From a virus: a stretch of DNA of 64,000 bases. The stretch spans positions 45,435-109,434 of the IMG/VR virus record IMGVR_UViG_3300030108_004017. One strand, written 5' to 3'. The notes under the pieces were generated by a model that had not been told where the DNA came from, ran no database searches, and worked only from the letters and a program-made list of their open reading frames with translations. Positions 1 through 64,000 of the stretch are shown one piece after another (position 1 is the first letter of the stretch; each line of letters starts with the position of its first letter). Made by a program: the position numbers and the translations under genes.

Positions 1-19
1 CTTCAAATATTTCTTTCAT
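1..19 (-). CDS. Start of a gene running off the left edge
   Basis: Only the first six codons (MKEIFE) are inside the window. The ATG follows an AAAGGA ribosome-binding site seven bases upstream and a consensus-like promoter (57-86), the same arrangement as the other small early genes here. Product cannot be judged. Confidence 0.6.
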
Positions 20-56
20 TTCAAATCCTTTATTTTTTAGTTATTTAGTATGGTGT

Positions 57-86
57 AATATACGAATAAAACACCATACAAGTCAA
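57..86 (-). promoter_or_regulatory. Sigma70-like early promoter
   Basis: Minus strand reads TTGACT, an 18-bp spacer, then TATATT. The context GTGCTTGACTTGTAT recurs before most small genes of this region. It drives the gene leaving the window at the left. Confidence 0.75.
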
Positions 87-100
87 GCACTATTTTCAAT

Positions 101-472
101 TTATTTCAAATAATTTGGGCCTGTCCAACTATAGAAGTTAGCGTCCATCAAATCGTCAGTAAAGATAGTTCCTCTTTTATGTTTAGCGGGAGCTCTCCAA
201 CCAGCGGGTTTGAACACATCACCTTTTTTCATAGGCATGTTTTTGAACATTCCATCGTCCTTAGCGACAAATCCCCAAACAGAAGTACCAGTTACAATCT
301 TGTCGAATTTACGACCATTGTCAATACGGATAGTAGAGTTGAATCTCTCAATCATATTGAGTCTAACTTCATCTTTAGAATCAACAGGATTACCATTCCA
401 ATCAGCGTAAGATTTTCTGATTCCGTCCATTAGGACATTCATTTGATTTTTATAATTCATTTTGTTTTTCAT
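101..472 (-). CDS. Small early protein, unknown
   Basis: 123-aa soluble protein of unknown function, with no signal peptide or membrane segment. The central part is basic and aromatic (WGFVAKDDGMFKNMPMKKGD near residues 66-85), followed by a WRAPAKHKRG stretch. It looks like the small conserved proteins that T4-like phages carry in early regions; I recognise no family. The start is set by AAAAGGAAATAAATA before ATG and by its own promoter at 499-528. It is the last complete gene at the left edge and seems to be transcribed as a single-gene unit. Confidence 0.65.
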   Translation of the reverse strand: MKNKMNYKNQMNVLMDGIRKSYADWNGNPVDSKDEVRLNMIERFNSTIRIDNGRKFDKIVTGTSVWGFVAKDDGMFKNMPMKKGDVFKPAGWRAPAKHKRGTIFTDDLMDANFYSWTGPNYLK

Positions 473-498
473 TATTTATTTCCTTTTTATTATACCTA

Positions 499-528
499 AA
501 TATACTAATAAAATACTATACAAGTCAA
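499..528 (-). promoter_or_regulatory. Sigma70-like early promoter
   Basis: TTGACT, 18 bp, TATATT on the minus strand, again within a TGCTTGACTTGTAT context. It sits 27 bp upstream of the 123-aa gene. Confidence 0.75.
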
Positions 529-541
529 GCACTTTCTTCAA

Positions 542-841
542 TTATTTTGAAGAAAGATATGGATTGACTTTGGTCAAGTCGCCTTCCATCCAACCTTTGG
601 ACTCAGAGTAAACCTGTTTGAACCTACGACCCAAACCACTAATGTCTTTAGATACTCTAACGACTTCCATACCATTAGTCAAACCAAAGTATTTATTCAT
701 TACCTTAGTAATGTACCAAGACTTAGATTTATCATCTAAACACAGATGGTCTGTAAAGCTGAAAGTTTTACCTTTAGGTGTACGAAGTACAAATCTAAAA
801 GAGTTCATAGTAAGTGGTTTATAGTTAGATACGATTCCCAT
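542..841 (-). CDS. Small early protein, unknown
   Basis: 99-aa protein of unknown function. No membrane segment is visible. It is rich in basic and aromatic residues, with a run of alternating beta-like segments (FRFVLRTPKGKTFSFTDHLC near 15-34). The ATG has an AGGA ribosome-binding site and its own promoter (887-915). It resembles its neighbour at 101-472 in size, composition and promoter, so both are probably early host-takeover proteins; this is inference from context. Confidence 0.65.
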   Translation of the reverse strand: MGIVSNYKPLTMNSFRFVLRTPKGKTFSFTDHLCLDDKSKSWYITKVMNKYFGLTNGMEVVRVSKDISGLGRRFKQVYSESKGWMEGDLTKVNPYLSSK

Positions 842-886
842 AATGTTATTTCCTTTTGTTTATTATTTGGTTATTTATCATACCCT

Positions 887-915
887 AATATACAAAGAAA
901 ATCAATACGGGTCAA
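887..915 (-). promoter_or_regulatory. Sigma70-like early promoter
   Basis: TTGACC, 17 bp, TATATT on the minus strand, followed by AGGGTATGATAAA. The upstream string AATGCTTGACCCGTAT also occurs on the plus strand at 2643-2658. Confidence 0.75.
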
Positions 916-962
916 GCATTATTTTAAAAAAAGTTAAGATTTTATTTCGTGTTAAATACGCC

Positions 963-984
963 GAGGGGGGACATAGCCCCCCTC
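963..984 (-). terminator. G6/C6 hairpin after the tonB-like gene
   Basis: A perfect 8-bp stem (GAGGGGGG with CCCCCCTC) and 6-nt loop lie 14 bp past the stop of the TonB-domain gene. No long U tract follows, so it may act as an mRNA-stabilising 3-prime hairpin rather than a full terminator. The only comparable G/C-run hairpin I saw follows the TonB-dependent receptor gene at 44738-44764. Confidence 0.6.
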
Positions 985-997
985 TTTGAAAAATGGT

Positions 998-1336
998 TTA
1001 TTTGAAAACGATAGGGAGTGTCATCCTTACGCGTACAGGTCTTCCATTTTGTATGGCTGGTTGGTATTTGGTTTGTTTTAGTTTATCTACGATTATGTGA
1101 TTTAGTTGGATGTTGAAGGTATCTTGAACATATGGGTCTAATACATTACCGTGTTCGTCTATTTCAAACACTGCTACAACCTTACCTATGAGATTAGTTA
1201 CTCCATCAGGAATGTCGTGGTATTCCAAACGAAAGTCCTTCACAGGTATTGGTTCTTGACTTTTACGAGCACCAAACTCGTAATTTCGGGCCGTCAAGGA
1301 GCCCACAAGTAATAAACACAATATTGCCTTTATCAT
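998..1336 (-). CDS. Secreted TonB C-terminal domain protein
   Basis: TonB C-terminal domains bind the TonB box of outer-membrane receptors and pass on energy from ExbB/ExbD. This 112-aa protein has a hydrophobic N-terminus (1-16, ending GSLTA) that could be a signal peptide or short anchor. Residues about 50-112 match the TonB_C fold: GKVVAVFEID, then a helix, then YQPAIQNGRPVRVRM and LPIVF at the end. The Pro-rich periplasm-spanning linker of full TonB is missing, so it may be a decoy or a soluble adaptor rather than a working transducer. The ATG has a TAGGAGAATACA ribosome-binding site. A long structured leader precedes it and a G6 hairpin follows. The same phage encodes a TonB-dependent receptor at 44772-47525. 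Domain call is strong; function is inference. Confidence 0.85.
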   Translation of the reverse strand: MIKAILCLLLVGSLTARNYEFGARKSQEPIPVKDFRLEYHDIPDGVTNLIGKVVAVFEIDEHGNVLDPYVQDTFNIQLNHIIVDKLKQTKYQPAIQNGRPVRVRMTLPIVFK

Positions 1337-1639
1337 TGTATTCTCCTATTTAGTTTGATAGTATGACCGACCACCGCAGGTGTTTTATCCTTTCCTACAA
1401 TGAGTTGCTCTCATCATAGAATCCGATTCGGGTTCCAATGATAAATATAAAATAGTGATTTTAAAAACTAAGGTATTTTGTTAGAAATGTGTTAGATTCT
1501 AATGTTTCTTATTATATTGTTTGATTCGGTATCTCAAGGATGGTCGAGAGTTCAACCACTTTAGAATGCGTGTACGATTAGTAGTAATACTGAATAGATT
1601 GGATAGGTCATAAAATAATATACTATAAATAAATCTCAT
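1337..1639 (-). promoter_or_regulatory. Long leader of the tonB-like gene
   Basis: No gene is visible in these 303 bp. In the minus-strand RNA there are hairpins at 1400-1414 (ATGAG, 5-nt loop, CTCAT) and 1372-1382 (CACC, TGC, GGTG), both within 80 bp of the start codon. No known riboswitch consensus was recognised; the cobalamin box in particular was looked for and not found. No copy of the TTGACT/TATATT early promoter was found either. Confidence 0.4.
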
Positions 1640-1984
1640 TTACTTTGGTTTCTGATATTTAGATAAATCCAAGTTAGGTAAGGGTTTCTCTATCTTCAAG
1701 TCCTTTAGTTTAGAGTTCTGTACCACGAGTTTAGAACCACCAACAATCTTACCATCTATTATGTGGTATATGAAGAATACTGTTTTCCATATCCCTACTC
1801 GTATGATACGACCAGGACTACCATCCACCTCAACAACATCGTCCTCGTTGTAGTCGTTACCTAAGAACAACATAATACCATCTACTGCCTCAGAGATAGT
1901 ATTGTTGAATAATAATAATAGTATGCCAGTAAAGAATAGCCAAGAGTATTCATTTACCAATTCTTGAATAAAATTCGTTTCCAC
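1640..1984 (-). CDS. Mini MscS-like membrane protein
   Basis: 114 aa. One strong membrane segment at about 14-40, then at 44-97 a beta-domain that reads like the MscS middle domain: NEDDVVEVDGSPGRIIRVGI followed by DGK and VVQNSKL (compare the MscS pattern GD.VEIDG..G.V..IG and the V.IPNS.L turn). Full MscS proteins have three or more helices and a C-terminal alpha/beta domain; here only the pore-helix plus beta-domain unit remains. It could form a small channel, insert into host MscS rings, or bind membrane. The start is GTG, chosen because AAGGAAACGAA sits directly upstream. It lies upstream of the tonB-like gene in transcription order. Confidence 0.65.
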   Translation of the reverse strand: METNFIQELVNEYSWLFFTGILLLLFNNTISEAVDGIMLFLGNDYNEDDVVEVDGSPGRIIRVGIWKTVFFIYHIIDGKIVGGSKLVVQNSKLKDLKIEKPLPNLDLSKYQKPK

Positions 1985-2255
1985 TTCGTTTCCTTATATG
2001 ATAAGAAACCTAATATGTAATGTCGAGAAGTCTCGTGAGAACACACGATTGATACAATAATAAATATTATGTGATATAAGATTATACTACACAAAACGAG
2101 CAAAAGTTTCGATATTTGATGATGAACACAATTGACCATCTGCGATGGATACCACAAGTTACATTCGATAAAAAATATATCACGAAGTGATACGAAAAAA
2201 GTAATAAAGCTATAGGTAAAAAAATTGTGCTCGATATGAAAACGAGTCCGAGCCG
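1985..2255. other. Gene-poor region with hairpins
   Basis: No convincing gene. It holds short palindromes, such as TATCAC-GAA-GTGATA at 2178-2192. On the minus strand that stem is followed by TATTTTTTAT and could be a weak terminator. Open frames here are short, lack ribosome-binding sites and run across the repeats. Confidence 0.4.
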
Positions 2256-2319
2256 TGTCATTATGTCATACTTGCATGAGTTCACGATAAACCTATGGGG
2301 GTAGGTCATTATGTCATAC

Positions 2320-2493
2320 TCAGGCACTCGGTAGGTTTAGGTACTCCTCGTACACCCATAGGTCGATAAAGAAGTGCTGATAGTCCTCTTCGTACCAATA
2401 TGGCTTGTTGTTGTGTACCATATAGTGGTTATACATCTCCTCTATGTGGTGAGCCTGTTGTAATAGATAGTAGTAGTTGTGATTTACCTTCAT
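2320..2493 (-). CDS. Possible 57-aa protein
   Basis: An aromatic, acidic reading frame starting MKVNHNYYYLLQQAHHIEEM and ending in LPSA. Composition (many Tyr, Trp, Glu, His) looks more protein-like than the other frames of this region. There is no good ribosome-binding site and no promoter of the usual type, and the stop overlaps a TGTCAT repeat. It may be a real small early gene or chance; a longer start at 2544 is also possible. Confidence 0.3.
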   Translation of the reverse strand: MKVNHNYYYLLQQAHHIEEMYNHYMVHNNKPYWYEEDYQHFFIDLWVYEEYLNLPSA

Positions 2494-2647
2494 ACTAATA
2501 AGTAGAGAGTTCGGTAAATATTTTTTTGTAAGTATACCGCCCATATCAAATATCGTACCAAACTCGTGTATATGTCATATTGTCATAAGTACCGCTTGGA
2601 TTACCTACCCGACCCACAAAATAATTTACGATTTTTGAAAATAATGC

Positions 2648-2676
2648 TTGACCCGTATATGTTTTTAATGTTAAAT
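2648..2676 (+). promoter_or_regulatory. Plus-strand promoter-like site
   Basis: TTGACC, 17 bp, TTAAAT on the plus strand, preceded by the same AATGCTTGACCCGTAT string as the promoter at 887-915. The -10 is weaker than in the other copies. It points toward the candidate small RNA at 2739-2983 and would produce an antisense transcript. Confidence 0.4.
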
Positions 2677-2738
2677 TAGGATAAGGGTACGAGCTCTTTT
2701 ATGGGGAGTTGGTATGACAATATGTCAGTATGAGGGGC

Positions 2739-2773
2739 AAAAAAATAGGGAAGCCAAATCGACTCCCCTATTT
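2739..2773 (-). terminator. Intrinsic terminator
   Basis: On the minus strand an AAATAGGG / CCCTATTT stem, extended by two pairs past a mismatch, runs straight into a seven-T tract. This is the clearest rho-independent terminator in the window. It ends the transcript from the promoter at 2990-3018. Confidence 0.8.
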
Positions 2774-2983
2774 GTGGTGTGGTAAAGGAGGTAAAACCAC
2801 ACTCTTCTAACCTAACTAACCAATCAAATTTTAGGTGTTGGACTGGTTCCCCTCTCTATTCGCGAGTTCAAGGGTATTCCGAGCTGTCCGTAGACTTTCA
2901 TTTTAAGGTTCTCACACCACTCAATCCCTACTCCTCTTTCGTGAACTGAGCCAACAAATTCTTTATTTTATATCTTTATATCA
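2739..2983 (-). ncRNA. Candidate ~245-nt structured small RNA
   Basis: A strong promoter (2990-3018) and an intrinsic terminator (2739-2773) bracket a region with no start-coded gene of normal size. Foldable elements are a CCCT..CTC / GAG..AGGG hairpin near 2847-2875 and a 7-bp hairpin (2777-2783 with 2796-2802). The loop of the latter reads UUUACCUCCUUU and contains ACCUCCUUU, the same as the anti-Shine-Dalgarno end of 16S rRNA. A 25-codon frame (2824-2901, beginning MKVYGQLGIP) lies inside, without a good ribosome-binding site, so a small mRNA is the alternative. No known RNA family was recognised. Confidence 0.45.
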
Positions 2984-2989
2984 TATCTT

Positions 2990-3018
2990 AATATACGAAG
3001 AATAAATGATAAAGTCAA
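2990..3018 (-). promoter_or_regulatory. Sigma70-like early promoter
   Basis: TTGACT, 17 bp, TATATT on the minus strand. It drives the candidate small RNA rather than a clear coding gene. Confidence 0.75.
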
Positions 3019-3027
3019 GCACTTTTT

Positions 3028-3333
3028 TTAGAAAGTATCCCAATTATCAAACCCATCTACGAAGTCAGGATTCTCCTCACAATAGGTTTCCAAGTAATTG
3101 TTATCCATCATAGCCCGTATATCTAATTCCTCGTCAGTAAAATACTTTTCTACTATGGTGAAATCTTTCGGAGAAAGGGCTCTAAACCACTCACAATCCG
3201 TGACCATCACATCAACACCACCATCCCAATCAATCGTGTCATCCGTCATTATAGGATAGGTAATACCTTGTTTTGTATCAAATATACAGCCCACACTCTT
3301 GAGGACTACTTTATCTTCGGTAACTAAATTCAT
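3028..3333 (-). CDS. Small acidic early protein, unknown
   Basis: 101-aa acidic protein of unknown function with many Asp and Trp residues (for example DDTIDWDGGVDVMVTDCEWF near 33-52) and no membrane segment. The start at 3333 (MNLVTEDK) is preferred over an ATG seven codons earlier: AAGGAATATAAT lies just before it, and the earlier ATG falls inside the promoter's initial-transcribed sequence. It has its own promoter at 3360-3389. A DNA mimic or host-protein inhibitor would fit the charge, but that is only a guess. Confidence 0.65.
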   Translation of the reverse strand: MNLVTEDKVVLKSVGCIFDTKQGITYPIMTDDTIDWDGGVDVMVTDCEWFRALSPKDFTIVEKYFTDEELDIRAMMDNNYLETYCEENPDFVDGFDNWDTF

Positions 3334-3359
3334 ATTATATTCCTTGTTTATCATACCCT

Positions 3360-3389
3360 AATATACACATAATATAGTATATAAGTCAA
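3360..3389 (-). promoter_or_regulatory. Sigma70-like early promoter
   Basis: TTGACT, 18 bp, TATATT, followed by AGGGTATGATAAA exactly as at 887-915. Confidence 0.75.
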
Positions 3390-3406
3390 GCACTTTTTGT
3401 AAAAAA

Positions 3407-3586
3407 TTAATAAATAACCTGTACTTCAAACCCACCAGGCATCCTTGATTCCATCATCTCAGCCTGTTTACGAGTGTAGTCGAACTGATACATAAGATAA
3501 GATATCAGTTGGTTACCCTTGAGGACTTTCATTTGTCTTATTACGCCTGTCTTGGGTCTTGTGGTTTGATTGTCTAAGTTGTTCAT
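3407..3586 (-). CDS. 59-aa early protein, unknown
   Basis: Starts MNNLDNQTTRPKTGV and ends VQVIY. Mostly soluble, with a short amphipathic central helix (LISYLMYQFDYTRKQAEMME). The start at 3586 is set by AGGAGATATA immediately upstream; a longer in-frame reading would run through the promoter at 3610-3639. Function unknown. Confidence 0.65.
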   Translation of the reverse strand: MNNLDNQTTRPKTGVIRQMKVLKGNQLISYLMYQFDYTRKQAEMMESRMPGGFEVQVIY

Positions 3587-3609
3587 TATATCTCCTTTTG
3601 TTATAGTAT

Positions 3610-3639
3610 AATATACGAATAAAACCCTATATGTGTCAA
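3610..3639 (-). promoter_or_regulatory. Sigma70-like early promoter, perfect -35
   Basis: TTGACA, 18 bp, TATATT on the minus strand, in a CGCTTGACACATAT context. Confidence 0.78.
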
Positions 3640-3703
3640 GCGTTTTTTTCATTTTTTTTTACTTTATTACTTAAAAAAGTGTGAAAAAGTTCTCAGAAAA
3701 TGC

Positions 3704-3774
3704 TTGACATTCGGGCGAGATGGATGTATTATATTTGATAATGTGACACCCAAGATATGAGTGTGAATCTTGGG
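3704..3774 (+). promoter_or_regulatory. Plus-strand promoter and hairpin
   Basis: TTGACA (3704-3709), 17 bp, TATTAT (3727-3732) on the plus strand, within TGCTTGACATTCG. About 17 bp later comes a perfect 8-bp hairpin, CCCAAGAT / ATCTTGGG (3749-3756 with 3767-3774). No plus-strand gene follows. It may start a short antisense or regulatory RNA running against the operon at 3823-5283. Confidence 0.4.
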
Positions 3775-3822
3775 GTAAAGTATATAAAGTGGGTAAAAAT
3801 GGGTTATTATGTGTAATATAAA

Positions 3823-4110
3823 CTAAGGTGTGTTATCGTTATCGTGTTTATTCTCTCGACCATTGGAACGAAGATTCAACCTATCTGTATTGGATAATAG
3901 ATTCAAATGGTCTTTTATTTTTAGTAATTCTTGTTGTAAATCCTTGACCTTTTGGTCAAGTTTATCATACTCTTTTCGCGGGACGAGTCCGTGTCCATAC
4001 ACCATTTCAGGTCTTTGTATAATCTTTTTTATCTCTTTTATTTTCTTTGATAACTTACTTGTATTCTCAGTATCAGAGTTTATCAAATAGTTTAGTTCTT
4101 CAAGTCCCAT
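3823..4110 (-). CDS. Coiled-coil protein, unknown
   Basis: 95 aa. Lys/Glu/Leu-rich heptads at about 18-32 and 48-72 suggest two coiled-coil segments; the C-terminus (RSNGRENKHDNDNTP) is polar and disordered. Overlaps the end of the upstream gene by 19 bp, so it is the last gene of the three-gene unit 3823-5283. No family recognised. Confidence 0.6.
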   Translation of the reverse strand: MGLEELNYLINSDTENTSKLSKKIKEIKKIIQRPEMVYGHGLVPRKEYDKLDQKVKDLQQELLKIKDHLNLLSNTDRLNLRSNGRENKHDNDNTP

Positions 4111-4610
4111 AGTTCCGTATTCCCTTCCATCTCATCTATCTCGTCCATTACCTGAAAAACCAATAGACTTCTCTTCTCCATACCTCTCTCAGAACTCCAT
4201 TCCTTATACTCTGATAATATACAAGTCTTAGTACTCATACGCTCTATAACTTGTTGTTCCTTTGATTCCTTACATATGATATAAATCTTATTACCGAAAC
4301 TCTTTATCATCACCTGATTGTAGTCCTTATTATACACAATTTCCTCTTGGTAATTTTCTTCCATAAAATCTTCCTCATATTTTGTGACTTGGTGATGAAA
4401 GGAACTGGCAGGAATCTCATTCAATTCCTCATCATCCATTATTGAATCCTCAATATCGTGTGGCCTAAATCGTTTATTCTTTACTTGTGTGTTCGTATAT
4501 AGTGAAAACACTTTATCACGACCACGACACAAAAGATTATAAACAAGGCTTCCCACTCGTTCATATACAATAAATATACCGATAGAAATATTCCTCAATC
4601 TATTCATCAT
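4092..4610 (-). CDS. Possible membrane-anchored protein, unknown
   Basis: 172 aa if translation starts at the ATG at 4610, which overlaps the upstream stop; an ATG one codon later and an upstream in-frame start at 4673 are possible. A hydrophobic segment at about 6-25 (ISIGIFIVYERVGSLVYNLL) may anchor it. The rest is acidic, with a basic patch (QVKNKRFRPHD). The middle unit of 3823-5283. Function unknown. Confidence 0.55.
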   Translation of the reverse strand: MMNRLRNISIGIFIVYERVGSLVYNLLCRGRDKVFSLYTNTQVKNKRFRPHDIEDSIMDDEELNEIPASSFHHQVTKYEEDFMEENYQEEIVYNKDYNQVMIKSFGNKIYIICKESKEQQVIERMSTKTCILSEYKEWSSERGMEKRSLLVFQVMDEIDEMEGNTELWDLKN

Positions 4611-5283
4611 CCGTACCGCCCTCATCACGACTCGGCACCACACCCATATCCAATAGGAAGTCAATGAACTCATCTTCCTCGATAGGTTTGGGTTTGAGTT
4701 TTTCTTTCTTGGTATTTTTATTTTTTGAATTGTTTTTATTCTTACGAGCCTCTTCCTTGGCCTTATTGTCTTGGATGATTTCTCGTCCCAATTGATTCAA
4801 CCATTGTTGAAGTTTCTCAAAGTCCGATAGTATTTGATTGCCTTCCTTTGGTGATATTCCGAGGATTTTCTCTCGTATATCGTCTAAGGATTTCTTCTTA
4901 TTCAATGCATCATCCATCTCATCCCTAAATAGATTTTGAGCTCTTTTCTTCCTTGAATATATCCACCTCAACTCATCCTCACTATAGGAGTTGATTGGGT
5001 TTTCCATCAAGTCTATTATCTCGACTATCAAGGCATTGAAGAAATAATTCACACTCTCATAATCCTTTTCCGTCCACCTACTTCTATCACGATTTATCAC
5101 ATCATCCTTGCCATCATCAATGCCTCTTACCTTTCTATCTACTCCACGCTTCAACTCCTCGATGCAATTCAACACGGTTCTCAAGGTGTGTCCTCTCATC
5201 ATATAAAATTTATTCGGGTCAAACTTATCATTGTTATCACGGAATCGACCACCCGCCCAATTCCTATTATCATTTGAATCCAT
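4600..5283 (-). CDS. Highly charged hypothetical protein
   Basis: 227 aa, mostly helical. Residues 1-20 are polar and Asn/Asp-rich, 60-170 alternate charged helices, and 173-200 is a Lys/Asn low-complexity linker (KNKNNSKNKNTKKEKLKPK) followed by an acidic tail. No membrane segment. First gene of its unit, preceded by a leader with a 14-bp direct repeat (5343-5390). Could be a scaffold-like or nucleic-acid-binding phage protein; not recognised. Confidence 0.6.
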   Translation of the reverse strand: MDSNDNRNWAGGRFRDNNDKFDPNKFYMMRGHTLRTVLNCIEELKRGVDRKVRGIDDGKDDVINRDRSRWTEKDYESVNYFFNALIVEIIDLMENPINSYSEDELRWIYSRKKRAQNLFRDEMDDALNKKKSLDDIREKILGISPKEGNQILSDFEKLQQWLNQLGREIIQDNKAKEEARKNKNNSKNKNTKKEKLKPKPIEEDEFIDFLLDMGVVPSRDEGGTDDE

Positions 5284-5342
5284 ATGGAACTCCTTTCGTC
5301 TTTTGGAGAAATCTTTGATTTCGTCCTATCGTGAGATGTGGT

Positions 5343-5390
5343 GATAGGCGTATTTACTCGTTCCGATAACCACCTCGATAGGCGTATTTA
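5343..5390 (-). repeat. 14-bp direct repeat in a leader
   Basis: GATAGGCGTATTTA occurs at 5343-5356 and 5377-5390, 34 bp apart; on the coding strand it reads TAAATACGCCTATC. TAAATACGCC also occurs on the plus strand near 953-963. The TAAATA core resembles a T4-type late promoter, but the spacing to a start codon is not decisive. The rest of 5284-5436 shows no gene. Confidence 0.4.
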
Positions 5391-5436
5391 ATCTTCGATT
5401 ATAAATATGTTGTTGTGATTGTAGAATAGATTTTTT

Positions 5437-5718
5437 CTACTGAAATAACTTCCAAACTTTGTCTATTACAAGACCTACGAAACCAATTCCTATAACACTT
5501 CTCCACTTCTGAGAGTTCTGTCTGAATTGGGTATTCTGTTTGGTTTCTGCCCATAATCCTTCGTGTGGATTGAATAGGTTTTCTTTTAGGAATGATAGAC
5601 CTGCGTCTGTCTTTCCGTGAGCCATAGACATATCGTGTTTCATATCATCTATACTCTTTTTTATGGTGTCTATCTTTTCGTGAATAAGGTCAAACTCTTT
5701 TCTATCAGCTTGATTCAT
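5437..5718 (-). CDS. XhlA/holin-like coiled-coil membrane protein
   Basis: 93 aa. Residues 1-35 form a coiled coil (repeated I/L spacing in LIHEKIDTIKKSIDDMKHDM), and the C-terminus has one membrane helix (about 73-90, WRSVIGIGFVGLVIDKVW). This coiled-coil plus tail-anchor layout is that of XhlA-type haemolysin/holin accessory proteins. A role in lysis or membrane binding is inferred. It follows the 76-aa gene with a 1-bp gap. Confidence 0.5.
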   Translation of the reverse strand: MNQADRKEFDLIHEKIDTIKKSIDDMKHDMSMAHGKTDAGLSFLKENLFNPHEGLWAETKQNTQFRQNSQKWRSVIGIGFVGLVIDKVWKLFQ

Positions 5719-5719
5719 T

Positions 5720-5950
5720 TTATTTCACTCCTGCCAATGGTGATTTCTTTACAATAGAAACAGGAGATTCTTTATGTCTTCCCATTGGACTACCCATTGG
5801 AACGACATCTTTTGCCCCACCTATGATTCTTGATGAAAGTGGAACTTGGTTGATTCCTGCACCATTTGGTGAATTTAGTGGAATATTACCTTGTGGTCCT
5901 TTATTAGGTTTTGGTACTTCTCTTCCTTTGATTGAATCTATTAGTGCCAT
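5720..5950 (-). CDS. Small Gly/Pro-rich protein, unknown
   Basis: 76 aa, low complexity: Pro, Gly, Ser and Lys, with repeated SP motifs (GSPMGRHKESPVSIVKKSP). It is basic and probably disordered. It lies between the capsid-targeted-like acidic protein and the holin-like gene, within a small structural gene cluster. No family recognised. Confidence 0.55.
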   Translation of the reverse strand: MALIDSIKGREVPKPNKGPQGNIPLNSPNGAGINQVPLSSRIIGGAKDVVPMGSPMGRHKESPVSIVKKSPLAGVK

Positions 5951-5951
5951 T

Positions 5952-6890
5952 TTATTTCCTCTTTATTCTATTGAATTGTTCTTTTATTGTCCGATAACTT
6001 TCTTTTGGGTCACGACCTGGTACCGATTGGAATACATCAGAATTGTATCTTTGTAACTCTAATTCTAAATTATCAAGTACTTTTTTCAACATCTCTTCCG
6101 TGTTTTCTATACCTTGACTGGCTATATCGTAAGATATATATCGTAAATCCTCAACACTCTTTATACCAGCCTCTTCTCCATATTCGTCTTCAACATCTTG
6201 TGCCAGTTGTCTAAAGACCTCACCATTTTTAATTTGTTTATCTCCTCGTACCTTGATTTTATCTCTGAGTTGGTCTAAGTCATTCTTGATACCTTCTTCT
6301 GAACTCATAGACATACCATCATCTGAGTCCTTCTCTTTTTCTGCATCGTCCTTATACTTCATCATTATTCTTCTAATATCTGCCTTGGTAATATCTAACT
6401 CATCCTTTATCATATCCATTTGATATTCTGCATCTCCATCTTCGTCATCACCCATTTCAAATTCCATTTCTGCTTGTTGTAAGTCACCATCCAAGTCATA
6501 CCAATTAGACATCAAGTCCATAATTTTTTGGTCATCGTCTTTACTCAATTTTATATCACTATCTTCCAACCAAGTATCAAAATCATCTGGAGAAAACATT
6601 CTGTCTTCCATATCATCCCATTTACCATATGAAGGATCACTATCATCCGAATCCTTATCTTTTCCTAATCTTTTATCAATGTCGAAGTCTGAAGCTGTTG
6701 CAGTAGAACCTTTCTCATCATCTTTACCACCAAGTGAATCATCACCTTTGTTTATTGGGTCTATATACTCACCAGACTTTAGGGCCTTTTCATAATTGTC
6801 TTTATTCTTGAATACAACAATATTCCCGCCGTCTTTTTTCTTGAGTTTGAATGTTTCTTCTTCGTTGATTAAATTTTTTAGTTTTACCAT
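5952..6890 (-). CDS. Acidic, possibly capsid-packaged protein
   Basis: 312 aa, very acidic (long Asp/Glu tracts at 50-180), mostly helical. The N-terminus MVKLKNLINEEETF resembles the short capsid-targeting peptides of T4 internal proteins, which end in (L/I)-x-E and are cut by the prohead protease; here INE. The next segment (FKLKKKDGGNIVVFKNKDNY) is a small beta-like unit, and ASDFDIDKRL near 67-76 recurs as PDDFDVDKHL in the 730-aa protein at 54716-56908. It may be a capsid core or injected protein; this is inference. Confidence 0.55.
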   Translation of the reverse strand: MVKLKNLINEEETFKLKKKDGGNIVVFKNKDNYEKALKSGEYIDPINKGDDSLGGKDDEKGSTATASDFDIDKRLGKDKDSDDSDPSYGKWDDMEDRMFSPDDFDTWLEDSDIKLSKDDDQKIMDLMSNWYDLDGDLQQAEMEFEMGDDEDGDAEYQMDMIKDELDITKADIRRIMMKYKDDAEKEKDSDDGMSMSSEEGIKNDLDQLRDKIKVRGDKQIKNGEVFRQLAQDVEDEYGEEAGIKSVEDLRYISYDIASQGIENTEEMLKKVLDNLELELQRYNSDVFQSVPGRDPKESYRTIKEQFNRIKRK

Positions 6891-6900
6891 TTTAGTTCAC

Positions 6901-7188
6901 CTACTTTTTTAGTAATATAATCTTACCATTGGTTGTTGCAACTCTTTTTATTCCTATTGGATAGATAACTCCAGCAGATAGGTCTGAAGCTGCGATACTA
7001 CCATTATGTGTATGTAATACTGCATTACCTGCAGTCTTGACCACCAATGCACTCCAACCTAAGTCGTTAGAACCTGTGGCCTCATAGTTTCCTTCTACTG
7101 TTACGGTTTGATTGAATTCACCTGCTGGGTCTCCAAAAGTTCTTCTACCTCTTCCTACGATTCCGCCTGTATTTGTTGGTGTGGACAT
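6901..7188 (-). CDS. Small beta-rich structural-type protein
   Basis: 95 aa. Thr/Gly-rich start (GGIVGRGRRTFGDPAGEFNQ), then short beta strands ending GIKRVATTNGKIILLKK. The pattern is that of small capsid-decoration or tail-surface beta proteins of marine phages, but no named family is recognised. It sits just upstream of the acidic 312-aa gene. Confidence 0.5.
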   Translation of the reverse strand: MSTPTNTGGIVGRGRRTFGDPAGEFNQTVTVEGNYEATGSNDLGWSALVVKTAGNAVLHTHNGSIAASDLSAGVIYPIGIKRVATTNGKIILLKK

Positions 7189-7232
7189 TATTTTCTCCTA
7201 AATAAGTTGTTGTATTCTTATATAAATATAAC

Positions 7233-7802
7233 CTAATTAGAATCTTCGTCAAAAGCCTTCATCAATTTATTTCGTAAGTGGACAATATTTTTTGGTGTGG
7301 ACAATACCTTACCTGCGGGTTTCATTAGAAAGAAACAATTATAACATAATAATGATAGGTTCTCTAATTTATGATTCTTTCCATCACCATCAAGAAAATT
7401 CAATAGATATGGCCCTTGATAGTCTTGTTGTCTTACCTCATCATACCCACAATTACTACAACACTGTTTTATATATCCCTCTTTGATAAGTCTTTCTTGT
7501 AGTTTCCAATGTGGATAATTTGGATGTTTACCACCCAATAAATCTTCTAATTTAGCCCCACCAGCATTCCATCCACTATTTCCTGTCGAGGGTATTCCAC
7601 TTCTATCTGGTTTTGGATTGAACACATCATATAATTTGGCATACTTTTTGAATGTATTATAATTTACACCCAACAATCGAGCAGCAGATTTCATCGACAC
7701 AGAATTCTCTATCGCCCATTCTATCCTACCTTTTGGTATTGGTTTACTTCTGAACGGATTCTTCGGAGTTCCCAGACTCGATATGTTTATCTTCTTTCCC
7801 AT
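7233..7802 (-). CDS. HNH-like zinc-finger DNA-binding protein, catalytic His lost
   Basis: 189 aa. A helix-turn-helix segment at about 34-58 (SMKSAARLLGVNYNTFKKY) precedes an HNH-type zinc finger (C115/C118 and C153/C156; LDGDGKNHKLENLSLLCYNC at 137-156). In active HNH enzymes the DGD loop is preceded by DH and the final C..C is followed by H. Here these are NF and F, so nuclease activity is doubtful and a DNA-binding or structural role is likelier. The start overlaps the previous gene by 59 bp, behind a GGAAGAAG ribosome-binding site. Confidence 0.65.
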   Translation of the reverse strand: MGKKINISSLGTPKNPFRSKPIPKGRIEWAIENSVSMKSAARLLGVNYNTFKKYAKLYDVFNPKPDRSGIPSTGNSGWNAGGAKLEDLLGGKHPNYPHWKLQERLIKEGYIKQCCSNCGYDEVRQQDYQGPYLLNFLDGDGKNHKLENLSLLCYNCFFLMKPAGKVLSTPKNIVHLRNKLMKAFDEDSN

Positions 7803-8073
7803 CTTCTTCCAATATAGGTGAATCTTGATGTACTTGTACTATTACATCAGAGTTATCATTCTCTTCATCGATACCAAAATCTTCTACAATTTCTTTACCG
7901 AGACTACTCATCTCATCCACCAAATCATTCAACTCTTCTGCGAGTTCTGGTATAGTATCGAGTAGTTCTTTTAGTTCTTCTTTATCTAAATAGTCTTGTC
8001 CGATATCCTCAGGTGCCTCTAAAACTTTTTTCAAGACCTTTGATGTATCCAACTTACTCTTTTTATTTGCCAT
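7744..8073 (-). CDS. Acidic hypothetical protein
   Basis: 109 aa, strongly acidic after a basic N-terminus (MANKKSKLDTSKVLKKVLE). Residues 20-65 form Leu-rich acidic helices and the C-terminus is disordered. It overlaps the HNH-like gene by 59 bp, an unusually long overlap here. Function unknown. Confidence 0.55.
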   Translation of the reverse strand: MANKKSKLDTSKVLKKVLEAPEDIGQDYLDKEELKELLDTIPELAEELNDLVDEMSSLGKEIVEDFGIDEENDNSDVIVQVHQDSPILEEDGKEDKHIESGNSEESVQK

Positions 8074-8082
8074 AATTTTACC

Positions 8083-8346
8083 CTAATAATCTATCCCATC
8101 ATCGGGACCTTTTGGTTCATCTTTCCACCATTCGTATTGTTTATTTTGCCTGTTTTGTAAATTACTTTTGAAGTTCGTATCATATTGTTCTTCTGTCATA
8201 ACTCGCCATAACTTATCAAAATCTTCATCTTTAGGCATTAGTTTTGTACCTTTGAAATAAGTTTTCGCTCCATTCAATCCAACATTACTCGCAAGATTTA
8301 CTGATGTCACTATATTATCATACTTGTCTACAAGTAGAAACTTCAT
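8083..8346 (-). CDS. Small phage protein, unknown
   Basis: 87 aa. Starts MKFLLVDKYDNIVTSVNLAS (a short beta hairpin), then helix and a polar, Asn/Gln/Lys-rich C-terminus ending DDGIDY. It looks like the small conserved proteins near virion genes in marine T4-like phages; no family name can be given. Confidence 0.55.
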   Translation of the reverse strand: MKFLLVDKYDNIVTSVNLASNVGLNGAKTYFKGTKLMPKDEDFDKLWRVMTEEQYDTNFKSNLQNRQNKQYEWWKDEPKGPDDGIDY

Positions 8347-8356
8347 TATTAGACTC

Positions 8357-8962
8357 CTATTCTAAAACATAATTGATTTCTTTTCTTTGTACCTCACCTT
8401 TACCATCTCTATAATACACACTAACATTCATAGTGTCACCAACCATACTTTGTACAGGTGCCAACATATTACTTGTCACTCCCTCATCATCTGTTATAGA
8501 TTTTTGATTTGATGTAGGTACAACATTATCACCTGGTAATATAATATAACTTGTATCAACAGAAACATATACCATATCATCTGTCAATCCTATTGTATGT
8601 ATATATCCAAGTGTGTCACCTAACTCCCAAAATAAATTGGAACGAAAGGCTAAATTTTTGTATTGAGCGGGTTCTCCATCATATAACAATGTCATTTCCA
8701 TTCTATGTAGAGTTTGCCAGTTTGTACGACTCAATGTCAAATGGTAATACCCATTATCATCAATAGGTGCTCTACCATCAATAAATAGTTCAACTTCAAA
8801 ATCAGAGTTTTTTTCGTACTCTGATATATGGACTTCACATTGGCAGTCCTCATCCCAAACATAATAACCACCGACAGGATCTAATTCACATCCAATCAGA
8901 AGTAGTAGTGATAAACTAAATCCGTTTACGATTACCTTTTTTATTATACTGAGGTTTCTCAT
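8357..8962 (-). CDS. Predicted lipoprotein
   Basis: 201 aa with a signal peptide and lipobox (LLLLIGC, Cys at about 25), so it should be lipidated and sit in the inner or outer membrane. The mature part is acidic and beta-rich (repeats such as GYYHLTLSRTNW, NVSVYYRDGKGEV) and resembles small Bacteroidota/Marinimicrobia lipoproteins rather than typical phage proteins. A ribosome-binding site AAAGGA sets the start, which overlaps the upstream basic gene by 47 bp. Possible roles are superinfection exclusion or shielding of a surface receptor. A second lipoprotein-like gene (44219-44719) sits beside the TonB-dependent receptor. Confidence 0.65.
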   Translation of the reverse strand: MRNLSIIKKVIVNGFSLSLLLLIGCELDPVGGYYVWDEDCQCEVHISEYEKNSDFEVELFIDGRAPIDDNGYYHLTLSRTNWQTLHRMEMTLLYDGEPAQYKNLAFRSNLFWELGDTLGYIHTIGLTDDMVYVSVDTSYIILPGDNVVPTSNQKSITDDEGVTSNMLAPVQSMVGDTMNVSVYYRDGKGEVQRKEINYVLE

Positions 8963-9101
8963 TTTTCGTTCCTTTACTTTTTACCCAAGATTTTTTCTTT
9001 TTCTTTGGGTGTTTCTTTGTGTTGGTTTTTATACTGAAACTCTCTTCTTCAAGTCGTTCTGCGAGTTCTTCGTAATTCATAAAACCATCATTATTACTCA
9101 T
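8916..9101 (-). CDS. Small basic protein
   Basis: 61 aa. The acidic N-terminal third (MNYEELAERLEEESFS) is followed by a Lys/Arg-rich tail (KKHPKKKKKSWVKSKG), which suggests nucleic-acid binding. It follows a promoter-like site at 9115-9143. Function unknown. Confidence 0.5.
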   Translation of the reverse strand: MSNNDGFMNYEELAERLEEESFSIKTNTKKHPKKKKKSWVKSKGTKNEKPQYNKKGNRKRI

Positions 9102-9114
9102 TTTTTACTCCTAT

Positions 9115-9143
9115 AAGTTACGAATAATATTATATAAAGTCAA
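9115..9143 (-). promoter_or_regulatory. Sigma70-like promoter, weaker -10
   Basis: TTGACT, 17 bp, TAACTT on the minus strand in a GGCTTGACTTTATATAA context. The same TAACTT -10 is used at 44159-44187. It lies between the end of the glycan operon and the lipoprotein unit. Confidence 0.5.
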
Positions 9144-9382
9144 GCCCTTTTTATTTTTAATTTTTCTACCACATCAAGAAACTCTGTCATAGTATATTTC
9201 TTACCCTTTTCATCGAGTATAATGTAGTTCTCCAACATTTCGGCGTGGTTATTCATCATATTATGTAGTGCCACCCATCCTTGTTCAGGATAAAAAGTAC
9301 CCAAACTCTCTTCTCCTAATATGTTACTACTATACATCAGATTTTCTTTTGACTCAAATTTGTGCATCAAAAAGTATGTCAT
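9140..9382 (-). CDS. Small hypothetical protein
   Basis: 80 aa, soluble. Begins MTYFLMHKFESKENLMYSSN and ends in a basic KLKIKRA helix. It overlaps the DUF962 gene by four bases (ATGA), so it is the last gene of the glycan operon. Not recognised. Confidence 0.55.
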   Translation of the reverse strand: MTYFLMHKFESKENLMYSSNILGEESLGTFYPEQGWVALHNMMNNHAEMLENYIILDEKGKKYTMTEFLDVVEKLKIKRA

Positions 9383-9672
9383 ATTTTTATCTTACCCTTT
9401 AGTATATCCCAAAACATAATCCAATCTGATATTTTAGCCTTTATTGGATTATGAAAAGCTGCTGGTTCGTTCTTCTCATACAAATAATGTCCTGTCCAAG
9501 CAAATGGATAGATTATAAATGGTATGATTGGTAGTAACCAATAAAATCCACTATAAAACATATAACTAACAACAAATAGTGTGACCCATTGACCGATAAA
9601 ATGTAGTCTACGATTCTTTCTATTTTTATGTAGTGATAGATAATCTTTGTAATAAGATTTTCTTATTGACAT
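9379..9672 (-). CDS. DUF962 / Mpo1-like membrane protein
   Basis: 97 aa. The family pattern is clear: DYLSLHKNRKNRRLHFIG near the N-terminus, two hydrophobic segments (about 29-46 and 47-63), then PFAWTGHYLYEKNEPAAF and an amphipathic C-terminus. Yeast Mpo1 of this family is a dioxygenase acting on 2-hydroxy fatty acids; bacterial members are mostly uncharacterised. The conserved His residues (H15, H24 and the H of WTGH) are present. It may alter host lipids during infection; that role is inference. It overlaps the glycosyltransferase gene upstream by 10 bp. Confidence 0.8.
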   Translation of the reverse strand: MSIRKSYYKDYLSLHKNRKNRRLHFIGQWVTLFVVSYMFYSGFYWLLPIIPFIIYPFAWTGHYLYEKNEPAAFHNPIKAKISDWIMFWDILKGKIKI

Positions 9673-10910
9673 ACAATCAAATCCTTTTCATATGTCTTCA
9701 AAGACTTTATTTCAAAGTTGAATATGTCTAATTCCATAGTACCTAACTCTGCACTTTCTTGTAGTATCTCTGATAAATTTACAATTATATCGAAACTCTG
9801 TTGTGTAACTTTACTACAATCGAATCTAATCACGATGTTATTTGTTGGATTAGTATGTTGTGTTCTAATTCTTTTACTCAAATCAAACTGAGTATTTTGT
9901 TGTTCATCCTCAATGTATTTGTTTACATAAATACCTTTATGTCCAACCCAATCACCATATATGTTATCACACCACGGCTCTAATTCTCTTAGAAATTCAT
10001 AGTTACAATTCTCTACCACAAAACCAATATTATATTTTGGTGGAATGATAGGATGTAATTTTTCATCGTGTTTTACTAAGTGTCCCCATTTACGAACAAA
10101 ATTTCTTGTACTTCTTTCATTCTGTTTCAACCACTCATCCGATTCTCTATTTCTCATAAAAACTTGTCCGTTGGGATTTCGTATGGCCCCATCTTTGAAT
10201 CGTGAACCTCTACAAGTCATATGATATACAAATCCTTTCCAAGTTTGTATAAACTCGTAACCATTTAGTTTGAAACGATTGAATATATCAGAGTCTTCTT
10301 TTGATTGAGGAGCGTAGAGTGGGTCGTGTCCACCGATAGATTGAAAGTCCTCTTTATATATAGCCCAAGGTGCGAATATACCATTGGTTCTATCGTGATT
10401 CAATAAGAGAGGACCATACTTGATTCCATCCCTTCCTGTCTGTAAATCTTCCACCGTTTTTAATAATTCCTCTTCTTTGAACTCTTCAGGTTCTATACCA
10501 AAGTCTAATAATATTTTCTCTGGCCCATCAGGATGTAGTGGTGGTTCTATTCTTGTGAATGATACTACTTTTCCCTTTTCTAATAGTCTATCAATTTCTT
10601 TATCTGAATTGGGTGTTAGATACATATCCGCGTGAAATATCATAACAATATCATTTGTTGCATATTCATTTATTAGTGTATCGTATAATATAGTATGTCC
10701 AAGTCTTTCAGGACCTTCGTTGATATGAAGTTTTACATTCTCATCTTCTTTCATTATACTTTGAACCCATTCAACCGTACCATCCGTACTTGCATCACTC
10801 GCGATACAAATTTCATATGGTAGTGAAGAGTTCTTTCGTATACTTTCGTATGCCTGTTTTAGATATTTTAGATTATTTCTACTTGGTAGTATGTAACTTA
10901 TTGATTTCAT
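9663..10910 (-). CDS. Family 2 glycosyltransferase
   Basis: 415 aa. GT-A fold: nucleotide-binding start ISYILPSRNNLKYLKQAY, then ICIASDASTDGTVEW (the D-x-S-T-D-x-T signature of GT2), and a metal-binding H-A-D-M at about 93-96. The region to about 270 keeps GT2 features (GGHDPLY, EDSDIFNR). The last 140 residues are an extra C-terminal domain of unknown type. Transfers a sugar from a nucleotide sugar to an unknown acceptor; part of the 21-kb glycan operon. Confidence 0.8.
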   Translation of the reverse strand: MKSISYILPSRNNLKYLKQAYESIRKNSSLPYEICIASDASTDGTVEWVQSIMKEDENVKLHINEGPERLGHTILYDTLINEYATNDIVMIFHADMYLTPNSDKEIDRLLEKGKVVSFTRIEPPLHPDGPEKILLDFGIEPEEFKEEELLKTVEDLQTGRDGIKYGPLLLNHDRTNGIFAPWAIYKEDFQSIGGHDPLYAPQSKEDSDIFNRFKLNGYEFIQTWKGFVYHMTCRGSRFKDGAIRNPNGQVFMRNRESDEWLKQNERSTRNFVRKWGHLVKHDEKLHPIIPPKYNIGFVVENCNYEFLRELEPWCDNIYGDWVGHKGIYVNKYIEDEQQNTQFDLSKRIRTQHTNPTNNIVIRFDCSKVTQQSFDIIVNLSEILQESAELGTMELDIFNFEIKSLKTYEKDLIVCQ

Positions 10911-11871
10911 CGAATCTCCTATTCATTATATAAATATATACTTCTTCCCCAAAATGTTTATTAAAATTATATTTTGCCTGTTTTGATACAGAATTATAGA
11001 AGTGTTTATTGTCTCGTAACTTCTTTACAAGTTTCTTTGCTCCTAATAAGTCATCTGGCTCTACTGATGTTTCTGGAAAACATTTCCATTGTGTATTGGT
11101 ATGTTTATTTCCAACACAAGGTATTCCCCAATACGCACAATTCAAATAAAATGTACCACCTATTGTATTTGGATTCAAATGAACTGCATACTTGAAGTCT
11201 CGTATTGATTTCATCCAACCAAACCAATCCATATAAGGTAAATGATTGACCTCTTCAAAATATTTTTCTTGTTCGTTCATTTTACCCATACTTGGTAACC
11301 AAATTGGTACTCCTAAATCTCTTGCAACTATAAAAGAATTCCAACCACCATACCATCTAACAAAATTACCACCTACCAATACTTTATCGTCTTTATCTTT
11401 ATGTGGCAAGTCATCTAGCAAATCTGTTATCATAAGTGTTGGGTTTATGAAAGTTGGTTTACCTAAAAGACCTTCATAGTATTTTGCATCTCTATCATTA
11501 TGTGCAAATATAAAATCTGCAGAAGTCATATTATTTACCATATGAATTTGTTCTGCAAATGGTAGGTCTTGAAAATACCAACTTGGACCTTCTTGCATAA
11601 ATCCAACTTTTTTACACATCTTTTTTATGTTATCCATTTTGAATGGTATGTAATTCTTTGGTATGATTACTATTCCAAAATCATATTCACCCATACCATC
11701 TTTATTCCAGCCCTCTCCAACATCTTCTGATAATGGATAATGGTCGGCATCAAGTGCACAAAACCATGCAAATTCTGTTCTCATATTAGCGTGTTCACGA
11801 GTGACTTTACTCGTGAATCCCATCTCACTAAAAAATGCTACTTTATGTTTTGGTTTTTCTAAAGTCTTCAT
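10879..11871 (-). CDS. GT-B-like glycosyltransferase
   Basis: 330 aa. No D-x-D signature. Alternating beta/alpha segments and a C-terminal half with GIPCVGNKHTNTQW and NSVSKQAKYNFNKHFGEE suggest a GT-B fold in which the C-domain binds the sugar nucleotide. The N-domain (KHKVAFFSEMGFTSKVTREH) is plausible for acceptor binding. Overlaps both neighbours, as usual in this operon. Donor and acceptor unknown. Confidence 0.6.
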   Translation of the reverse strand: MKTLEKPKHKVAFFSEMGFTSKVTREHANMRTEFAWFCALDADHYPLSEDVGEGWNKDGMGEYDFGIVIIPKNYIPFKMDNIKKMCKKVGFMQEGPSWYFQDLPFAEQIHMVNNMTSADFIFAHNDRDAKYYEGLLGKPTFINPTLMITDLLDDLPHKDKDDKVLVGGNFVRWYGGWNSFIVARDLGVPIWLPSMGKMNEQEKYFEEVNHLPYMDWFGWMKSIRDFKYAVHLNPNTIGGTFYLNCAYWGIPCVGNKHTNTQWKCFPETSVEPDDLLGAKKLVKKLRDNKHFYNSVSKQAKYNFNKHFGEEVYIYIMNRRFDEINKLHTTK

Positions 11872-12847
11872 ATGTTAGAAACCTCTTTTGATTGTGATAT
11901 AAATTATTCAAATTACCCTTTGATAACACATTGAATTCTTTATACCAATTTGTTTGTCTTTTGAAATGTGATTGTTTGGTATCGTCCTCACCCTTTACAT
12001 AAAATCGTTTGTTTGGATGATTTCTATTGTGAACCTTTAGAATATTCTTCACAACATATTGTTTATACTGATTACCCATATGTAATCTCACACTCTCCAA
12101 GAATGCAGTATCATCACCATTCATAAAAACAGACTTTGGTATATTACAACCTGTCATCAATAATTGATTGGTCATTACCAATCCACTACCATCAAACTTT
12201 GGAAAATTCAAATCGTATACTGATAAATCACCATCTGTCTCTGAATTTATCTCATTCATTCTTTCGAGACTCATAGTATTTCTGATTGACGAATCTTCTG
12301 TAAGTGCCTTTGGGTCAGCCATTTCATAAAATGGACTATCAGTAAACTTTGGATGTTCTAATACTCTCCAACTATCATCCCACATCTTTCTTATGGCAAA
12401 TGTCACAATGTATCTTGGTACTGGTGAGTTATCCATTATGTGGTCAAGTGTTGGTAACATTTCTTTTGGTAGTAAACAATCACTTTCACCCCATATTGTA
12501 TAATCATATTTGAGTGAGTTTACAGACTTATAATTTAGGTCTCTACGATAGTCTGACATTGTGTATGGTGTTTCATCATCATCATAAACCTCATACTCAA
12601 CAAGAAATCCTAATGATTCAAGTCTCGCAACTTGTCGTTTGAACCTAATTAAAAATTCGTGTTTCTTTACTTTATCAGTATCCATCTTTTCAAAATACTG
12701 ACTCATATTATAAAATAAATCTATAGTTATATTTTCTTTATTGGTTATATAGTCCCATTGTACAAGAGAATCTATATACTCGGTTATCATATCAATTTCA
12801 TAAAACATTATGTGACAACCTACAATGTATCTATATTTTATCTCCAT
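11843..12847 (-). CDS. GT-A-like glycosyltransferase
   Basis: 334 aa. Begins YRYIVGCHIMFYEIDMITEY. The GESDCLLPKEML segment near 121-132 takes the place of the usual D-x-D metal site. It is likely a divergent GT-A enzyme; similar proteins occur in marine phage glycan islands. It overlaps the GT8-like gene by 10 bp. Confidence 0.55.
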   Translation of the reverse strand: MEIKYRYIVGCHIMFYEIDMITEYIDSLVQWDYITNKENITIDLFYNMSQYFEKMDTDKVKKHEFLIRFKRQVARLESLGFLVEYEVYDDDETPYTMSDYRRDLNYKSVNSLKYDYTIWGESDCLLPKEMLPTLDHIMDNSPVPRYIVTFAIRKMWDDSWRVLEHPKFTDSPFYEMADPKALTEDSSIRNTMSLERMNEINSETDGDLSVYDLNFPKFDGSGLVMTNQLLMTGCNIPKSVFMNGDDTAFLESVRLHMGNQYKQYVVKNILKVHNRNHPNKRFYVKGEDDTKQSHFKRQTNWYKEFNVLSKGNLNNLYHNQKRFLTYEDFRKTKT

Positions 12848-13569
12848 AAGTAATTTGCCTTTGTTTGCATCAATATATTAGTATGATGTTTTTGTGGGTC
12901 ATTGGGTATGGCATTGAAATGCCATATGTATCCTGGCCAATCGTCTGGTACTTCAAATCTTATTAGGTCTTGCATATTATATTCATATGGTAACCACATC
13001 ATATCTACATTATGTTTTCTTGTCAAAAAGTTCAACATAGTTTGGTCTATACCACACCCAAGTCTTACCAACCCCATAATTTTTGCAAAGTTTTCTGTAA
13101 AACATTCTTGTGCCTTTTCAAAAAATTCAGTATGGTGTTTTGAAAATACCATCATACCAGAATTGAAATACCTTGAGTAATTTAGTATTGGTTCTTCAGG
13201 AAATAAATTGTTTCTCCAATTCAATATTGACCTCACTACCCATTCACACGAACCAAAGTTTCTAACCACACCAAATTTATCACCAACCACATCAAATATA
13301 TTTGGTAAGTCTGGTGAGGGAATTGTATCTGAATCTACATACAAACATTTGTCCCATTCTTGTCCTGTAGCCTCCATCAACTGAGGAAAATACATTTTGT
13401 AAAAATTAGGTCTTATGTTTGGGTCATCAAATAGTGGTTCATTCAATACAAATAATTCTGTATCAGGTTTATCTTCTATCCAAGCCTTCCACACTTCTTG
13501 ACTCAATTTGTAAGGTGTGTTTTTTGACCTATCGTCATTTTGTATATCAATCATAAAAACTACATTCAT
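12838..13569 (-). CDS. Family 8-like glycosyltransferase
   Basis: 243 aa. GT8 hallmarks are in order: YVDSDTIPSPDL (D-x-D metal site, near 77-88), YFNSGMMVFSK, CGIDQTMLNFL and a late WHFN metal-binding His. Retaining GT8 enzymes use UDP-hexoses. The protein is near the minimal catalytic-domain length. It overlaps the next gene by four bases. Confidence 0.8.
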   Translation of the reverse strand: MNVVFMIDIQNDDRSKNTPYKLSQEVWKAWIEDKPDTELFVLNEPLFDDPNIRPNFYKMYFPQLMEATGQEWDKCLYVDSDTIPSPDLPNIFDVVGDKFGVVRNFGSCEWVVRSILNWRNNLFPEEPILNYSRYFNSGMMVFSKHHTEFFEKAQECFTENFAKIMGLVRLGCGIDQTMLNFLTRKHNVDMMWLPYEYNMQDLIRFEVPDDWPGYIWHFNAIPNDPQKHHTNILMQTKANYLWR

Positions 13570-14411
13570 TTTACAGCTCCTATATAGTCTGGATAAAGAT
13601 TTAGTAGTAACTCGTGTAACTCTTTCATCAAAACACCTCTTTCGTCTTTCTTTGACATACCTGAAATAGATAATATATAATTTTGTCTCAAGTATCCATC
13701 TGCTGCCTTATCCCATTCATATCGTTTGAAATGTGTTGCCTGATACCTAACATCCAATAAAGATAAGTCATATTTGATTCCCTCTGATTGAACCAACCAA
13801 TTGAATACTACTTGGTCTGTACCTTTTCTAACAGAGTGATTTTGTTTTTCAAGTATTACTTCCATATTATCGTTGTAAAACTTCTCTAATTTTTTCAACA
13901 TAGGTAACATTTTCTTCACATCATACAAGACATGCCCAGCAGCAAAGTATCTCGTGTGGTCATATTTTATATTATTGTAATTACATATGTCTTCGTAACC
14001 AACAATACCATCATATGTCCACCCAAGATTTGCAAAGTCACGAGTACCCCAAAAGTCATTGTCGGGTTCTCTTTCGGTTCGTGTAAATATATTAGGACAT
14101 TCTTTCAAATTTATCAATGTACTTGCATCAACTGAGTACACTTTTTCGTAATGAGAGTTCTCTGGCTTTTCAAGAAATTTTATTTGGTCAAACCATCGTG
14201 TCCAAGGTACTCTATGTTTATTTGTATTCGTATATGGTGGACTAACTTTTTCATAATGATATAAATCTATACCATCGTGTATCTCACAATACTTACTCCA
14301 ATAATACTTTGATAATTCAATCCAATCTATGTTATCAAACCCATATTTTTTTCTAATCATAGGGTCTGTTGGTACTATACCATTCAACCATATAAGATTT
14401 TTATTCTGCAT
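13566..14411 (-). CDS. GT8-like glycosyltransferase, D-x-D altered
   Basis: 281 aa. Shares the GT8 layout: VYSVDASTLINL (D-A-S in place of D-x-D), RYFAAGHVLYDV and GTDQVVFNWL. The loss of the second Asp may reduce metal binding, so activity is uncertain. Starts MQNKNLIWLNG with a short overlap with the GT2 gene upstream. Donor unknown. Confidence 0.6.
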   Translation of the reverse strand: MQNKNLIWLNGIVPTDPMIRKKYGFDNIDWIELSKYYWSKYCEIHDGIDLYHYEKVSPPYTNTNKHRVPWTRWFDQIKFLEKPENSHYEKVYSVDASTLINLKECPNIFTRTEREPDNDFWGTRDFANLGWTYDGIVGYEDICNYNNIKYDHTRYFAAGHVLYDVKKMLPMLKKLEKFYNDNMEVILEKQNHSVRKGTDQVVFNWLVQSEGIKYDLSLLDVRYQATHFKRYEWDKAADGYLRQNYILSISGMSKKDERGVLMKELHELLLNLYPDYIGAVK

Positions 14412-15156
14412 ATTGTCTATCCTCTACTAAATCCATCATCACATAAGTAAAAATTTTATCGTTATCTGTCTCACACCATTTAGTCCACAACTTACCTCTG
14501 TTTGCAAACTGATTGATATGTGTTTCTGAATATTCATATTTCTTTTCTTCTGATATTGTGTCGTGAGTGTGTTCAACATAAACATACCAATTTTCCCAAC
14601 CGTGGTCTATGAGTGTTACACAATAATCTGGTACTTCTGAGTTTCCCCAAAATTGTTCATCTAATTTATGGTCCCAAGTAATTTCTGGCCTTAGAAAGTT
14701 TACCCCATCTGTCCAAAAAACTTCAAACGATTGAGGTGACTCAAATTGTAAACTTGGTACTCTCATCTTACTTTGTTTTCCGTGAACTCGTGAACCAATA
14801 CAACCACATTTATCTTTCGACTCCATAACTTTTATATAAGTATCAATCCAATTCTCCTTATGTATTAAAAAATCGTCCTCAAGTATAACTACCCAATCGT
14901 GGTCATCTCTTTGATATGAAAGTCCCTTGTTTATTGCCACTGCAATATTTGCTGCAGGTTCTGACCTTTCTTTGATTACTTCTGGTTGTAATTCAAATTC
15001 ATCATATACATCTTCAGGAAAATTACCATTTTTTACCACAATAAATTCACACTCGTGGTTTTTATTTTTATCCAATACCTCTTGTACTACATTAGATAAC
15101 AACTTCAATCTTCTTGCAGTAGTGGGTATTACAAATAATACTTTACTCATATCCAA
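14401..15156 (-). CDS. Family 2 glycosyltransferase
   Basis: 251 aa. GT-A: KVLFVIPTTARRLKLLSNVV, FIVVKNGNFPEDV, and VVILEDDFLIHKENW as the metal site (E-D-D near 93-95). The later NSEVPDYCVTLIDHGWENW supplies a His. Typical of marine phage GT2 enzymes. It overlaps the sulfotransferase-like gene by 14 bp. Confidence 0.75.
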   Translation of the reverse strand: MDMSKVLFVIPTTARRLKLLSNVVQEVLDKNKNHECEFIVVKNGNFPEDVYDEFELQPEVIKERSEPAANIAVAINKGLSYQRDDHDWVVILEDDFLIHKENWIDTYIKVMESKDKCGCIGSRVHGKQSKMRVPSLQFESPQSFEVFWTDGVNFLRPEITWDHKLDEQFWGNSEVPDYCVTLIDHGWENWYVYVEHTHDTISEEKKYEYSETHINQFANRGKLWTKWCETDNDKIFTYVMMDLVEDRQYAE

Positions 15157-15883
15157 AATACTCCTGTAACTCTTGAGAGTATTCCCAAAAGTCTAATTTT
15201 TCTTTTTCATTCCATCTTTGGTGGTTTTCTATTTTCTTATTATACCTTCCACTTCCAATGTTTGTATTCTCATTACCTTTCAAAATCTGATTGGAATCAA
15301 CTAAAGGTTGTTCACACCATACTGATAACTCTTTCAAACTCTCCTCTGTTGAATCCTCGATCCTGTGTACTTTCCAACTATCTTCTGGTATCTCTGCCAA
15401 ATAATTTAGTGCCCTTCTATTTCTTTCATTCCACATCCAAGATGCCTTTCCAATCAAAGACATATTGTCCCATCTGTCTCTAACCAAATCACCCTCTAAT
15501 GGATAATGGTCTAACTCTACTCTCTCTGCCCATCCTCTATTTACGGCTGATGTAACAAAATCTCTACCATCTCTTACTAATAAAATAAACTTCACATCAC
15601 CCTCAAAGAATTTATAGATTCCATCTACCAACCAAGTCATAGAATTATCTACATTCATAAATGATTCTTTATGTGGATGTAATTGTTCTAAGTCGTGATA
15701 CATCAACTTTGAACTATAAAGTCTGTCTTCAAATCTTGGAAATGGATTACGAACTGCAGTGTTCATCCTAACATATAATGGATGAAATCTCTCGAATGTT
15801 TTATACTCGTGAACTCCACCAAAGGCTTTTGCAAACCCTCGTGTACCACATCTTCCTGTTCCAACTACTATAGTTTTTTTCAT
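15143..15883 (-). CDS. Sulfotransferase-family protein
   Basis: 246 aa. The PAPS-binding motifs are visible: VGTGRCGT (5-prime phosphosulfate loop, 7-14) and LLVRDGRDFVTSAVNRG (3-prime phosphate site, 101-117). It probably sulfates a sugar or surface glycan. The start at 15883 is chosen because GGAGG lies eight bases upstream; a TTG five codons earlier would place that site inside the gene. Sits among glycosyltransferases, so it may finish the phage-made glycan. PAPS would come from the host. Confidence 0.8.
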   Translation of the reverse strand: MKKTIVVGTGRCGTRGFAKAFGGVHEYKTFERFHPLYVRMNTAVRNPFPRFEDRLYSSKLMYHDLEQLHPHKESFMNVDNSMTWLVDGIYKFFEGDVKFILLVRDGRDFVTSAVNRGWAERVELDHYPLEGDLVRDRWDNMSLIGKASWMWNERNRRALNYLAEIPEDSWKVHRIEDSTEESLKELSVWCEQPLVDSNQILKGNENTNIGSGRYNKKIENHQRWNEKEKLDFWEYSQELQEYFGYE

Positions 15884-16728
15884 TTTGCTGTCCTCCAATG
15901 TAAAACTCCCTTACCACCTGGTCCACCTTTTTCTTCATAGATTCCATAACCCAACTTACAAATACTATCAGTAAAATCCACCTCACTAAATGCGGCTTGA
16001 ACTTTTCTATTGTATGATGAAGTTACATCCTCAGTATATTGTGGTAAAAACTCAAGGGCTCTTTCTACCATTTGTGGTCTGGTCAATCCTGTTACTTGAA
16101 TTTTATCACCATACCCATTGTGAATAAATCCACCCTCAACTTTTGACCAATTCAATTGTCCCCACTTATCACAAACCTCACCCAAGATTTTAGTTGAAGA
16201 CATTCCTGTACCATTATGTGCAGAACAAGTACCTATTCTTTTGAATGGGTCTCTTTTATTCACTCCAATTGATGCAAAAAATCCTATTTCATTATTTTTT
16301 TCCATTGTCATAATCGAATTTGATATTACATTTTCATCCCACCCATACTTTGAAACCTGGTCATCTTCGTAGAATATAAAATAATCATATCCATTATCTC
16401 TTTCTTGTCTAAATACATAATCAAACAATCCATACGACCAACCACCTAAATTATTATTTCTTCGTACAAAGGTGATAAATTGATTTCTATCAGATTCTTT
16501 TTCCAAATAATCCAAACATTTCTTATCAGAATCCTCTGTATAGTTTACTCCCAAGAACACTTGTATGTTTTTATTTGATATAGAATTGGCATACTTCATA
16601 ACATTTTGACACATATCAAATAATTTAGTATCATTATTTGGATTGTCTCGTGAACCACCTACAACTGCTCTTGTTTTCAAGAAAAGTGAAATAACAATTG
16701 ATACTTTCCTATCTCCTAACTGACTCAT
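15880..16728 (-). CDS. GT2-like glycosyltransferase
   Basis: 282 aa. Begins VSIVISLFLKTRAVVGGSRD; YFIFYEDDQVSKYGW gives a D-D metal site near 114-116. The C-terminal half (KGGPGGKGVLHW end) is less typical. It is probably a GT-A enzyme of the same broad group as the 14401-15156 product. It overlaps RfbH and the sulfotransferase by four bases each. Confidence 0.6.
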   Translation of the reverse strand: MSQLGDRKVSIVISLFLKTRAVVGGSRDNPNNDTKLFDMCQNVMKYANSISNKNIQVFLGVNYTEDSDKKCLDYLEKESDRNQFITFVRRNNNLGGWSYGLFDYVFRQERDNGYDYFIFYEDDQVSKYGWDENVISNSIMTMEKNNEIGFFASIGVNKRDPFKRIGTCSAHNGTGMSSTKILGEVCDKWGQLNWSKVEGGFIHNGYGDKIQVTGLTRPQMVERALEFLPQYTEDVTSSYNRKVQAAFSEVDFTDSICKLGYGIYEEKGGPGGKGVLHWRTAK

Positions 16729-18023
16729 ATTTTTCTCACTACATCCTCTATGTACTGAAACACATCATCGTTGTAATGTGGTGCAGCCCCTACAAAAAAT
16801 ATTCTATCCAAGACCTCATTTGAATTTGGATATAATTTGTAATCATCCAAATGTGAGTAACCAGAATGTATCAAAATATTACCCGCAAAATAGTTACGAG
16901 TCTGTATTTTATGTTCTTCAAGGTGACTAACAATCTTATCTTTTTGTTCCTTGTCCTTACAAATTATTGGTGTACCAAACCACGAAGTATCGGCTTGGTC
17001 TAACTGAATTGGTACTTTTATATCAAGATTATCTTCAAATATTTTAGAAACTCTTTCTCTTGACTCTCTTCTTTTCTCTTCAATGAAATCAAACTTCTTC
17101 AATTGTTCGAGTCCAAGTGCACCTTGTAAGTCTAATGGTTTTAGATTGTATCCCATATTGGTAAAAATATATTTGTGGTCTACTATACCATCATACATTG
17201 GTTCTAACCACTTATCAAATCTATTACCACAAGTTCCACAAGCAAGTAAATTAGCACTACCAACACAATAACAATCTCTTCCCCACCAAGAAAAACTTCT
17301 CACCATAGAAATCAAATCCTCATCTGTTGATGAAATCATACCACCCTCACCACAAGTAATGTGATGTGCTGGATAGAAAGAACAAGAAGATACTTTTGCC
17401 ATTTCTGTTAGATATTTACCATTCCATAATGTACCAAGTGAATCACATCCATCTAAAATCAATTCCAAGTTATATTTCTTACATAAGTAATCTAAGAAAT
17501 CCATATTACAAGGATTACCTAATACTGGTGATAAAAATATACCTCGTGTTTTACTTGTTATCTTTTTCTCTATTAGTTTTACATCAAAATTCAATGTGTC
17601 GAATTCGATGTCCACAAATATTGGTGTCATATTATTCTGAACAATAGGTGCAATGGTAGTTGGAAATCCAACTGGTGATACAATTATCTCATCACCATCA
17701 TTCCATTTCAAATGTTTCTTTATTCCTGCAATCATAACAAGATTTGCAGAACTACCACTATTGACCATAACTGAGTTTCCACACTTGAATCTGTTTGAGA
17801 ATTTCTTTTCAAATTTATATACATTTTCACCTGAACTCAACCACTTACCAGTCAAAAATGAAACAACACCAGCCTTCAACTCATCAGAATCCCAATAAGG
17901 ACCTGAATAGTATATTGGAGTCTCACCAGGAACTATATCTGAGGTATTGTACGAGTACCTCAATACACTCTTATCTGATTCAATCTCATCAATGAGATTC
18001 TTTATTTTGTCTACTACACTCAT
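16725..18023 (-). CDS. rfbH: RfbH-type sugar 3-dehydrase (E1), PMP and [2Fe-2S]
   Basis: 432 aa. RfbH/E1 removes the C3 hydroxyl of CDP-4-keto-6-deoxyglucose, the key step toward 3,6-dideoxyhexoses (abequose, paratose, tyvelose, ascarylose). It is an aminotransferase-fold enzyme in which His replaces the PLP lysine. Both hallmarks are here: SFYPAHHITCGEGG with H220/H221, and iron-sulfur cysteines C193, C251, C253 and C262, nearly the C-x57-C-x-C-x7-C spacing of E1. The start at 18023 follows GAGGATATAGA and overlaps the upstream stop (ATGA). No E3 reductase and no CDP-glucose synthesis genes are visible in the window, so host enzymes would have to supply them. Confidence 0.93.
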   Translation of the reverse strand: MSVVDKIKNLIDEIESDKSVLRYSYNTSDIVPGETPIYYSGPYWDSDELKAGVVSFLTGKWLSSGENVYKFEKKFSNRFKCGNSVMVNSGSSANLVMIAGIKKHLKWNDGDEIIVSPVGFPTTIAPIVQNNMTPIFVDIEFDTLNFDVKLIEKKITSKTRGIFLSPVLGNPCNMDFLDYLCKKYNLELILDGCDSLGTLWNGKYLTEMAKVSSCSFYPAHHITCGEGGMISSTDEDLISMVRSFSWWGRDCYCVGSANLLACGTCGNRFDKWLEPMYDGIVDHKYIFTNMGYNLKPLDLQGALGLEQLKKFDFIEEKRRESRERVSKIFEDNLDIKVPIQLDQADTSWFGTPIICKDKEQKDKIVSHLEEHKIQTRNYFAGNILIHSGYSHLDDYKLYPNSNEVLDRIFFVGAAPHYNDDVFQYIEDVVRKI

Positions 18024-18235
18024 TCTATATCCTCTGAAAATACTTCTACACATAATACATTTGTATCATTTATCATTACTATTCTACCATCCTTTAGTTC
18101 TAATTTAGTCATTTGACCTTGTTTTATTTTGGATGTCGATACACCCTCAAATGTTCTTTTCACTCCGCCAACAAAGTGAATTATCTGTGTTACATACTCA
18201 CCTTTTGATTTTAGTGATGATTGTAAATCCCTCAT
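18020..18235 (-). CDS. Small hypothetical protein in glycan operon
   Basis: 71 aa. Alternating beta strands (TQIIHFVGGVKRTFEG, TKLELKDGRIVMINDTN) suggest a small beta barrel. Sandwiched with ATGA overlaps between the RfbH gene and a larger unknown gene. No function recognised. Confidence 0.55.
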   Translation of the reverse strand: MRDLQSSLKSKGEYVTQIIHFVGGVKRTFEGVSTSKIKQGQMTKLELKDGRIVMINDTNVLCVEVFSEDIE

Positions 18236-19371
18236 TCTTTTTCTGCTTTCTTTACAAATTCTTCATTAGAAACATACTTGAAATCAGACTTGAGCCATTC
18301 TTTAAATTCATCTATCATTTCATCTACAGGAATATTTTCCATCTCATTTCTTTTATACTTATCAAAAAAATGTATCTGATGTAAGTCTTGTGTTATATCT
18401 CTCATCCACTCGAATTGTTGTCTCCAAACATCGTTTTTATTGTGTTGAACAAACATAGGTTTTCTATACTTCATAAAATAATTTAGAGTACAAGCACCAG
18501 TTGAACCCCAAATTGACATATCTGTTAGTTCAAGAACTGCCATCTGATATCCTAAAATTGTTTTTTCGGACATACAATCTATCAAGGGTGCTGGAACATC
18601 GTTTTTTACAATCATTTGATTTATATGTGGATACTTTTTTACCACTTCTTCATCAAGTTCTAAGAACCCTGCAGAACCTTCTATTACAAAATTTAGAATA
18701 TTTACACCAAACTCATCAAGTCTTATCATAAACTCTTCCCAAAGTTTTGGACTCCAACTCTCAAAGTCTAATTCACCTTGTCGATATCTTTGTTTTGCAA
18801 ATATTGATATCAAAGGTTTTCTTTCTTTTTTATGTATATGATTTTGAATCATATCTTTTACTAAGTTCAACTCTTTTAGTGGTGGTGTATAATATTCAAT
18901 AATACCTGCAGGTCTTTCCATATATCTTTTATCTTTTATGTACTCACTCGGACTATATTTATAAACATCTCCATACTCTCCACACTTATCACAAATATGA
19001 TTATAAAAATCTTGTATTGGTTTAGGTATTTCTGCCATCATAACATTTTCATTATCACTTCTTCTAGCCCAAGTGTCTCTCATCTCAGGAATTTTAATCT
19101 CTTTACCGTGTTCGTCACCAAAATTATGTGGTATTGGAATGTAGTAGTCACAAAAATCTCTATACAATGGCTGACTACCCAACTCACCTACCACCACAAC
19201 TATCATCTTCTTATCATCGTCACTTGAATATTTATCTACTTGTAATCTACACTCAGGAATCCACCAATTAGTTTCATAACTAAACTCACCACACCAAGGT
19301 CCTAATACTAAAAACTCCACCTTACCTTTATAGTCACCATCCTTGAATAAACCTTTTATTTCCTCAAGCAT
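18232..19371 (-). CDS. Unknown glycan-operon protein, possibly GT-B
   Basis: 379 aa. Begins LEEIKGLFKDG, then VEFLVLGPWCGEFSYETNWW. The centre has two CxxC-like cysteines (HICDKCGEYGD), and the C-half (GSAGFLELDEEVVKKYPH, MSIWGSTGACTLNYF) looks like the ligand-binding half of GT-B heptosyltransferase-type enzymes. A sugar transferase is likely from position and fold impression only. Confidence 0.45.
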   Translation of the reverse strand: MLEEIKGLFKDGDYKGKVEFLVLGPWCGEFSYETNWWIPECRLQVDKYSSDDDKKMIVVVVGELGSQPLYRDFCDYYIPIPHNFGDEHGKEIKIPEMRDTWARRSDNENVMMAEIPKPIQDFYNHICDKCGEYGDVYKYSPSEYIKDKRYMERPAGIIEYYTPPLKELNLVKDMIQNHIHKKERKPLISIFAKQRYRQGELDFESWSPKLWEEFMIRLDEFGVNILNFVIEGSAGFLELDEEVVKKYPHINQMIVKNDVPAPLIDCMSEKTILGYQMAVLELTDMSIWGSTGACTLNYFMKYRKPMFVQHNKNDVWRQQFEWMRDITQDLHQIHFFDKYKRNEMENIPVDEMIDEFKEWLKSDFKYVSNEEFVKKAEKE

Positions 19372-20329
19372 TCTTATACTCCTGTACCTTTTCGACTATG
19401 TATTCTATATCATTGTCTTGTAATTTATGATGAAATGGAATTGATAATGTGGTCTCTCCGTGATTATTTACTTTCGGTATGTCGTGGTATCTAAGATGCC
19501 AATCCCATTCATAATGATTGTATAATTCTATTTGATGAATTGGTTTATAATGTACACCTGTAATTATACCTTGTTCTTTGAACCATTTTATTGCATCTTG
19601 ATTGTTATCAACTCGTATTCTATAAAGATGTCTACTTGTATTTTTCAACCCAAGATTCTTGTTATAATAATTTCTTATGTAGTCAATCTTTTCGTGTCTC
19701 TCATCTAAAAATCTTAGGTTTTCTAATGCCATCTCTGCCTGTATTGTTGGTAAATATGTTTTGTGTCCATACCTAATTGGTTCTCGTGACCAAGAATCTA
19801 TCTCTCGTTTCATACCATAAAATCCAAGACTACTTAGTAATTCAATACCTTCTTTATTATTTGATACAACTAATCCACCATCCAATGATGATAATGGTTT
19901 TGTTGGGTACAATGAAAATATCATATAGTCATCATCATTACAATTATCAGAAAATTGATTCCTATCAAGTTGTTGTGCAGAATCTACTATCTTTTTATCA
20001 CCCATAAACTCTTGCCACAACACATAGGAATGTCCAACCCAATCAACATCATCATTCAAGTATATTTCCATACCTGCATGATGTAGTGCATTCGGAACGA
20101 CAGGTGGAATCATACTTGGAATATCAAGACTTGTCTCATTGTTGATAAACTCAGGACGACTAAACATAAGTTCTATTATAAATGATGCACTACAGAATGA
20201 TGCACAATATTTCGCACCAACATATTCACAAATCTGTTCTTCAAGTTTTCTAACTGCAGAACCGTGTAATAAATGGTCTAATTTCTTAGTGTCTATTTTG
20301 TAATTATTGAATTCAAATAAATTAATCAT
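19364..20329 (-). CDS. DegT/DnrJ-type sugar aminotransferase
   Basis: 321 aa, short for the family (usual 360-400). PLP lysine in SLYPTKPLSSLDGG at about K144, with DSAQQLD before it as the cofactor-contacting segment. C-terminal HYKPIHQIELYNHYEW and LSIPFHHKLQDNDI are typical of sugar aminotransferases. Together with the FdtA-like isomerase (23920-24414) it could make a 3-amino-3-deoxy sugar such as Fuc3N or Qui3N; this pairing is inference. Confidence 0.82.
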   Translation of the reverse strand: MINLFEFNNYKIDTKKLDHLLHGSAVRKLEEQICEYVGAKYCASFCSASFIIELMFSRPEFINNETSLDIPSMIPPVVPNALHHAGMEIYLNDDVDWVGHSYVLWQEFMGDKKIVDSAQQLDRNQFSDNCNDDDYMIFSLYPTKPLSSLDGGLVVSNNKEGIELLSSLGFYGMKREIDSWSREPIRYGHKTYLPTIQAEMALENLRFLDERHEKIDYIRNYYNKNLGLKNTSRHLYRIRVDNNQDAIKWFKEQGIITGVHYKPIHQIELYNHYEWDWHLRYHDIPKVNNHGETTLSIPFHHKLQDNDIEYIVEKVQEYKNA

Positions 20330-21050
20330 TCAATATCCTTTCAAGTTTACTACAATCCATTGTTGTGTTTGTACCCATCTTTACATTACTTACATCTGAT
20401 AGTGATATTCTTCCAATGTCTTCTTTATGTGTTTTAGATACAAAGTCATACACCGACCTTGATTCACCACCTACATTTATGATACCTTTTTCATCTAACA
20501 ATTTCAATGTAATGTCAGCAGCCTCATCATCCCAAATCAAACTCTTATACATATCATCTAATGCTTTTGGATGTGGAAATGGTTTGTTATTCATACAAAT
20601 TCTTAGTATTAGTGAATTATCATAAATCATACAAGGTGTTTCACCACCAAGTTTTGACCAACCATAATTGTTGAATGGTTTTACTGGTGAGTCTTCCGTA
20701 TAGTTTCCATCTTTACCCTCATAAACATAATCAGTAGATACATAAATTACTTTCATATCAAATTTCATACAACCAAGAACCACATTACTACTACCAATTA
20801 TATTTGTCTCTATACTATCGTGTGGTCTTTCTTGATGTACAACCATTGGTCTTGTTAGTGCCCCAGCGTGTATTACGATGTCTGTATCTGTTTGACTCCA
20901 CAAATAATCATAAACACCACCGTGTCCCCAAAGTTTTCTTATATCCATTTCTTCTTTAGTTGGACAAAGTATTTCGTGACCTAACTCACTACCTTTTTCT
21001 TTTAGTAAAGATGCAAATTTACCCTTACCACCTGTAACTATTATTTTCAT
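20322..21050 (-). CDS. RmlD-like NAD(P)-dependent sugar reductase
   Basis: 242 aa, extended SDR. Rossmann start KIIVTGGKGKFASLLKE; active-site YGWSK (Y-x-x-x-K) near 129-133, with VSTDYVYEGKDGNY before it, as in dTDP-4-dehydrorhamnose reductase. Shorter than usual RmlD (about 290). It overlaps the DegT gene by 8 bp. Reduces a 4-keto sugar nucleotide; exact substrate unknown. Confidence 0.78.
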   Translation of the reverse strand: MKIIVTGGKGKFASLLKEKGSELGHEILCPTKEEMDIRKLWGHGGVYDYLWSQTDTDIVIHAGALTRPMVVHQERPHDSIETNIIGSSNVVLGCMKFDMKVIYVSTDYVYEGKDGNYTEDSPVKPFNNYGWSKLGGETPCMIYDNSLILRICMNNKPFPHPKALDDMYKSLIWDDEAADITLKLLDEKGIINVGGESRSVYDFVSKTHKEDIGRISLSDVSNVKMGTNTTMDCSKLERILND

Positions 21051-21449
21051 TTACCCCTCTACTCTTAGATATTCTTGTAAAACTTTATCCTTTGGTTTTA
21101 CATTCATATTATTATTTTGGAATATCTCCCAAGAGTCTTTAGCATATTTACCGATACCATATAATTCTATGGGATCTGTAAATCCATCATTATATTCTTT
21201 ACTAAATTTCATTAGTGTTGCAGCTCTCTTGAACTGCATCCCCAATGGTGTGAGTAATTCAGATAGTTCTTCATAATCAGCTACTGATAAATCCTTAGCA
21301 GTTGGATACTTTTTGAATAATTTATGTCTTACCCTATCCACTTGTTTTCTGTTTGTTAGATTTAACATTATACAACAAACCAACATTTTCCAACCATCAG
21401 GTTGATAAATCTCTTGTAATAATGGTCTTACTATATCTCTGATTTTCAT
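21051..21449 (-). CDS. MBD4-like HhH DNA glycosylase
   Basis: 132 aa. Matches the catalytic domain of MBD4-type mismatch glycosylases (remove T or U opposite G): WKMLVCCIMLNLTNRKQVD, LSVADYEELSELLTPLGM, the helix-hairpin-helix ELYGIGKYAKDS (95-106) and a catalytic Asp at about D121 in KPKDKVLQEY. No iron-sulfur cysteines, as in MBD4. It is nearly the minimal domain. A DNA-repair enzyme in the middle of the sugar operon is odd; it may protect or edit phage DNA whose cytosines deaminate. It overlaps the epimerase gene by four bases. Confidence 0.82.
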   Translation of the reverse strand: MKIRDIVRPLLQEIYQPDGWKMLVCCIMLNLTNRKQVDRVRHKLFKKYPTAKDLSVADYEELSELLTPLGMQFKRAATLMKFSKEYNDGFTDPIELYGIGKYAKDSWEIFQNNNMNVKPKDKVLQEYLRVEG

Positions 21450-22360
21450 CTTACGAGTTTATTTTTTATGTAATCTAAAATATCCCCACTTGGATTCCAA
21501 CCCAAAATGTCTTGTGCCTTTGTATCTGTATTTAGACTCTCCCTAACTTCACCAGGTCTTTCATCTAAGTATTTTGTAGGATAGTTCTCACCAAACGAAT
21601 CAGCCAATTCATTGATTGAATAATTTTTACCATTACCTAATTCTATTTCTTCACCACTAATTTTGTGACTTCTATTACTTTCAAGAATATAACTACACCT
21701 AATCAACCCATCAACAATATCTTTTACATAAGTAAAGTCTCTTCTCTGTTCCCCATCACCAGTTATTGTTAGTGGTCTACCTTCACCATATTGTCTTTCA
21801 AATATACCCAATACATTACAATAAGCACCCTCTGTATTTTGTCTCTCACCATACACATTATAAAATCTTGTGATAACGGTTGGTACATTGAATACTTTAT
21901 TATAAAGTCTTATCAATTCTTCACCTTGCCATTTTGTAAATGTATATGGATTTGCGTGTACATCTCCGTGTGATGAGGATGATGCCGCATATATTACAGG
22001 TATATTTCGTAGTCTCGCATACTCTAATACATTTTGTGTACCTAAAACATTACTACGAAAAGTAGCTTGTGGGTCTTCAAAAGATGGTTGTATTCTAGCT
22101 CTTGCAGCTAAATGAAAAATAATATCAGGTTGTTCTATCTCACAATCACACCAAAACTCACACCAACAACTATCTGATAAACTCCACCAACTTGGTTTTG
22201 AAATATCTATATTATGATATTTACATCCCTCAAGTTCTCTTTCTTTTTTTCCTGTATCGTAATTATCTACTGATGAAACTTTATAACCTTGTTTTAGTAA
22301 TTCTTCTATCAGATTTGTACCAACAAATCCAACTCCACCTGTTACTAATACTTTTTTCAT
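21446..22360 (-). CDS. NAD-dependent epimerase/dehydratase
   Basis: 304 aa, extended SDR. GGVGFVGTNLIEELLKQG at the N-terminus binds NAD; the catalytic Tyr/Lys are in YTFTKWQGEEL, preceded by the serine run ASSSSHGDV. FYNVYGERQN and a C-terminal LDERPGEVRESLNTDTKA are typical of UDP-sugar 4-epimerases. A small Cys/Trp-rich insertion near 62-75 (SDSCWCEFWCDCE) is unusual and could bind metal. Confidence 0.82.
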   Translation of the reverse strand: MKKVLVTGGVGFVGTNLIEELLKQGYKVSSVDNYDTGKKERELEGCKYHNIDISKPSWWSLSDSCWCEFWCDCEIEQPDIIFHLAARARIQPSFEDPQATFRSNVLGTQNVLEYARLRNIPVIYAASSSSHGDVHANPYTFTKWQGEELIRLYNKVFNVPTVITRFYNVYGERQNTEGAYCNVLGIFERQYGEGRPLTITGDGEQRRDFTYVKDIVDGLIRCSYILESNRSHKISGEEIELGNGKNYSINELADSFGENYPTKYLDERPGEVRESLNTDTKAQDILGWNPSGDILDYIKNKLVR

Positions 22361-23280
22361 CTTATACCATCCATTGCAACTGATGTACTAACCAACGATA
22401 ATTGTAAGTCACCACTTGGTACAAATCCTGTTCTTCTAATTTTTGAGTCATTCACTTTATAACTAAATTGATTCAATAACGGAGTCTCAACAAAATTGAG
22501 TTCTTGTTTACCAAAAACTTTTTCTAAGTTTTCAATAACTTCTTCTAATGTATAATTATTAGTCAAAATATTGTAAATCGTATTATTTTTTGCATCCATA
22601 TAAGGAATTTCTAATAAGTGTTGAACACTACGAACACAATCTGATAATTCCAAATAAGGTCTGTATTGTTTGTAATTTTCTTTCCATATCGTCAATGGTT
22701 CTTTCATTTTTGATTGCCAAATGAATTTATTTATTGCAGTATGAAATCTCATACCAATCGAAAATCCATAGATAGTTCCAAATCTTGGAATAATATAGTT
22801 ATGTGTTGTTGGGTCTATTTTCAACTTTAGATAGTTTTCAATCTCTACTTTTGATTCTGCATATGGTGATTGTGGATTTACATACTCATCATTATCTTCA
22901 TCCACTACACTAGCTGCGACACCATAAACACTTGTAGATGAGGGAAATATAAATCTCTTACAAGTAGAATCTACGAATTTATTTATTAGTTTTTTAGTAG
23001 ATACCACATTATGTTTTTCCAACTCTTCTTTGTTATCAAAACTACCAGCTGCATCTGTTATTGCACCAAAGTGTAATATCTCGTCAAATGTACTTAGAAA
23101 GGAAGAATCTAATTCAGAAAAATCAGACTCTACAAAATTTATTTTCTTATCCAACTCGAATAAAGAACAATACCTTTGAGTCAAAAGGTTATCAACTACG
23201 GTTATATCGTGGTCAAGTTTTCTTATAATTTGTGAACCAATATGTCCAAGTCCACCTGTAACAAGTATATTTTTTCTCAT
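22357..23280 (-). CDS. NAD-dependent epimerase/dehydratase
   Basis: 307 aa, second extended SDR in a row. NILVTGGLGHIGSQIIRKL binds NAD; PSSTSVYGVAAS and YAESKVEIENYL hold Ser, Tyr and Lys of the active site. GMRFHTAINKFIWQ and KQYRPYLELSDCVRS match sugar-nucleotide epimerases. Overlaps the neighbouring SDR gene by four bases. Product sugar unknown. Confidence 0.82.
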   Translation of the reverse strand: MRKNILVTGGLGHIGSQIIRKLDHDITVVDNLLTQRYCSLFELDKKINFVESDFSELDSSFLSTFDEILHFGAITDAAGSFDNKEELEKHNVVSTKKLINKFVDSTCKRFIFPSSTSVYGVAASVVDEDNDEYVNPQSPYAESKVEIENYLKLKIDPTTHNYIIPRFGTIYGFSIGMRFHTAINKFIWQSKMKEPLTIWKENYKQYRPYLELSDCVRSVQHLLEIPYMDAKNNTIYNILTNNYTLEEVIENLEKVFGKQELNFVETPLLNQFSYKVNDSKIRRTGFVPSGDLQLSLVSTSVAMDGIR

Positions 23281-23939
23281 AATTTACTCCAATAGTCTCC
23301 AAGAACACTTAGATTTTTTACTGCAGTTATCGTACTTTCTTTCCACTCATAACTTTCCCAATCATCAAAACTAATAATTCTGAAATCAAAACTAACTCTT
23401 GTAGTATCTGTAGTGTTTAGTTTATTTCCGTGAGTCAAAGTAGAACCATCCCATTGTATTACCTCACCATATTTACAAATCATTGGTGCATAATCTCCTT
23501 TGTCTACATTTGATTCTACCCAAATTGAAGTAGTCTCTTTAGTATCCATCAATGGTAGGAAGTAGTTTTTTTCATTGGGTGAGTGGTTGTATGAACTATC
23601 TCTATGAAATTTTGATACACCGATGTTACCAGGAAATTGAAATCTAAATGTTGGAATAGTCTGATAACATAACTGAGTATCTCCCCATTGTGGCTGTATG
23701 TAATCTTTCAAAAAACTTTTATACAACTCAAGAAAATTCAATCTATCACCACCAGTAACTTCACGATATACTCTTTTGTGGAAGATAGTTCTCTGTTCAG
23801 TTTTCAGTTGATTCAATAATTCATAATGTCTTTTATAATGTATTCTTTCTAATTCTTCCCCAATATAATCTTCGATTATTGTTCTGAATGGATAAATCTC
23901 ACTATCATATTGTAGATAATCAGTTCCTAATGGTCTCAT
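23277..23939 (-). CDS. StrG-like 2OG-Fe(II) oxygenase-type protein
   Basis: 220 aa. FHRDSSYNHSPNEKNYFLPL gives the H-x-D iron site; LTHGNKLNTTDTTRVSFDFR gives the distal His and the 2-oxoglutarate Arg. This layout matches the StrG family, linked to streptomycin biosynthesis and found in many sugar clusters. It probably hydroxylates or oxidises a sugar or acceptor. It overlaps both neighbours, so it belongs to the operon. Confidence 0.7.
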   Translation of the reverse strand: MRPLGTDYLQYDSEIYPFRTIIEDYIGEELERIHYKRHYELLNQLKTEQRTIFHKRVYREVTGGDRLNFLELYKSFLKDYIQPQWGDTQLCYQTIPTFRFQFPGNIGVSKFHRDSSYNHSPNEKNYFLPLMDTKETTSIWVESNVDKGDYAPMICKYGEVIQWDGSTLTHGNKLNTTDTTRVSFDFRIISFDDWESYEWKESTITAVKNLSVLGDYWSKL

Positions 23940-24414
23940 CTTGTACTCCCTTTAGTCGTTTGAATTCATAATAATCTACGATGTAATCTTCTCTTCTATA
24001 TTCTATGTTTGACATTGCCAACAAAATAGTATCTTCACTTTCATATACTGCCGAGTCCCATATACCATACGGAATATACAAAGCTTTATTGGGAGAGTCA
24101 AGCAAAAAAGTTTTTTTCTCAAACCCATCATCAAGTAGAACTGATAAAGAACCATTCGGAACAGTCAATACTTGTTCGGTTATAAAATGTGAGTGTTCAC
24201 CTCTAACTTCTCCTGCAGGTACTTTAGTCACATAAAATAATCTCTTGATATCAAATGGTATGTCATTATTAGATTCTATTGGTACTAATATTCCATCTGA
24301 CTCTTCAATCATCTTTACTTCAAATAGTATGGCATCAGATACTCTCGTGTCGGAAAATCTTTTTCTATTACTTGTACTTCTATGTCTAAAACTCATTTGT
24401 TCTCTGTCCCCCAA
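23920..24414 (-). CDS. FdtA/WxcM-type sugar 3,4-ketoisomerase
   Basis: 164 aa, cupin fold. RGEHSHFITEQVLTVPNG carries the paired His of the active site (R-G-x-H-x-H), and LYIPYGIWDSAVYESED and EEDYI-like RREDYIVDYYEF close the barrel as in FdtA. FdtA converts dTDP-4-keto-6-deoxyglucose into its 3-keto isomer, the substrate for a DegT-type aminotransferase (present at 19364-20329). The first ~25 residues are extra and may come from choosing too early a start. Confidence 0.83.
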   Translation of the reverse strand: MGDREQMSFRHRSTSNRKRFSDTRVSDAILFEVKMIEESDGILVPIESNNDIPFDIKRLFYVTKVPAGEVRGEHSHFITEQVLTVPNGSLSVLLDDGFEKKTFLLDSPNKALYIPYGIWDSAVYESEDTILLAMSNIEYRREDYIVDYYEFKRLKGVQDETIRN

Positions 24415-24815
24415 TCCTCACCAAATTGACCTGGTTTACATTTCTGTTCATCACCCAATTCATATTTTTGTGTCAAGTAATACATCATAATAGAGTTTGG
24501 TTCTAATGCCTTATATCCGTGCCATACACCAGGTGGTATCTTTATACTTCTAATATTTTTATCCGATAGATACTGCCACTCTACTTGTCCATTTGTCTCA
24601 TTAGGTCCTGATTCACACAAACCAACTTTGAATGAACCCTTTACACAAAACCAATAATCATATTGTACCTCGTGTTTATGCCAAGCAACAATGTGACTTG
24701 TAGAGTTTACATAGGATATATTTATCTGACCATCTAAGTCATCATATGGTAAGAACACTCGTTGTGCTCTATCATCCTCATTGAATCCTAATTTTATCTC
24801 TTCAAATTTACTCAT
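24393..24815 (-). CDS. RmlC-like cupin sugar epimerase
   Basis: 140 aa. AWHKHEVQYDYWFCVKGSFK and IPPGVWHGYKALEPNS match the dTDP-4-dehydrorhamnose 3,5-epimerase fold, with the first active-site His in HKH and the family's IPPG-x-xHG turn. A little shorter than canonical RmlC (about 180), so substrate may differ. Lies next to FdtA and the C-methyltransferase. Confidence 0.75.
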   Translation of the reverse strand: MSKFEEIKLGFNEDDRAQRVFLPYDDLDGQINISYVNSTSHIVAWHKHEVQYDYWFCVKGSFKVGLCESGPNETNGQVEWQYLSDKNIRSIKIPPGVWHGYKALEPNSIMMYYLTQKYELGDEQKCKPGQFGEDWGTENK

Positions 24816-26031
24816 CTAATTCCACCCAAGGTTCGTGTACAAAGTCTTTGTGACCAAGTACTCTAACTTCTGGTACATGCGTTATCCATAGTCCACCACT
24901 CTTTTCATAATCTGATTCTTTTTCTCGTATCTCTTTTTCAAAATTCCAAGCCCCAAGAAATGCAACATCAACCTCGTCATCAAATCCCTCTTCGGGTGAG
25001 ACAACGGGTAACTTTACACCAGGTGAATACTTACCTTGTTTATCTTCTGTGGTATCAGTAATGTATTGTATTAGATAATCATCAATCCCACAATAGTTGA
25101 AAACCGTAGTAGACTTAGATGTCGCACCATATGAAATTACTTTGTAACCTCTTTCATTGAATTGTTTTAGTATGTTGAATAAATCTTCTTTTGACTTCTC
25201 AACCCTTTTTGCAAACTCTTCATATGTAGAAAGTTTATCCAAACCATAGTCTGATTCATCTTTCAGAATCTCTTTCATTCTATCAGTTTTTTCTGTTTCT
25301 GTTTTACTGGCAAATATTCTATTAGAACCACCGTGAACACTCAAAGGTTCTACATCAAATAAAAATAAACCATTTCTTTCCAATAGTTTTTCTAATGCAG
25401 TAACTGAAAATATATGAGCGTGTTCATCATAGAATTGGTCGTATGAGTTTCTCTTCATTGTTTCAATTAGTGATGGGTCTTCAAATACGAATACTCCTCT
25501 ATCGGATAATAAATTATGTACTGCAGTAAAACAATCATCTAAATCTTGGATGTGACAAATACAATTTGATGCAGAAATTAGGTCGAAACCATTCTCAAAA
25601 CTTTCTTTTATTTCGTTTGATAATTCTGTATTCCAAAACTTAGGATATGTTTTGTATCCTAATTCTTCTGTAATCTCAGCAAAATTACTACAAGGTTCAA
25701 CTCCAATAGTATAATCGTTACCCCAATGATTTAGAAACACACCATCATTACTACCAATCTCCAAAACAGTAAGTGGATTGAATCTCTCACTACAAGTATC
25801 CGCTAGGTTTTTGAAATGGTCTCTCATAGTCTGAGAATATGATGAATGATACACATAATTTTCATTGAACATTTTTTCTGGTGGGACAAACTCACTCAAC
25901 GAAACCAAATGAGTTTCATCATCATACACCACTCCTAAATCAAATGAATATCTTTCACTTTCATATTCTTCACCTGGTATGAAATCATTTGCAATTGGTT
26001 GTTTACCTAAATCTAAAAATTTTGTTTTCAT
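24808..26031 (-). CDS. Sugar C-methyltransferase, TylCIII/NovU type
   Basis: 407 aa. SAM motif LEIGSNDGVFL near 90-100 within the methyltransferase domain, followed by the family's C-terminal domain (YGATSKSTTVFNYCGI near 300, TDTTEDKQGKYSPG). These enzymes add a methyl group to C3 of 4-keto sugar nucleotides, making branched sugars. The usual N-terminal zinc-binding CxxC is missing: the protein begins at the FLDLGKQPIANDF segment that follows it in relatives. With RfbH this hints at a branched deoxysugar product (inference). Confidence 0.85.
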   Translation of the reverse strand: MKTKFLDLGKQPIANDFIPGEEYESERYSFDLGVVYDDETHLVSLSEFVPPEKMFNENYVYHSSYSQTMRDHFKNLADTCSERFNPLTVLEIGSNDGVFLNHWGNDYTIGVEPCSNFAEITEELGYKTYPKFWNTELSNEIKESFENGFDLISASNCICHIQDLDDCFTAVHNLLSDRGVFVFEDPSLIETMKRNSYDQFYDEHAHIFSVTALEKLLERNGLFLFDVEPLSVHGGSNRIFASKTETEKTDRMKEILKDESDYGLDKLSTYEEFAKRVEKSKEDLFNILKQFNERGYKVISYGATSKSTTVFNYCGIDDYLIQYITDTTEDKQGKYSPGVKLPVVSPEEGFDDEVDVAFLGAWNFEKEIREKESDYEKSGGLWITHVPEVRVLGHKDFVHEPWVELDE

Positions 26032-26032
26032 C

Positions 26033-26686
26033 TTATCCTCTTCTATTCAATTCTTGACTAAAATTTTGGTTGTAAAACACATTTTGTTGAGTTTGTTTCT
26101 CAATAGTTTTTGGGTGGTACAAACTCAACTCCTCGTGTGGTGGTAAGTGGGAGTATGTTTTACAACCAACAATATGTTCGTGTAGTGGACGAGTCCATCT
26201 TATGTTTTCATCCCTACGAAAAACCCTACTCTGATAATCAGGATAATTTACCCATCCTTGTTCCGAAACTCTCCAGCCCCATTTCATAACATCTTGTTCT
26301 GTCATTCCATCAATAGTATTTACTCGTGGTATCCAAACCAAATCAACATCATTGATTGTTAATATTTCTGGTAATTGTTCAATCAGAGTTTCGTGTGGAT
26401 ACTCATCGGCATCAATGTGAAAAATATAATCACCTGATGATTGTTCGATTACATAATTCTTTTGGTCTGCAAAGTTACCATCAAGTTTTCTTGTCCACCA
26501 ATAGATACCTTTGGCATCTAAGTATTGATTCATCCACGATGATATAACTTCTTCTACTTTTTTATCATCACCATCTTGTACAATTACTATCTCGTCTTCG
26601 GCTTGTGTTTTGTGTACTAATATTTCTAATAACTTATTCAGTTCCTCTGATTCATTGTGAACTGTAATTCCATAACTTATTTTCAT
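26033..26686 (-). CDS. Family 2 glycosyltransferase
   Basis: 217 aa, compact GT-A enzyme. ISYGITVHNESEELNKLLE, IVIVQDGDDKKVEEV and FHIDADEYPHETL (D-A-D metal site near 91-93), then a His pair in WTRPLHEHIVG. Common in T4-like marine phages. First sugar-transfer gene after the zinc-ribbon pair in transcription order. Confidence 0.82.
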   Translation of the reverse strand: MKISYGITVHNESEELNKLLEILVHKTQAEDEIVIVQDGDDKKVEEVISSWMNQYLDAKGIYWWTRKLDGNFADQKNYVIEQSSGDYIFHIDADEYPHETLIEQLPEILTINDVDLVWIPRVNTIDGMTEQDVMKWGWRVSEQGWVNYPDYQSRVFRRDENIRWTRPLHEHIVGCKTYSHLPPHEELSLYHPKTIEKQTQQNVFYNQNFSQELNRRG

Positions 26687-27180
26687 TTTTCTATTTGGTC
26701 TTTTAGTCCTTCAACTACTTTCAATGGCATTTGTATTGGTTCTAAGTGTACAGCCGATGTCAAACACTCATCATAATCGAATGTTCTGTATGGTGTACCA
26801 CCAACTCTACCCATCTTTCTCGATAGTTGTTGTAGAATATCTCTTACTCTTTGTGGAGTGTCTGCATTGAAGTCTGGACTTACACTCAAAATAACTCTTG
26901 TACCAGAAACTGCCTCCCTTAGTTTTATCTCACCAAAAGAGTCAATAATTGTTTTCACTAATTCTGGTCTGGCCACTGCACTTGCAGATTTCTTCAATAA
27001 TATTCCACTCAATAATCGACTAACATCACCACCAATTTTATTCTTACGAAACAATTTATTTATCACCAATATGGTTCGTAATAATTTACGACCTTTATCA
27101 GGACCTCTTTTTGTCTCATAATGAAATGAAATTATATCTCCGTTCTTGACTTTTGACCAAGTATAAGGTTTACGAGCCAT
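26683..27180 (-). CDS. Conserved-type phage protein, unknown
   Basis: 165 aa. The start is SH3-like (WSKVKNGDIISFHYETKRGP), the centre is basic (KLFRKNKIGGDVSRLLSG) and the end is helical. Resembles small nucleic-acid-associated phage proteins but no family is recognised. It overlaps the GT2 gene by four bases and the zinc-ribbon gene by 11. Confidence 0.55.
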   Translation of the reverse strand: MARKPYTWSKVKNGDIISFHYETKRGPDKGRKLLRTILVINKLFRKNKIGGDVSRLLSGILLKKSASAVARPELVKTIIDSFGEIKLREAVSGTRVILSVSPDFNADTPQRVRDILQQLSRKMGRVGGTPYRTFDYDECLTSAVHLEPIQMPLKVVEGLKDQIEK

Positions 27181-27670
27181 TCATCACCTCAAGTTTTTGG
27201 TCTGTAATGATTCCCATATCTTTACAGGCCGTGAAAAAATCAAACTTACCATAAGTTGTTGCACCCTCAACATCGAGTCTGTGTTTATGTGGTTCACCAT
27301 TTTCGTCTAAATACATATGTTGTTCATTTTCTGGTATCTCTATTACTTTTGCAAATCTCCAAACCCACTCGTCTTGTGTACCTTCAGGATAAATCATTCC
27401 CAACATACCCATATTCAAAACAGATGGATACCAATATAATTGTCTATCATTATCCCACACTTCTATTTGTTTTACTATGAGTGCAGTTGTCTCTAACATC
27501 TTATCTCTTTTTTCAGAACCATCATAATATTCTGAATTACTTGTGTATCCACAATGAAAACATAAGTACGACCTAAACCCACTATCTTCTAATGTCTCCT
27601 CGAAACATTTTTCTTTTTGATTTATACCATAATTTGCACAACAAGGACAACTAACTTTTCTTTCTGCCAT
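27170..27670 (-). CDS. Zinc-ribbon protein
   Basis: 166 aa. Two cysteine pairs at the N-terminus (CPCC at 8-11 and CFHC at 37-40) form a zinc ribbon. The rest is acidic and aromatic (TQDEWVWRFAKVIEIPENEQ) and ends in a short helix. Seen beside GT4 genes here; function unknown. Confidence 0.6.
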   Translation of the reverse strand: MAERKVSCPCCANYGINQKEKCFEETLEDSGFRSYLCFHCGYTSNSEYYDGSEKRDKMLETTALIVKQIEVWDNDRQLYWYPSVLNMGMLGMIYPEGTQDEWVWRFAKVIEIPENEQHMYLDENGEPHKHRLDVEGATTYGKFDFFTACKDMGIITDQKLEVMNGS

Positions 27671-27672
27671 TA

Positions 27673-28962
27673 CTAACTCCCAACTTTATTTAGTTTTGGT
27701 AACTTACCTAACTTTGGTAGTTTCATTTCTACTGCAGTTGGCACCTTATCAATGTATGTACCTAATAGTTCAACCATCTTATCAAATGAAAACTCTACTT
27801 CATTTATTATCTTTTGTTGTGATGCAAGTTCTGTAAATTTCTTGTATCGAGACTTCACGAACTTCATAGAATTAGATGCCTCTTGTAAATTTACATCAAA
27901 CCAATGTTGTCCCTCAACATAGATATTTTTTGGAAATGAATCTTTATGTACAGGTATGTAATTACCATTCACCAACATAGAATATTCAGGTTTTAGAAAA
28001 TCTATATGTCCTGTTGCAGCAGATGCAATTACTGGTTTACCACTCATTGTCGCCTCTAATAATGGTCTACCAAATCCCTCTCCGTGAGTAAATGAAATAT
28101 GTGCACTTACTTTTGGATGATTATACAATTGGTTCATTTGTTCATCGGTCAAATCTCCGTGTAGAAAATATATTGGTGGTAATGATTCACCTTTGAACTT
28201 TGCCTGTATCTCTTTGATTCTTTTTGTTATAACATCTTTATCAATAATAGAGTATCCAGCACCACTCGTTTTCAATATCAATCCTGGTTGGTCTTCTTGA
28301 TTCTTGAATGTCTGTAAAAATGTATGTATCATTCTACCCACATCTTTTCTATCATTACCAAATCCACCTTGTAACCAATGACCAACAAATAAATAATTGA
28401 AATCAGTTTTTATCTTACCTAACTCATCAACTACGATTGGGTCAAATTCATTTGTTGTATTGTAAACCTCAGTATCCACACCTTCAAATAAAACCTCTAC
28501 TGGTGAGTTTACTTGTAATGTATTTACTACTTGACCTTGTTGATTTTTCTCCTCATATACAGTTTTCAACAATACTTCTTTAGAAAAATTAGAACTTGCT
28601 AAAACCAAATCCATTCTATTACATCCCTCAATCCACTCTTTTGGTATGAGTGTGGCTTCTAATCCAGCAGTTATTCCAATGTTGAACTTACCATAAGGTT
28701 GAAATTCATTTGGTACAACTATGTGAATATGTATATCGGGTTGTCTATCTAAGTTAGGATTGACTAATAAATTATCAATGATTGGTTTATCTTTTGGATG
28801 GTCAATCATCAAAGCATTTTGTGGTGTGTTTCCCCAAGGTACATTGAATACTTTTACATCATACTTATCTAATTTTACAAGAGCCCTAACTATATCTCTT
28901 GACCTTGACCCATATCCACTACGAGTCCCAACTGGTGCGGTAACTAATATTAATGGTTTCAT
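27673..28962 (-). CDS. Family 4 glycosyltransferase
   Basis: 429 aa, GT-B. N-terminal loop VGTRSGYGSRSRDIVRAL; C-terminal HGEGFGRPLLEATMSGKPVI carries the E-x7-E retaining-GT4 motif. YLFVGHWLQGGFGNDRK binds the donor phosphate. The last 20 residues hold a duplicated KLPKLGKLPKLNK. It follows a second GT4 gene with no gap. Likely adds hexoses to a surface glycan or virion protein. Confidence 0.85.
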   Translation of the reverse strand: MKPLILVTAPVGTRSGYGSRSRDIVRALVKLDKYDVKVFNVPWGNTPQNALMIDHPKDKPIIDNLLVNPNLDRQPDIHIHIVVPNEFQPYGKFNIGITAGLEATLIPKEWIEGCNRMDLVLASSNFSKEVLLKTVYEEKNQQGQVVNTLQVNSPVEVLFEGVDTEVYNTTNEFDPIVVDELGKIKTDFNYLFVGHWLQGGFGNDRKDVGRMIHTFLQTFKNQEDQPGLILKTSGAGYSIIDKDVITKRIKEIQAKFKGESLPPIYFLHGDLTDEQMNQLYNHPKVSAHISFTHGEGFGRPLLEATMSGKPVIASAATGHIDFLKPEYSMLVNGNYIPVHKDSFPKNIYVEGQHWFDVNLQEASNSMKFVKSRYKKFTELASQQKIINEVEFSFDKMVELLGTYIDKVPTAVEMKLPKLGKLPKLNKVGS

Positions 28963-30375
28963 CTATATAACCTCTGATAATTCAAATTGTTTTCTTGGTT
29001 TGAAGTTCTCGAAAGCCCAATCCATATCTTTTATGAACCTTTCGTTCATATGTTTTGAAGACATACCAATGTCCTCTCTCAGAACAAACTCCCTACCCAA
29101 TAATCCTCTACGAACTCTTTCTTCTTTAGGTAAGTCATAAACCTCTTTCAACTTATCTCCTGCATCCTCAAATCTACATCTGTCATCAAAAATGTACGGA
29201 GTTGGTGGTGAACCTTGAAGTGAACGACAGGCTGGAAATATTGGAAATGCCCACTCTCCACACTCTTGATATTTACCATCGTGGTTAGAACCCCATTCTT
29301 TAGTATAATCATCAACGGTAAGTAATTCATTTGTATATCCACTACCATCACTATTTACAACTTGTTTTGTAAATCCACATTGGTCTTGTAATCCACCTGT
29401 AATATTTACAATTATAGGTGTTCCACTCATTAGGGATTCTGCAGTAGCGAGTCCAAATCCTTCATTTGATGCCATATTGATTGTAACATCTGAAGCTCCA
29501 TATAAATAATTCAATTCCTCAGTAGATAGTTTGACATGCGAGAAGAATACATCGTAGTCTGGACACAATTCATCCACAACTGCTGGTAAATCTGTTCCAT
29601 TATTGTCTACAGGATTAGTGTGCATAATCAACAAACATTTCTTAGCCTCTTCTTTTGGTAATTGGTCACAGAAATGTTTATAAGCCAATATAGTATCACC
29701 AGGTAATTTTCGTCTGATGTTTCTATTGTTATAAAGAATGATAAAATCTTTTTTACCTCTTGAGTTTATCTTGGACATAAATTCAGTATACTTTTTACTT
29801 TTAGTATCCTCATCAGATAATGGTTTGAAAAGTTCTTCGTTTATTCCGTGAGGTATGTATGTAGAATTCTTCTCAGTTCTCGGTGTTCTTTGACAAACTT
29901 GATTGACTATGTTCACAGTCTGTCTTGAAATATTCATAATCAAATCACAAGACTCATAATAGTTTTCATTCCATCTTGGATAAGGTAAGTCATCCCAAAT
30001 ATTATAATAGAATATTGGAATCTCTTGTCGTACCTCGTGTTCCATTTCAAACAACCAAACCCAAAATCGTGGGTCGGTATAAATCATTATGGCATCTGGT
30101 TTTTCTACTGACAAAACTCCTCTCAATAAATTAGGATTACCATAACCACTAATTGGTTGAACCTTTACATTTGCATCTTTGATACCTCGTTCCTTGTTCA
30201 CATCATCAGATATATCAAATATCTTACCCTCTTCAGGATGTTTGATAGCTCCACCAATCTGATACCAATCGTAATGATGAGCAGTTCCCATAACAAATTC
30301 TTTTGACATCGTACCAACACCAGAAGCCATTCTCAAGTCATCTGATAGTAGTAGAATTTTTTTCTTTTTAGTCAT
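28963..30375 (-). CDS. Family 4 glycosyltransferase
   Basis: 470 aa, GT-B. KILLLSDDLRMASGVGTMSK at the start, IILYNNRNIRRKLPGDTIL in the middle and NEGFGLATAESLMSGTPII with the E-x7-E site. Contains an extra Cys-containing segment (ECGEWAFPIFPACRSLQG) before the C-terminal helix. This is the first sugar gene of the operon in transcription order, after two small regulators. Confidence 0.85.
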   Translation of the reverse strand: MTKKKKILLLSDDLRMASGVGTMSKEFVMGTAHHYDWYQIGGAIKHPEEGKIFDISDDVNKERGIKDANVKVQPISGYGNPNLLRGVLSVEKPDAIMIYTDPRFWVWLFEMEHEVRQEIPIFYYNIWDDLPYPRWNENYYESCDLIMNISRQTVNIVNQVCQRTPRTEKNSTYIPHGINEELFKPLSDEDTKSKKYTEFMSKINSRGKKDFIILYNNRNIRRKLPGDTILAYKHFCDQLPKEEAKKCLLIMHTNPVDNNGTDLPAVVDELCPDYDVFFSHVKLSTEELNYLYGASDVTINMASNEGFGLATAESLMSGTPIIVNITGGLQDQCGFTKQVVNSDGSGYTNELLTVDDYTKEWGSNHDGKYQECGEWAFPIFPACRSLQGSPPTPYIFDDRCRFEDAGDKLKEVYDLPKEERVRRGLLGREFVLREDIGMSSKHMNERFIKDMDWAFENFKPRKQFELSEVI

Positions 30376-30604
30376 TTAGAACCTCTTTATCATTTGTGTA
30401 TTGTTGGAAAAAGTACTTATCCAACATTTCTAACTTATCATCATACTCAGCAATAATTCCTAATTCTTTTTCTATCGTTTCCATAATATCAGGATGTTCG
30501 GCAACACCTGCAGGATTTCTTAGTAAATTATTGACATTTACTTTATGTTTTTCAATGTGTGATTTGAAGTGTAGTCTACTAGCCTTTAGTATTTCTTTTC
30601 TCAT
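30368..30604 (-). CDS. Small helical phage protein
   Basis: 78 aa, all-helical. ASRLHFKSHIEKHKVNVNNL then PAGVAEHPDIMETIEKELG. Similar small proteins occur in T4-like cyanophage genomes. It overlaps the first GT4 gene by 8 bp and opens the operon. Function unknown. Confidence 0.6.
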   Translation of the reverse strand: MRKEILKASRLHFKSHIEKHKVNVNNLLRNPAGVAEHPDIMETIEKELGIIAEYDDKLEMLDKYFFQQYTNDKEVLND

Positions 30605-30618
30605 AACCTATCCTATTT

Positions 30619-30813
30619 CTATAATTTTGAACTACTAATATGTAGTTGAGTATAGTCTCGAATCTCATCTCGAAAATTTTCATCTTGATTATATTTGTCT
30701 ATAGCTCTGTTTACTAATTTTTGTAAGGTAAAATCATCATCGAGACATATACTTCTAAATCTTATATATGAATCTTTCAACACCTTTACCGAAGTCAATT
30801 TGAACTTATCCAT
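30619..30813 (-). CDS. Ribbon-helix-helix-type DNA-binding protein
   Basis: 64 aa. A short strand (FKLTSVKVLKDSY), then two helices (RFRSICLDDDFTLQKLVNRA and DKYNQDENFRDEI), the layout of Arc/MetJ-type repressors, which bind DNA as dimers. A possible regulator of the glycan operon directly downstream, or of the TGTCAT repeats near 2256-2730; both are guesses. Confidence 0.6.
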   Translation of the reverse strand: MDKFKLTSVKVLKDSYIRFRSICLDDDFTLQKLVNRAIDKYNQDENFRDEIRDYTQLHISSSKL

Positions 30814-30852
30814 TTAGTTTTCCCTCATAAATACTTATATATAAATATATCA

Positions 30853-31263
30853 TTATTGTATAATGGTTATATTTTTTTTCAATTTTTTAGCCTCCAATAA
30901 ACAACTTTCTGTACCTTTTGACCTTTTATCTCTTGGTATAAATGCAACAACTACATCAGAGTATTCTGCAATCTGTTTATTTCTTTTATGATAATGATAA
31001 ACTCTATAATCCTTACCATACTCATAGTTTGGTCGTATGCAATGTTGGTTGTATGGGTAATGTTGTGGTGGAAATTCTGAATATTTTACATCCATTTCTA
31101 ATGAGAATTTTTTTGCGTAACCATCTGCACCTTGTTTTTGACCACCACTTACTATTTCTAAGTCTGTACCAAATTGTTCTTTACACTTGAAAATAAAGTC
31201 TCGTACTTTTCTCTTATCAACATACTCTCTACTCCCAACAATTGCTACTCTCATATCATCCAT
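30853..31263 (-). CDS. SLOG-domain (YspA/DUF2493-like) protein
   Basis: 136 aa. Rossmann-like start VAIVGSREYVDKRKVRDFI, the nucleotide-binding IVSGGQKQGADGYAKKF and a C-terminal KGTESCLLEAKK, the SLOG pattern shared with DprA and YspA. SLOG proteins bind nucleotide ligands or DNA. It may sense a nucleotide signal; role in the phage unknown. Overlaps its upstream neighbour by 8 bp. Confidence 0.8.
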   Translation of the reverse strand: MDDMRVAIVGSREYVDKRKVRDFIFKCKEQFGTDLEIVSGGQKQGADGYAKKFSLEMDVKYSEFPPQHYPYNQHCIRPNYEYGKDYRVYHYHKRNKQIAEYSDVVVAFIPRDKRSKGTESCLLEAKKLKKNITIIQ

Positions 31264-31672
31264 CGGTTCTCTTCTGTTTTGGTTTCTGTTGGTGTTTTGG
31301 TTGTGAACAAAACTCTGCAGCCTTTATAAATTGAGAAACACCTAAAACTATACCATCTGGATTATCTGCCTGATACCAAAATCTATTTAGTTTTGTATCT
31401 ACTTCACCTATATCGAACCAAACTCTCTCCTTTGGTTCTGATTCTATGATTGTTTTCCAATGTAATTTTCCTTCACAAGTCTTCATAAATTTCTGTAACC
31501 CACTTAGGTCTTTTGAATCGTGAAGTAAAAAATAACATTTGAATCTTGCAGAACTACCCCAAGCCTCGTCCAAGAAATCGAGTATAAAGTCTTCATATAC
31601 CCCATTACCTAACCAACCTTTTGTTGATATTCTAATACTATAATTTACTTGTTTGCCAAAGGTGTCTTGCAT
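31256..31672 (-). CDS. Hypothetical protein next to Cas4-like nuclease
   Basis: 138 aa. Beta-rich start (VNYSIRISTKGWLGNGVYED), aromatic middle (WKTIIESEPKERVWFDIGEV) and a basic, Gln-rich tail (SQPKHQQKPKQKRTDG) that may touch nucleic acid. Sits two bases from the nuclease gene and is probably co-expressed. Not recognised. Confidence 0.55.
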   Translation of the reverse strand: MQDTFGKQVNYSIRISTKGWLGNGVYEDFILDFLDEAWGSSARFKCYFLLHDSKDLSGLQKFMKTCEGKLHWKTIIESEPKERVWFDIGEVDTKLNRFWYQADNPDGIVLGVSQFIKAAEFCSQPKHQQKPKQKRTDG

Positions 31673-31674
31673 CT

Positions 31675-32544
31675 TTATCCCCTATCACATATTTCTGGTT
31701 TATCTTTGAACTCACACCACTTACAAGACTTCTGAGTATTTGTTTTTGTATACTCTTTGTCTAATATTCTATCTCCATTCTCGTCATAACAATCATCCAT
31801 AAAAGATTCAAATCTTTTCCAAGTCTGATTCATACTTGGAGTTCCATTTGCTGGATGGTGAAGTTGTACTCTTTTTTGTGGAAAGTCCACATTTTCATAT
31901 AACATTCGTTTCAATATAAGAAACTCTACATCAATCCTATCAATTGGTATCTTCCAAGTCTCAGATAAAAACTTTTTATACAACAAAATTTGGTCTGATT
32001 TTATCTTGTCTTGTTTGACATATTTATTCCACCCCTTAGTGGATGTCTTTATATCAATAACTTTGAATCTACCATTTCGTGTATCTTTCATAACTAAATC
32101 TATGAACCCAACAAAGTTCATATTTGGTCTCAATTTCTTCTGTAGTGGAATTTCTACTCCAACCAACTCCCAATGTTTCTTTGAGAAATAATTAGCTCTC
32201 TTCTTTTTGAAGAAATCAAATATCAATACTCCGTGACTAAAGAATTCCTTCATATCATTTTCAGTACAAAATTCTTCTCCACCATTGTTTTTCATAATGT
32301 TCTCATAGTTAGTTTTCATTCTATGAAGTAACATTTTATCAAGTGGTAGTTGGTCTGCCTCTTTGATTGACTTTTTATACATTACATCAAGATAAGTTTG
32401 TAATACCTCGTGTACACTCGTACCAAACATAGTGTGTATGGAATCTGAAAATGGAGCTAACTTATCAATGTACTTTAGTTTCCATTGATAAGGACAATTA
32501 CTCCATACAGAATATTGTGAGTGACTTACTCTATTTACTGACAA
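31675..32544 (-). CDS. Cas4/AddB-like PD-(D/E)XK nuclease
   Basis: 289 aa. Active-site motifs: GTSVHEVLQTYLD (motif I His), NFVGFIDLVMKD (Asp) and KVIDIKTSTKGWNKY (D-x-K). Four cysteines, one near residue 18 (CPYQWKLKY) and three at the end (CKWCEFKDKPEIC), would hold a [4Fe-4S] cluster as in Cas4 and AddB. The likely role is DNA end processing in recombination or replication. A lone phage gene with no CRISPR array nearby. Confidence 0.85.
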   Translation of the reverse strand: MSVNRVSHSQYSVWSNCPYQWKLKYIDKLAPFSDSIHTMFGTSVHEVLQTYLDVMYKKSIKEADQLPLDKMLLHRMKTNYENIMKNNGGEEFCTENDMKEFFSHGVLIFDFFKKKRANYFSKKHWELVGVEIPLQKKLRPNMNFVGFIDLVMKDTRNGRFKVIDIKTSTKGWNKYVKQDKIKSDQILLYKKFLSETWKIPIDRIDVEFLILKRMLYENVDFPQKRVQLHHPANGTPSMNQTWKRFESFMDDCYDENGDRILDKEYTKTNTQKSCKWCEFKDKPEICDRG

Positions 32545-32922
32545 TTACTTACCCCACTTACCACGACCTACAATCGTCGCCATTATCCCATAATTAGACA
32601 CATCTAAATATGCATCTTCTAATGGTTCATCTTTTACAGCAGATTCTCTATTGTTCATCAATAAAGTCTTTACTCTCTGTAACTTATCATTCATACGAAA
32701 CCACAAACCTGTAAGTGATAGTTTTATTTCTTCTGGTGTCTTCAATGCTGTTCCAACTGAAATATTACCAGGACCATAATCGTGTTGTTTGTGTAAGAAC
32801 AACTCGTATTGTTCTCTTTGTAACTTTTTGAACTCAGCAGTCATTACTGGCCACTCTTTTTCCATCAGTTCTATAACTTCATCAGTTGATACAACAGATG
32901 GTTCTGTTCTTTCTTTTATCAT
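32545..32922 (-). CDS. DUF1599/Nmad1-like protein
   Basis: 125 aa. HKQHDYGPGNISVG, then LTGLWFRMNDKLQRVKTLL and DEPLEDAYLDVSNYGIMATI match the helical DUF1599 pattern, also called nucleotide-modification-associated domain 1. Members sit beside DNA-modification genes in phages; this one lies next to a DNA methyltransferase. The biochemical role is not settled. Confidence 0.72.
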   Translation of the reverse strand: MIKERTEPSVVSTDEVIELMEKEWPVMTAEFKKLQREQYELFLHKQHDYGPGNISVGTALKTPEEIKLSLTGLWFRMNDKLQRVKTLLMNNRESAVKDEPLEDAYLDVSNYGIMATIVGRGKWGK

Positions 32923-32939
32923 TTATAACCTCTCATTTA

Positions 32940-34019
32940 TCATTTTTTAAAAACAAATATGGGTTCATATTTATAACCCGCACCCATTACACTTGATAAT
33001 GTCAATTGTAATGTGTCTTTTTGTGTAAAACCAAGTTCTTTTGATATACTAATAGTCTCCTTTTCTATAAAATCATACTTAGGAGTATTTGCAATATTTA
33101 TCAACATATATTTATCTTTTTTTAGTCCATCATAACAATTTTGAATAGTCTTTCTCAAAAAACCATTTACCCATTCATTCTCTGTAGGGAATTTAATAAA
33201 ACTTTGTGACTTTTCCAAGCTATATTTTTCAGTATCGAAATAAGGTGGGGAAGTGAAACATAAATCGAGTGATTGTTTTTCTGGTTTGAATTCCTCACTT
33301 CCTTGTTTATAAATATCAACTTTTTTCCCAAAATACGAAAAATCTTTTTTCATCTCCAACAGACCATCAAAAGTTCTCGTAGATGGTTCAGTACCAATGT
33401 AATGTTTGGTATTTGATGCAGATAAGAATCCTAATAATCTACCACCCCAACCACAACTCATATCCCAAACTACTTCACCACCAAACTTCTCATATATAAG
33501 TTTTGCAGCAGTTGGTCTAAAGTTACTAACTGATTGAGTTCCTGTATAAATTTTTAGTGATTGTCTAAGTCTGTTCTCTGTAAACTTATTGTTTGGATGA
33601 TTCTCTTCACCTTTGTAATGTTTTGCACTCCAATTCCAACATTTACGAATAGTCTTTTTGAATTTCTCGTCATCATTGAATATTTCCATTGGTGATTGTT
33701 TGGCACTCCCACATCTTATTTCCCAAAAATGTGGGAAGTATGTCCAAGCCAATCTCAAACAATGCATTGTCTGTATGATTTGATTATCAACAAAAATAGT
33801 ATCCACATCAAACTTTTGTAGTTTTCTTATGTGGTCGTGTTTCTCTTCTTCACGAATTTTATAATGTGGAAATCCGTGTCTCCGATAATAATCAAATATA
33901 ACTTCGATACCGTGTTCGATATCGTGTTCTTTTATTGCATTTGTTATCTTGTGAAACTCCAAATCTCGTTCATCAATATCAACGAACTTACTTAGGACTT
34001 GGTAATCTACACTTGTCAT
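32940..34019 (-). CDS. DNA methyltransferase, SPPY type (paralogue 1)
   Basis: 359 aa. SAM motif VWDMSCGWGGRLLGFL near 186-201 and catalytic FTSPPYFDTEKYS near 256-268: an amino-methyltransferase with S-P-P-Y, expected to methylate N4 of cytosine or N6 of adenine. Shares the W-D/L-D-(M/F)-S-x-GWG-x-RL core and SPPYF-x-x-E-(K/R)-YS with the pair at 36399-38821, but its N-terminal domain is divergent. Could alternatively modify RNA or a base precursor. It overlaps ClpP by four bases. Confidence 0.78.
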   Translation of the reverse strand: MTSVDYQVLSKFVDIDERDLEFHKITNAIKEHDIEHGIEVIFDYYRRHGFPHYKIREEEKHDHIRKLQKFDVDTIFVDNQIIQTMHCLRLAWTYFPHFWEIRCGSAKQSPMEIFNDDEKFKKTIRKCWNWSAKHYKGEENHPNNKFTENRLRQSLKIYTGTQSVSNFRPTAAKLIYEKFGGEVVWDMSCGWGGRLLGFLSASNTKHYIGTEPSTRTFDGLLEMKKDFSYFGKKVDIYKQGSEEFKPEKQSLDLCFTSPPYFDTEKYSLEKSQSFIKFPTENEWVNGFLRKTIQNCYDGLKKDKYMLINIANTPKYDFIEKETISISKELGFTQKDTLQLTLSSVMGAGYKYEPIFVFKK

Positions 34020-34588
34020 TTTATACTATCTACTATTCCGTATTCTATAGCCTGTTTGGAATCAATGTATGTGTCTTTTGTCATAATTCTATTCCAAAAT
34101 GCCTTTGGTTTGTTGGTGTGTTGAATAAACATCTCTATCATTTTCTTTCTAAGATTTTCAAGATGTTTTGATGAACTCAACACATCACTTGTTTTTCCGT
34201 GTTCAAAAGAAGAACCCTCGTGTACCATAATTGTCGTATTATTAGTCATAGTTCTTTCACCTGTACCACTTATTAGAATCAAACTTCCTGCACTCATACA
34301 TGCACCAACCGCATGCGTATTTACTTTCACAGGAAATGATTGTATAGTGTCTATCAACCCAAGTGCCGAATACAAATCACCACCATAAGATGTGATATGT
34401 AAAGTTATTGGGTCATCAGTAGGATTTACCCTCTGTATCGTGTGTAATTTCGCTCCGATATCATAAATTGTCGATAACTCGAATTCTTGATTCAACCAAA
34501 TTATTTTTTCTTTGGTATCTAATCCCCATTCGTGTTCATATAATGCTTTCTCATAATTAGTAAGTTCTGTCAATTTACCTTTCGCCAT
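34016..34588 (-). CDS. clpP: ClpP-type serine protease
   Basis: 190 aa with the start at 34588, chosen for its GAGGG ribosome-binding site; an in-frame ATG at 34645 overlaps the upstream stop but has none. Catalytic Ser in GACMSAGSLIL (about S99), His in MVHEGSS (about H123), Asp in KDTYIDSKQAIEYGIVD. ITSYGGDLYSALGLID is the oxyanion-loop region. Phage ClpP homologues may use the host ClpX/ClpA unfoldase or work alone; here it is not near capsid genes, so host-protein turnover is as likely as prohead processing. Confidence 0.87.
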   Translation of the reverse strand: MAKGKLTELTNYEKALYEHEWGLDTKEKIIWLNQEFELSTIYDIGAKLHTIQRVNPTDDPITLHITSYGGDLYSALGLIDTIQSFPVKVNTHAVGACMSAGSLILISGTGERTMTNNTTIMVHEGSSFEHGKTSDVLSSSKHLENLRKKMIEMFIQHTNKPKAFWNRIMTKDTYIDSKQAIEYGIVDSIK

Positions 34589-34644
34589 TTTGTATCCCTC
34601 TATTGTAACTGGATTTAAGTTTGGGTTATTAAACCGATTATACA

Positions 34645-35199
34645 TTATGTAAGTCCGTATTTCCTACGAATTACATCTTCTTTTACTCCATACTTTCTCA
34701 AGATACCACCGAGTTCGGCCTTACCTTGTTCAGAAGAGATGTAGTAGTCATAATACTGCACAGACTCTCTGAATGATAGTTTGAAGTGTTTTGATATTAT
34801 TTCTAATACTTCATTGGGTCTCATATCTTTTTCTCCCTTGATATATTTCAACCATTGTTTTTTTCTTGGTAATATACTTGTGTACAACTTGTAAACATCT
34901 TTAGGTTCTAATGTCCAATACTTCTGAACATCATTTACAAAGTCCACCCATTCCATTTTCATTGAAAGGAATCGATGTACCATATAATTTGACCACGACT
35001 TTTTATCAACCTCTGTTAGATTTTCAAAATAGTTGTTTGGTTGTGTACAAATTGCAGTTATGTGGTCGAATAAAGATTTACCTTTTTGTTTGGTATCCTC
35101 AATACTATACTTTTGTTCCAACTCTTCTTCAGATGGAACAAGATTATCCACATAATCATTACCAAATAATTTTACTAAATTTTGTTCGTAATTACTCAT
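34645..35199 (-). CDS. Clamp-loader small subunit, gp62-like
   Basis: 184 aa. Helical protein with KSWSNYMVHRFLSMKMEWVD, then VYKLYTSILPRKKQWLKYIK, the pattern of T4 gp62-type small clamp-loader subunits (short N-domain, then PRxKxxxKxxK). It completes the gp44 AAA+ ring and opens the gp45 clamp. Its place close to gp44 supports the call. Start at 35199 (MSNYEQN) overlaps the upstream stop by ATGAGTAA. A longer frame to 35253 would lie inside the zinc-ribbon gene. Confidence 0.75.
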   Translation of the reverse strand: MSNYEQNLVKLFGNDYVDNLVPSEEELEQKYSIEDTKQKGKSLFDHITAICTQPNNYFENLTEVDKKSWSNYMVHRFLSMKMEWVDFVNDVQKYWTLEPKDVYKLYTSILPRKKQWLKYIKGEKDMRPNEVLEIISKHFKLSFRESVQYYDYYISSEQGKAELGGILRKYGVKEDVIRRKYGLT

Positions 35200-35434
35200 C
35201 TTTTGGAATGAATCCTTTTGGTACTTCACCACAATTACCACAGGAAAACACATTGATTGGTACTATGGCTTCTTCTCCTGTTGGTGATACAAGTGGTGAT
35301 AACTTCTTCAGAAAGTATGTCTGAATAAAATTATAATTACCACATTTCTCACACGAGATACTTTCAGCCTTACTCAAATCAACTTGTACTTGTTGTTGTT
35401 GTCCTGGCATTGGTTTCATCGGTCTCATTGTCAT
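35192..35434 (-). CDS. Small zinc-ribbon protein
   Basis: 80 aa. Met/Pro/Gln-rich start (MTMRPMKPMPGQQQQ) then a zinc ribbon SCEKCGNYNFIQTYFLKKLS with a second pair FSCGNCGEVPKGF. Such Cys4 proteins lie between gp44 and gp62 in several marine T4-like phages (recollection of the gene order, not a database check). It overlaps gp44 through ATGA, after an AGGATATATAAA ribosome-binding site. Function unknown. Confidence 0.65.
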   Translation of the reverse strand: MTMRPMKPMPGQQQQVQVDLSKAESISCEKCGNYNFIQTYFLKKLSPLVSPTGEEAIVPINVFSCGNCGEVPKGFIPKDE

Positions 35435-36348
35435 TTTATATATCCTATAATCTTGGTTAGCATCGCCATACAATTTATCTCTTTATCTGGAACTTGTGAA
35501 TCACGAAACTCATACTCGGCGATTGTTAGTATAACCTCGGCTTCTGAACCCTTTGCAAAATCATCTATCGTGTCATATAAGTATCTAAACAAATCCACAA
35601 AGTCGTTTATCTTTGAGTTTGCAAGAATCTTTCGTATGTTATTGAAACAATCTTTTGGATTGTCATTTTTCAATGATTCCAAAATCTTTACTTTATAATT
35701 ATCATTATATTCTTCAGATACCAATACGAGTTTACCATCCACTACTTGTCTTTGTATTGTATTTATAATTCTACGAATATCAGGATAGTTTGCATTTACT
35801 ATGTCACCCATATCTTTTATTTCAAAATCGACATCCTCTTGTTTCAAAATGGTATTCAGGTGAATAGCAACTTCTTTTTTAGATGGTGGTGATATATTAT
35901 AAGTCTGACAACGACTTACGATAGGTTGTAACATTCTCTCTAAATAATTACAAGTCAATATAAATCTACAATGTGAAGAAAATACTTCCATAAGATTACG
36001 AAGAGCAGCCTGAGCATTTGGTGTTATGTAATCACACTCGTCTAATATAACCACTTTCCATTTCTTGAATCCAATACTTGAGGCAAATGTCTTTATCTTT
36101 GTCCTAACAGTATCAACATTATTCTCATCGGATGCATTGATGTATAAATAATCACAATCAATCTGATTGACGATTAGTTTTGCAAGAGTAGTCTTACCTG
36201 TACCAGCCTTCCCATATAGTAAAAGGTGTGGTATGTCATCATTTTTGATATATGAACCAACCTTCTTTACAAGGTGTTCGTTACCAACATATGTATCGAG
36301 TGTTTGTGGTCGATATTTCTCAACCCACAAAAGAGTATCATTTTCCAT
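35431..36348 (-). CDS. Clamp-loader large subunit gp44 (AAA+)
   Basis: 305 aa. Walker A GKAGTGKTTLAK (46-57), Walker B VVILDECDY (98-106), sensor LTCNYLERM and the SRC arginine-finger box IVSRCQTY. Loads the gp45 clamp at primer ends together with gp62. It has a dedicated early-type promoter (36374-36402) inside the end of the upstream methyltransferase gene. Confidence 0.93.
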   Translation of the reverse strand: MENDTLLWVEKYRPQTLDTYVGNEHLVKKVGSYIKNDDIPHLLLYGKAGTGKTTLAKLIVNQIDCDYLYINASDENNVDTVRTKIKTFASSIGFKKWKVVILDECDYITPNAQAALRNLMEVFSSHCRFILTCNYLERMLQPIVSRCQTYNISPPSKKEVAIHLNTILKQEDVDFEIKDMGDIVNANYPDIRRIINTIQRQVVDGKLVLVSEEYNDNYKVKILESLKNDNPKDCFNNIRKILANSKINDFVDLFRYLYDTIDDFAKGSEAEVILTIAEYEFRDSQVPDKEINCMAMLTKIIGYIK

Positions 36349-36373
36349 TTATTTTCCTAATTTATCATATATG

Positions 36374-36402
36374 AATATACGAATAAAAGCAATACAAGTC
36401 AA
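36374..36402 (-). promoter_or_regulatory. Promoter of clamp-loader unit
   Basis: TTGACT, 17 bp, TATATT on the minus strand. It overlaps the last codons of the 36399-37610 methyltransferase and lies 26 bp before gp44. It matches the small-gene promoters near the left edge. Confidence 0.75.
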
Positions 36403-37610
36403 GCTTTTTTCCATATCCATATTGGTTCTCCGAATGCTATATTTTCGGTTTCCTTTGTTTTATCTTTCAAATCCTCACTAAAGTATTCACTTTTTGCATT
36501 ACCAGCACCACCACTATTGAATCTCTTAGTCATCTCCATTCCTATACAACCATAGTATTCCAACCCTTGTGATTTTATAAAATCATTCATTGGATTACAG
36601 ATGTCAAAATATGTTTTGTTTTTTGCATCATAAACATCTGCAATATTTATTGCCAGTATCCCATCCTTTTTCAATGTTGGAATTATCTTTTCTATTGTCT
36701 TATGTAAGAAGTTTTTATTCCAACTATCAATGTCTTTATATCTGATGTAACTTTGTGTATCTTCATCGGAATATTTCTCAACATTGAAATAAGGTGGTGA
36801 TGTAAATATTGTATCGAAATAATTTTCATATTTTGAATAATCCACATCTTCCGCTGGTTCACAAATAAACTCTACCTCTTTTGGTTCTTCAAAAAATGTT
36901 TGGTTTTCTTTATAGAACTCAACTTGTCTTTTATAGTTTGGATGATTGAGTGTGTTTGGGTCAATCCCAACATATGATTTTGTTGTCTCTCCACAATAAA
37001 ACCCAGCCAACCTATCACCCCAACCAGCACTAAAGTCAAGTACATTACCACTTCTAAAGTAGTCATAAAATCCTTTCGCTATACTTGGTTTGAATTGTGA
37101 TGCCACATACTTTCGTAATGTGGTGGCCATCCTAATACTTTGTAAATCTACTTTGGTCAATACCTTTTCAAGACTCCAAAATGCCCTAACAATTGTTTTT
37201 ATCCCATCAATTGTTTGCCAAGTTTTCCATCCACTTGGTGTTCTCGTCCAATCAACTTTCCATCTTGTCTCTATGTGAAATGGGTTAGAGGCATTATTAC
37301 CTTTATTATCTCTTTTGAAATATTTTGGTGATAATATGTATTTTGATTTTTGTTCATTTCTTGGAAACCAAAAATCTTCCATCAATATATCTGGCCATTT
37401 CACACCCTTGAGTCTTTTCAAACTTCTCAAAGATTCTTCTTCAGTAATTTGTGGTATTGGACACGGATATGTATGTAAACATTTAGCCAATTCATCAACT
37501 ACTTCATCTTTTTCATAAGTCTCCATAATATACTTCCATTCCTTTTCATCTATAAAAAGATACGGTTTCATATCGTAAAACTTAGTAAAATAGTCTATAA
37601 TTTTTTCCAT
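36399..37610 (-). CDS. DNA methyltransferase, SPPY type (paralogue 2)
   Basis: 403 aa. N-terminal domain of about 180 residues (EEESLRSLKRLKGVKWPDIL), then the SAM motif VLDFSAGWGDRLAGFY near 190-205 and catalytic FTSPPYFNVEKYSDEDTQSY near 268-287. The C-terminus ends FGEPIWIWKK, like its twin. Closely related over its whole length to the next gene upstream, so the two are a tandem duplication. Target base unknown; N4-cytosine or N6-adenine is expected for SPPY enzymes. Confidence 0.8.
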   Translation of the reverse strand: MEKIIDYFTKFYDMKPYLFIDEKEWKYIMETYEKDEVVDELAKCLHTYPCPIPQITEEESLRSLKRLKGVKWPDILMEDFWFPRNEQKSKYILSPKYFKRDNKGNNASNPFHIETRWKVDWTRTPSGWKTWQTIDGIKTIVRAFWSLEKVLTKVDLQSIRMATTLRKYVASQFKPSIAKGFYDYFRSGNVLDFSAGWGDRLAGFYCGETTKSYVGIDPNTLNHPNYKRQVEFYKENQTFFEEPKEVEFICEPAEDVDYSKYENYFDTIFTSPPYFNVEKYSDEDTQSYIRYKDIDSWNKNFLHKTIEKIIPTLKKDGILAINIADVYDAKNKTYFDICNPMNDFIKSQGLEYYGCIGMEMTKRFNSGGAGNAKSEYFSEDLKDKTKETENIAFGEPIWIWKKA

Positions 37611-38821
37611 ACCCAAATAGGTTCACAAAATGTTTTGTTCTTTGTCTCTTCCGCAAGTTTTAGTGATTCTTCACTATACTCTTCTGATTTTGCAGTTCCT
37701 GCACCACCACTATTAGGTCGTTTTGCCATTTCCATTCCAATACAACCTTGATATTCTGAACCCTCTAATTCATTATTTATGAAATCATTCATTGGGTCAC
37801 ATATTTTATCCCAACCTCTATCAGTACTCCATTTTGAATTAGAATAGACATCAGAAATATTTACCAACAAATGTCCACCACTACTTATACGAGTCCACAT
37901 CTTTTCGAGTGCCCTATGTAAGAATGATTCATTCCAAGAGTTTATATCCTTGTATCTTATCCAACTTTGAGTGTCATCGTAACTATATCGTTCCACATTG
38001 AAATAAGGTGGTGATGTAAATACCAAATCAACAGGTTTTATCTGAGAGTAATCAAAATCTTCTGCAGGTGATTCAAAGAAATCTACTTCCTTAGTTGGTT
38101 CTAAAAAAGTACTTCTATGTTTTTCATAAAACTCAGCCTGTTCTCTGTAGATTGGATGATTTTCTTTTCTTGGGTCTATACCATAATATCTACTTGAATT
38201 AGAGGCATAAAATCCAGCCAATCTATCACCCCAACCTGCAGAAAAATCTAAAATACTATCAGCCTCAAAGTAATCATATATTGCCTTTGCGACCGATGGT
38301 TTGAATTGACTACAAATGTATTTTCTGAGTCCTATCATCAACCTTAGATGTTTTTTATCAATCTTAGGTAACTTCAAAGAGTATGCCGCACCCATTAGAC
38401 TCGTCATAAACTTCTCAGTTTCCCAAGTCCGTTGTGGTCCAGGTGAAACTGAACCATCTACAGACCATCTATTTTTCTGTTGAAAGTAGTTTGATGATTT
38501 ATTACCAACATTATATCGTTTGAAATAAATCTGTTTACCCTTATAATCAATTCCCCATCTATATCCATCTTCACTTCTGGCAAACCACTCGTCTTCTATA
38601 ATCAAATCATTCCACCAAATACCTTTCAACTTTTTATAGTCTTTTAGACACACCTCTTCAGATATTTCCGCATAAGGTATCGGATAAGTCATTGCAACTT
38701 TGGCAAGACTTTCTTTTACATCATCTTTTTCAAAGGTTTCTTTTATGTAAGTCCACTCTTCTTCAGATATGTCTAAGTATCCATCTTGGTCGTAAAATTT
38801 GTCAAAGTATTTTAGATACAT
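37595..38821 (-). CDS. DNA methyltransferase, SPPY type (paralogue 3)
   Basis: 408 aa. Same plan as paralogue 2: SILDFSAGWGDRLAGFYASN, FTSPPYFNVERYSYDDTQSW, GCIGMEMAKRPNSGGAG and the ending CEPIWVWKKL. It starts directly after the gp45 stop. Both copies keep all motifs, so they may have different target sites or act together on one modification. Confidence 0.82.
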   Translation of the reverse strand: MYLKYFDKFYDQDGYLDISEEEWTYIKETFEKDDVKESLAKVAMTYPIPYAEISEEVCLKDYKKLKGIWWNDLIIEDEWFARSEDGYRWGIDYKGKQIYFKRYNVGNKSSNYFQQKNRWSVDGSVSPGPQRTWETEKFMTSLMGAAYSLKLPKIDKKHLRLMIGLRKYICSQFKPSVAKAIYDYFEADSILDFSAGWGDRLAGFYASNSSRYYGIDPRKENHPIYREQAEFYEKHRSTFLEPTKEVDFFESPAEDFDYSQIKPVDLVFTSPPYFNVERYSYDDTQSWIRYKDINSWNESFLHRALEKMWTRISSGGHLLVNISDVYSNSKWSTDRGWDKICDPMNDFINNELEGSEYQGCIGMEMAKRPNSGGAGTAKSEEYSEESLKLAEETKNKTFCEPIWVWKKL

Positions 38822-39547
38822 TTATCTCTTATTTGCGGATGCAACAAGAAAATACTCAGAAACATACTTATCAACTTGGAATTTGATATGTGCAAGTCCA
38901 TCTTTTGAAACTCTCAATCTTGCATTACCACACTCTTTGTTTGCAACCAATACATCTTTGAATAGATTTGCATTGAATGAGATATTGTCTAACTTGTCAA
39001 ACTCAGTTACATTTACTGGTAGTTCAACTCTATTAGAGTTTATTTCACTCCAACCAATAACAACTTTTGCACCACTATCACTTTCATCTGTCAATATAGT
39101 GAATGTTTCTGTATCTGGTAATGCAGATTTACCATTGATAAATTTATTGATAAAATTAGAATCAATGTCAAGTGTCAATGTAAAATCAGGAACATTCTTC
39201 AAGTCTGGTGGTCTGTTTATTACTGATAAATCAGATAACATATAGTTTACAGAAGAAGTATCATCTTTCACTTTTAGTGAAATACATTTATCTTCTGACC
39301 TTAGTATATCAAGATTGATATCATTACCAACTACACCAAGTAATGATGATAATTGGTTTGTATTATATACTCCCATTTCAAAATCTTCAACATCAAACTC
39401 ATCCAAACTAACATTTCCAAGTAATGATTTATCACCTGAAATGAATCGTGTTGATAGAGTACTATCGTTGTTTCTCCAAATGGCAGTATTTATGTTACCA
39501 CTCAAATGGTATTTTGAAATGAAACGAGTCAATACATCTTTATTCAT
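38822..39547 (-). CDS. Sliding clamp, gp45-like
   Basis: 241 aa. Alternating strands without catalytic motifs, with MNKDVLTRFISKYHLSGN at the start, NINLDILRSEDKCISLKV in the middle and ISFNANLFKDVLVANKECGN near the end, a typical processivity-clamp pattern. Sits between gp43 and the methyltransferases, as expected of a replication module. It holds the polymerase on DNA and, in T4, also activates late transcription. Preceded by a TATAAATA site. Confidence 0.83.
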   Translation of the reverse strand: MNKDVLTRFISKYHLSGNINTAIWRNNDSTLSTRFISGDKSLLGNVSLDEFDVEDFEMGVYNTNQLSSLLGVVGNDINLDILRSEDKCISLKVKDDTSSVNYMLSDLSVINRPPDLKNVPDFTLTLDIDSNFINKFINGKSALPDTETFTILTDESDSGAKVVIGWSEINSNRVELPVNVTEFDKLDNISFNANLFKDVLVANKECGNARLRVSKDGLAHIKFQVDKYVSEYFLVASANKR

Positions 39548-39577
39548 AACCGTTTTTCTCCTATTATAGTTTTAGTA

Positions 39578-39585
39578 TATTTATA
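39578..39585 (-). promoter_or_regulatory. T4-type late promoter-like TATAAATA
   Basis: TATAAATA on the minus strand, 30 bp before the gp45 start. This octamer is the T4 late-promoter core, but in AT-rich sequence it also occurs by chance (for example inside genes near 18954 and 49575). Confidence 0.3.
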
Positions 39586-39610
39586 TATATTGTTTATTAT
39601 TCTCAAACAA

Positions 39611-42133
39611 TCAAAAAAATCTTTCAATGGTATCTTTTTTTAGTGTTGGTTCATCCCAATTCATAGCCTGATAAAACATCATAATCTTTTTATATAACGC
39701 CTGGTCGTAGATTTTCTTATGGTGTATATTCTCTTTTATGAATTTGATTATCTCAGGTGGATCCTCATAACCTTTGTAGGCCAACACATCCATACCTAAA
39801 TTATTTTCTTTTAGATACACCCACTTTATCTTACTACCATTCTTGATGAATTCATATTTCTTATCTTGTTTGTAATACTTCAGTAAGTCATTGTGATTTA
39901 TAGCAGCCTTGACATGCACTGGTGCACCTTTTTTGAAATCAGTAAACATACCATCAGATGGTGATATGTATTTTGATATATTCTTTACCCCAACTGGTGA
40001 TGAGATTCTATCAAAGTCCATCAACTCCATTGAATTTCTAAAGTTTACAATTCTCTCATCTATCTTTTCTTTTGGTACATCCGCCAAAATATCTTCCAAC
40101 ACACTCGATAGTAATTCTTTCATCGCTATTGCAAACGAACTTCTAACGGTATCCAAACCTTTGACATGCACTTTGTTTACCTTTACCCCAGCATCATTGA
40201 TAATCTTCATACCATATCTTTTCTTGGTAATGAATAATCCACTCTTTGCAATAACCTCTTGTTTTATCTCGTAATGGTGTTCATCTATACGATTGAATCT
40301 TTTGGCAAAATAATTATATGAATTGTTCAAGAATGTTTGTACCTCTGATGCAATATCAAGAATCTTTTTTGACATCATCACATCAGATAATTTTTCATTC
40401 GGAAATCTCTTCTCTACCAATGGAACTGCAGAATAAAATACTGAATCAGTATCAATGTAAATACAATAGTCTTTGTCATCACCCAACTCTCTGTTGTAAA
40501 AGTAGTTACCCATTTTCTTAGTGAATTTGATTAGTGATTGACCTGTCAATGTTGTTGATTCTGCATTATCTAAGTCATAGAATCTAAATACAGGTAAACC
40601 CAATACACCATATAATGAGTTTAGAATAATCTTCTGTAGGTATTGTCTTCTATCAAAATACTGATGTTGTTCATCGTTACCCTCTTCAGCAAACTTCTTA
40701 GCCAACTTTCTGAACTCTACCCTTTCATTGAACCACTTAGTCAATAGTGATGGAATCAAACCTTTCTTATCAGTTCTATACAATACTCCACAAGAAGATA
40801 TACTGACTTTATTATCATTGAAGTATTGTTCGAGTTGGTCATTAGTTACTTTACCTTGTTCCTTACCTTTCATCTCAATAGTATAAGTCTTTTTCAAATC
40901 TTTTTGTAAATACTCTTCAGGATCCCAACCAATAACCTTACCAAGTTTAGTTTCAGGTGAAATATTCAATGAACGAATTACACTCGGATACATACTCGTA
41001 ATATCCAAATCATATACCCAACTATGTTTACCAGATTGTGGTTCTTGTACATAAGCACCTGCGAACTTATCACCACTCAATTGTTTTGGTCTTGGTGGTT
41101 TATCTGGTGCAACCATTCCAACCTTTTTCAGATAGACTAAAATCGCACCCTCAAGATATCGTGAACTCATAAATACATCTTCATAAGGTACATGCCCAAG
41201 ATGAGCCACACCACGAGCAATATCAATAAAATCTAATTTATCATCGAGTTTCTTCACAATCCTAACATCGTGTATGTTATATTCTACAAATTTCTCTAAG
41301 TCATTTTCATATAAATCGTTCAATGTACCATCATATTCTATTTTATTCGTACCAACCTCAACCTCACCAATATGGTCTAATCTGTAACTTGATTGCATCG
41401 TAAATCTAAAGTTCTTGTAGAGTGCGAGATAGTCTAAAATGTTCACACCTGCAATTGTATATCTTTCTCTGAATGTAGACCAATTTACTTCTCTAATTGG
41501 TGATAGTAAATTGGCCACATCAGCACCAACCACTTGAACTGACCGATTATAGAGAAAAGGAATATCGAAAAACTCTATATTCCAGCCAGTAATTATTGTT
41601 GGTTGGATTTCCATATATTTTAGGTAAAATCTTGTCAATAATTGAAACTCTGTTTTGAATGTTTCAATCGTTTGTCCATCTTCTTCTTTTACTCTGTTAC
41701 CTACATCATCAGATGGTAGTTCAAATTTATTTTCAGGATCGAGTACAAAAGCAGTATAGTGGTCGGTAATAGAATCATAAATCGCAATAGAAGTTATCTG
41801 TTCTTTTGGATTCTGAACATCAGGAAATCCATCTACGATTTCACACTCGATATCCATAATCATTACTCTGTGACCATCAGATACTTCATCACTATCTGTA
41901 TATTGGTCTACTAAAAATCTAACTACGGGTTGTACATCAGACTCAAACAGACCTTTTTCTTTAGGATCCCAATCGTGTATCTTCTTTAGTCTATCACCAT
42001 ATAGTGAAACATATTGACCACCAGGTGATTTAGTATACGCATATTTTTTGAATGGTATGACTTGGTAACCAGCCTTATCATCCCAAAGATGTATTTTCTT
42101 TTTGAAATGGTCGTAATGAATTGCCTGATACAT
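39611..42133 (-). CDS. Family B DNA polymerase, gp43-like
   Basis: 840 aa, slightly shorter than T4 gp43 (898). Proofreading exonuclease motifs: MIMDIECEIV (D94, E96), GWNIEFFDIPFLYN, and YNIHDVRIVKKLD. Polymerase motifs: DLDITSMYPSVIRSLNI (motif A), KIILNSLYGVLGLP (B) and YIDTDSVFYS (C). All catalytic acids are present. It ends in KKDTIERFF, a probable C-terminal clamp-binding peptide. It overlaps no neighbour and is followed by gp45. Confidence 0.96.
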   Translation of the reverse strand: MYQAIHYDHFKKKIHLWDDKAGYQVIPFKKYAYTKSPGGQYVSLYGDRLKKIHDWDPKEKGLFESDVQPVVRFLVDQYTDSDEVSDGHRVMIMDIECEIVDGFPDVQNPKEQITSIAIYDSITDHYTAFVLDPENKFELPSDDVGNRVKEEDGQTIETFKTEFQLLTRFYLKYMEIQPTIITGWNIEFFDIPFLYNRSVQVVGADVANLLSPIREVNWSTFRERYTIAGVNILDYLALYKNFRFTMQSSYRLDHIGEVEVGTNKIEYDGTLNDLYENDLEKFVEYNIHDVRIVKKLDDKLDFIDIARGVAHLGHVPYEDVFMSSRYLEGAILVYLKKVGMVAPDKPPRPKQLSGDKFAGAYVQEPQSGKHSWVYDLDITSMYPSVIRSLNISPETKLGKVIGWDPEEYLQKDLKKTYTIEMKGKEQGKVTNDQLEQYFNDNKVSISSCGVLYRTDKKGLIPSLLTKWFNERVEFRKLAKKFAEEGNDEQHQYFDRRQYLQKIILNSLYGVLGLPVFRFYDLDNAESTTLTGQSLIKFTKKMGNYFYNRELGDDKDYCIYIDTDSVFYSAVPLVEKRFPNEKLSDVMMSKKILDIASEVQTFLNNSYNYFAKRFNRIDEHHYEIKQEVIAKSGLFITKKRYGMKIINDAGVKVNKVHVKGLDTVRSSFAIAMKELLSSVLEDILADVPKEKIDERIVNFRNSMELMDFDRISSPVGVKNISKYISPSDGMFTDFKKGAPVHVKAAINHNDLLKYYKQDKKYEFIKNGSKIKWVYLKENNLGMDVLAYKGYEDPPEIIKFIKENIHHKKIYDQALYKKIMMFYQAMNWDEPTLKKDTIERFF

Positions 42134-42898
42134 TTATATAAACCTATTTACACCTGTTAGTTCGTTTATTCTTTCCATTGATTTTGTAAAATATTCCTCA
42201 TCTAACTCACAACCAATAAATTCTCTGTTGGTATTTATGGATGCAATTGCAGTACTACCACTACCACTAAAACAATCCAAAACAACATCACCTTGATTTG
42301 TGTGAGCCTTGATAATTCTTTCTAATAACTCAAGTGGTTTCTGAGTTGGATGCCATCCAGCATATTCTTTTGATGTGGTATGATTATTTTTTGGCCAAAC
42401 ATCCGTTGGTATTTTACCAAGTGGATTTAGTTCTTTACCTTTTCTAACACTCTTTTTCAAAATATATGGTATTCTAACATCATCTTTGTTGAACATAAAT
42501 TCTTTACCTTTAGAATACATCAATAAATCTTCGTGTTTTCTGGCAAAGTTTTTCTTTGTTCTACCACCCCAATCATACGACCATATTATCCAACTCTGAT
42601 AATAAATATCATCAAAAGAATTGAGAACATCTAATTTATATTTCAAGAATGTATCTGTTTTGGTAGTACCCCAAACATACATACATCTATTTGGTTTCAA
42701 TACTCTAACACATTCCGCTGTCCATAACTTACACCAATCTAAATAATCTTGTTCCGTGTCCCAAGCCGAGTCCCAACCCTTACCACCATCATATCCAATA
42801 TAGTATGGTGGGTCTGTTAGAACCAAATCAACAGAATTATCATCAAGACCTCTTAGTAAGTCTAAACAATCCTCATTTACTATAGCATAACTTTTCAT
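42134..42898 (-). CDS. DNA methyltransferase of a restriction-modification pair
   Basis: 254 aa, beta-class order: catalytic LTDPPYYIGYDGG (29-32 DPPY) first, SAM motif DCFSGSGSTAIA near 208-219 last, with WHPTQKPLELLERIIKAHT between. These enzymes methylate N6 of adenine or N4 of cytosine. It overlaps by four bases the end of the endonuclease-like gene. It is unrelated to the three SPPY paralogues beyond the fold. Confidence 0.87.
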   Translation of the reverse strand: MKSYAIVNEDCLDLLRGLDDNSVDLVLTDPPYYIGYDGGKGWDSAWDTEQDYLDWCKLWTAECVRVLKPNRCMYVWGTTKTDTFLKYKLDVLNSFDDIYYQSWIIWSYDWGGRTKKNFARKHEDLLMYSKGKEFMFNKDDVRIPYILKKSVRKGKELNPLGKIPTDVWPKNNHTTSKEYAGWHPTQKPLELLERIIKAHTNQGDVVLDCFSGSGSTAIASINTNREFIGCELDEEYFTKSMERINELTGVNRFI

Positions 42899-43491
42899 TC
42901 ATTCTCCTCGAACCAATCATTGTCTTTGTAAGCAATTTCATAATTAGAAACATCGTCTAAGTTCACAACAACACTATTTAGGTTTGTTGTCGCCCCATCT
43001 TTACGATTGTTGTTGTTTTCAGTAAGTGTACTGATAACATAATCAGTAGTTGGTTTGATAATCAAAACACATCTCTCTTTCCAAAACACACCAAAATAGT
43101 GATTATGTTTAGAATAAGCATCAATTGCATCTTGTGTATATGCCCCATTGTAAACACCAGGAACTTTGAGTGCTGAAAATCTCAAACCTGTATTATGGTT
43201 TCTAACTTGACGAGTAAGGTTACGAACCTCTTTGTCATTGATAGACTTACTCTTATATTCTGCAGTTTGTCCATTAGCCTCATAAGCATCTGCACCATAT
43301 TTATCACTACCTTTACCAGCAGAAATCTTATCAAAAGCCTTATGACCTAATTTGTCAGCGATAACAAACTCTCTCCATTGAGTTTTGTCTGTAATTTTAT
43401 GAACACCATCCTTCTCACCTTTTAGATATAAAGCGTGAGCCAAGTCTTCATAAGAAAAATTGTTTATTAGATTGTTAGTTGTTGTCTTCAT
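42895..43491 (-). CDS. Restriction endonuclease-like protein
   Basis: 198 aa. The segment KYGADAYEANGQTAEYKSKS has the PD-(D/E)XK layout (D68, then E78-Y-K80). The adjacent IADKLGHKAFDKISAGKGSD resembles the region before the active site in several type II enzymes. It overlaps the DPPY methyltransferase gene by ATGA, so the two look like a type II restriction-modification pair. Start at 43491; a longer frame would run through the promoter at 43524-43553. Specific cutting site cannot be read from sequence. Confidence 0.7.
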   Translation of the reverse strand: MKTTTNNLINNFSYEDLAHALYLKGEKDGVHKITDKTQWREFVIADKLGHKAFDKISAGKGSDKYGADAYEANGQTAEYKSKSINDKEVRNLTRQVRNHNTGLRFSALKVPGVYNGAYTQDAIDAYSKHNHYFGVFWKERCVLIIKPTTDYVISTLTENNNNRKDGATTNLNSVVVNLDDVSNYEIAYKDNDWFEENE

Positions 43492-43523
43492 TTTGTTTGT
43501 TTTTCCTTTATTATTCATAGTAT

Positions 43524-43553
43524 AATATACACAACTTTTACTATATGTGTCAA
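43524..43553 (-). promoter_or_regulatory. Early promoter of the restriction-modification pair
   Basis: TTGACA, 18 bp, TATATT on the minus strand, overlapping the stop codon of a 39-aa zinc-finger gene. It means the endonuclease gene is read first and the methylase second. Confidence 0.75.
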
Positions 43554-43669
43554 GCATTATTTTCTTTTTTTATAACACAAAACAAACAGAGTTCAGGATA
43601 AAAAATCATTATCCCATCTAACTCTGTTTTACATTGTTTACATTTACGATTCGTCTTCGTCTTCTTCAT
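43550..43669 (-). CDS. 39-aa CxxC zinc-finger protein
   Basis: Starts MKKTKTNRKCKQCKTELDG and ends CLFCVIKKENNA: two CxxC pairs 18 residues apart, a compact zinc knuckle. It begins inside the upstream 39-aa gene, in another frame, with a weak ribosome-binding site, so translation would be coupled. The pattern of cysteines makes chance less likely. Confidence 0.5.
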   Translation of the reverse strand: MKKTKTNRKCKQCKTELDGIMIFYPELCLFCVIKKENNA

Positions 43670-43763
43670 CACCATCAAACCACACTTCGCAGTGTTCGAG
43701 ACAATCTGAACAGATGTCATAGTCATCATAGACCATTCCACCACAACATTCACTTCTATACAT
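43644..43763 (-). CDS. 39-aa Cys-rich acidic protein
   Basis: Starts MYRSECCGGMVYDDYDICSD and ends in an acidic tail GDEEDEDES. C6/C7 with C18 and C21 fit a zinc ribbon with CxxC. An AAAAGGAG ribosome-binding site lies seven bases before ATG, stronger than for a longer overlapping frame in this place. It overlaps the next small gene by 26 bp. Confidence 0.6.
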   Translation of the reverse strand: MYRSECCGGMVYDDYDICSDCLEHCEVWFDGDEEDEDES

Positions 43764-43775
43764 AATAGACTCCTT

Positions 43776-44132
43776 TTATTTTATGTTTAGTTTTGAAAAA
43801 TATTCATCTTTAGTGATACCAAGTCTACCATTGGTTTTTCTACCCCAAGTAAACTCACTCTTTAGTTTCTTGTTAGCCAAGACATTTACAAAAAAATCAT
43901 TGTCTGGATTCTCACAAATAAACTCATAGTTTTTCAAGAATCTATCCACACCATTCATATCACTACCTTTTGTGAAATACATTCTTTCGTATGGTAAATT
44001 TACAGTACTCATAGTCAATTTGAAGTTCTTGAAATACTTATTGTATTCAACTCCCACATGCTGGATAGTACCACTTCTTTTATTTACCCAATAAGTGTAA
44101 GTACCTTCTTTTAGATGTTTTCTTGTATTCAT
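43776..44132 (-). CDS. Small basic early protein, unknown
   Basis: 118 aa. MNTRKHLKEGTYTYWVNKRS, then VNLPYERMYFTKGSDMNGVD and a basic end WGRKTNGRLGITKDEYFSKL. Related in style to the 101-472 product (both have tryptophan-glycine and basic segments) but I cannot show homology. Start at 44132 after AAGGAAAAAACA; promoter at 44159-44187. Confidence 0.6.
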   Translation of the reverse strand: MNTRKHLKEGTYTYWVNKRSGTIQHVGVEYNKYFKNFKLTMSTVNLPYERMYFTKGSDMNGVDRFLKNYEFICENPDNDFFVNVLANKKLKSEFTWGRKTNGRLGITKDEYFSKLNIK

Positions 44133-44158
44133 TGTTTTTTCCTTATTTATCATACCAT

Positions 44159-44187
44159 AAGTTACAAAGAAAAAATGACAAATACAA
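44159..44187 (-). promoter_or_regulatory. Variant early promoter
   Basis: TTGTAT, 17 bp, TAACTT on the minus strand, in GTGCTTGTATTTGTC and followed by ATGGTATGATAAATA. It departs from consensus at both boxes but keeps the family's flanking bases. Confidence 0.5.
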
Positions 44188-44218
44188 GCACTTTTTACAA
44201 CTTTTTTTATTTTTTTTT

Positions 44219-44719
44219 TCAATCCATTAGAAATATTTCTTGTGAATCTATTAGTGTATTTTCAATACTCCAATACAATTTCATCCAACTACCACTACCC
44301 TTATTTTGCATTACTCTTGTAGGTCTTAGTGTATTAAAAAAATATCCTAAACTATCTACTTCAGAGTATCTGTCTGTAGTCCATCTTAGTGTGTCTACAT
44401 CTACATCCATAGTATCTCTGTTTCCAAAGTTATCATACCATATTGCTTTGTTTCTTCTGTTTGGTAATAATCTGTAATGTCCACTTGAATCATCTTCATC
44501 CCAATACATATTACTCCACCAATGTACAACCATTCTTTCAAGAGGTATACTATCTTCTGATTCTAAGTGACCCCAAATTGGAGCAGGTGTTATCCATAAC
44601 CAATCAAGTATTTCAATTCTATCTACTCGTAACATCGTCACGATAATATTAGATTTAGTCGGGTCTTCTACTCTATCATCACAACAAAATAATAATAACA
44701 AAAATAATAACTTTTTCAA
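44219..44719 (-). CDS. Predicted lipoprotein next to TonB-dependent receptor
   Basis: 166 aa. Signal peptide KKLLFLLLLFCCDDRVEDPT: a Leu-rich core ends in two cysteines (12 and 13), so lipidation is likely although Phe at -1 is unusual. The mature part is acidic and Trp-rich (LDWLWITPAPIWGHLESEDS, MVVHWWSNMYWDEDD). The start codon is TTG, preceded by AAAGGTACAAACA. Directly downstream of the receptor gene, separated by a strong hairpin, so it may be a surface partner of the receptor or an exclusion lipoprotein. Not recognised. Confidence 0.6.
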   Translation of the reverse strand: MKKLLFLLLLFCCDDRVEDPTKSNIIVTMLRVDRIEILDWLWITPAPIWGHLESEDSIPLERMVVHWWSNMYWDEDDSSGHYRLLPNRRNKAIWYDNFGNRDTMDVDVDTLRWTTDRYSEVDSLGYFFNTLRPTRVMQNKGSGSWMKLYWSIENTLIDSQEIFLMD

Positions 44720-44737
44720 TGTTTGTACCTTTACAAT

Positions 44738-44764
44738 AATTGGGGGGAAAAATTCCCCCCAATT
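44738..44764 (-). terminator. G6/C6 hairpin after the receptor gene
   Basis: A 12-bp perfect inverted repeat (44738-44749 with 44753-44764) with a 3-nt loop lies 8 bp past the receptor stop. It lacks a following U tract, so it could end most transcripts or stabilise the receptor mRNA. It is similar in design to the hairpin after the TonB-domain gene. Confidence 0.7.
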
Positions 44765-44771
44765 TATTACT

Positions 44772-47525
44772 TTAGAAATTGACAGATAGTCCTAAGTTGA
44801 AACTTCTTGGTGTTCCAAGAAATACTTCGGCATTATGAGCTAAGTGAAGTTTATCACCATACCCATTGTATTTACTATTGTCTACTGCATCTTGAATGTA
44901 TACATTATCAAGAGCATTGAATAAATGACCGTGAATAGTCATATCAAGACCTGCAATTTCAGGTAATTTATAAGATAGATGTAAGTCTAACTTACCATAA
45001 GATGGAGTTTTCCATACTTGTTCTCTATCTGCATCACCTTCAACCTCACGAGAATCAGGACTCCAATCAGCATAGTGATTGTCGTACCATCTATAAAGAC
45101 CTTGTACACTCAAACCTTTAATTGGTTTTACTGTAAGTCCACCAACATAAGATGTTTGTGGCATATCACCAACTTTTAGATTAGCGAGAGCATACTCATA
45201 CTCTTCTGATGTCTGTCCGATAATCTCATTATTTTCATTGTATTCCATCTTTGTGTAATCACCTTTAGCATCTCCGTCAAAGTACCAATCTCCGATACTA
45301 ACAGCGACATCTAAGTCTACCATTTCGTGTAGAGCAACTTTAGACTCTATCTCGAAACCACTATGACTTTGGTCTACACCAGTTAGATAAATGATGTCTG
45401 TGTCACCTGAATCACCTTGTCCTGTTGTTACAGATTTTGTAAGGTTTCTATCTTTCCATTGAGTGTTATAATAACTACCCTTGATAGCAACTTTATCACT
45501 TCTGTATTCTCCACCGATTTCATTAGATATGAATTTCTCATTATCTGGATTTGTAGATACATTTCCATCATAGTCAATCACATTATCTAAGATTGGTGGT
45601 TTTTGAACATACCCTAAATTAGCAAATGCTGATAATCTGTCATCAAGATTATATCTAGCACCACCCTTTACTTGAAAGGTTGTGATAGATGGAGCTTCAA
45701 CAAAATTATCAATTTTGTTTCCATCTTCATCTACATTTAGAGCAAAATGGTCTTCGTAAGTATATCCAATAGTGGATACACCACCCATACCATAAAGGTT
45801 TAGTTTCTCACCAGTATAACTACCTTGTAAGAAAGCACCAAACCAATCAACAGTTGTTTCGTTGTGATAGGCGATAATATCACCTAAACGAACTACTTTA
45901 CCATCAGGTGCGTTATCATCGGCGAAATTTACATAGTAGTCTCCACCTAATAAATCACGAACCTCACGGGCGTGTTCAATACCAGCAGTTCTCCAATCGA
46001 TACCAACTTGAACTTCAAGTTCGTCTGATACATCATAGTTCAATTTAGAAATCAAACCATATGTGTTCTGACGATTGATTGAGTTACGAAGAATACCTGT
46101 TGAACGATTTTCAACATCAGACCAAGCAGAATCTACATTAGATGAGTTCTGTTCAATCTCAGCATTCCAATCCCACATCCAAGGTGAACTTGCGTACCAA
46201 GGTTCTCCTTCAACTGCAGGTTTTCTACTGACACTTCCATAAGTACCAGTACCACCACCTGAACCACCACTCCAATATAATACTGAAGATAATCTCATAT
46301 CATCATTTATATCATAGAAATGGTTTAGATTTACAAGTGGTTTATGAAAGAAGTTTTCTCTTTCATTCAACAGATTTGGATTGTACCTGTCTGTAGTTCT
46401 CGCACCATACATATACCAATATTGTTGGCCTTTGTATGATGGGTCTACAGGTGCCCAATTCTGATTGAAGAACCTACCAGCTTCAGTTTCAAACTTCTCT
46501 CCCTCAACATAAGCTGAATCATTGTATCCATCGATACTTCCAGCCAACTCTTGAGAATAAGTAGCTATGTTCTGTTTGTATAGGTTCTGTCCGTGTCTTT
46601 GTGGAGCACCGATTGCATATAACTCGAATCTCTGTTTATCTGATACAGCATATGATGTACCTAAATAATAAGCCCAAGCATCTGTCCAAGTACCGTCAAT
46701 CAAACCGTCACCAGTTTTACGAACAATTGTACCACTAATTGCCAACTTATCATTTATTAGACCTGAGTTATAATTCAAGGTAGATTTTAGAAATCCACCC
46801 TCACCGACTTCTTGTTTGAACTTCCCACCTTTTTCGTGAGCAGCTGGGTCGGTGATAATGTTCATCGTTCCACCAATTGATGGTGTAGCAAGATTCACGG
46901 CTGATAGACCTCGTTGCATCTGAATTGAGGAAGTAGCATCTCCTACTCCATCCCAATTAGACCAATAAACCCATCCGTTCTCCATATCGTTTTGGGGAAC
47001 TCCGTTTATCATTACTGCGACATTTCGTTGGTTGAATCCACGAACATTAATACGGGCATCTCCCGCACCTCCACCTTGTTGAGTTGCATATACACTTGGT
47101 GTTGTGTTTAGAATCATTGGAATATCTTGAGAACCTAATCTCACTTCCATTTCTTCTTTACTAACCGTAGTATAAGCAACAGGTGTAGTCTCATCTGCAC
47201 GAGAAGCAAGAACTTCAAGTGCTGTGAGAGCAACCACATCAGTTTCTAAGTCAAAACTGACACTTCCAACTATATCACCAATCTCAACTGATTGAGTTTT
47301 GGCAACATAACCGATGTATGAAGCAGTAATGTCAAAAGTACCAGATCCAGTTTCGATGACGAATTTTCCACTTTCGTCTGTTACTCCACCGAGTTCTGTA
47401 CCCTCAACGATTACATTCGCTCCAACAAGTGGTTTTTCTCCATCCCCAACAAAACCAGTAACGGCTTGTCCATAAACAAGTCCTACTGATATTGCAAGAA
47501 TAGAGATTAGATTACGATAGTTCAT
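44772..47525 (-). CDS. TonB-dependent outer-membrane receptor
   Basis: 917 aa. Order: signal peptide 1-19 (ending GLVYG), carboxypeptidase-regulatory-like domain 21-105 (PLVGANVIVEGTELGGVTDE), a TonB-box-like ETTPVAYTTV near 112-121, plug 122-240 with RINVRGFNQRNVAVMINGVP and SIGGTMNIITD, then a beta barrel to a C-terminal Phe (FNLGLSVNF), the BAM insertion signal. All parts needed for an active importer are present. The layout matches Bacteroidota/Marinimicrobia receptors. Start at 47525 after AGGAG. It lies downstream of the B12-dependent RNR. Substrate unknown; corrinoid is a hypothesis from context, and surface masking against rival phages is another. Confidence 0.93.
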   Translation of the reverse strand: MNYRNLISILAISVGLVYGQAVTGFVGDGEKPLVGANVIVEGTELGGVTDESGKFVIETGSGTFDITASYIGYVAKTQSVEIGDIVGSVSFDLETDVVALTALEVLASRADETTPVAYTTVSKEEMEVRLGSQDIPMILNTTPSVYATQQGGGAGDARINVRGFNQRNVAVMINGVPQNDMENGWVYWSNWDGVGDATSSIQMQRGLSAVNLATPSIGGTMNIITDPAAHEKGGKFKQEVGEGGFLKSTLNYNSGLINDKLAISGTIVRKTGDGLIDGTWTDAWAYYLGTSYAVSDKQRFELYAIGAPQRHGQNLYKQNIATYSQELAGSIDGYNDSAYVEGEKFETEAGRFFNQNWAPVDPSYKGQQYWYMYGARTTDRYNPNLLNERENFFHKPLVNLNHFYDINDDMRLSSVLYWSGGSGGGTGTYGSVSRKPAVEGEPWYASSPWMWDWNAEIEQNSSNVDSAWSDVENRSTGILRNSINRQNTYGLISKLNYDVSDELEVQVGIDWRTAGIEHAREVRDLLGGDYYVNFADDNAPDGKVVRLGDIIAYHNETTVDWFGAFLQGSYTGEKLNLYGMGGVSTIGYTYEDHFALNVDEDGNKIDNFVEAPSITTFQVKGGARYNLDDRLSAFANLGYVQKPPILDNVIDYDGNVSTNPDNEKFISNEIGGEYRSDKVAIKGSYYNTQWKDRNLTKSVTTGQGDSGDTDIIYLTGVDQSHSGFEIESKVALHEMVDLDVAVSIGDWYFDGDAKGDYTKMEYNENNEIIGQTSEEYEYALANLKVGDMPQTSYVGGLTVKPIKGLSVQGLYRWYDNHYADWSPDSREVEGDADREQVWKTPSYGKLDLHLSYKLPEIAGLDMTIHGHLFNALDNVYIQDAVDNSKYNGYGDKLHLAHNAEVFLGTPRSFNLGLSVNF

Positions 47526-47605
47526 AGTAATCACTCCTATTGTTGTTTTGAAATTGACACATTTTTTTACAGGTGTGTCGTCTGCCTGTCCGCTGTTTTG
47601 TAAGT
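47526..47605 (-). promoter_or_regulatory. Structured leader of the receptor gene
   Basis: Between RNR and receptor, the RNA can form GACACA / TGTGTC (6 bp, 12-nt loop) or an alternative ACAGG / CCTGT stem that uses the loop of the first. Two overlapping stems just before a start codon suggest a switchable leader. No known riboswitch consensus fits in 80 nt. Confidence 0.35.
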
Positions 47606-49615
47606 CTAATTTGCATAATCTTGGTCATCATTATCACCAGTGATTGGAATGATTTCACAACTATCGTTGTTACAAAATTTATCTACTTCTGCCTCTTCAT
47701 TCTTTATCACACCAAATGATAATTTACCAAGTTTTTTGACTTCTTTACCATAAGTCTTTTCATCAATTGCCTCATATGGCATTTGAGGATAAGCCCCATA
47801 ATCGTGTCTTGGTAATAAACTAATACCCTTTAGGTGATACTGATAATAATTCAAACACGGAGCAATTTGGTCTGTCTCCGTTTCTGGATTGAATGTAACC
47901 GTACAACTTACTTGGTTGTCTGCCCAATGTCGTTGAAGAAAAGCGGCTAAACTGAATTGTTCCCAAATCGAAAGTTCAGCCGCTGTTCTAATCCCCTCAC
48001 CGACATCTACTGGTACTTCAACAACCATTGTTGTGTCTTCTGAACCAAATGCTGGTTCTACTTTGTAACCTGCTTTTTTCATAGGTTCTAATAGTTCCGA
48101 ATGTTTTGAAACTCTTATTCTCCTAATGTAAAAACGACTCTCAGGATAATGTAGTCCTGGAGTCGCTCCTGCTAATAATGAAACTGTTCCTGATGGTTTG
48201 ACCGATGTGGTCTTGATAGATCGTGGAACTGCCATCCAATCTGAATATTGTTTATCCCATTGTTGGATAACATCAAATCCACCATTCAACCATTCTTTCA
48301 GTTCATCTAAACCTCTATTTGTTATAAACTGAGCAACACCACTTACACTACAACCGATTCTCCTATTTCTCAACATAACTCGATTTGTATCACTCCAATG
48401 AGTTCTACCAAGTGTTACTGTTTTTGCATACAAGTATGCATATTTTAGTGTTCTCGCATAATCCTCAAAATCATCGTGATTTTCAGGAAATGTTTCTACC
48501 AAACAACACAATTCGTATGATTCTAATGATTGTTCCAAACAAGGATTACCACCCATTACTCTATGGTCTTTATTGTCTCCACCATTTTTCATACGAGAGT
48601 ATTGTCTCATATTTTCTAACCAAGCAAATCCTGGTTCTCCATTGTCTGCAATTCTTTTTGCAGCTTCTGTATAATCCATACCCAATTCTGCAAATATGGA
48701 GTTATTACTTGTCCATCCATATTGTTCTCTATGTGGATTTACTTTATAATTTTTCAAATCTAAATATTCTTCTGAATGTGGGTCTCCAAATACAATCTCA
48801 GCCGTTCTTCTAACATTACCAGCCACTACACATTTTCCTATAAGATTCATAATATCAACAATTGTAGTGATTGAGATTGGTTCTCCACTATTCTTTTCAA
48901 GAACTTTTCTGATGTCTTCGTGTACTTCTTTTAGTGGTTCTGGTCCTGAACTAACTCCACCAAAACCTTTTATTGGTACACCAGCTGGTCTTATTATTGA
49001 GTAGTCAAACTCCATTGGTGCCTGTCCGTGAAAGTAACTTTCTAATAGTAACTTTAGTGACTCAACCCAACCCTCACGAGTATCAGGTATTTGAAATGTC
49101 TGAACATCTCTATCCTTGTTTATACCTTTGACTACTATTTCTCCAGCACCTTTTGTATCGAACCCAACACCAACACCTAACATACTCGCATCCATAAGGA
49201 AACAAAAAGGTTTAGCATAGTCTTCTTTTATTGTTTTTGTTGATACAAAGGCACAATTATTTAGGGCGGCATATAGTCCTTTTTCTTCTGTGATTGGTGT
49301 TCCCATTGCCCACAAACCACGACCTGGCGGTAAGAACTTCATATTGAAAATACGGTCATACATATCTTGTGCTGACCTCTGTGCTTGCCAGGGATTCCAC
49401 CCTAATTGATGTGATTCAATCCAATTCATTTGCATGTTGTAAGTTCCCTCTACAACTCGTTGTACTGTTTCCCACCATCTTTCGTTTTTGCCATTGTCCT
49501 TGATTCTTGAGTAGGTTCTCATATAAACCAACTCACCTAATCCATTAAAACCAAAAGGAGCTTTTTTCCTCTTGTACTTATTTATAAAATTATCTGATAA
49601 CTGAAATTTACTCAT
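47606..49615 (-). CDS. nrdJ: Adenosylcobalamin-dependent ribonucleotide reductase (class II, monomeric)
   Basis: 669 aa, close in length to the monomeric Lactobacillus-type enzyme. NCAFVSTKTI holds a redox Cys, and GGNPCLEQSLESYELCCLVE near 357-374 has the thiyl-radical Cys and the C-L-E site. KTTSVKPSGTVSLLAGATPG binds phosphate. CNNDSCEI near the C-terminus is the swinging cysteine pair. It reduces ribonucleotides without oxygen or an iron small subunit and needs adenosylcobalamin, so phage DNA synthesis depends on the host's B12 supply. Start is set by GGGAG eight bases upstream. Confidence 0.93.
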   Translation of the reverse strand: MSKFQLSDNFINKYKRKKAPFGFNGLGELVYMRTYSRIKDNGKNERWWETVQRVVEGTYNMQMNWIESHQLGWNPWQAQRSAQDMYDRIFNMKFLPPGRGLWAMGTPITEEKGLYAALNNCAFVSTKTIKEDYAKPFCFLMDASMLGVGVGFDTKGAGEIVVKGINKDRDVQTFQIPDTREGWVESLKLLLESYFHGQAPMEFDYSIIRPAGVPIKGFGGVSSGPEPLKEVHEDIRKVLEKNSGEPISITTIVDIMNLIGKCVVAGNVRRTAEIVFGDPHSEEYLDLKNYKVNPHREQYGWTSNNSIFAELGMDYTEAAKRIADNGEPGFAWLENMRQYSRMKNGGDNKDHRVMGGNPCLEQSLESYELCCLVETFPENHDDFEDYARTLKYAYLYAKTVTLGRTHWSDTNRVMLRNRRIGCSVSGVAQFITNRGLDELKEWLNGGFDVIQQWDKQYSDWMAVPRSIKTTSVKPSGTVSLLAGATPGLHYPESRFYIRRIRVSKHSELLEPMKKAGYKVEPAFGSEDTTMVVEVPVDVGEGIRTAAELSIWEQFSLAAFLQRHWADNQVSCTVTFNPETETDQIAPCLNYYQYHLKGISLLPRHDYGAYPQMPYEAIDEKTYGKEVKKLGKLSFGVIKNEEAEVDKFCNNDSCEIIPITGDNDDQDYAN

Positions 49616-49665
49616 TCAAAAAACTCCCAATATTTCGTGTCCATAACATACATTTATAATTATAC

Positions 49666-51012
49666 TCAACTGAGATTGTCGAATCGATTTTTTGCCATTT
49701 TCCTCAAATATTCTTCTGAGTTATTCATCTTTTCACTCGCAATCTGACCTTGTTTGGTATTACTATCATTTACCATAATTTTACCAATATCAGTATTCAT
49801 ATCAGTTGGATATGTGACACCATCCACACCAAATCTATTTTTTATAATATGAACTCTTGCAAGATTAGCAACTTTATCTTCTACTTTTCTACTAATCGAC
49901 ATAACAAAATCTGCAGTCATTACTTTACTATAGTCTTCACTAACTTTATCCGCACCAATTACCTCTTCCTCTAAAGAACTACGATTTGCCTGAGATGCAG
50001 TCCATACAGGAACATCAAACTCACCAGCCATACCTCTAAGATGTTCATAAGTCTCACCCAAATTCAATCTTTTCTCTCTGTAATTTGATATGGGTTTCAG
50101 TATATCTGCATAATCAACAACAATAACATCTGGTTTGAACTCTATCAACTCTAATTGTTTTAGATGAGATGATATTGTCTGAACCGATGCAGTTCTTGTA
50201 GGGTAATACTTTATCATCAGATTACCTTGTATGTCAAATAACTTTGATTGTACATCTTCCTTATAATACTTCAATTGTTGAGTATTGATACCTGAAATAA
50301 TAGTATCGTATCTCAAACCAACATAAGCCTGATTCAACTCAAGTGTATAGTGTACAACTTTCATACCTTTCTTTATTGCATCCGCACCAACAGTTTGTAA
50401 AAACCAAGTCTTACCAATACCAGCTGGTGCAACCATAACACCAAGTTCACCACCACCTAATCCACCATCCATTATATCATTTATTACTGGCCAAGGTGTT
50501 GGTGTGGTCTTTCTAGCCGATGTTTCAAGTCTTTCCTCAAAACCACTTATATAATCGTGTCCTAAATCTCTTGTAGTTCCAGCTCTCATTGCCGTATCTA
50601 CTACCATTTTTATACCATCATAATCTTTATTTTCTAACAAATCAACTGATTCTAATATTGCCTTTTTTAGTTTTTGATTTTTACAAAAATCTAATATTTC
50701 ATCCTTTACATAATCTAAATCATCAGACTCTCTATGAGTCCAAGCCGATTTCAAAGCCTCAACTACAGCAACTTGAAGAACATCATTCTTTAGTTTCTTC
50801 AATTCTACTTTGAGTGCATCAAGTGATGGTGGAGTCTTATACTCCATAAAATATTTTTCGATTGTTTTCACAATCCATTTGTTTGCATCTGATTGAAAAT
50901 AATCTACTTCTATGATGTCGATAATAGTAGATATAAATACCTTGTCTGTCAATAATGACGATAGTATTTTAGTTTGAAAAGTTGGTCCATAATCGTTTAG
51001 ACTATCTGCCAT
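49666..51012 (-). CDS. Replicative helicase, DnaB/gp41-like
   Basis: 448 aa. Helical N-domain, then a RecA-like core: Walker A VAPAGIGKTWFLQTV (about 194-208), Walker B PDVIVVDYADIL, and SQANRSSLEEEVIGADKVSE in the later motif region. It unwinds DNA 5-prime to 3-prime as a hexamer and works with gp43. The upstream small basic gene ends four bases before this ATG. Confidence 0.92.
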   Translation of the reverse strand: MADSLNDYGPTFQTKILSSLLTDKVFISTIIDIIEVDYFQSDANKWIVKTIEKYFMEYKTPPSLDALKVELKKLKNDVLQVAVVEALKSAWTHRESDDLDYVKDEILDFCKNQKLKKAILESVDLLENKDYDGIKMVVDTAMRAGTTRDLGHDYISGFEERLETSARKTTPTPWPVINDIMDGGLGGGELGVMVAPAGIGKTWFLQTVGADAIKKGMKVVHYTLELNQAYVGLRYDTIISGINTQQLKYYKEDVQSKLFDIQGNLMIKYYPTRTASVQTISSHLKQLELIEFKPDVIVVDYADILKPISNYREKRLNLGETYEHLRGMAGEFDVPVWTASQANRSSLEEEVIGADKVSEDYSKVMTADFVMSISRKVEDKVANLARVHIIKNRFGVDGVTYPTDMNTDIGKIMVNDSNTKQGQIASEKMNNSEEYLRKMAKNRFDNLS

Positions 51013-51015
51013 ATT

Positions 51016-51195
51016 TTACTCTCCATATAGTTCTTTGTTTCTTCTTTCACGGATTTCCTTTGACTTCTTCAATCTATATCTATCACGAGCTTTCTTCTTA
51101 ATCGATTCTTTATTACGAAGATAGTATTCGGCTTGCCATTTTCTTTGAGCCTGTCGCTTTTCTTCTTCCGTGTTATAAATTTTCTTTCTTCCCAT
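51016..51195 (-). CDS. 59-aa basic helical protein
   Basis: Starts MGRKKIYNTEEEKRQAQRKW and continues as one long Lys/Arg-rich helix to RRNKELYGE. It was found by reading the gap between Rnh and gp41; it overlaps the Rnh stop by 23 bp. The pattern (YNTEEEKR.AQRKW..EYY) recurs in many viral and phage small proteins and suggests nucleic-acid binding. Possibly a helicase-loading or RNA-binding helper; unproven. Confidence 0.65.
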   Translation of the reverse strand: MGRKKIYNTEEEKRQAQRKWQAEYYLRNKESIKKKARDRYRLKKSKEIRERRNKELYGE

Positions 51196-52210
51196 TTGTG
51201 TTCTTTACTATGTGATTTATCATACTCCAAGTTGAATTCAACCAACTATCAATATTTGGAATTGCACCATATAGTTTATCCTCTAAGAATAGTTTCTGAA
51301 ACTTCACCTTTTTCAGTTCTGTAGGTGGTTCATCTAACCTATCCAATATGTTTATTTTTGTAGTTCCACTTATATTTACATCGTGTAACTGCATCAATTT
51401 GTAATTTACATCTAATATGTTTGAAGAGTCTGAAAGTCTTTTATCTAAACTAATCAACTCATCCATTGAAATCATTTTATCTTTTGATAAAACTTCCCAT
51501 TTCTGTATTGTCTTTCCACCAATTCCACGAACACCTTTTATGTTGTCACTTTTATCTCCTTCTATAATTCTATAGTATAAAAGATTCTTTGAACTAACAC
51601 CATATTCTTCTAATACTTGTGGTGGTTTGTAGAATTTTTTCTTTGTTGGTGAATAAACACTCACCCTATCACTAACCAATTGAAGAAAGTCTTTATCAGT
51701 AGACATTATAATGACTTCAGATTCTTTGAGACATTGTTTAGTTAGATAACCAATGGTATCATCAGCCTCAATTCCATCAACAGAATATGTCAATACAGGA
51801 AGATACTCAAGATACTCAACAACTCTTCTCAGTTGTTTCATCATAGAAAATCGTTCATCATTCTTCTCATTGAATAATCCATCGGCACGATTTAGTCTTT
51901 CTGACATTTTTCTACCTTGTTTATATTCAGGATAGAGTTTTCTTCTTCTGGTAGACCCACCTTTACCATCGAATACCACGATAGCTCGTGTGGGTCTGAC
52001 CATACTCACGACATAACCTATTGATTTGAGAAATCCTGATAAACCACCGATGTGTTCTCCATCATCATTTGTTGTTGGTATCGCACTAAAACATCTTATA
52101 AAAGTGTTCAACCCATCAATGATTAGAACCTTATCGTTCAATTCACCAAGATTATCTTTTCCACCATTCTTCTTGATTTCTTCCAAGATAGATAGATACT
52201 CTTTTTTCAT
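51173..52210 (-). CDS. rnh: 5-prime exonuclease, T4 Rnh/FEN-like
   Basis: 345 aa. FEN/PIN active-site residues in order: VLIIDGLNTFIRC, AIVVFDGKGGSTRRRKLYPE, SVDGIEADDTIGYL, IMSTDKDFLQLVSD and IIEGDKSDNIKGVRGIGGKT (helix-hairpin-helix). Removes RNA primers and flaps from lagging-strand fragments. Slightly longer than T4 Rnh (305). It overlaps the UvsX gene by one base. Confidence 0.92.
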   Translation of the reverse strand: MKKEYLSILEEIKKNGGKDNLGELNDKVLIIDGLNTFIRCFSAIPTTNDDGEHIGGLSGFLKSIGYVVSMVRPTRAIVVFDGKGGSTRRRKLYPEYKQGRKMSERLNRADGLFNEKNDERFSMMKQLRRVVEYLEYLPVLTYSVDGIEADDTIGYLTKQCLKESEVIIMSTDKDFLQLVSDRVSVYSPTKKKFYKPPQVLEEYGVSSKNLLYYRIIEGDKSDNIKGVRGIGGKTIQKWEVLSKDKMISMDELISLDKRLSDSSNILDVNYKLMQLHDVNISGTTKINILDRLDEPPTELKKVKFQKLFLEDKLYGAIPNIDSWLNSTWSMINHIVKNTNGKKENL

Positions 52211-53307
52211 TAGTCCCCAACTATCTCGTCTGTATATTCAATATCATCGATTCCCATATCTTCTGTTTTATATTGTAATATTACTTTATTACAAATAAGG
52301 TCATAGACATAAGATTTCAACTCTTCATCTTCCATAAGTTCATCCCAATCTTTTGATTGAAATTTATGTTCTTTACCTTCTCCATCTACTAATGTATACC
52401 AAGCACCTGCGGACTTTACTAATTTGTGGTCTTTCAACACAGTCAACCAACCACCAAGATTGTCAATTCCACTCTCGAAATACATATCATAGTCTGCGTG
52501 TCGTAATGGTGGGCCAAGTCTATTCTTGATTATTTGAGCCCTACACTTCATCCCAAGAATATTTTTCTTATTATCCTTGATTTGTCCCATATTCTTTAGT
52601 CGAATACGAGTTGATGCGTGAAATGGTAAGGCCTTCCCACCACTTGTTGTCCAAGGATCTCCAAACATAACTCCGAGTTTCTGTCTGAGTTGGTTTGTAA
52701 ATACCAAGGCTATGTTTTGTCTACCAATCATCTGTGTGATTTTTCTCATTGCCTTTGATATGATGATTGCCTTCGCAGTTGCCCAACCATCTTTATCAAA
52801 GTCAGCATCCATCTCTACCTTAGTAGAAGCTGCAGCTAATGAATCAATAAGAATAGTTACCAACCTATCCTTATCGGACTCACGAACTTTAGTTACAATT
52901 TCTTCAATAGCCTGAAAGATGTCTTCCACAGTTTCGAGATGTAAATACAACATCTTTGAAACATCAACACCTATAGCCCCAAGAAATTGCTGACTAACTG
53001 AAGTCTCAGTATCTATATAAACTGCGACTCCACCTTTCTTCTGAGTTTCGGATAATATATGAGCACCAAGTAATGATTTACCACTTGATTCCAATCCGTT
53101 GATTTCAGTAATTCTACCAACTGCAATTCCACCATTTTGTCTATTTGAAATAGCCAAATCCAACATACTACTACCTGTAGAAATGAAATCTTTTACATCT
53201 GTTGGTGATTGTGAAGCCTCTCCCAAAAAGTAAGCAACTTTGTAATCTTTGAAACTCTTGTTTAGATTTTCAGCTAAAACTTGAGCCAAATCTTCTTTTG
53301 TAGGCAT
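52210..53307 (-). CDS. uvsX: RecA/UvsX recombinase
   Basis: 365 aa. Walker A INGLESSGKSLLGA (69-82), Walker B VTILIDSLAAASTKVEMDAD, and FTNQLRQKLGVMFGDPWTTS (DNA-binding loop), followed by SGGKALPFHASTRIRLK. The core is closer to bacterial RecA than many T4-like UvsX proteins. It promotes strand exchange and recombination-dependent replication. Start set by TTAGGAGTAATAT. An RNA stem-loop occupies its leader (53330-53393). Confidence 0.93.
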   Translation of the reverse strand: MPTKEDLAQVLAENLNKSFKDYKVAYFLGEASQSPTDVKDFISTGSSMLDLAISNRQNGGIAVGRITEINGLESSGKSLLGAHILSETQKKGGVAVYIDTETSVSQQFLGAIGVDVSKMLYLHLETVEDIFQAIEEIVTKVRESDKDRLVTILIDSLAAASTKVEMDADFDKDGWATAKAIIISKAMRKITQMIGRQNIALVFTNQLRQKLGVMFGDPWTTSGGKALPFHASTRIRLKNMGQIKDNKKNILGMKCRAQIIKNRLGPPLRHADYDMYFESGIDNLGGWLTVLKDHKLVKSAGAWYTLVDGEGKEHKFQSKDWDELMEDEELKSYVYDLICNKVILQYKTEDMGIDDIEYTDEIVGD

Positions 53308-53329
53308 ATATTACTCCTAATGTTAAAAC

Positions 53330-53393
53330 TTTGGGTGGTTGGGCATACAAACACAGCCCTCTCATCGCTTGGTTCTGTAGGATACCACCCAAA
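53330..53393 (-). promoter_or_regulatory. Structured leader RNA of uvsX
   Basis: A perfect 10-bp outer stem (53330-53339 with 53384-53393, TTTGGGTGGT / ACCACCCAAA) encloses an inner GGGC / GCCC hairpin (53341-53344 with 53356-53359) and a possible pseudoknot between loop UGUA and an upstream UACA. It ends about 20 bp before the uvsX start. Such compact nested stems suggest a translational operator or small riboswitch; no known family is matched. Confidence 0.5.
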
Positions 53394-53405
53394 TATTATT
53401 GTTAT

Positions 53406-54152
53406 TTACTTATTGAAAAGGTCGTCAAACGCATCTTCTACATTTACATTAGAAGTTGCAGTGTCTAAAGCTGGAGACTTCTTCTCTTCAGCTTCTTCTT
53501 CTTCAGTACCTTGTAACCATTGGTTCAATACATCTGTCAATTCATCATACGAAAGTTCTGTATAAATCTCTCGTAAGTCTGATTGATTCTCCAAAAGACT
53601 CTCAAGTTTTTGAGCATCTTCTGTGATGGCGGTCTGATTTGGTTTGACTCTGATGTTAGTTTTTGGATAACTAGCACCTGTTTCCTCAGCCGTTAGGAAC
53701 TCTACAGAAATATCACGACCATTTACTGGATCCGTAATATCACCATAATCAGGATCGGCAATTACTGAAAGTAATTCTTGATATACTGTTTTACCGAATC
53801 CCCAAAAGCGAACACCCTCATTCTCTTCACCACGAACAATTACTGGTGCAAATGTTCTCATCTTAGCTTCTAACTTACGACCAAGACGAAAATCATCACG
53901 ACTACCTGATTGTTTTAGTTTACTTGCAAACTCTTCAATCGGGTCAGGACGACCATAAGTGATAGGAGAAAGATAAGTCTTTCCACCTAAATCATAGTGA
54001 AAGAACAATTCTATAAAAGGAATGTCTTTATTGTGTTTGTAAGGAATTACTCGGATAACCTGTTTACCAGGACTTGGTTTCCAAAGGTTGGAAGTCCGAG
54101 TGTTTGTTGTTTGAAGTTGATTCAATCTTTTTCTAACTGCATCAATGTCCAT
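53406..54152 (-). CDS. Single-strand DNA-binding protein, gp32-like
   Basis: 248 aa, a little shorter than T4 gp32 (301). Basic N-terminus for cooperativity (MDIDAVRKRLNQLQTTNTR), an OB-fold core (IRVIPYKHNKDIPFIELFFH, FAPVIVRGEENEGVRFWGFG) and an acidic tail (TEEEEAEEKK, ending VEDAFDDLFNK) that contacts partner proteins. The T4 zinc-binding cysteines are absent. Coats DNA for gp43, UvsX and gp41. Start after TTAGGAG. Confidence 0.9.
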   Translation of the reverse strand: MDIDAVRKRLNQLQTTNTRTSNLWKPSPGKQVIRVIPYKHNKDIPFIELFFHYDLGGKTYLSPITYGRPDPIEEFASKLKQSGSRDDFRLGRKLEAKMRTFAPVIVRGEENEGVRFWGFGKTVYQELLSVIADPDYGDITDPVNGRDISVEFLTAEETGASYPKTNIRVKPNQTAITEDAQKLESLLENQSDLREIYTELSYDELTDVLNQWLQGTEEEEAEEKKSPALDTATSNVNVEDAFDDLFNK

Positions 54153-54320
54153 TATTTACTCCTAATTTAGTGTTATTGTTTAATTGTTAATTACCAATCA
54201 AGTAGTAACCTGATTTGTAATAATATATATCACGGAAAATATTATTAATCGAAAAAACTTTTCGTATAACCTATTTTGTTTGACCATCCTTAATATATAT
54301 GACGGTCAGATCTCAAACGA
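54153..54320 (-). promoter_or_regulatory. Regulatory region upstream of gp32
   Basis: AT-rich, no gene. ATATATATTA occurs twice on the minus strand, after GTC and GTG respectively (near 54220-54235 and 54284-54300), as two possible -10 elements, with a GAAAAGTTTTTTC hairpin between. Probably the promoter region of gp32, but no canonical -35 was found. Confidence 0.4.
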
Positions 54321-54716
54321 TTATAAATTATGTACGGTGTGTATTTTTGTTTTTATGATTTGATAAGAGTCTTGTCCCTTATTTAGCAATAAAGAATTTT
54401 GATAATTATCCCAAGGAATAACATATCTTTTATCAAGTACCCCATTGTTCAATTCTTTGATTATACAATTTATCGCATTGATTGTGTACAATGTATTGGT
54501 TTGTTTCTTTCTATGTAGTGAAATAGTATCTCTCATATCAGTAATGTAATCACCAGTTTGTTCTATGTTATATGTACACATCAACTGATTTGGATTGTTT
54601 ACATTTTCCAATACAAATATTTTACCAAACAAAACATCACTACATTCCGAAATTAGAAACAGAATATGGTCTAACTGATCAGGTGCAGCAAAAGTACATA
54701 GTAGTTGAGTTTTCAT
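54321..54716 (-). CDS. Small conserved-type phage protein
   Basis: 131 aa. TQLLCTFAAPDQLDHILFLI, then KQTNTLYTINAINCIIKELN, DKRYVIPWDNYQNSLLL and a beta-like end. Resembles proteins seen near gp32 in other T4-like marine phages, where they are of unknown role; this is memory of the pattern, not a database check. Overlaps the 730-aa gene's stop by one base. Confidence 0.6.
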   Translation of the reverse strand: MKTQLLCTFAAPDQLDHILFLISECSDVLFGKIFVLENVNNPNQLMCTYNIEQTGDYITDMRDTISLHRKKQTNTLYTINAINCIIKELNNGVLDKRYVIPWDNYQNSLLLNKGQDSYQIIKTKIHTVHNL

Positions 54717-56908
54717 TAGACTTCCTTTATTTCACCTGTCTCGGAATCTAAAACCTCACCACCATCTTTCAATTCTACATCTGCAGGTTTACCATCTCCA
54801 GTAAATGATAACTGACATCCACCACCTGAACGACCTTTGGTTCTACGAGTTCTGAATGTTATTGAGTAATCATTTGGGTCATTTGTACCTTTTGATGTTA
54901 CGAATTTTGGTTCGTTATTTTCATCATAGAATTGTTTGTTGTGTTCTAACTCGGTGAGTGTTTCATTTGTTCTAATGTTATTTGCAATTTCAATTGCAGA
55001 TAATAGAGCTTCTGGTTTTACCTTACCACCTCTTTCGATTAGATTACCAGCATTATTTTCACCAATAAGTGCAGCCGCATGTTCCTTTGTGATAACACCA
55101 CCCATAAGTTTCCTAAACTTATCATCAATCTTTTTCATTTCTCGTTGAAAAGTTTCCCACTTTACATTTGCAGGTTTTAGGTCTTTTGTGAGTTCTTGAA
55201 TTCGTTCAATCTCTTCCATATAGTCTGCAGTAATTTCTGCAATTTTTTCTATTTCTTCTTCAGTAAAAGTGTCACCTAAGTCTACTTCTTGGAGTGTCTT
55301 CTTTATCCAATTTTTGGTTTTTTCTTTGGTTTCTTTTTTATTCTCACCCTTTATCAAATCATCATTTATCAATAATGTATGACCTTCTTCTCCAAGATAT
55401 TGTCCTTGATTATTTTGTTTTGATTTATCTTGATGTAATTCACAGATAGTTTTTGAGTTTGCAGGACATCCATATGTTCTACCTTGTTTACCCCATTTAC
55501 AACTTATCAATGCAACTACCTCACCACCATTTACTTTTATTTTATCTCCAGCAGGAAAGTTACCAGCAGATGGTAAGTATACTTCTTCACCATTTGCCAA
55601 TTCTTGTTCATATAAATTATTTTCAGCAATCTGTTTCAATATTGAATTAGCAATATCCGAATCTGCCTTATGTAAATCAACCATCAATTGATTGTAACTA
55701 TCAGCAATTGCTTTTCTTGCCTCTTCACTTGGTACAGGAATATCTTCCAAGATTTTTTGTAATCTCTTTTGATGTGCTTCTAACGCCTTTGGAACTCCCT
55801 CATCAACATTACCAGCCTCTGCCTGTTCTTTTGCAAAGTCAATTGTATTTTGTAGTGCTGGATTATTTATACTTTGTTCTAAATAATCTTTTGAGTATTG
55901 ACTACTTGGCATTTTGGCCCTTCCATCTTTGTCTTTTACAACATACAATCCGTGTAAACCTGACCTTATTTTTTTCATTATAGGATGTCTTTCGTGAAAT
56001 TCCTTTACACTCTCATCGTCCTCTGGTTTTGCTATATTTTCATCACCCAAGTCTGGTTTAGCTGCTGCACTAAATCCATCTTTCAAAGCTCTTGGATTGA
56101 AAGGTTCACCTAAATCAACATACTTTTCCATCTGTTGTACCAAGTCCTCTGATGCTACCGTTCCTGATGAAGATAATATTTTTCTCATTCCACCGATTCC
56201 ATTCAAATAAGCTTTTCTTTGACCAGATTTTGGCATCGCATTAGTAGAGAATCTACCATTTTTCATCAACCATTCTGCGGCTTCTTTCTTTTCTTCTTCA
56301 GTTGCATCATCATCATATAGTGTTTCAATCTTTTCCATACATTCGTCCACCAAGTCTTGTTTGTCTTTATCTAATAAATCACGAGCCTCATCAACTTTCT
56401 TTTTCAAAAAGTTTACTTTCTTTTGATTCTCTTTTGAAATATTTTTCTTCTTTTCTGGTGGATTGTCAAGGTGTTTATCAACATCAAAATCATCAGGAGT
56501 TGCCTTCTGTGTCTCGTCCTCTTCTTTATCTTTTGATTTTGAATCAGTATCTTTTTCAGCCTCATCTGGTTTCTGAAGTTTACCATCAACATTTACAAAT
56601 ACTGCTGGTTTTTCTCCTTCACCTTTATTATTTTTCTTACCATATTCTGGAGGTTTAGTTCCTCTGATATAAGCAAGTCCTTTTTGTTTTAATATTTCTT
56701 TATCTTTATCAGTTAGTGGTTTTGTATCATCCTCTGGTGCCTCACCCAAAAATACTTTATGTATATTGTTCAAGTAAGCAGTTGCAGATGGATGATCCCA
56801 TCCCTTGTCTATCAAAACTCCATATAGTTCTTCAAGACTTGATAGTTTTCCGTCTTCTACTCCCCAATTTAGTATTAGAGAATCTATATGTTCCATTAAT
56901 TTTTTCAT
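54716..56908 (-). CDS. Large acidic virion-associated candidate
   Basis: 730 aa. Mostly helical, Lys/Glu-rich, with disordered charged tracts at about 95-170. PDDFDVDKHL near 136-145 matches ASDFDIDKRL in the 5952-6890 protein. The middle has a compact beta segment (DKIKVNGGEVVALISCKWGK) with two further cysteines (YGCPANSKTICELHQD) that could bind metal. The end is Gly/Arg-rich (TRRTKGRSGGGCQLSFTGDG). Large size and lack of enzyme motifs suggest a capsid-internal or injected protein. Not recognised. Confidence 0.5.
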   Translation of the reverse strand: MKKLMEHIDSLILNWGVEDGKLSSLEELYGVLIDKGWDHPSATAYLNNIHKVFLGEAPEDDTKPLTDKDKEILKQKGLAYIRGTKPPEYGKKNNKGEGEKPAVFVNVDGKLQKPDEAEKDTDSKSKDKEEDETQKATPDDFDVDKHLDNPPEKKKNISKENQKKVNFLKKKVDEARDLLDKDKQDLVDECMEKIETLYDDDATEEEKKEAAEWLMKNGRFSTNAMPKSGQRKAYLNGIGGMRKILSSSGTVASEDLVQQMEKYVDLGEPFNPRALKDGFSAAAKPDLGDENIAKPEDDESVKEFHERHPIMKKIRSGLHGLYVVKDKDGRAKMPSSQYSKDYLEQSINNPALQNTIDFAKEQAEAGNVDEGVPKALEAHQKRLQKILEDIPVPSEEARKAIADSYNQLMVDLHKADSDIANSILKQIAENNLYEQELANGEEVYLPSAGNFPAGDKIKVNGGEVVALISCKWGKQGRTYGCPANSKTICELHQDKSKQNNQGQYLGEEGHTLLINDDLIKGENKKETKEKTKNWIKKTLQEVDLGDTFTEEEIEKIAEITADYMEEIERIQELTKDLKPANVKWETFQREMKKIDDKFRKLMGGVITKEHAAALIGENNAGNLIERGGKVKPEALLSAIEIANNIRTNETLTELEHNKQFYDENNEPKFVTSKGTNDPNDYSITFRTRRTKGRSGGGCQLSFTGDGKPADVELKDGGEVLDSETGEIKEV

Positions 56909-57429
56909 AAGTAAAATCCCTCACTCTTAAATTCGTACTTGTAAGGTATGACATTGATACCCATATTATATCCTAAAGACACAGATACCATCAATCGAGT
57001 ATTTCCAGCCAATAAATAATTATCACTATTTTTATCTCTCACTACAAGTGGTAATGGTAATTTCATTGGTGGTGTTGATTTGAATGCCTTGTAAATTCTT
57101 TTCCAATCCTTACCATAATGATTAGATAATCTTTTTGTCTCATCTAATCCCGCAGATAATCCACCATCTTTTATAATGGTTAGAACCTCTCCAACATCTG
57201 AATTATACAATTCTTTCAACTCCTCAACACTAAATATTTCCTCTTGTGCAACCTTTACGGAATCATTGAAATCATCCCAATCTTTTGCCAATCGTGGCAT
57301 TACAAATTTTGTTTTATCATTCTCTTTGAATTCATCATACTCATCTCTAATCTCATCGTAACTCAAAGGTCTAAAATGATTCCACTTCTTCAAAGTCACT
57401 TCATTTATAAGTGAATACAAACTAATCAT
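56905..57429 (-). CDS. ParB/Srx-fold-like protein with capsid-targeting-like start
   Basis: 174 aa. C-terminal PLVVRDKNSDNYLLAGNTRL with M-V-S following is the ParB/sulfiredoxin-type G-x-T/H-R loop, which binds nucleotide in relatives. The N-terminus MISLYSLINEVTLKK carries INE, like the T4 prohead-protease site. It belongs to a three-gene block (56905-58908) with similar starts. Packaging is inference; the nucleotide role is family knowledge. Confidence 0.6.
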   Translation of the reverse strand: MISLYSLINEVTLKKWNHFRPLSYDEIRDEYDEFKENDKTKFVMPRLAKDWDDFNDSVKVAQEEIFSVEELKELYNSDVGEVLTIIKDGGLSAGLDETKRLSNHYGKDWKRIYKAFKSTPPMKLPLPLVVRDKNSDNYLLAGNTRLMVSVSLGYNMGINVIPYKYEFKSEGFYL

Positions 57430-58049
57430 AAAGACCTCGCTAAAGAGTCACCCAAAATTTTACCATACTGATAATCACTTGGATAATGAACTTTACCTAA
57501 GACTCTTGAGTATGAAATATTTTCTCCCAACTCATATAATTCACTAGCAATACTCGGATATTTTGTTGCTAATTTTATGGACAATAAATAAGCCTGAGTT
57601 GAATGTCCACTTGGATAACTTGGTGTTTTTGCAGAATCCACAGAAGATTGATTTATATCAATACCTCTAACTTCTGCAACTTGAGATGGTCTTGGTCTAT
57701 TATAATGATATTTTAGTACATATATAGGACCTCTACTTTTATGTACCAAGTCATCAATATAATCTTCATTTCTATCAAATCCAAAACCTTCCAATAAATC
57801 ACTAAAGTTGTCTTCGATATTATCAAATTCTTTTAGTTCACTACCATCTGTTCTCAAGTCTCGTAAAAATTCTAATTCATTCAATGTAACATAACTTGAA
57901 TTTTTTGGTGGATTTTTATAAGGTATAGAGATAGTTTTTAGCCATTCCTTTCCCTCATCAATTCTCTTTTGATGTTTCTTTGATATGTCGTGAGTATAAA
58001 CGAGTTCGTCTATATTGACCAAATCATATAATGAAATATTAATTGACAT
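57426..58049 (-). CDS. PAP2-family phosphatase
   Basis: 207 aa. All three PAP2 motifs are present: VLKYHYNRPRPSQVAE (K-x6-RP), SYPSGHSTQAYLLS (PSGH) and SYSRVLGKVHYPSDYQYGK (SR-x5-H-x3-D). No membrane helices, unlike lipid phosphatases, so it is a soluble acid-phosphatase type. N-terminus MSINISLYDLVNIDELV includes IDE, another possible capsid-protease site. A soluble phosphatase between two proteins with similar starts suggests co-packaging or co-expression. Confidence 0.85.
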   Translation of the reverse strand: MSINISLYDLVNIDELVYTHDISKKHQKRIDEGKEWLKTISIPYKNPPKNSSYVTLNELEFLRDLRTDGSELKEFDNIEDNFSDLLEGFGFDRNEDYIDDLVHKSRGPIYVLKYHYNRPRPSQVAEVRGIDINQSSVDSAKTPSYPSGHSTQAYLLSIKLATKYPSIASELYELGENISYSRVLGKVHYPSDYQYGKILGDSLARSL

Positions 58050-58908
58050 TTATTTGTCCTTTTCTTGCTGTATACCATTTTCTGTATTGACCAGGTGTTC
58101 CATATGTTATATCTCTTGTTAGTTTTTCGAGTTGTTTTTTATTTTCCTTGAAGTAATAATCTTTTTCAAGTCTTTTCATTACAAATGCACTTTTTATTTT
58201 TGCACTATGTAGTATGATTTCATTCCAATTCCAATTTACTTTACTCTCATCACTCGTAAGATTTTTTACAAATTTCTTTTTATTTTTCATCAATAAGTCA
58301 TTTGTAAAATCAATATAATTTCGTATAAGTTCGTTTGCTTTTTTATTCATTTCCACCTTAGCCAATTCTGCAACTTCCATATACCGTAAATCTGGATTTT
58401 TATCTTTTATCTCATCTTGAATATCTTGTTCCATATCATACCATTCACTACGAGTATATAATTTTTTATTCTTTTTAGCTGCTCTTCTTACGAACTCACT
58501 ATCTCCAAATACTTTACGAGCCTCCAACCATCTACGACCTGTTTTGTCTGGAACACTTGCCAAATCAGATTGTGCTCTTGCCAGTAAAAATCCCTCTACT
58601 TGAAATACAATTCCACCTGAACCTGTCTGTATTCCCTTTCCTTTAGCCAATGGAGAGTCTGCTGCAACTTGGTCAAATGTAGAAAGTGATTTTTTCTTAC
58701 CAACCACACCAGCTACTTTAGGAATATATTCTGGTCCTGTCATATGAAAAGCTGTAACTGGTACTTGACCAATTAGTTTCTCTATCGTCTTTGGATAGAT
58801 TGGTACATTTTCTTGACTCAATACCCATTTCAATGATTCTTGAGTATGTGCTGGATACCATTTATCTCCTATGAAAGTTTCTTTTAGTAATTGTTTTAGT
58901 TTTATCAT
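58039..58908 (-). CDS. Possible ADP-ribosyltransferase-like protein
   Basis: 289 aa. The N-terminus MIKLKQLLKETFIGDKWYPA has an L-K-E capsid-protease-like site. Residues about 50-115 show VTAFHMTGPEYIPKV, GKKKSLSTFDQVAADSPLAK and GGIVFQVEGFLLARAQSD. The H-x-T and S-T-F elements look like ADP-ribosyltransferase strands, but the catalytic Glu is not certain. The basic, helical C-terminal half (KKNKKLYTRSEWYDMEQD) is not recognised. T4 injects ADP-ribosyltransferases (Alt) with its DNA, so a packaged enzyme is plausible but unproven. Confidence 0.45.
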   Translation of the reverse strand: MIKLKQLLKETFIGDKWYPAHTQESLKWVLSQENVPIYPKTIEKLIGQVPVTAFHMTGPEYIPKVAGVVGKKKSLSTFDQVAADSPLAKGKGIQTGSGGIVFQVEGFLLARAQSDLASVPDKTGRRWLEARKVFGDSEFVRRAAKKNKKLYTRSEWYDMEQDIQDEIKDKNPDLRYMEVAELAKVEMNKKANELIRNYIDFTNDLLMKNKKKFVKNLTSDESKVNWNWNEIILHSAKIKSAFVMKRLEKDYYFKENKKQLEKLTRDITYGTPGQYRKWYTARKGQINVN

Positions 58909-60176
58909 TTCATATCGTGATAATTATCACCCCTCTTTAGTGTGACAGGAAAAATACCATCCCTATCAACTATTCTTTTACAATCTTTCAAAGTCTCTAC
59001 ACCATCGTTCATATTGAAATCTATTAGAAAAGAATCATATGAGTATAAAACCAACTTGGATTCTTTGTCTTCCAAATACTTATTCAACTCTTGAATTACT
59101 TGTAGATTGTTTTCTGTTTCACTCAATTGTATCAAATAATTGAACAATTTATTTTTGTTCATATTTGGTAGATTTTTGGCGAAAAGCCTTCGTTTATAAA
59201 TATCTGAAGAAACAAATTGTCGTTCTTTATACTCACTCCATTTTGAATTTATATACTCTTGTACGGATTTAAAAAAGGGATTGGTATCAATAATGTTCTC
59301 TGGAATGTTACCATACAAGTATTGAAAGGATAATCTTTTTGCTTCTTCATAATCATCTATACCATAAAATTTCATCATATATTCGTGTACTGAAGTTTTA
59401 GGTAGGTCGAAGTCTATTATTTTTGCAATCAACCTCAAGTGATATGCATCATAATCCATTTCAACTAACTTACCATTTTGTCCAAATCTACTTATAAACT
59501 TTTTTCTACTACCATCTTTTTTATTTAGAGCTGCAAAATTGATACCACCAAATCTATTACTCGGTCTACCTGTACTTGTGAAAGGATTATATTCTGAATA
59601 TACAATACCATCTGTAGTTTGTATTCCATTACTCTCTATTGTTTGATAACTTTCTAACATCAAATTATGATATACATCTGAACATTCTTGATGATTATCA
59701 TATGATTTGTATGAATCATAAATCTTTGTAGTATATTCTATTAGTTTAGTTATCGGTAATAAATTATTTATCTTTTTTAGATTACGCCATTCATAGTGAA
59801 ATATTTGTTGTGTATTAGTATAAAAATCTTCATCATCCAAGACTTCATTATCAGAAAGGTATCGTGACATTTTTAGGTCTATGAGATTTGCACACTTTAC
59901 CAAATGAAGTAATCTCTTCTTATCTACACAATATTTTTTTGTATTTGAACAAACTAATTCGACAAGGAATTGTTCTTGTTGTGCATCTGACAGATTTATA
60001 CAATCTATATGGTCAAATGGTACAACATACCATTCATCAAAGTATAACATAATGACACTAATTTTATCATCACTTGGATGTTTTTTTATAGTGTCACATA
60101 ACACTTGTATGAAAAAGTTTTTTGTTTTTACTAATTCAATAACCTTGTCAAGTTGTCCTTGACTTTCTATAACCAT
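58905..60176 (-). CDS. Compact family A DNA polymerase-like protein
   Basis: 423 aa, about half of Klenow length. N-terminal 110 residues look like a degenerate 3-5 exonuclease domain (VVPFDHIDCINLSDAQQEQF, VDKKRLLHLV) without catalytic acids. Then PolA features: YNPFTSTGRPSNRFGGINFA (197-216), motif A VEMDYDAYHLRL (D241), motif B-like AKRLSFQYLYGN (279-290) and motif C-like LYSYDSFLIDF (D381), where HDE is replaced. The phage already has a gp43 replicase, so this may be a repair or specialised polymerase, or a non-catalytic relative. Overlaps the ART-like gene by four bases. Confidence 0.75.
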   Translation of the reverse strand: MVIESQGQLDKVIELVKTKNFFIQVLCDTIKKHPSDDKISVIMLYFDEWYVVPFDHIDCINLSDAQQEQFLVELVCSNTKKYCVDKKRLLHLVKCANLIDLKMSRYLSDNEVLDDEDFYTNTQQIFHYEWRNLKKINNLLPITKLIEYTTKIYDSYKSYDNHQECSDVYHNLMLESYQTIESNGIQTTDGIVYSEYNPFTSTGRPSNRFGGINFAALNKKDGSRKKFISRFGQNGKLVEMDYDAYHLRLIAKIIDFDLPKTSVHEYMMKFYGIDDYEEAKRLSFQYLYGNIPENIIDTNPFFKSVQEYINSKWSEYKERQFVSSDIYKRRLFAKNLPNMNKNKLFNYLIQLSETENNLQVIQELNKYLEDKESKLVLYSYDSFLIDFNMNDGVETLKDCKRIVDRDGIFPVTLKRGDNYHDMK

Positions 60177-60821
60177 TTATTTTATTTTTGGGCCTGTTAT
60201 CCAAACCACTAATGACTTTCTTACTCCGTATGTTATTGGGTGAATCTTATGTCTAAAGATTGAGGGAAACATTATTGCATCTCCCTTATTTCGATAGGTT
60301 TCAAATTTACCAATATCTTCCAATTCAAAATGTCCGCCTTCATATTCACTATCATCTGATAACTGAATAGTCAAACTTATTTTTCTATGATTTTGATTAC
60401 CACCTATGTCTCTGTGCCAACCATAATGTGCATCTCCTACATTACTATCATAAACAGTATATTGTAGTGCCTCACCCATCCCTCGTATATCAAAATCCCA
60501 ATTACCTTGATTTGTAGAAACAACTGAATTCCATATCCATTCATAAATCCAAGTAGTAGAATCTGTAGGTTGAACCCACCTAACTTGTGAGTCACGCAAC
60601 ACTTTATCTGTTTGAGCATTGAATCCACTTTGTTTACCTAAATCTTCATTTTCAGACATAATAGTTCCTCGTATCAAAGGAAACTCATCTTCTGCAATTC
60701 TTATTATCTCATCACATTGTGATGGTGAAAATAATTCATTCCAACAATACCAAGAATTATCGGATATGTTTGCTCCGTGTGACCACTCTTGTGGTATTTT
60801 GCCTGTTAAAATATAATCCAT
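60177..60821 (-). CDS. 2OG-Fe(II) oxygenase, prolyl-hydroxylase type
   Basis: 214 aa. H-x-D in HYGWHRDIGGNQNHRKIS, distal His and 2-oxoglutarate Arg in FRHKIHPITYGVRKSLVVW. GGHFELEDIGKFETYRNKGD forms the intervening strands. Common in marine T4-like phages, where targets are unknown. It follows an unrelated oxygenase-like gene, four bases apart. Confidence 0.83.
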   Translation of the reverse strand: MDYILTGKIPQEWSHGANISDNSWYCWNELFSPSQCDEIIRIAEDEFPLIRGTIMSENEDLGKQSGFNAQTDKVLRDSQVRWVQPTDSTTWIYEWIWNSVVSTNQGNWDFDIRGMGEALQYTVYDSNVGDAHYGWHRDIGGNQNHRKISLTIQLSDDSEYEGGHFELEDIGKFETYRNKGDAIMFPSIFRHKIHPITYGVRKSLVVWITGPKIK

Positions 60822-60824
60822 AAT

Positions 60825-61385
60825 TTATGTATCAAAGAAAAATGTTTGAAATAATCTTCCGTCTTCTTTACCATTACCAAAACCTGGAATTTTACTTCTA
60901 TGATAATAAGTACCTTTGTAAATTACCAAACGATTATAAATGTTTCCTACACTCAAAATTTCTTCCCATTTCGTAATGTCTCTTGGAACTTCTCCATTGT
61001 TATAGTCCGTAGAATCATCATCTGGATTCCATTGGTAAACACCCGTTTCCTTCAATCTGTAAATTGAAGTTCCTGAATCAACAGGTGCATTTGGAGTTAG
61101 ATACACAACACCTGCCCACTCTGTTGCATCGTGATGAACCCAAGTAACACAATCCTTATCGGTATACTGATATGCAGTATTGTATTCTTCTGGCCAATGT
61201 GTTATTTCTTCTCCTATAATTTTTTCTTGTATGAAATTTTTTAGTTTTTCAGATTGTTCGGGTACGGCTGGTTTAGTTCTCCAACCAGGATAATTACCCT
61301 CAATATTAAAAGTTTGATTTAGAGCATAATCTCGTACTTCATCAGGATTTTCATAAAAGTTTTCAAATACAAACACATCCAACAT
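60825..61385 (-). CDS. DUF6445-like oxygenase-fold protein
   Basis: 186 aa. WVHHDATEWAGVVYLTPNAP gives an H-x-D pair, and NRLVIYKGTYYHRSKIPGFG and DGRLFQTFFFD give the later His and Arg, as in DUF6445 and related 2OG-Fe(II) enzymes. Located directly after ThyX. Substrate unknown. Confidence 0.7.
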   Translation of the reverse strand: MLDVFVFENFYENPDEVRDYALNQTFNIEGNYPGWRTKPAVPEQSEKLKNFIQEKIIGEEITHWPEEYNTAYQYTDKDCVTWVHHDATEWAGVVYLTPNAPVDSGTSIYRLKETGVYQWNPDDDSTDYNNGEVPRDITKWEEILSVGNIYNRLVIYKGTYYHRSKIPGFGNGKEDGRLFQTFFFDT

Positions 61386-61386
61386 A

Positions 61387-62082
61387 TTATTTCCAGTTAT
61401 GTGCCTCCGACCATATTTCTGTTATTTTAGGAAATGTATCGTGCATTAACTCCAACAGAACTTTTGCATATTCTTGAATTTCCCATTGTGAGGTTTTCTC
61501 ATTTCTTAGTTCTATAAAGTTCATTACTGCCTGAAATGATGCTGTCCAATATACTTCGGTGTATTGATTCAATGGAAGTATTGCTCTTGCTTGTTCCTTA
61601 CCAACACCCATATTCAACAACTTCTGATATTGTTCTTTAGCGTGAAACATCGCCTGTTCCCAATGATGTTTTGCAGAATCTTGGTCTTTTACTGCTCCTT
61701 CTGTTGCCTGTTTGTTGTCTTCTGATTGTTGTCTAAACACTTCTGGTGTGTAAAAGTCCTCAACAGGAACATAACGACCACTAATCTCATTCCAAGCGTG
61801 GTCTTTCGTAGAACTACTCGAAGATGTCTCAATACCCACAACATGCTTATACCATTGTCTCATAACGAACTCTGGTGCCTTGATGTGAAATTGAACTTGT
61901 AAATGTCTGAATGGTGAATAGTGTTTATATTTTGCTAAAAACCTAACCAACTTTTCATCCGATTTATCCCACTTCTTTTTTCTTTTACCGAATGATACAC
62001 GAGCAGAATTTACTACCGTTAGGTCATCTCCAAGAGAATCTACAACTTCAATGAAACCTTTATCTAAAACATTTTGTATCAT
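61387..62082 (-). CDS. thyX: Flavin-dependent thymidylate synthase
   Basis: 231 aa. RVSFGKRKKKWDKSDEKLVR near the start, then PEFVMRQWYKHVVGIETSS, DHAWNEISGRY (ThyX motif, with an insertion between its two halves) and ARAILPLNQYTEVYWTASFQ. It makes dTMP from dUMP using FAD and methylene-folate. The canonical RHRxxS reads YKHVVG here, as in phage-type enzymes that keep Arg earlier (MRQW). A TATAAATA late-like site lies 16 bp before the start. Confidence 0.9.
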   Translation of the reverse strand: MIQNVLDKGFIEVVDSLGDDLTVVNSARVSFGKRKKKWDKSDEKLVRFLAKYKHYSPFRHLQVQFHIKAPEFVMRQWYKHVVGIETSSSSSTKDHAWNEISGRYVPVEDFYTPEVFRQQSEDNKQATEGAVKDQDSAKHHWEQAMFHAKEQYQKLLNMGVGKEQARAILPLNQYTEVYWTASFQAVMNFIELRNEKTSQWEIQEYAKVLLELMHDTFPKITEIWSEAHNWK

Positions 62083-62097
62083 ATTATAACCCTAATT

Positions 62098-62105
62098 TAT
62101 TTATA
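62098..62105 (-). promoter_or_regulatory. T4-type late promoter-like TATAAATA
   Basis: TATAAATA on the minus strand, 16 bp upstream of thyX, in the short gap after the Gly-rich structural gene. Weak evidence because the sequence is AT-rich. Confidence 0.3.
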
Positions 62106-62134
62106 AATATTATCCTAAAATACCAAACAATAAA

Positions 62135-62905
62135 TTAATATCCACCACCACCAGAACCACCGCCTGTAGAACCACCACCTCCAGTTGAACCACCAGTTGA
62201 ACCACCAGTTGATGGTGTTTGTCCACCTTGTTGAGATATTTTATGTCCACTTATTCCACCCCCAAAAAGTTTTTCTAATGTTTTTTCCATTGGTGAAACT
62301 TCTCTCCAAAATTGACCTGTACTAGCTATATTTCTAATTTTAGGAACTTTATCAACTATCTCTCGTATCCTATCACCATTTAGTTCTTGTGCTTTATTTT
62401 CTGATTCAAACAAGGTAAGAGGTGTATCGAAATAGTTAGATGAAATGATATGTTCATATTCATAAGTGGTGTATTTTGAAGTAGTGAAATCATCTGTTGG
62501 TGATATTTCAAAAACATCTGGATTTCTCTTACCCGCCTCATATGCAAATTTTCTCTTTATAAAACCAGCATCATAATCATTTTGATTTGGATTTGCCTCA
62601 TTCGTAATAGGATAGGTATCTACTTTTTGTGGATTCAACTTCATATATTTTTCAATTGCAACAATCGATTCTTTTTGTGGTACTATTATTTTAGAGTCCT
62701 CACTATGTTGGTGATTAGTCATATAGATAGTGGCTCTTGTTTTTGTTATATGAATGTGATATCCAATATTTTCTGGAACATAATGACCAGTCAAATATTT
62801 AAATTCATATTTCTTAGTAATTCTTCCAGTTATTACTTGCATAGTTTGACCTATTATTTTATCAATAGGTTTCTCTTCAAATTCTTTTTTATCAACATAC
62901 ATCAT
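62135..62905 (-). CDS. Gly/Ser-tailed structural-type protein
   Basis: 256 aa. A small beta unit near 35-80 (LTGHYVPENIGYHIHITKTR, IYMTNHQHSEDSKI) looks like a module repeated in marine phage fibre and baseplate proteins. FAYEAGKRNPDVFEISPTDD and a helix with EKTLEKLFGG follow; the last 35 residues are a GGSTGG-type repeat. Likely a virion surface or tail component. It lies one base from the larger structural gene. Confidence 0.6.
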   Translation of the reverse strand: MMYVDKKEFEEKPIDKIIGQTMQVITGRITKKYEFKYLTGHYVPENIGYHIHITKTRATIYMTNHQHSEDSKIIVPQKESIVAIEKYMKLNPQKVDTYPITNEANPNQNDYDAGFIKRKFAYEAGKRNPDVFEISPTDDFTTSKYTTYEYEHIISSNYFDTPLTLFESENKAQELNGDRIREIVDKVPKIRNIASTGQFWREVSPMEKTLEKLFGGGISGHKISQQGGQTPSTGGSTGGSTGGGGSTGGGSGGGGY

Positions 62906-62906
62906 C

Positions 62907-64000
62907 TTATCTCACCACCTGTTCTGTATTCATACTTATCTTAGAACCCTCTTCCAATCTATATCCGTGTAGTTTTGCATAATCACGAAAAACTTGTCTG
63001 TTCTTGAAATAAAACATTTTGTTCAAACTCAACATATCCGATGAGATTGAATCTCCCCAACCTGATGGGAATACTTTACCACGAACTTTCTTCATAACAA
63101 CCCACTCACTCTTATACTTTGGATAGTTACTTGCCAACTCATCTTGTATTCTAAATACTCTACTTTGAAGACCTGATGGATTTGATTCCCTACGAAATTT
63201 CTCGAACAAGAAAATGTTTCCTATTGCTTCAGGTGGTGGAGTTTTATTTGTATACTCATCTCCAGCATCAACAGAAAGAGTACCAGTACTATAAAATTGA
63301 TTTTTCAATGGTATGATTTTTTTTAGTTTTGGTTGTGTTCGTGGTGGAATCTTACTACCATCTTTTTTCAATGTATAATTCATTCCATTAGATACATTTA
63401 CAGTACCAAGTGGATAAACTCCACTTCCAACTCCACCAAAAAGAGGTATTTGGTCATCATCTTCTTCTTGGTCTTCTAATACTTTTGCTCCAGTAATATC
63501 TTCAAACCACTTAAAGTCTGGTTCTTTTCTTCTTTTAGGTATGATGACCTGTGAAGTTTCATCAATTGCAGTTGTGTTTATTTCAATTTCTTGTAAATGA
63601 GCAGGTGGTTTTATCTCAGGTTCATCCCCAATTTTAGTTTTCTTTCTCTTTGGTACTGGTGGAATTCCTGTTGGTATCGTATATGTTTCCGATGGAGTTG
63701 AAGTTGTTGTTCCAGAAAAAGCAGTGGGTGGTTTCACTTCTTTTACAGTATCAGGTAAAAATAATCCCATAGCTTGACGATTGATTCTCATTATACCTTT
63801 TATTGTTGTGTACCAACCAGTATTACTTACATCGTGACTAACATCTATAGATTGAAACAAAGTATACTTTAGATACTCTTCCTGCAAATAACCAACTTGA
63901 AAAGAATCACCTGGTTCAATTCCTGAAACTCCATCTATAGTTATTTCTACTTCTATGGGTATGTTAGGAAACTTACTCGTACTCGTAGAAGTCAATAAAC
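62907..64000 (-). CDS. C-terminal part of a large structural protein
   Basis: The frame stays open to the right edge, so the gene probably begins outside the window. The first visible part (PIEVEITIDGVSGIEPGDSF, FQSIDVSHDVSNTGWYTTIK) is the ending typical of baseplate-hub-like proteins that finish in an IKGIMRI segment. A long Pro/Lys/Asp linker (VKPPTAFSGTTTSTPSETYT) follows. A lysozyme-like or peptidase domain was not seen. Confidence 0.55.
   Translation of the reverse strand, partial: LLTSTSTSKFPNIPIEVEITIDGVSGIEPGDSFQVGYLQEEYLKYTLFQSIDVSHDVSNTGWYTTIKGIMRINRQAMGLFLPDTVKEVKPPTAFSGTTTSTPSETYTIPTGIPPVPKRKKTKIGDEPEIKPPAHLQEIEINTTAIDETSQVIIPKRRKEPDFKWFEDITGAKVLEDQEEDDDQIPLFGGVGSGVYPLGTVNVSNGMNYTLKKDGSKIPPRTQPKLKKIIPLKNQFYSTGTLSVDAGDEYTNKTPPPEAIGNIFLFEKFRRESNPSGLQSRVFRIQDELASNYPKYKSEWVVMKKVRGKVFPSGWGDSISSDMLSLNKMFYFKNRQVFRDYAKLHGYRLEEGSKISMNTEQVVR

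What the first reader, a model, noticed from the sequence alone, without database searches (positions are those of the whole stretch)
44772..47525. A complete TonB-dependent outer-membrane receptor encoded by a phage
The gene has a signal peptide, regulatory domain, TonB box, plug and a full beta barrel ending in Phe, and it lies inside a T4-type replication and metabolism region. Such receptors are usually the target of phages, not their cargo. It could import a limiting nutrient for replication, replace or mask the receptor to block rival phages, or alter the surface for release. Sequence shows the architecture; the function is inference.
Basis: partly seen in the sequence, partly recalled or inferred. 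Interest (0 to 1): 0.88.

Follow-up and report, generated by a model that had tools for sequence, protein, structure and literature searches.

The report
Phage-carried outer-membrane nutrient receptor cassette
A large group of uncultured ocean phages carries a complete bacterial outer-membrane import receptor, taken from SAR406 (Marinimicrobia) bacteria, placed behind a previously undescribed folded RNA and next to a vitamin-B12-dependent enzyme that makes DNA building blocks, so these phages probably make their host import a scarce nutrient while they replicate.

Summary
The gene is on the minus strand (ATG 47525, stop 44772; 917 aa): signal peptide, CarbopepD_reg domain, conserved TonB-box region, plug, and a 22-strand barrel in the model ending in Phe. 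It is not a chimera: it recurs in dozens of independent T4-like marine contigs at one place, between a class II (B12-dependent) ribonucleotide reductase (RNR) and DNA polymerase. 80 of 105 distinct phages have it; 25 do not (mostly a 60-190 bp spacer; some keep a deletion scar). Phage copies form one clade nested inside the Marinimicrobia family. The plug is frozen (dN/dS 0.06) and extracellular loops are constrained, so import is probably intact. TBDR history tracks the RNR, not the phage backbone. The gene ends in an intrinsic terminator and is preceded by an undescribed ~40-nt H-type pseudoknot RNA with strong covariation, found only before this gene and absent from 245 host-phylum genomes and Rfam. 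Best explanation: a phage-mobilised transporter that feeds DNA synthesis. B12 for the RNR is the leading single substrate guess but unproven: the hosts' cobalamin riboswitch controls a different receptor. A megaphage TBDR was reported before; this cassette was not found in the papers searched.

The parts
44772..47525 (-). TonB-dependent receptor gene, 917 aa
47223..47456 (-). CarbopepD_reg_2 N-terminal domain (residues 24-101)
   Evidence: signal peptide plus this domain evolve fastest, dN/dS 0.35
47160..47225 (-). TonB-box region (residues ~101-122, EVLASRADETTPVAYT), conserved in phage and cell
46866..47192 (-). Plug domain (residues 112-220)
   Evidence: phage-cell identity 0.92, dN/dS 0.06
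44775..46829 (-). 22-strand beta barrel (residues 233-917), C-terminal Phe
   Evidence: AlphaFold model; strand count is my reading of the DSSP string
47534..47538 (-). Shine-Dalgarno AGGAG
   Evidence: sequence
47556..47589 (-). H-type pseudoknot RNA leader: P1 47589-47585 (ACAGG) with 47573-47569 (CCUGU); P2 47579-47574 (GACACA) with 47561-47556 (UGUGUC); L1 CAGAC, L2 0 nt, L3 A-rich
   Evidence: covariation; CM hit 65 bits; no Rfam match
44739..44763 (-). Intrinsic-terminator-like hairpin (ATTGGGGGGAA/TTCCCCCCAAT) directly after the TBDR stop
   Evidence: such a hairpin follows 72/80 phage TBDRs; the T run is weak in this copy
47606..49615 (-). Class II (adenosylcobalamin-dependent, monomeric RTPR type) ribonucleotide reductase, directly upstream
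   Evidence: PF17975, PF21995, phrog_367; NPCLE...CC, NCAFVST and C-terminal Cys pair invariant
44219..44719 (-). Small lipoprotein-like gene (166 aa; lipobox then acidic residues), follows the TBDR in a subset of phages
   Evidence: no Pfam or PHROG match
43776..44222 (-). Accessory ORF between TBDR and PolB, phrog_35306
42895..43557 (-). Accessory ORF, unknown
42134..42898 (-). DNA methyltransferase (accessory cargo at the same site)
39611..42133 (-). T4-type DNA polymerase B, conserved right flank of the insertion site
49666..51012 (-). DnaB-like replicative helicase, left flank

Best explanation
The gene encodes a working TonB-dependent transporter that a lineage of T4-like marine phages took, apparently once, from a Marinimicrobia (SAR406) cell and now passes among diverged phage backbones together with a class II RNR. 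It forms a cassette: RNR - pseudoknot leader - TBDR - terminator, followed by PolB. Inferred mechanism: during infection the TBDR is made, probably from the RNR transcript, with the pseudoknot setting its translation separately; it goes through the host's Sec/BAM systems into the outer membrane and uses host TonB-ExbBD to import a scarce nutrient that limits phage DNA synthesis. SHOWN: architecture, synteny, host-phylum origin of the gene, purifying selection, co-inheritance with RNR, covarying RNA, terminator, polymorphism. INFERRED: expression, import, substrate. My split: import of some nutrient about 0.7, of which cobalamin for the phage RNR about 0.3 and all other substrates together about 0.4.
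For: RNR immediately upstream in 70 of 82 loci, 6 more cut by the contig end. TBDR pairwise identity correlates with RNR (Mantel r 0.41, p 0.001; 0.38 given PolB) and not with PolB or DnaB (r about 0), while backbone genes correlate about 0.5-0.8 with each other. Phage TBDRs are one clade inside the Marinimicrobia family. dN/dS 0.146 overall, plug 0.06, loops 0.145. Terminator after the TBDR in 72/80, after RNR in TBDR-minus phages 1/25. Pseudoknot covariation; element and TBDR co-occur one-to-one, 14/14 present and 5/5 absent. The host phylum depends on B12 for dNTPs: class II NrdJ_Z in 59/61 genomes, class I small subunit in 1/61; the phage-type RNR is absent from hosts. Other cargo at the site is nucleotide/nitrogen metabolism: dUTPase, glutamine synthetase.
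Against: For B12 in particular: the hosts' only cobalamin riboswitch sits before a different TBDR (<=25% identity, N-terminal part only) with a DUF5074-like lipoprotein nearby; no cobalamin riboswitch near the ten cellular homologues scanned; BtuB not among the 50 best PDB hits; phages without the TBDR keep the same RNR. For import in general: no expression or transport data. TBDR-RNR correlation could reflect shared host history or linkage, although PolB is equally close and shows none. Host assignment rests mainly on this gene's own phylogeny.
Confidence: 0.6

Rival explanations
1. Superinfection exclusion or receptor replacement: the phage makes its own variant of a host receptor so that rival phages, or its own progeny on debris, adsorb less well; the small lipoprotein beside it could help, as Llp does against FhuA in T5.
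For: TBDRs are common phage receptors (established knowledge); a lipoprotein-like gene follows the TBDR in window, L002, L003, L011, L012, L017-L019, L025, L164; the window also carries a polysaccharide-remodelling cluster; patchy presence.
Against: Extracellular loops are conserved (within-phage identity 0.76, dN/dS 0.145) and plug and TonB-box region are kept nearly unchanged; a decoy needs neither. The lipoprotein-like gene is in a minority of TBDR+ phages.
Confidence: 0.17
2. Import of a substrate other than B12: an iron complex, nucleosides or nucleic-acid fragments, a nitrogen compound or another vitamin, to support replication.
For: Host homologue is not under B12 control; in some host genomes it lies near an S1/P1 nuclease, a nucleotide pyrophosphatase/phosphodiesterase, a deoxynucleoside kinase or SRAP; fold hits are mostly siderophore receptors and PqqU.
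Against: These host neighbours are lineage-specific and mostly not in one operon with the receptor; the fold does not predict the substrate; the consistent phage partner is the B12-dependent RNR.
Confidence: 0.4
3. Assembly chimera or bacterial contamination in the virus record.
For: None found beyond it being a single-gene island of host-like sequence.
Against: Same flanks in dozens of distinct phages from many metagenomes; phage-specific pseudoknot leader; phage-specific clade.
Confidence: 0.01
4. The leader element is a DNA operator or another kind of site rather than a regulatory RNA pseudoknot.
For: Inverted repeats in DNA can also covary; no RNA probing was possible; a generic pseudoknot finder also rings in a fair share of other AT-rich phage leaders.
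Against: Two interlocked helices, zero-length L2, A-rich L3 and invariant loops fit an H-type pseudoknot; 97.5% of cells paired with compensatory changes in both helices; spacing is fixed to the ATG (median 29, range 24-39 nt), not to the RNR stop, even when a glutamine synthetase gene intervenes (L018).
Confidence: 0.12

Closest known systems
SusC-like TonB-dependent receptor of marine megaphage Mar_Mega_1 and LR745206 (PMC9723777)
   Same: A TBDR encoded in a marine phage genome and read as an auxiliary metabolic gene.
   Different: LR745206 matches only residues 93-292 at 28%; the BFVD entry annotated 'TonB-dependent receptor SusC [uncultured marine phage]' is 12% identical (I did not verify that it is the same phage). 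The RNR-pseudoknot-TBDR-terminator cassette and its spread are not described in the passage read.
Stand-alone TBDR family of Marinimicrobia/Fidelibacterota
   Same: Direct homologue, about 55-68% identical, full length, plug nearly identical.
   Different: The cellular copies stand beside housekeeping genes without RNR or pseudoknot leader; substrate unknown.
B12-dependent RTPR virioplankton (PMC10547690, PMC12918982)
   Same: Same enzyme class in marine phages.
   Different: Those papers mention neither TonB receptors nor BtuB nor Marinimicrobia.
BtuB cobalamin receptor
   Same: TBDR fold; would fit the RNR partner.
   Different: No cobalamin riboswitch, no sequence closeness to the host's riboswitch-controlled receptor, not in the top 50 structure hits.
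preQ1-I and other small H-type pseudoknot riboswitches
   Same: Compact pseudoknot with A-rich third loop in a leader (comparison from memory).
   Different: No Rfam match at E<=10; SD lies outside the pseudoknot; different loop consensus.

Membership tests
TonB-dependent receptor/transporter | Plug domain PF07715 | tested here: met
   (7e-14, above cut-off)
TonB-dependent receptor/transporter | 22-strand barrel with C-terminal aromatic residue | tested here: met
   (model, barrel confidence moderate)
TonB-dependent receptor/transporter | TonB box | tested here: inconclusive
   Conserved EVLASRA..TPVAYT segment before the plug; TonB binding not tested
TonB-dependent receptor/transporter | Energy-dependent import | not testable with these tools
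   needs transport assay
BtuB (cobalamin receptor) | Cobalamin riboswitch control in phage or host homologue | tested here: not met
BtuB (cobalamin receptor) | Close relation to the host's riboswitch-controlled TBDR | tested here: not met
BtuB (cobalamin receptor) | Cobalamin binding | not testable with these tools
   needs binding assay
SusC/RagA | SusC family model and SusD partner gene | tested here: not met
   No SusC model hit; no SusD match in the adjacent lipoprotein-like gene
Phage auxiliary metabolic gene / moron | Host-derived gene inside a phage genome, flanked by phage genes | tested here: met
Phage auxiliary metabolic gene / moron | Variable presence at one site, own terminator | tested here: met
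Phage auxiliary metabolic gene / moron | Expression and benefit during infection | not testable with these tools
   needs infection or metatranscriptome data
Known structured RNA family (Rfam 15) | Match of the leader to a curated family | tested here: not met
   (only unrelated eukaryotic families far below threshold)
Regulatory H-type pseudoknot RNA | Two interlocked helices with compensatory changes | tested here: met
Regulatory H-type pseudoknot RNA | Ligand or protein binding that changes expression | not testable with these tools
   needs probing and reporter assay

The most novel reading that the evidence does not exclude
The leader pseudoknot is a new, phage-specific riboswitch (or protein-operated switch) class that senses nutrient or nucleotide status and controls a phage-encoded outer-membrane importer serving the phage's own B12-dependent RNR: a virus-carried, self-regulated vitamin acquisition system.
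Probability: 0.2. Interest if true: 0.92.

Novelty: new variant of a known kind. Interest (0 to 1): 0.74.

Why it matters
TBDRs are known as targets of phages; here a whole group of ocean phages keeps one as apparently working cargo under strong purifying selection, beside an enzyme that supplies dNTPs. If it imports a nutrient, these phages change what an infected cell takes from the sea, outer-membrane import included, and not only its inner metabolism. The pseudoknot gives a small, cloneable handle: probing it against candidate ligands could reveal what it senses and perhaps what the receptor carries, in a bacterial phylum (SAR406) for which I know of no cultured phage.

Tried and rejected
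Chimera or contamination: rejected by independent contigs. Cobalamin riboswitch on the cellular homologue: looked for, not found; the hosts' riboswitch belongs to another TBDR. Known RNA family for the leader: none. Pseudoknot in hosts: 7 weak hits in 245 genomes, lying in or among unrelated coding sequence and taken as chance. Element before other phage genes: 64 of 64 readable cases precede the TBDR; four TBDR-minus loci keep it as a deletion scar. Minimum-free-energy folding of one leader is uninformative (z 0.5), as expected for a pseudoknot. A generic pseudoknot finder is not specific (about 5-30% of other phage leaders, 3% of shuffles), so the case rests on covariation and consensus. The first pair count used P2 shifted by one column and was corrected. 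Nucleic-acid scavenging link from host neighbours (nuclease, phosphodiesterase, dNK): present only in some lineages and not a shared operon, kept as a rival only. Foldseek ranking does not indicate a substrate.

Full report
OBSERVATION. The gene lies on the minus strand, 47525 (ATG) to 44772 (stop), 917 codons, with AGGAG just upstream. Pfam finds CarbopepD_reg_2 and Plug. An AlphaFold model built on 58 phage and cellular sequences has mean pLDDT 68 and pTM 0.65; the barrel is fairly confident and I count 22 strands, whereas the plug is modelled poorly although it is the most conserved part. Foldseek against the PDB returns TonB-dependent receptors at the top (Fiu, PqqU/YncD, FhuA, FecA, OprC), with BtuB not among the best 50. 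The window is part of a 109-kb IMG/VR record; neighbours are T4-type PolB, clamp loader, UvsX, a DnaB-like helicase and an exonuclease.

NOT A CHIMERA. A scan of IMG/VR found 330 stretches that encode relatives; the best 80 were kept (75-99% identity). In 70 of 82 phage loci the gene directly upstream is a class II RNR and six more are cut by the contig end; PolB follows directly (35) or after inserts. Two 'cellular' hits, in a Flavobacteriales MAG (L082) and a Euryarchaeota MAG (L127), are phage contigs by the same synteny. Scans with PolB, RNR and DnaB alignments gave 105 distinct phages with the RNR-PolB interval: 80 with the TBDR and 25 without; in the latter the RNR stop and PolB start are mostly 60-190 bp apart. 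TBDR state needs about 10 changes on the PolB tree. In L211 and L288 (and by the same signature L286, L295) the leader and the first ~17 codons of a TBDR remain in front of a deletion: loss in place.

ORIGIN. In a tree of 55 phage and 47 cellular sequences the phage copies form one clade inside the Marinimicrobia/Fidelibacterota family (SH-aLRT 99 for the clade, 98 for its join with one cellular group); the only cellular row inside is L083, a short MAG contig with two tandem copies. The cellular gene is found in 84 of 149 Marinimicrobia genomes at E<=1e-100, mostly once, as a stand-alone gene. The closest isolate PolB is only 45% identical (Microcystis phage Mel-JY01).

SELECTION. Phage TBDRs have median dN/dS 0.146 (RNR 0.096, PolB 0.126). 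By region: plug 0.06, strands 0.11, extracellular loops 0.145, periplasmic turns 0.20, signal plus CarbopepD domain 0.35. Mean identity in loops is 0.76 within phages, close to the strands (0.79); plug identity between phage and cell is 0.92 (topology from the model, so approximate; MAFFT alignments, Nei-Gojobori). This fits a transporter that keeps its ligand and its TonB gating, and does not look like a surface under pressure to diversify.

MOBILITY AND THE RNR. Pairwise identities of backbone genes correlate with each other (rho mostly 0.5-0.8). TBDR identity has no correlation with PolB or DnaB (r -0.02 and 0.00; Mantel p 0.55 and 0.45) but does with the RNR (r 0.41, p 0.001; 0.38 after removing PolB), with no gradient along the RNR. 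RNR and TBDR therefore share a history that the adjacent polymerase does not. The RNR is of the monomeric adenosylcobalamin type with the catalytic cysteines and glutamate invariant (residue roles from knowledge of RTPR). It is not a host gene: 149 Marinimicrobia genomes hold no close copy. The hosts themselves use the other class II enzyme (NrdJ_Z in 59/61) and nearly lack the class I small subunit (1/61), so dNTP supply in these cells depends on B12.

SUBSTRATE. The B12 idea is attractive but has evidence against it. 14 of 16 host genomes have exactly one cobalamin riboswitch; in the genomes inspected it precedes a different, 681-688 aa receptor or a DUF5074-like lipoprotein, and that receptor is at most about 25% identical to the phage one over the N-terminal part. 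No known riboswitch lies near ten cellular homologues. I therefore put cobalamin at about 0.3 and 'some nutrient' at about 0.7. Other cargo at the same site (dUTPase, glutamine synthetase) also points to supply of DNA synthesis.

THE LEADER RNA. Between RNR and TBDR lies GCGGACAGGCAGNNGACACACCUGUNNAAAAAUGUGUC, an H-type pseudoknot: P1 ACAGG/CCUGU and P2 GACACA/UGUGUC, no L2, A-rich L3. In 63 distinct leaders 97.5% of cells pair; six of 11 pairs show compensatory changes; covariation 0.242 against 0.111+-0.009 in shuffles (0/500) and at most 0.087 when slid. On the TBDR tree the paired states change 2, 4, 3, 4, 13 and 9 times at the six variable pairs (some of the 13 are G-U steps). A finder tuned to this consensus rings in 168 of 173 phage TBDR leaders and 1 of 53 cellular ones. 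In 19 long phage records the element and the Plug domain occur one-to-one: 14 have one of each, 5 have neither. 245 Marinimicrobia genomes hold no convincing copy and Rfam has no such family. The distance from P2 to the ATG is 24-39 nt (median 29), so the element belongs to the TBDR start and not to the RNR end; in L018 a glutamine synthetase gene separates RNR and TBDR and the element stays with the TBDR. After the TBDR stop there is an intrinsic-terminator-like hairpin in 72 of 80 cases, but after the RNR of TBDR-minus phages in 1 of 25. The unit is thus RNR - pseudoknot - TBDR - terminator. I infer translational control; whether a metabolite, a protein or only RNA stability is involved is open.

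LITERATURE. In the open-access library, the one clear precedent is the SusC-like TBDR noted in the megaphage Mar_Mega_1 (PMC9723777). Studies of B12-dependent RTPR virioplankton do not mention TonB receptors or Marinimicrobia (PMC10547690, PMC12918982). Other searches found nothing on this arrangement; subscription papers and supplements were not searched.

LIMITS. No expression, binding or infection data; host assignment rests on the gene's own phylogeny; identity correlations use related, unevenly sampled contigs; region-wise conservation depends on a medium-confidence model.

Noticed in passing
window 9663-30375 (-): A long polysaccharide-remodelling cluster: GT2 and other glycosyltransferases, aminotransferases (one DegT type), two epimerase/GDP-mannose-dehydratase-like genes; relevant to surface change during infection.
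   Followed up: partly
window 44219-44719 (-); L002, L003, L011, L012, L017, L018, L019, L025, L164: 166-aa lipoprotein-like gene (lipobox followed by acidic residues) downstream of the TBDR; 91% identical in L011 although the backbone there is about 52%, so it seems to travel with the TBDR.
   Followed up: partly
L007:7337-8311, L018:6561-7544, L176:7955-8938, L191:5380-6432, L232:5066-6055: Phage-encoded glutamine synthetase (both Pfam domains in L007; 325-351 aa relatives in the others) at the same RNR-PolB site, with or without the TBDR.
   Followed up: partly
L005:4425-5873, L024:3963-5474, L211:7550-8998: Recurrent 483-504 aa ORF of unknown function (no Pfam match) between TBDR/leader and PolB.
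   Followed up: no
L211, L286, L288, L295: TBDR deleted in place, leaving pseudoknot leader, SD and about 17 codons: a fossil of the cassette.
   Followed up: yes
L083: MAG contig of a small-genome Marinimicrobia with two tandem TBDRs; the first falls inside the phage clade yet has no pseudoknot leader: donor lineage, phage-to-host transfer or tree artefact.
   Followed up: partly
L082 (NZWA01000089.1), L127 (PBHZ01000014.1): Phage contigs binned into a Flavobacteriales and a Euryarchaeota MAG.
   Followed up: yes
L162, spacer between RNR and PolB: The spacer of a TBDR-minus phage looks like it contains a tRNA gene (ggggctgtagttcagttggga...).
   Followed up: no
L053, L057, L071, L074, L180, L199, L214, upstream of the leader: Recurrent TTCACATAC motif a few bases before the pseudoknot in many phages, possible promoter or processing site.
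   Followed up: no
Marinimicrobia loci L145-L158, L378-L382: Single cobalamin riboswitch per host genome controlling a TBDR and/or a DUF5074-like surface lipoprotein (BtuG-like from memory).
   Followed up: partly
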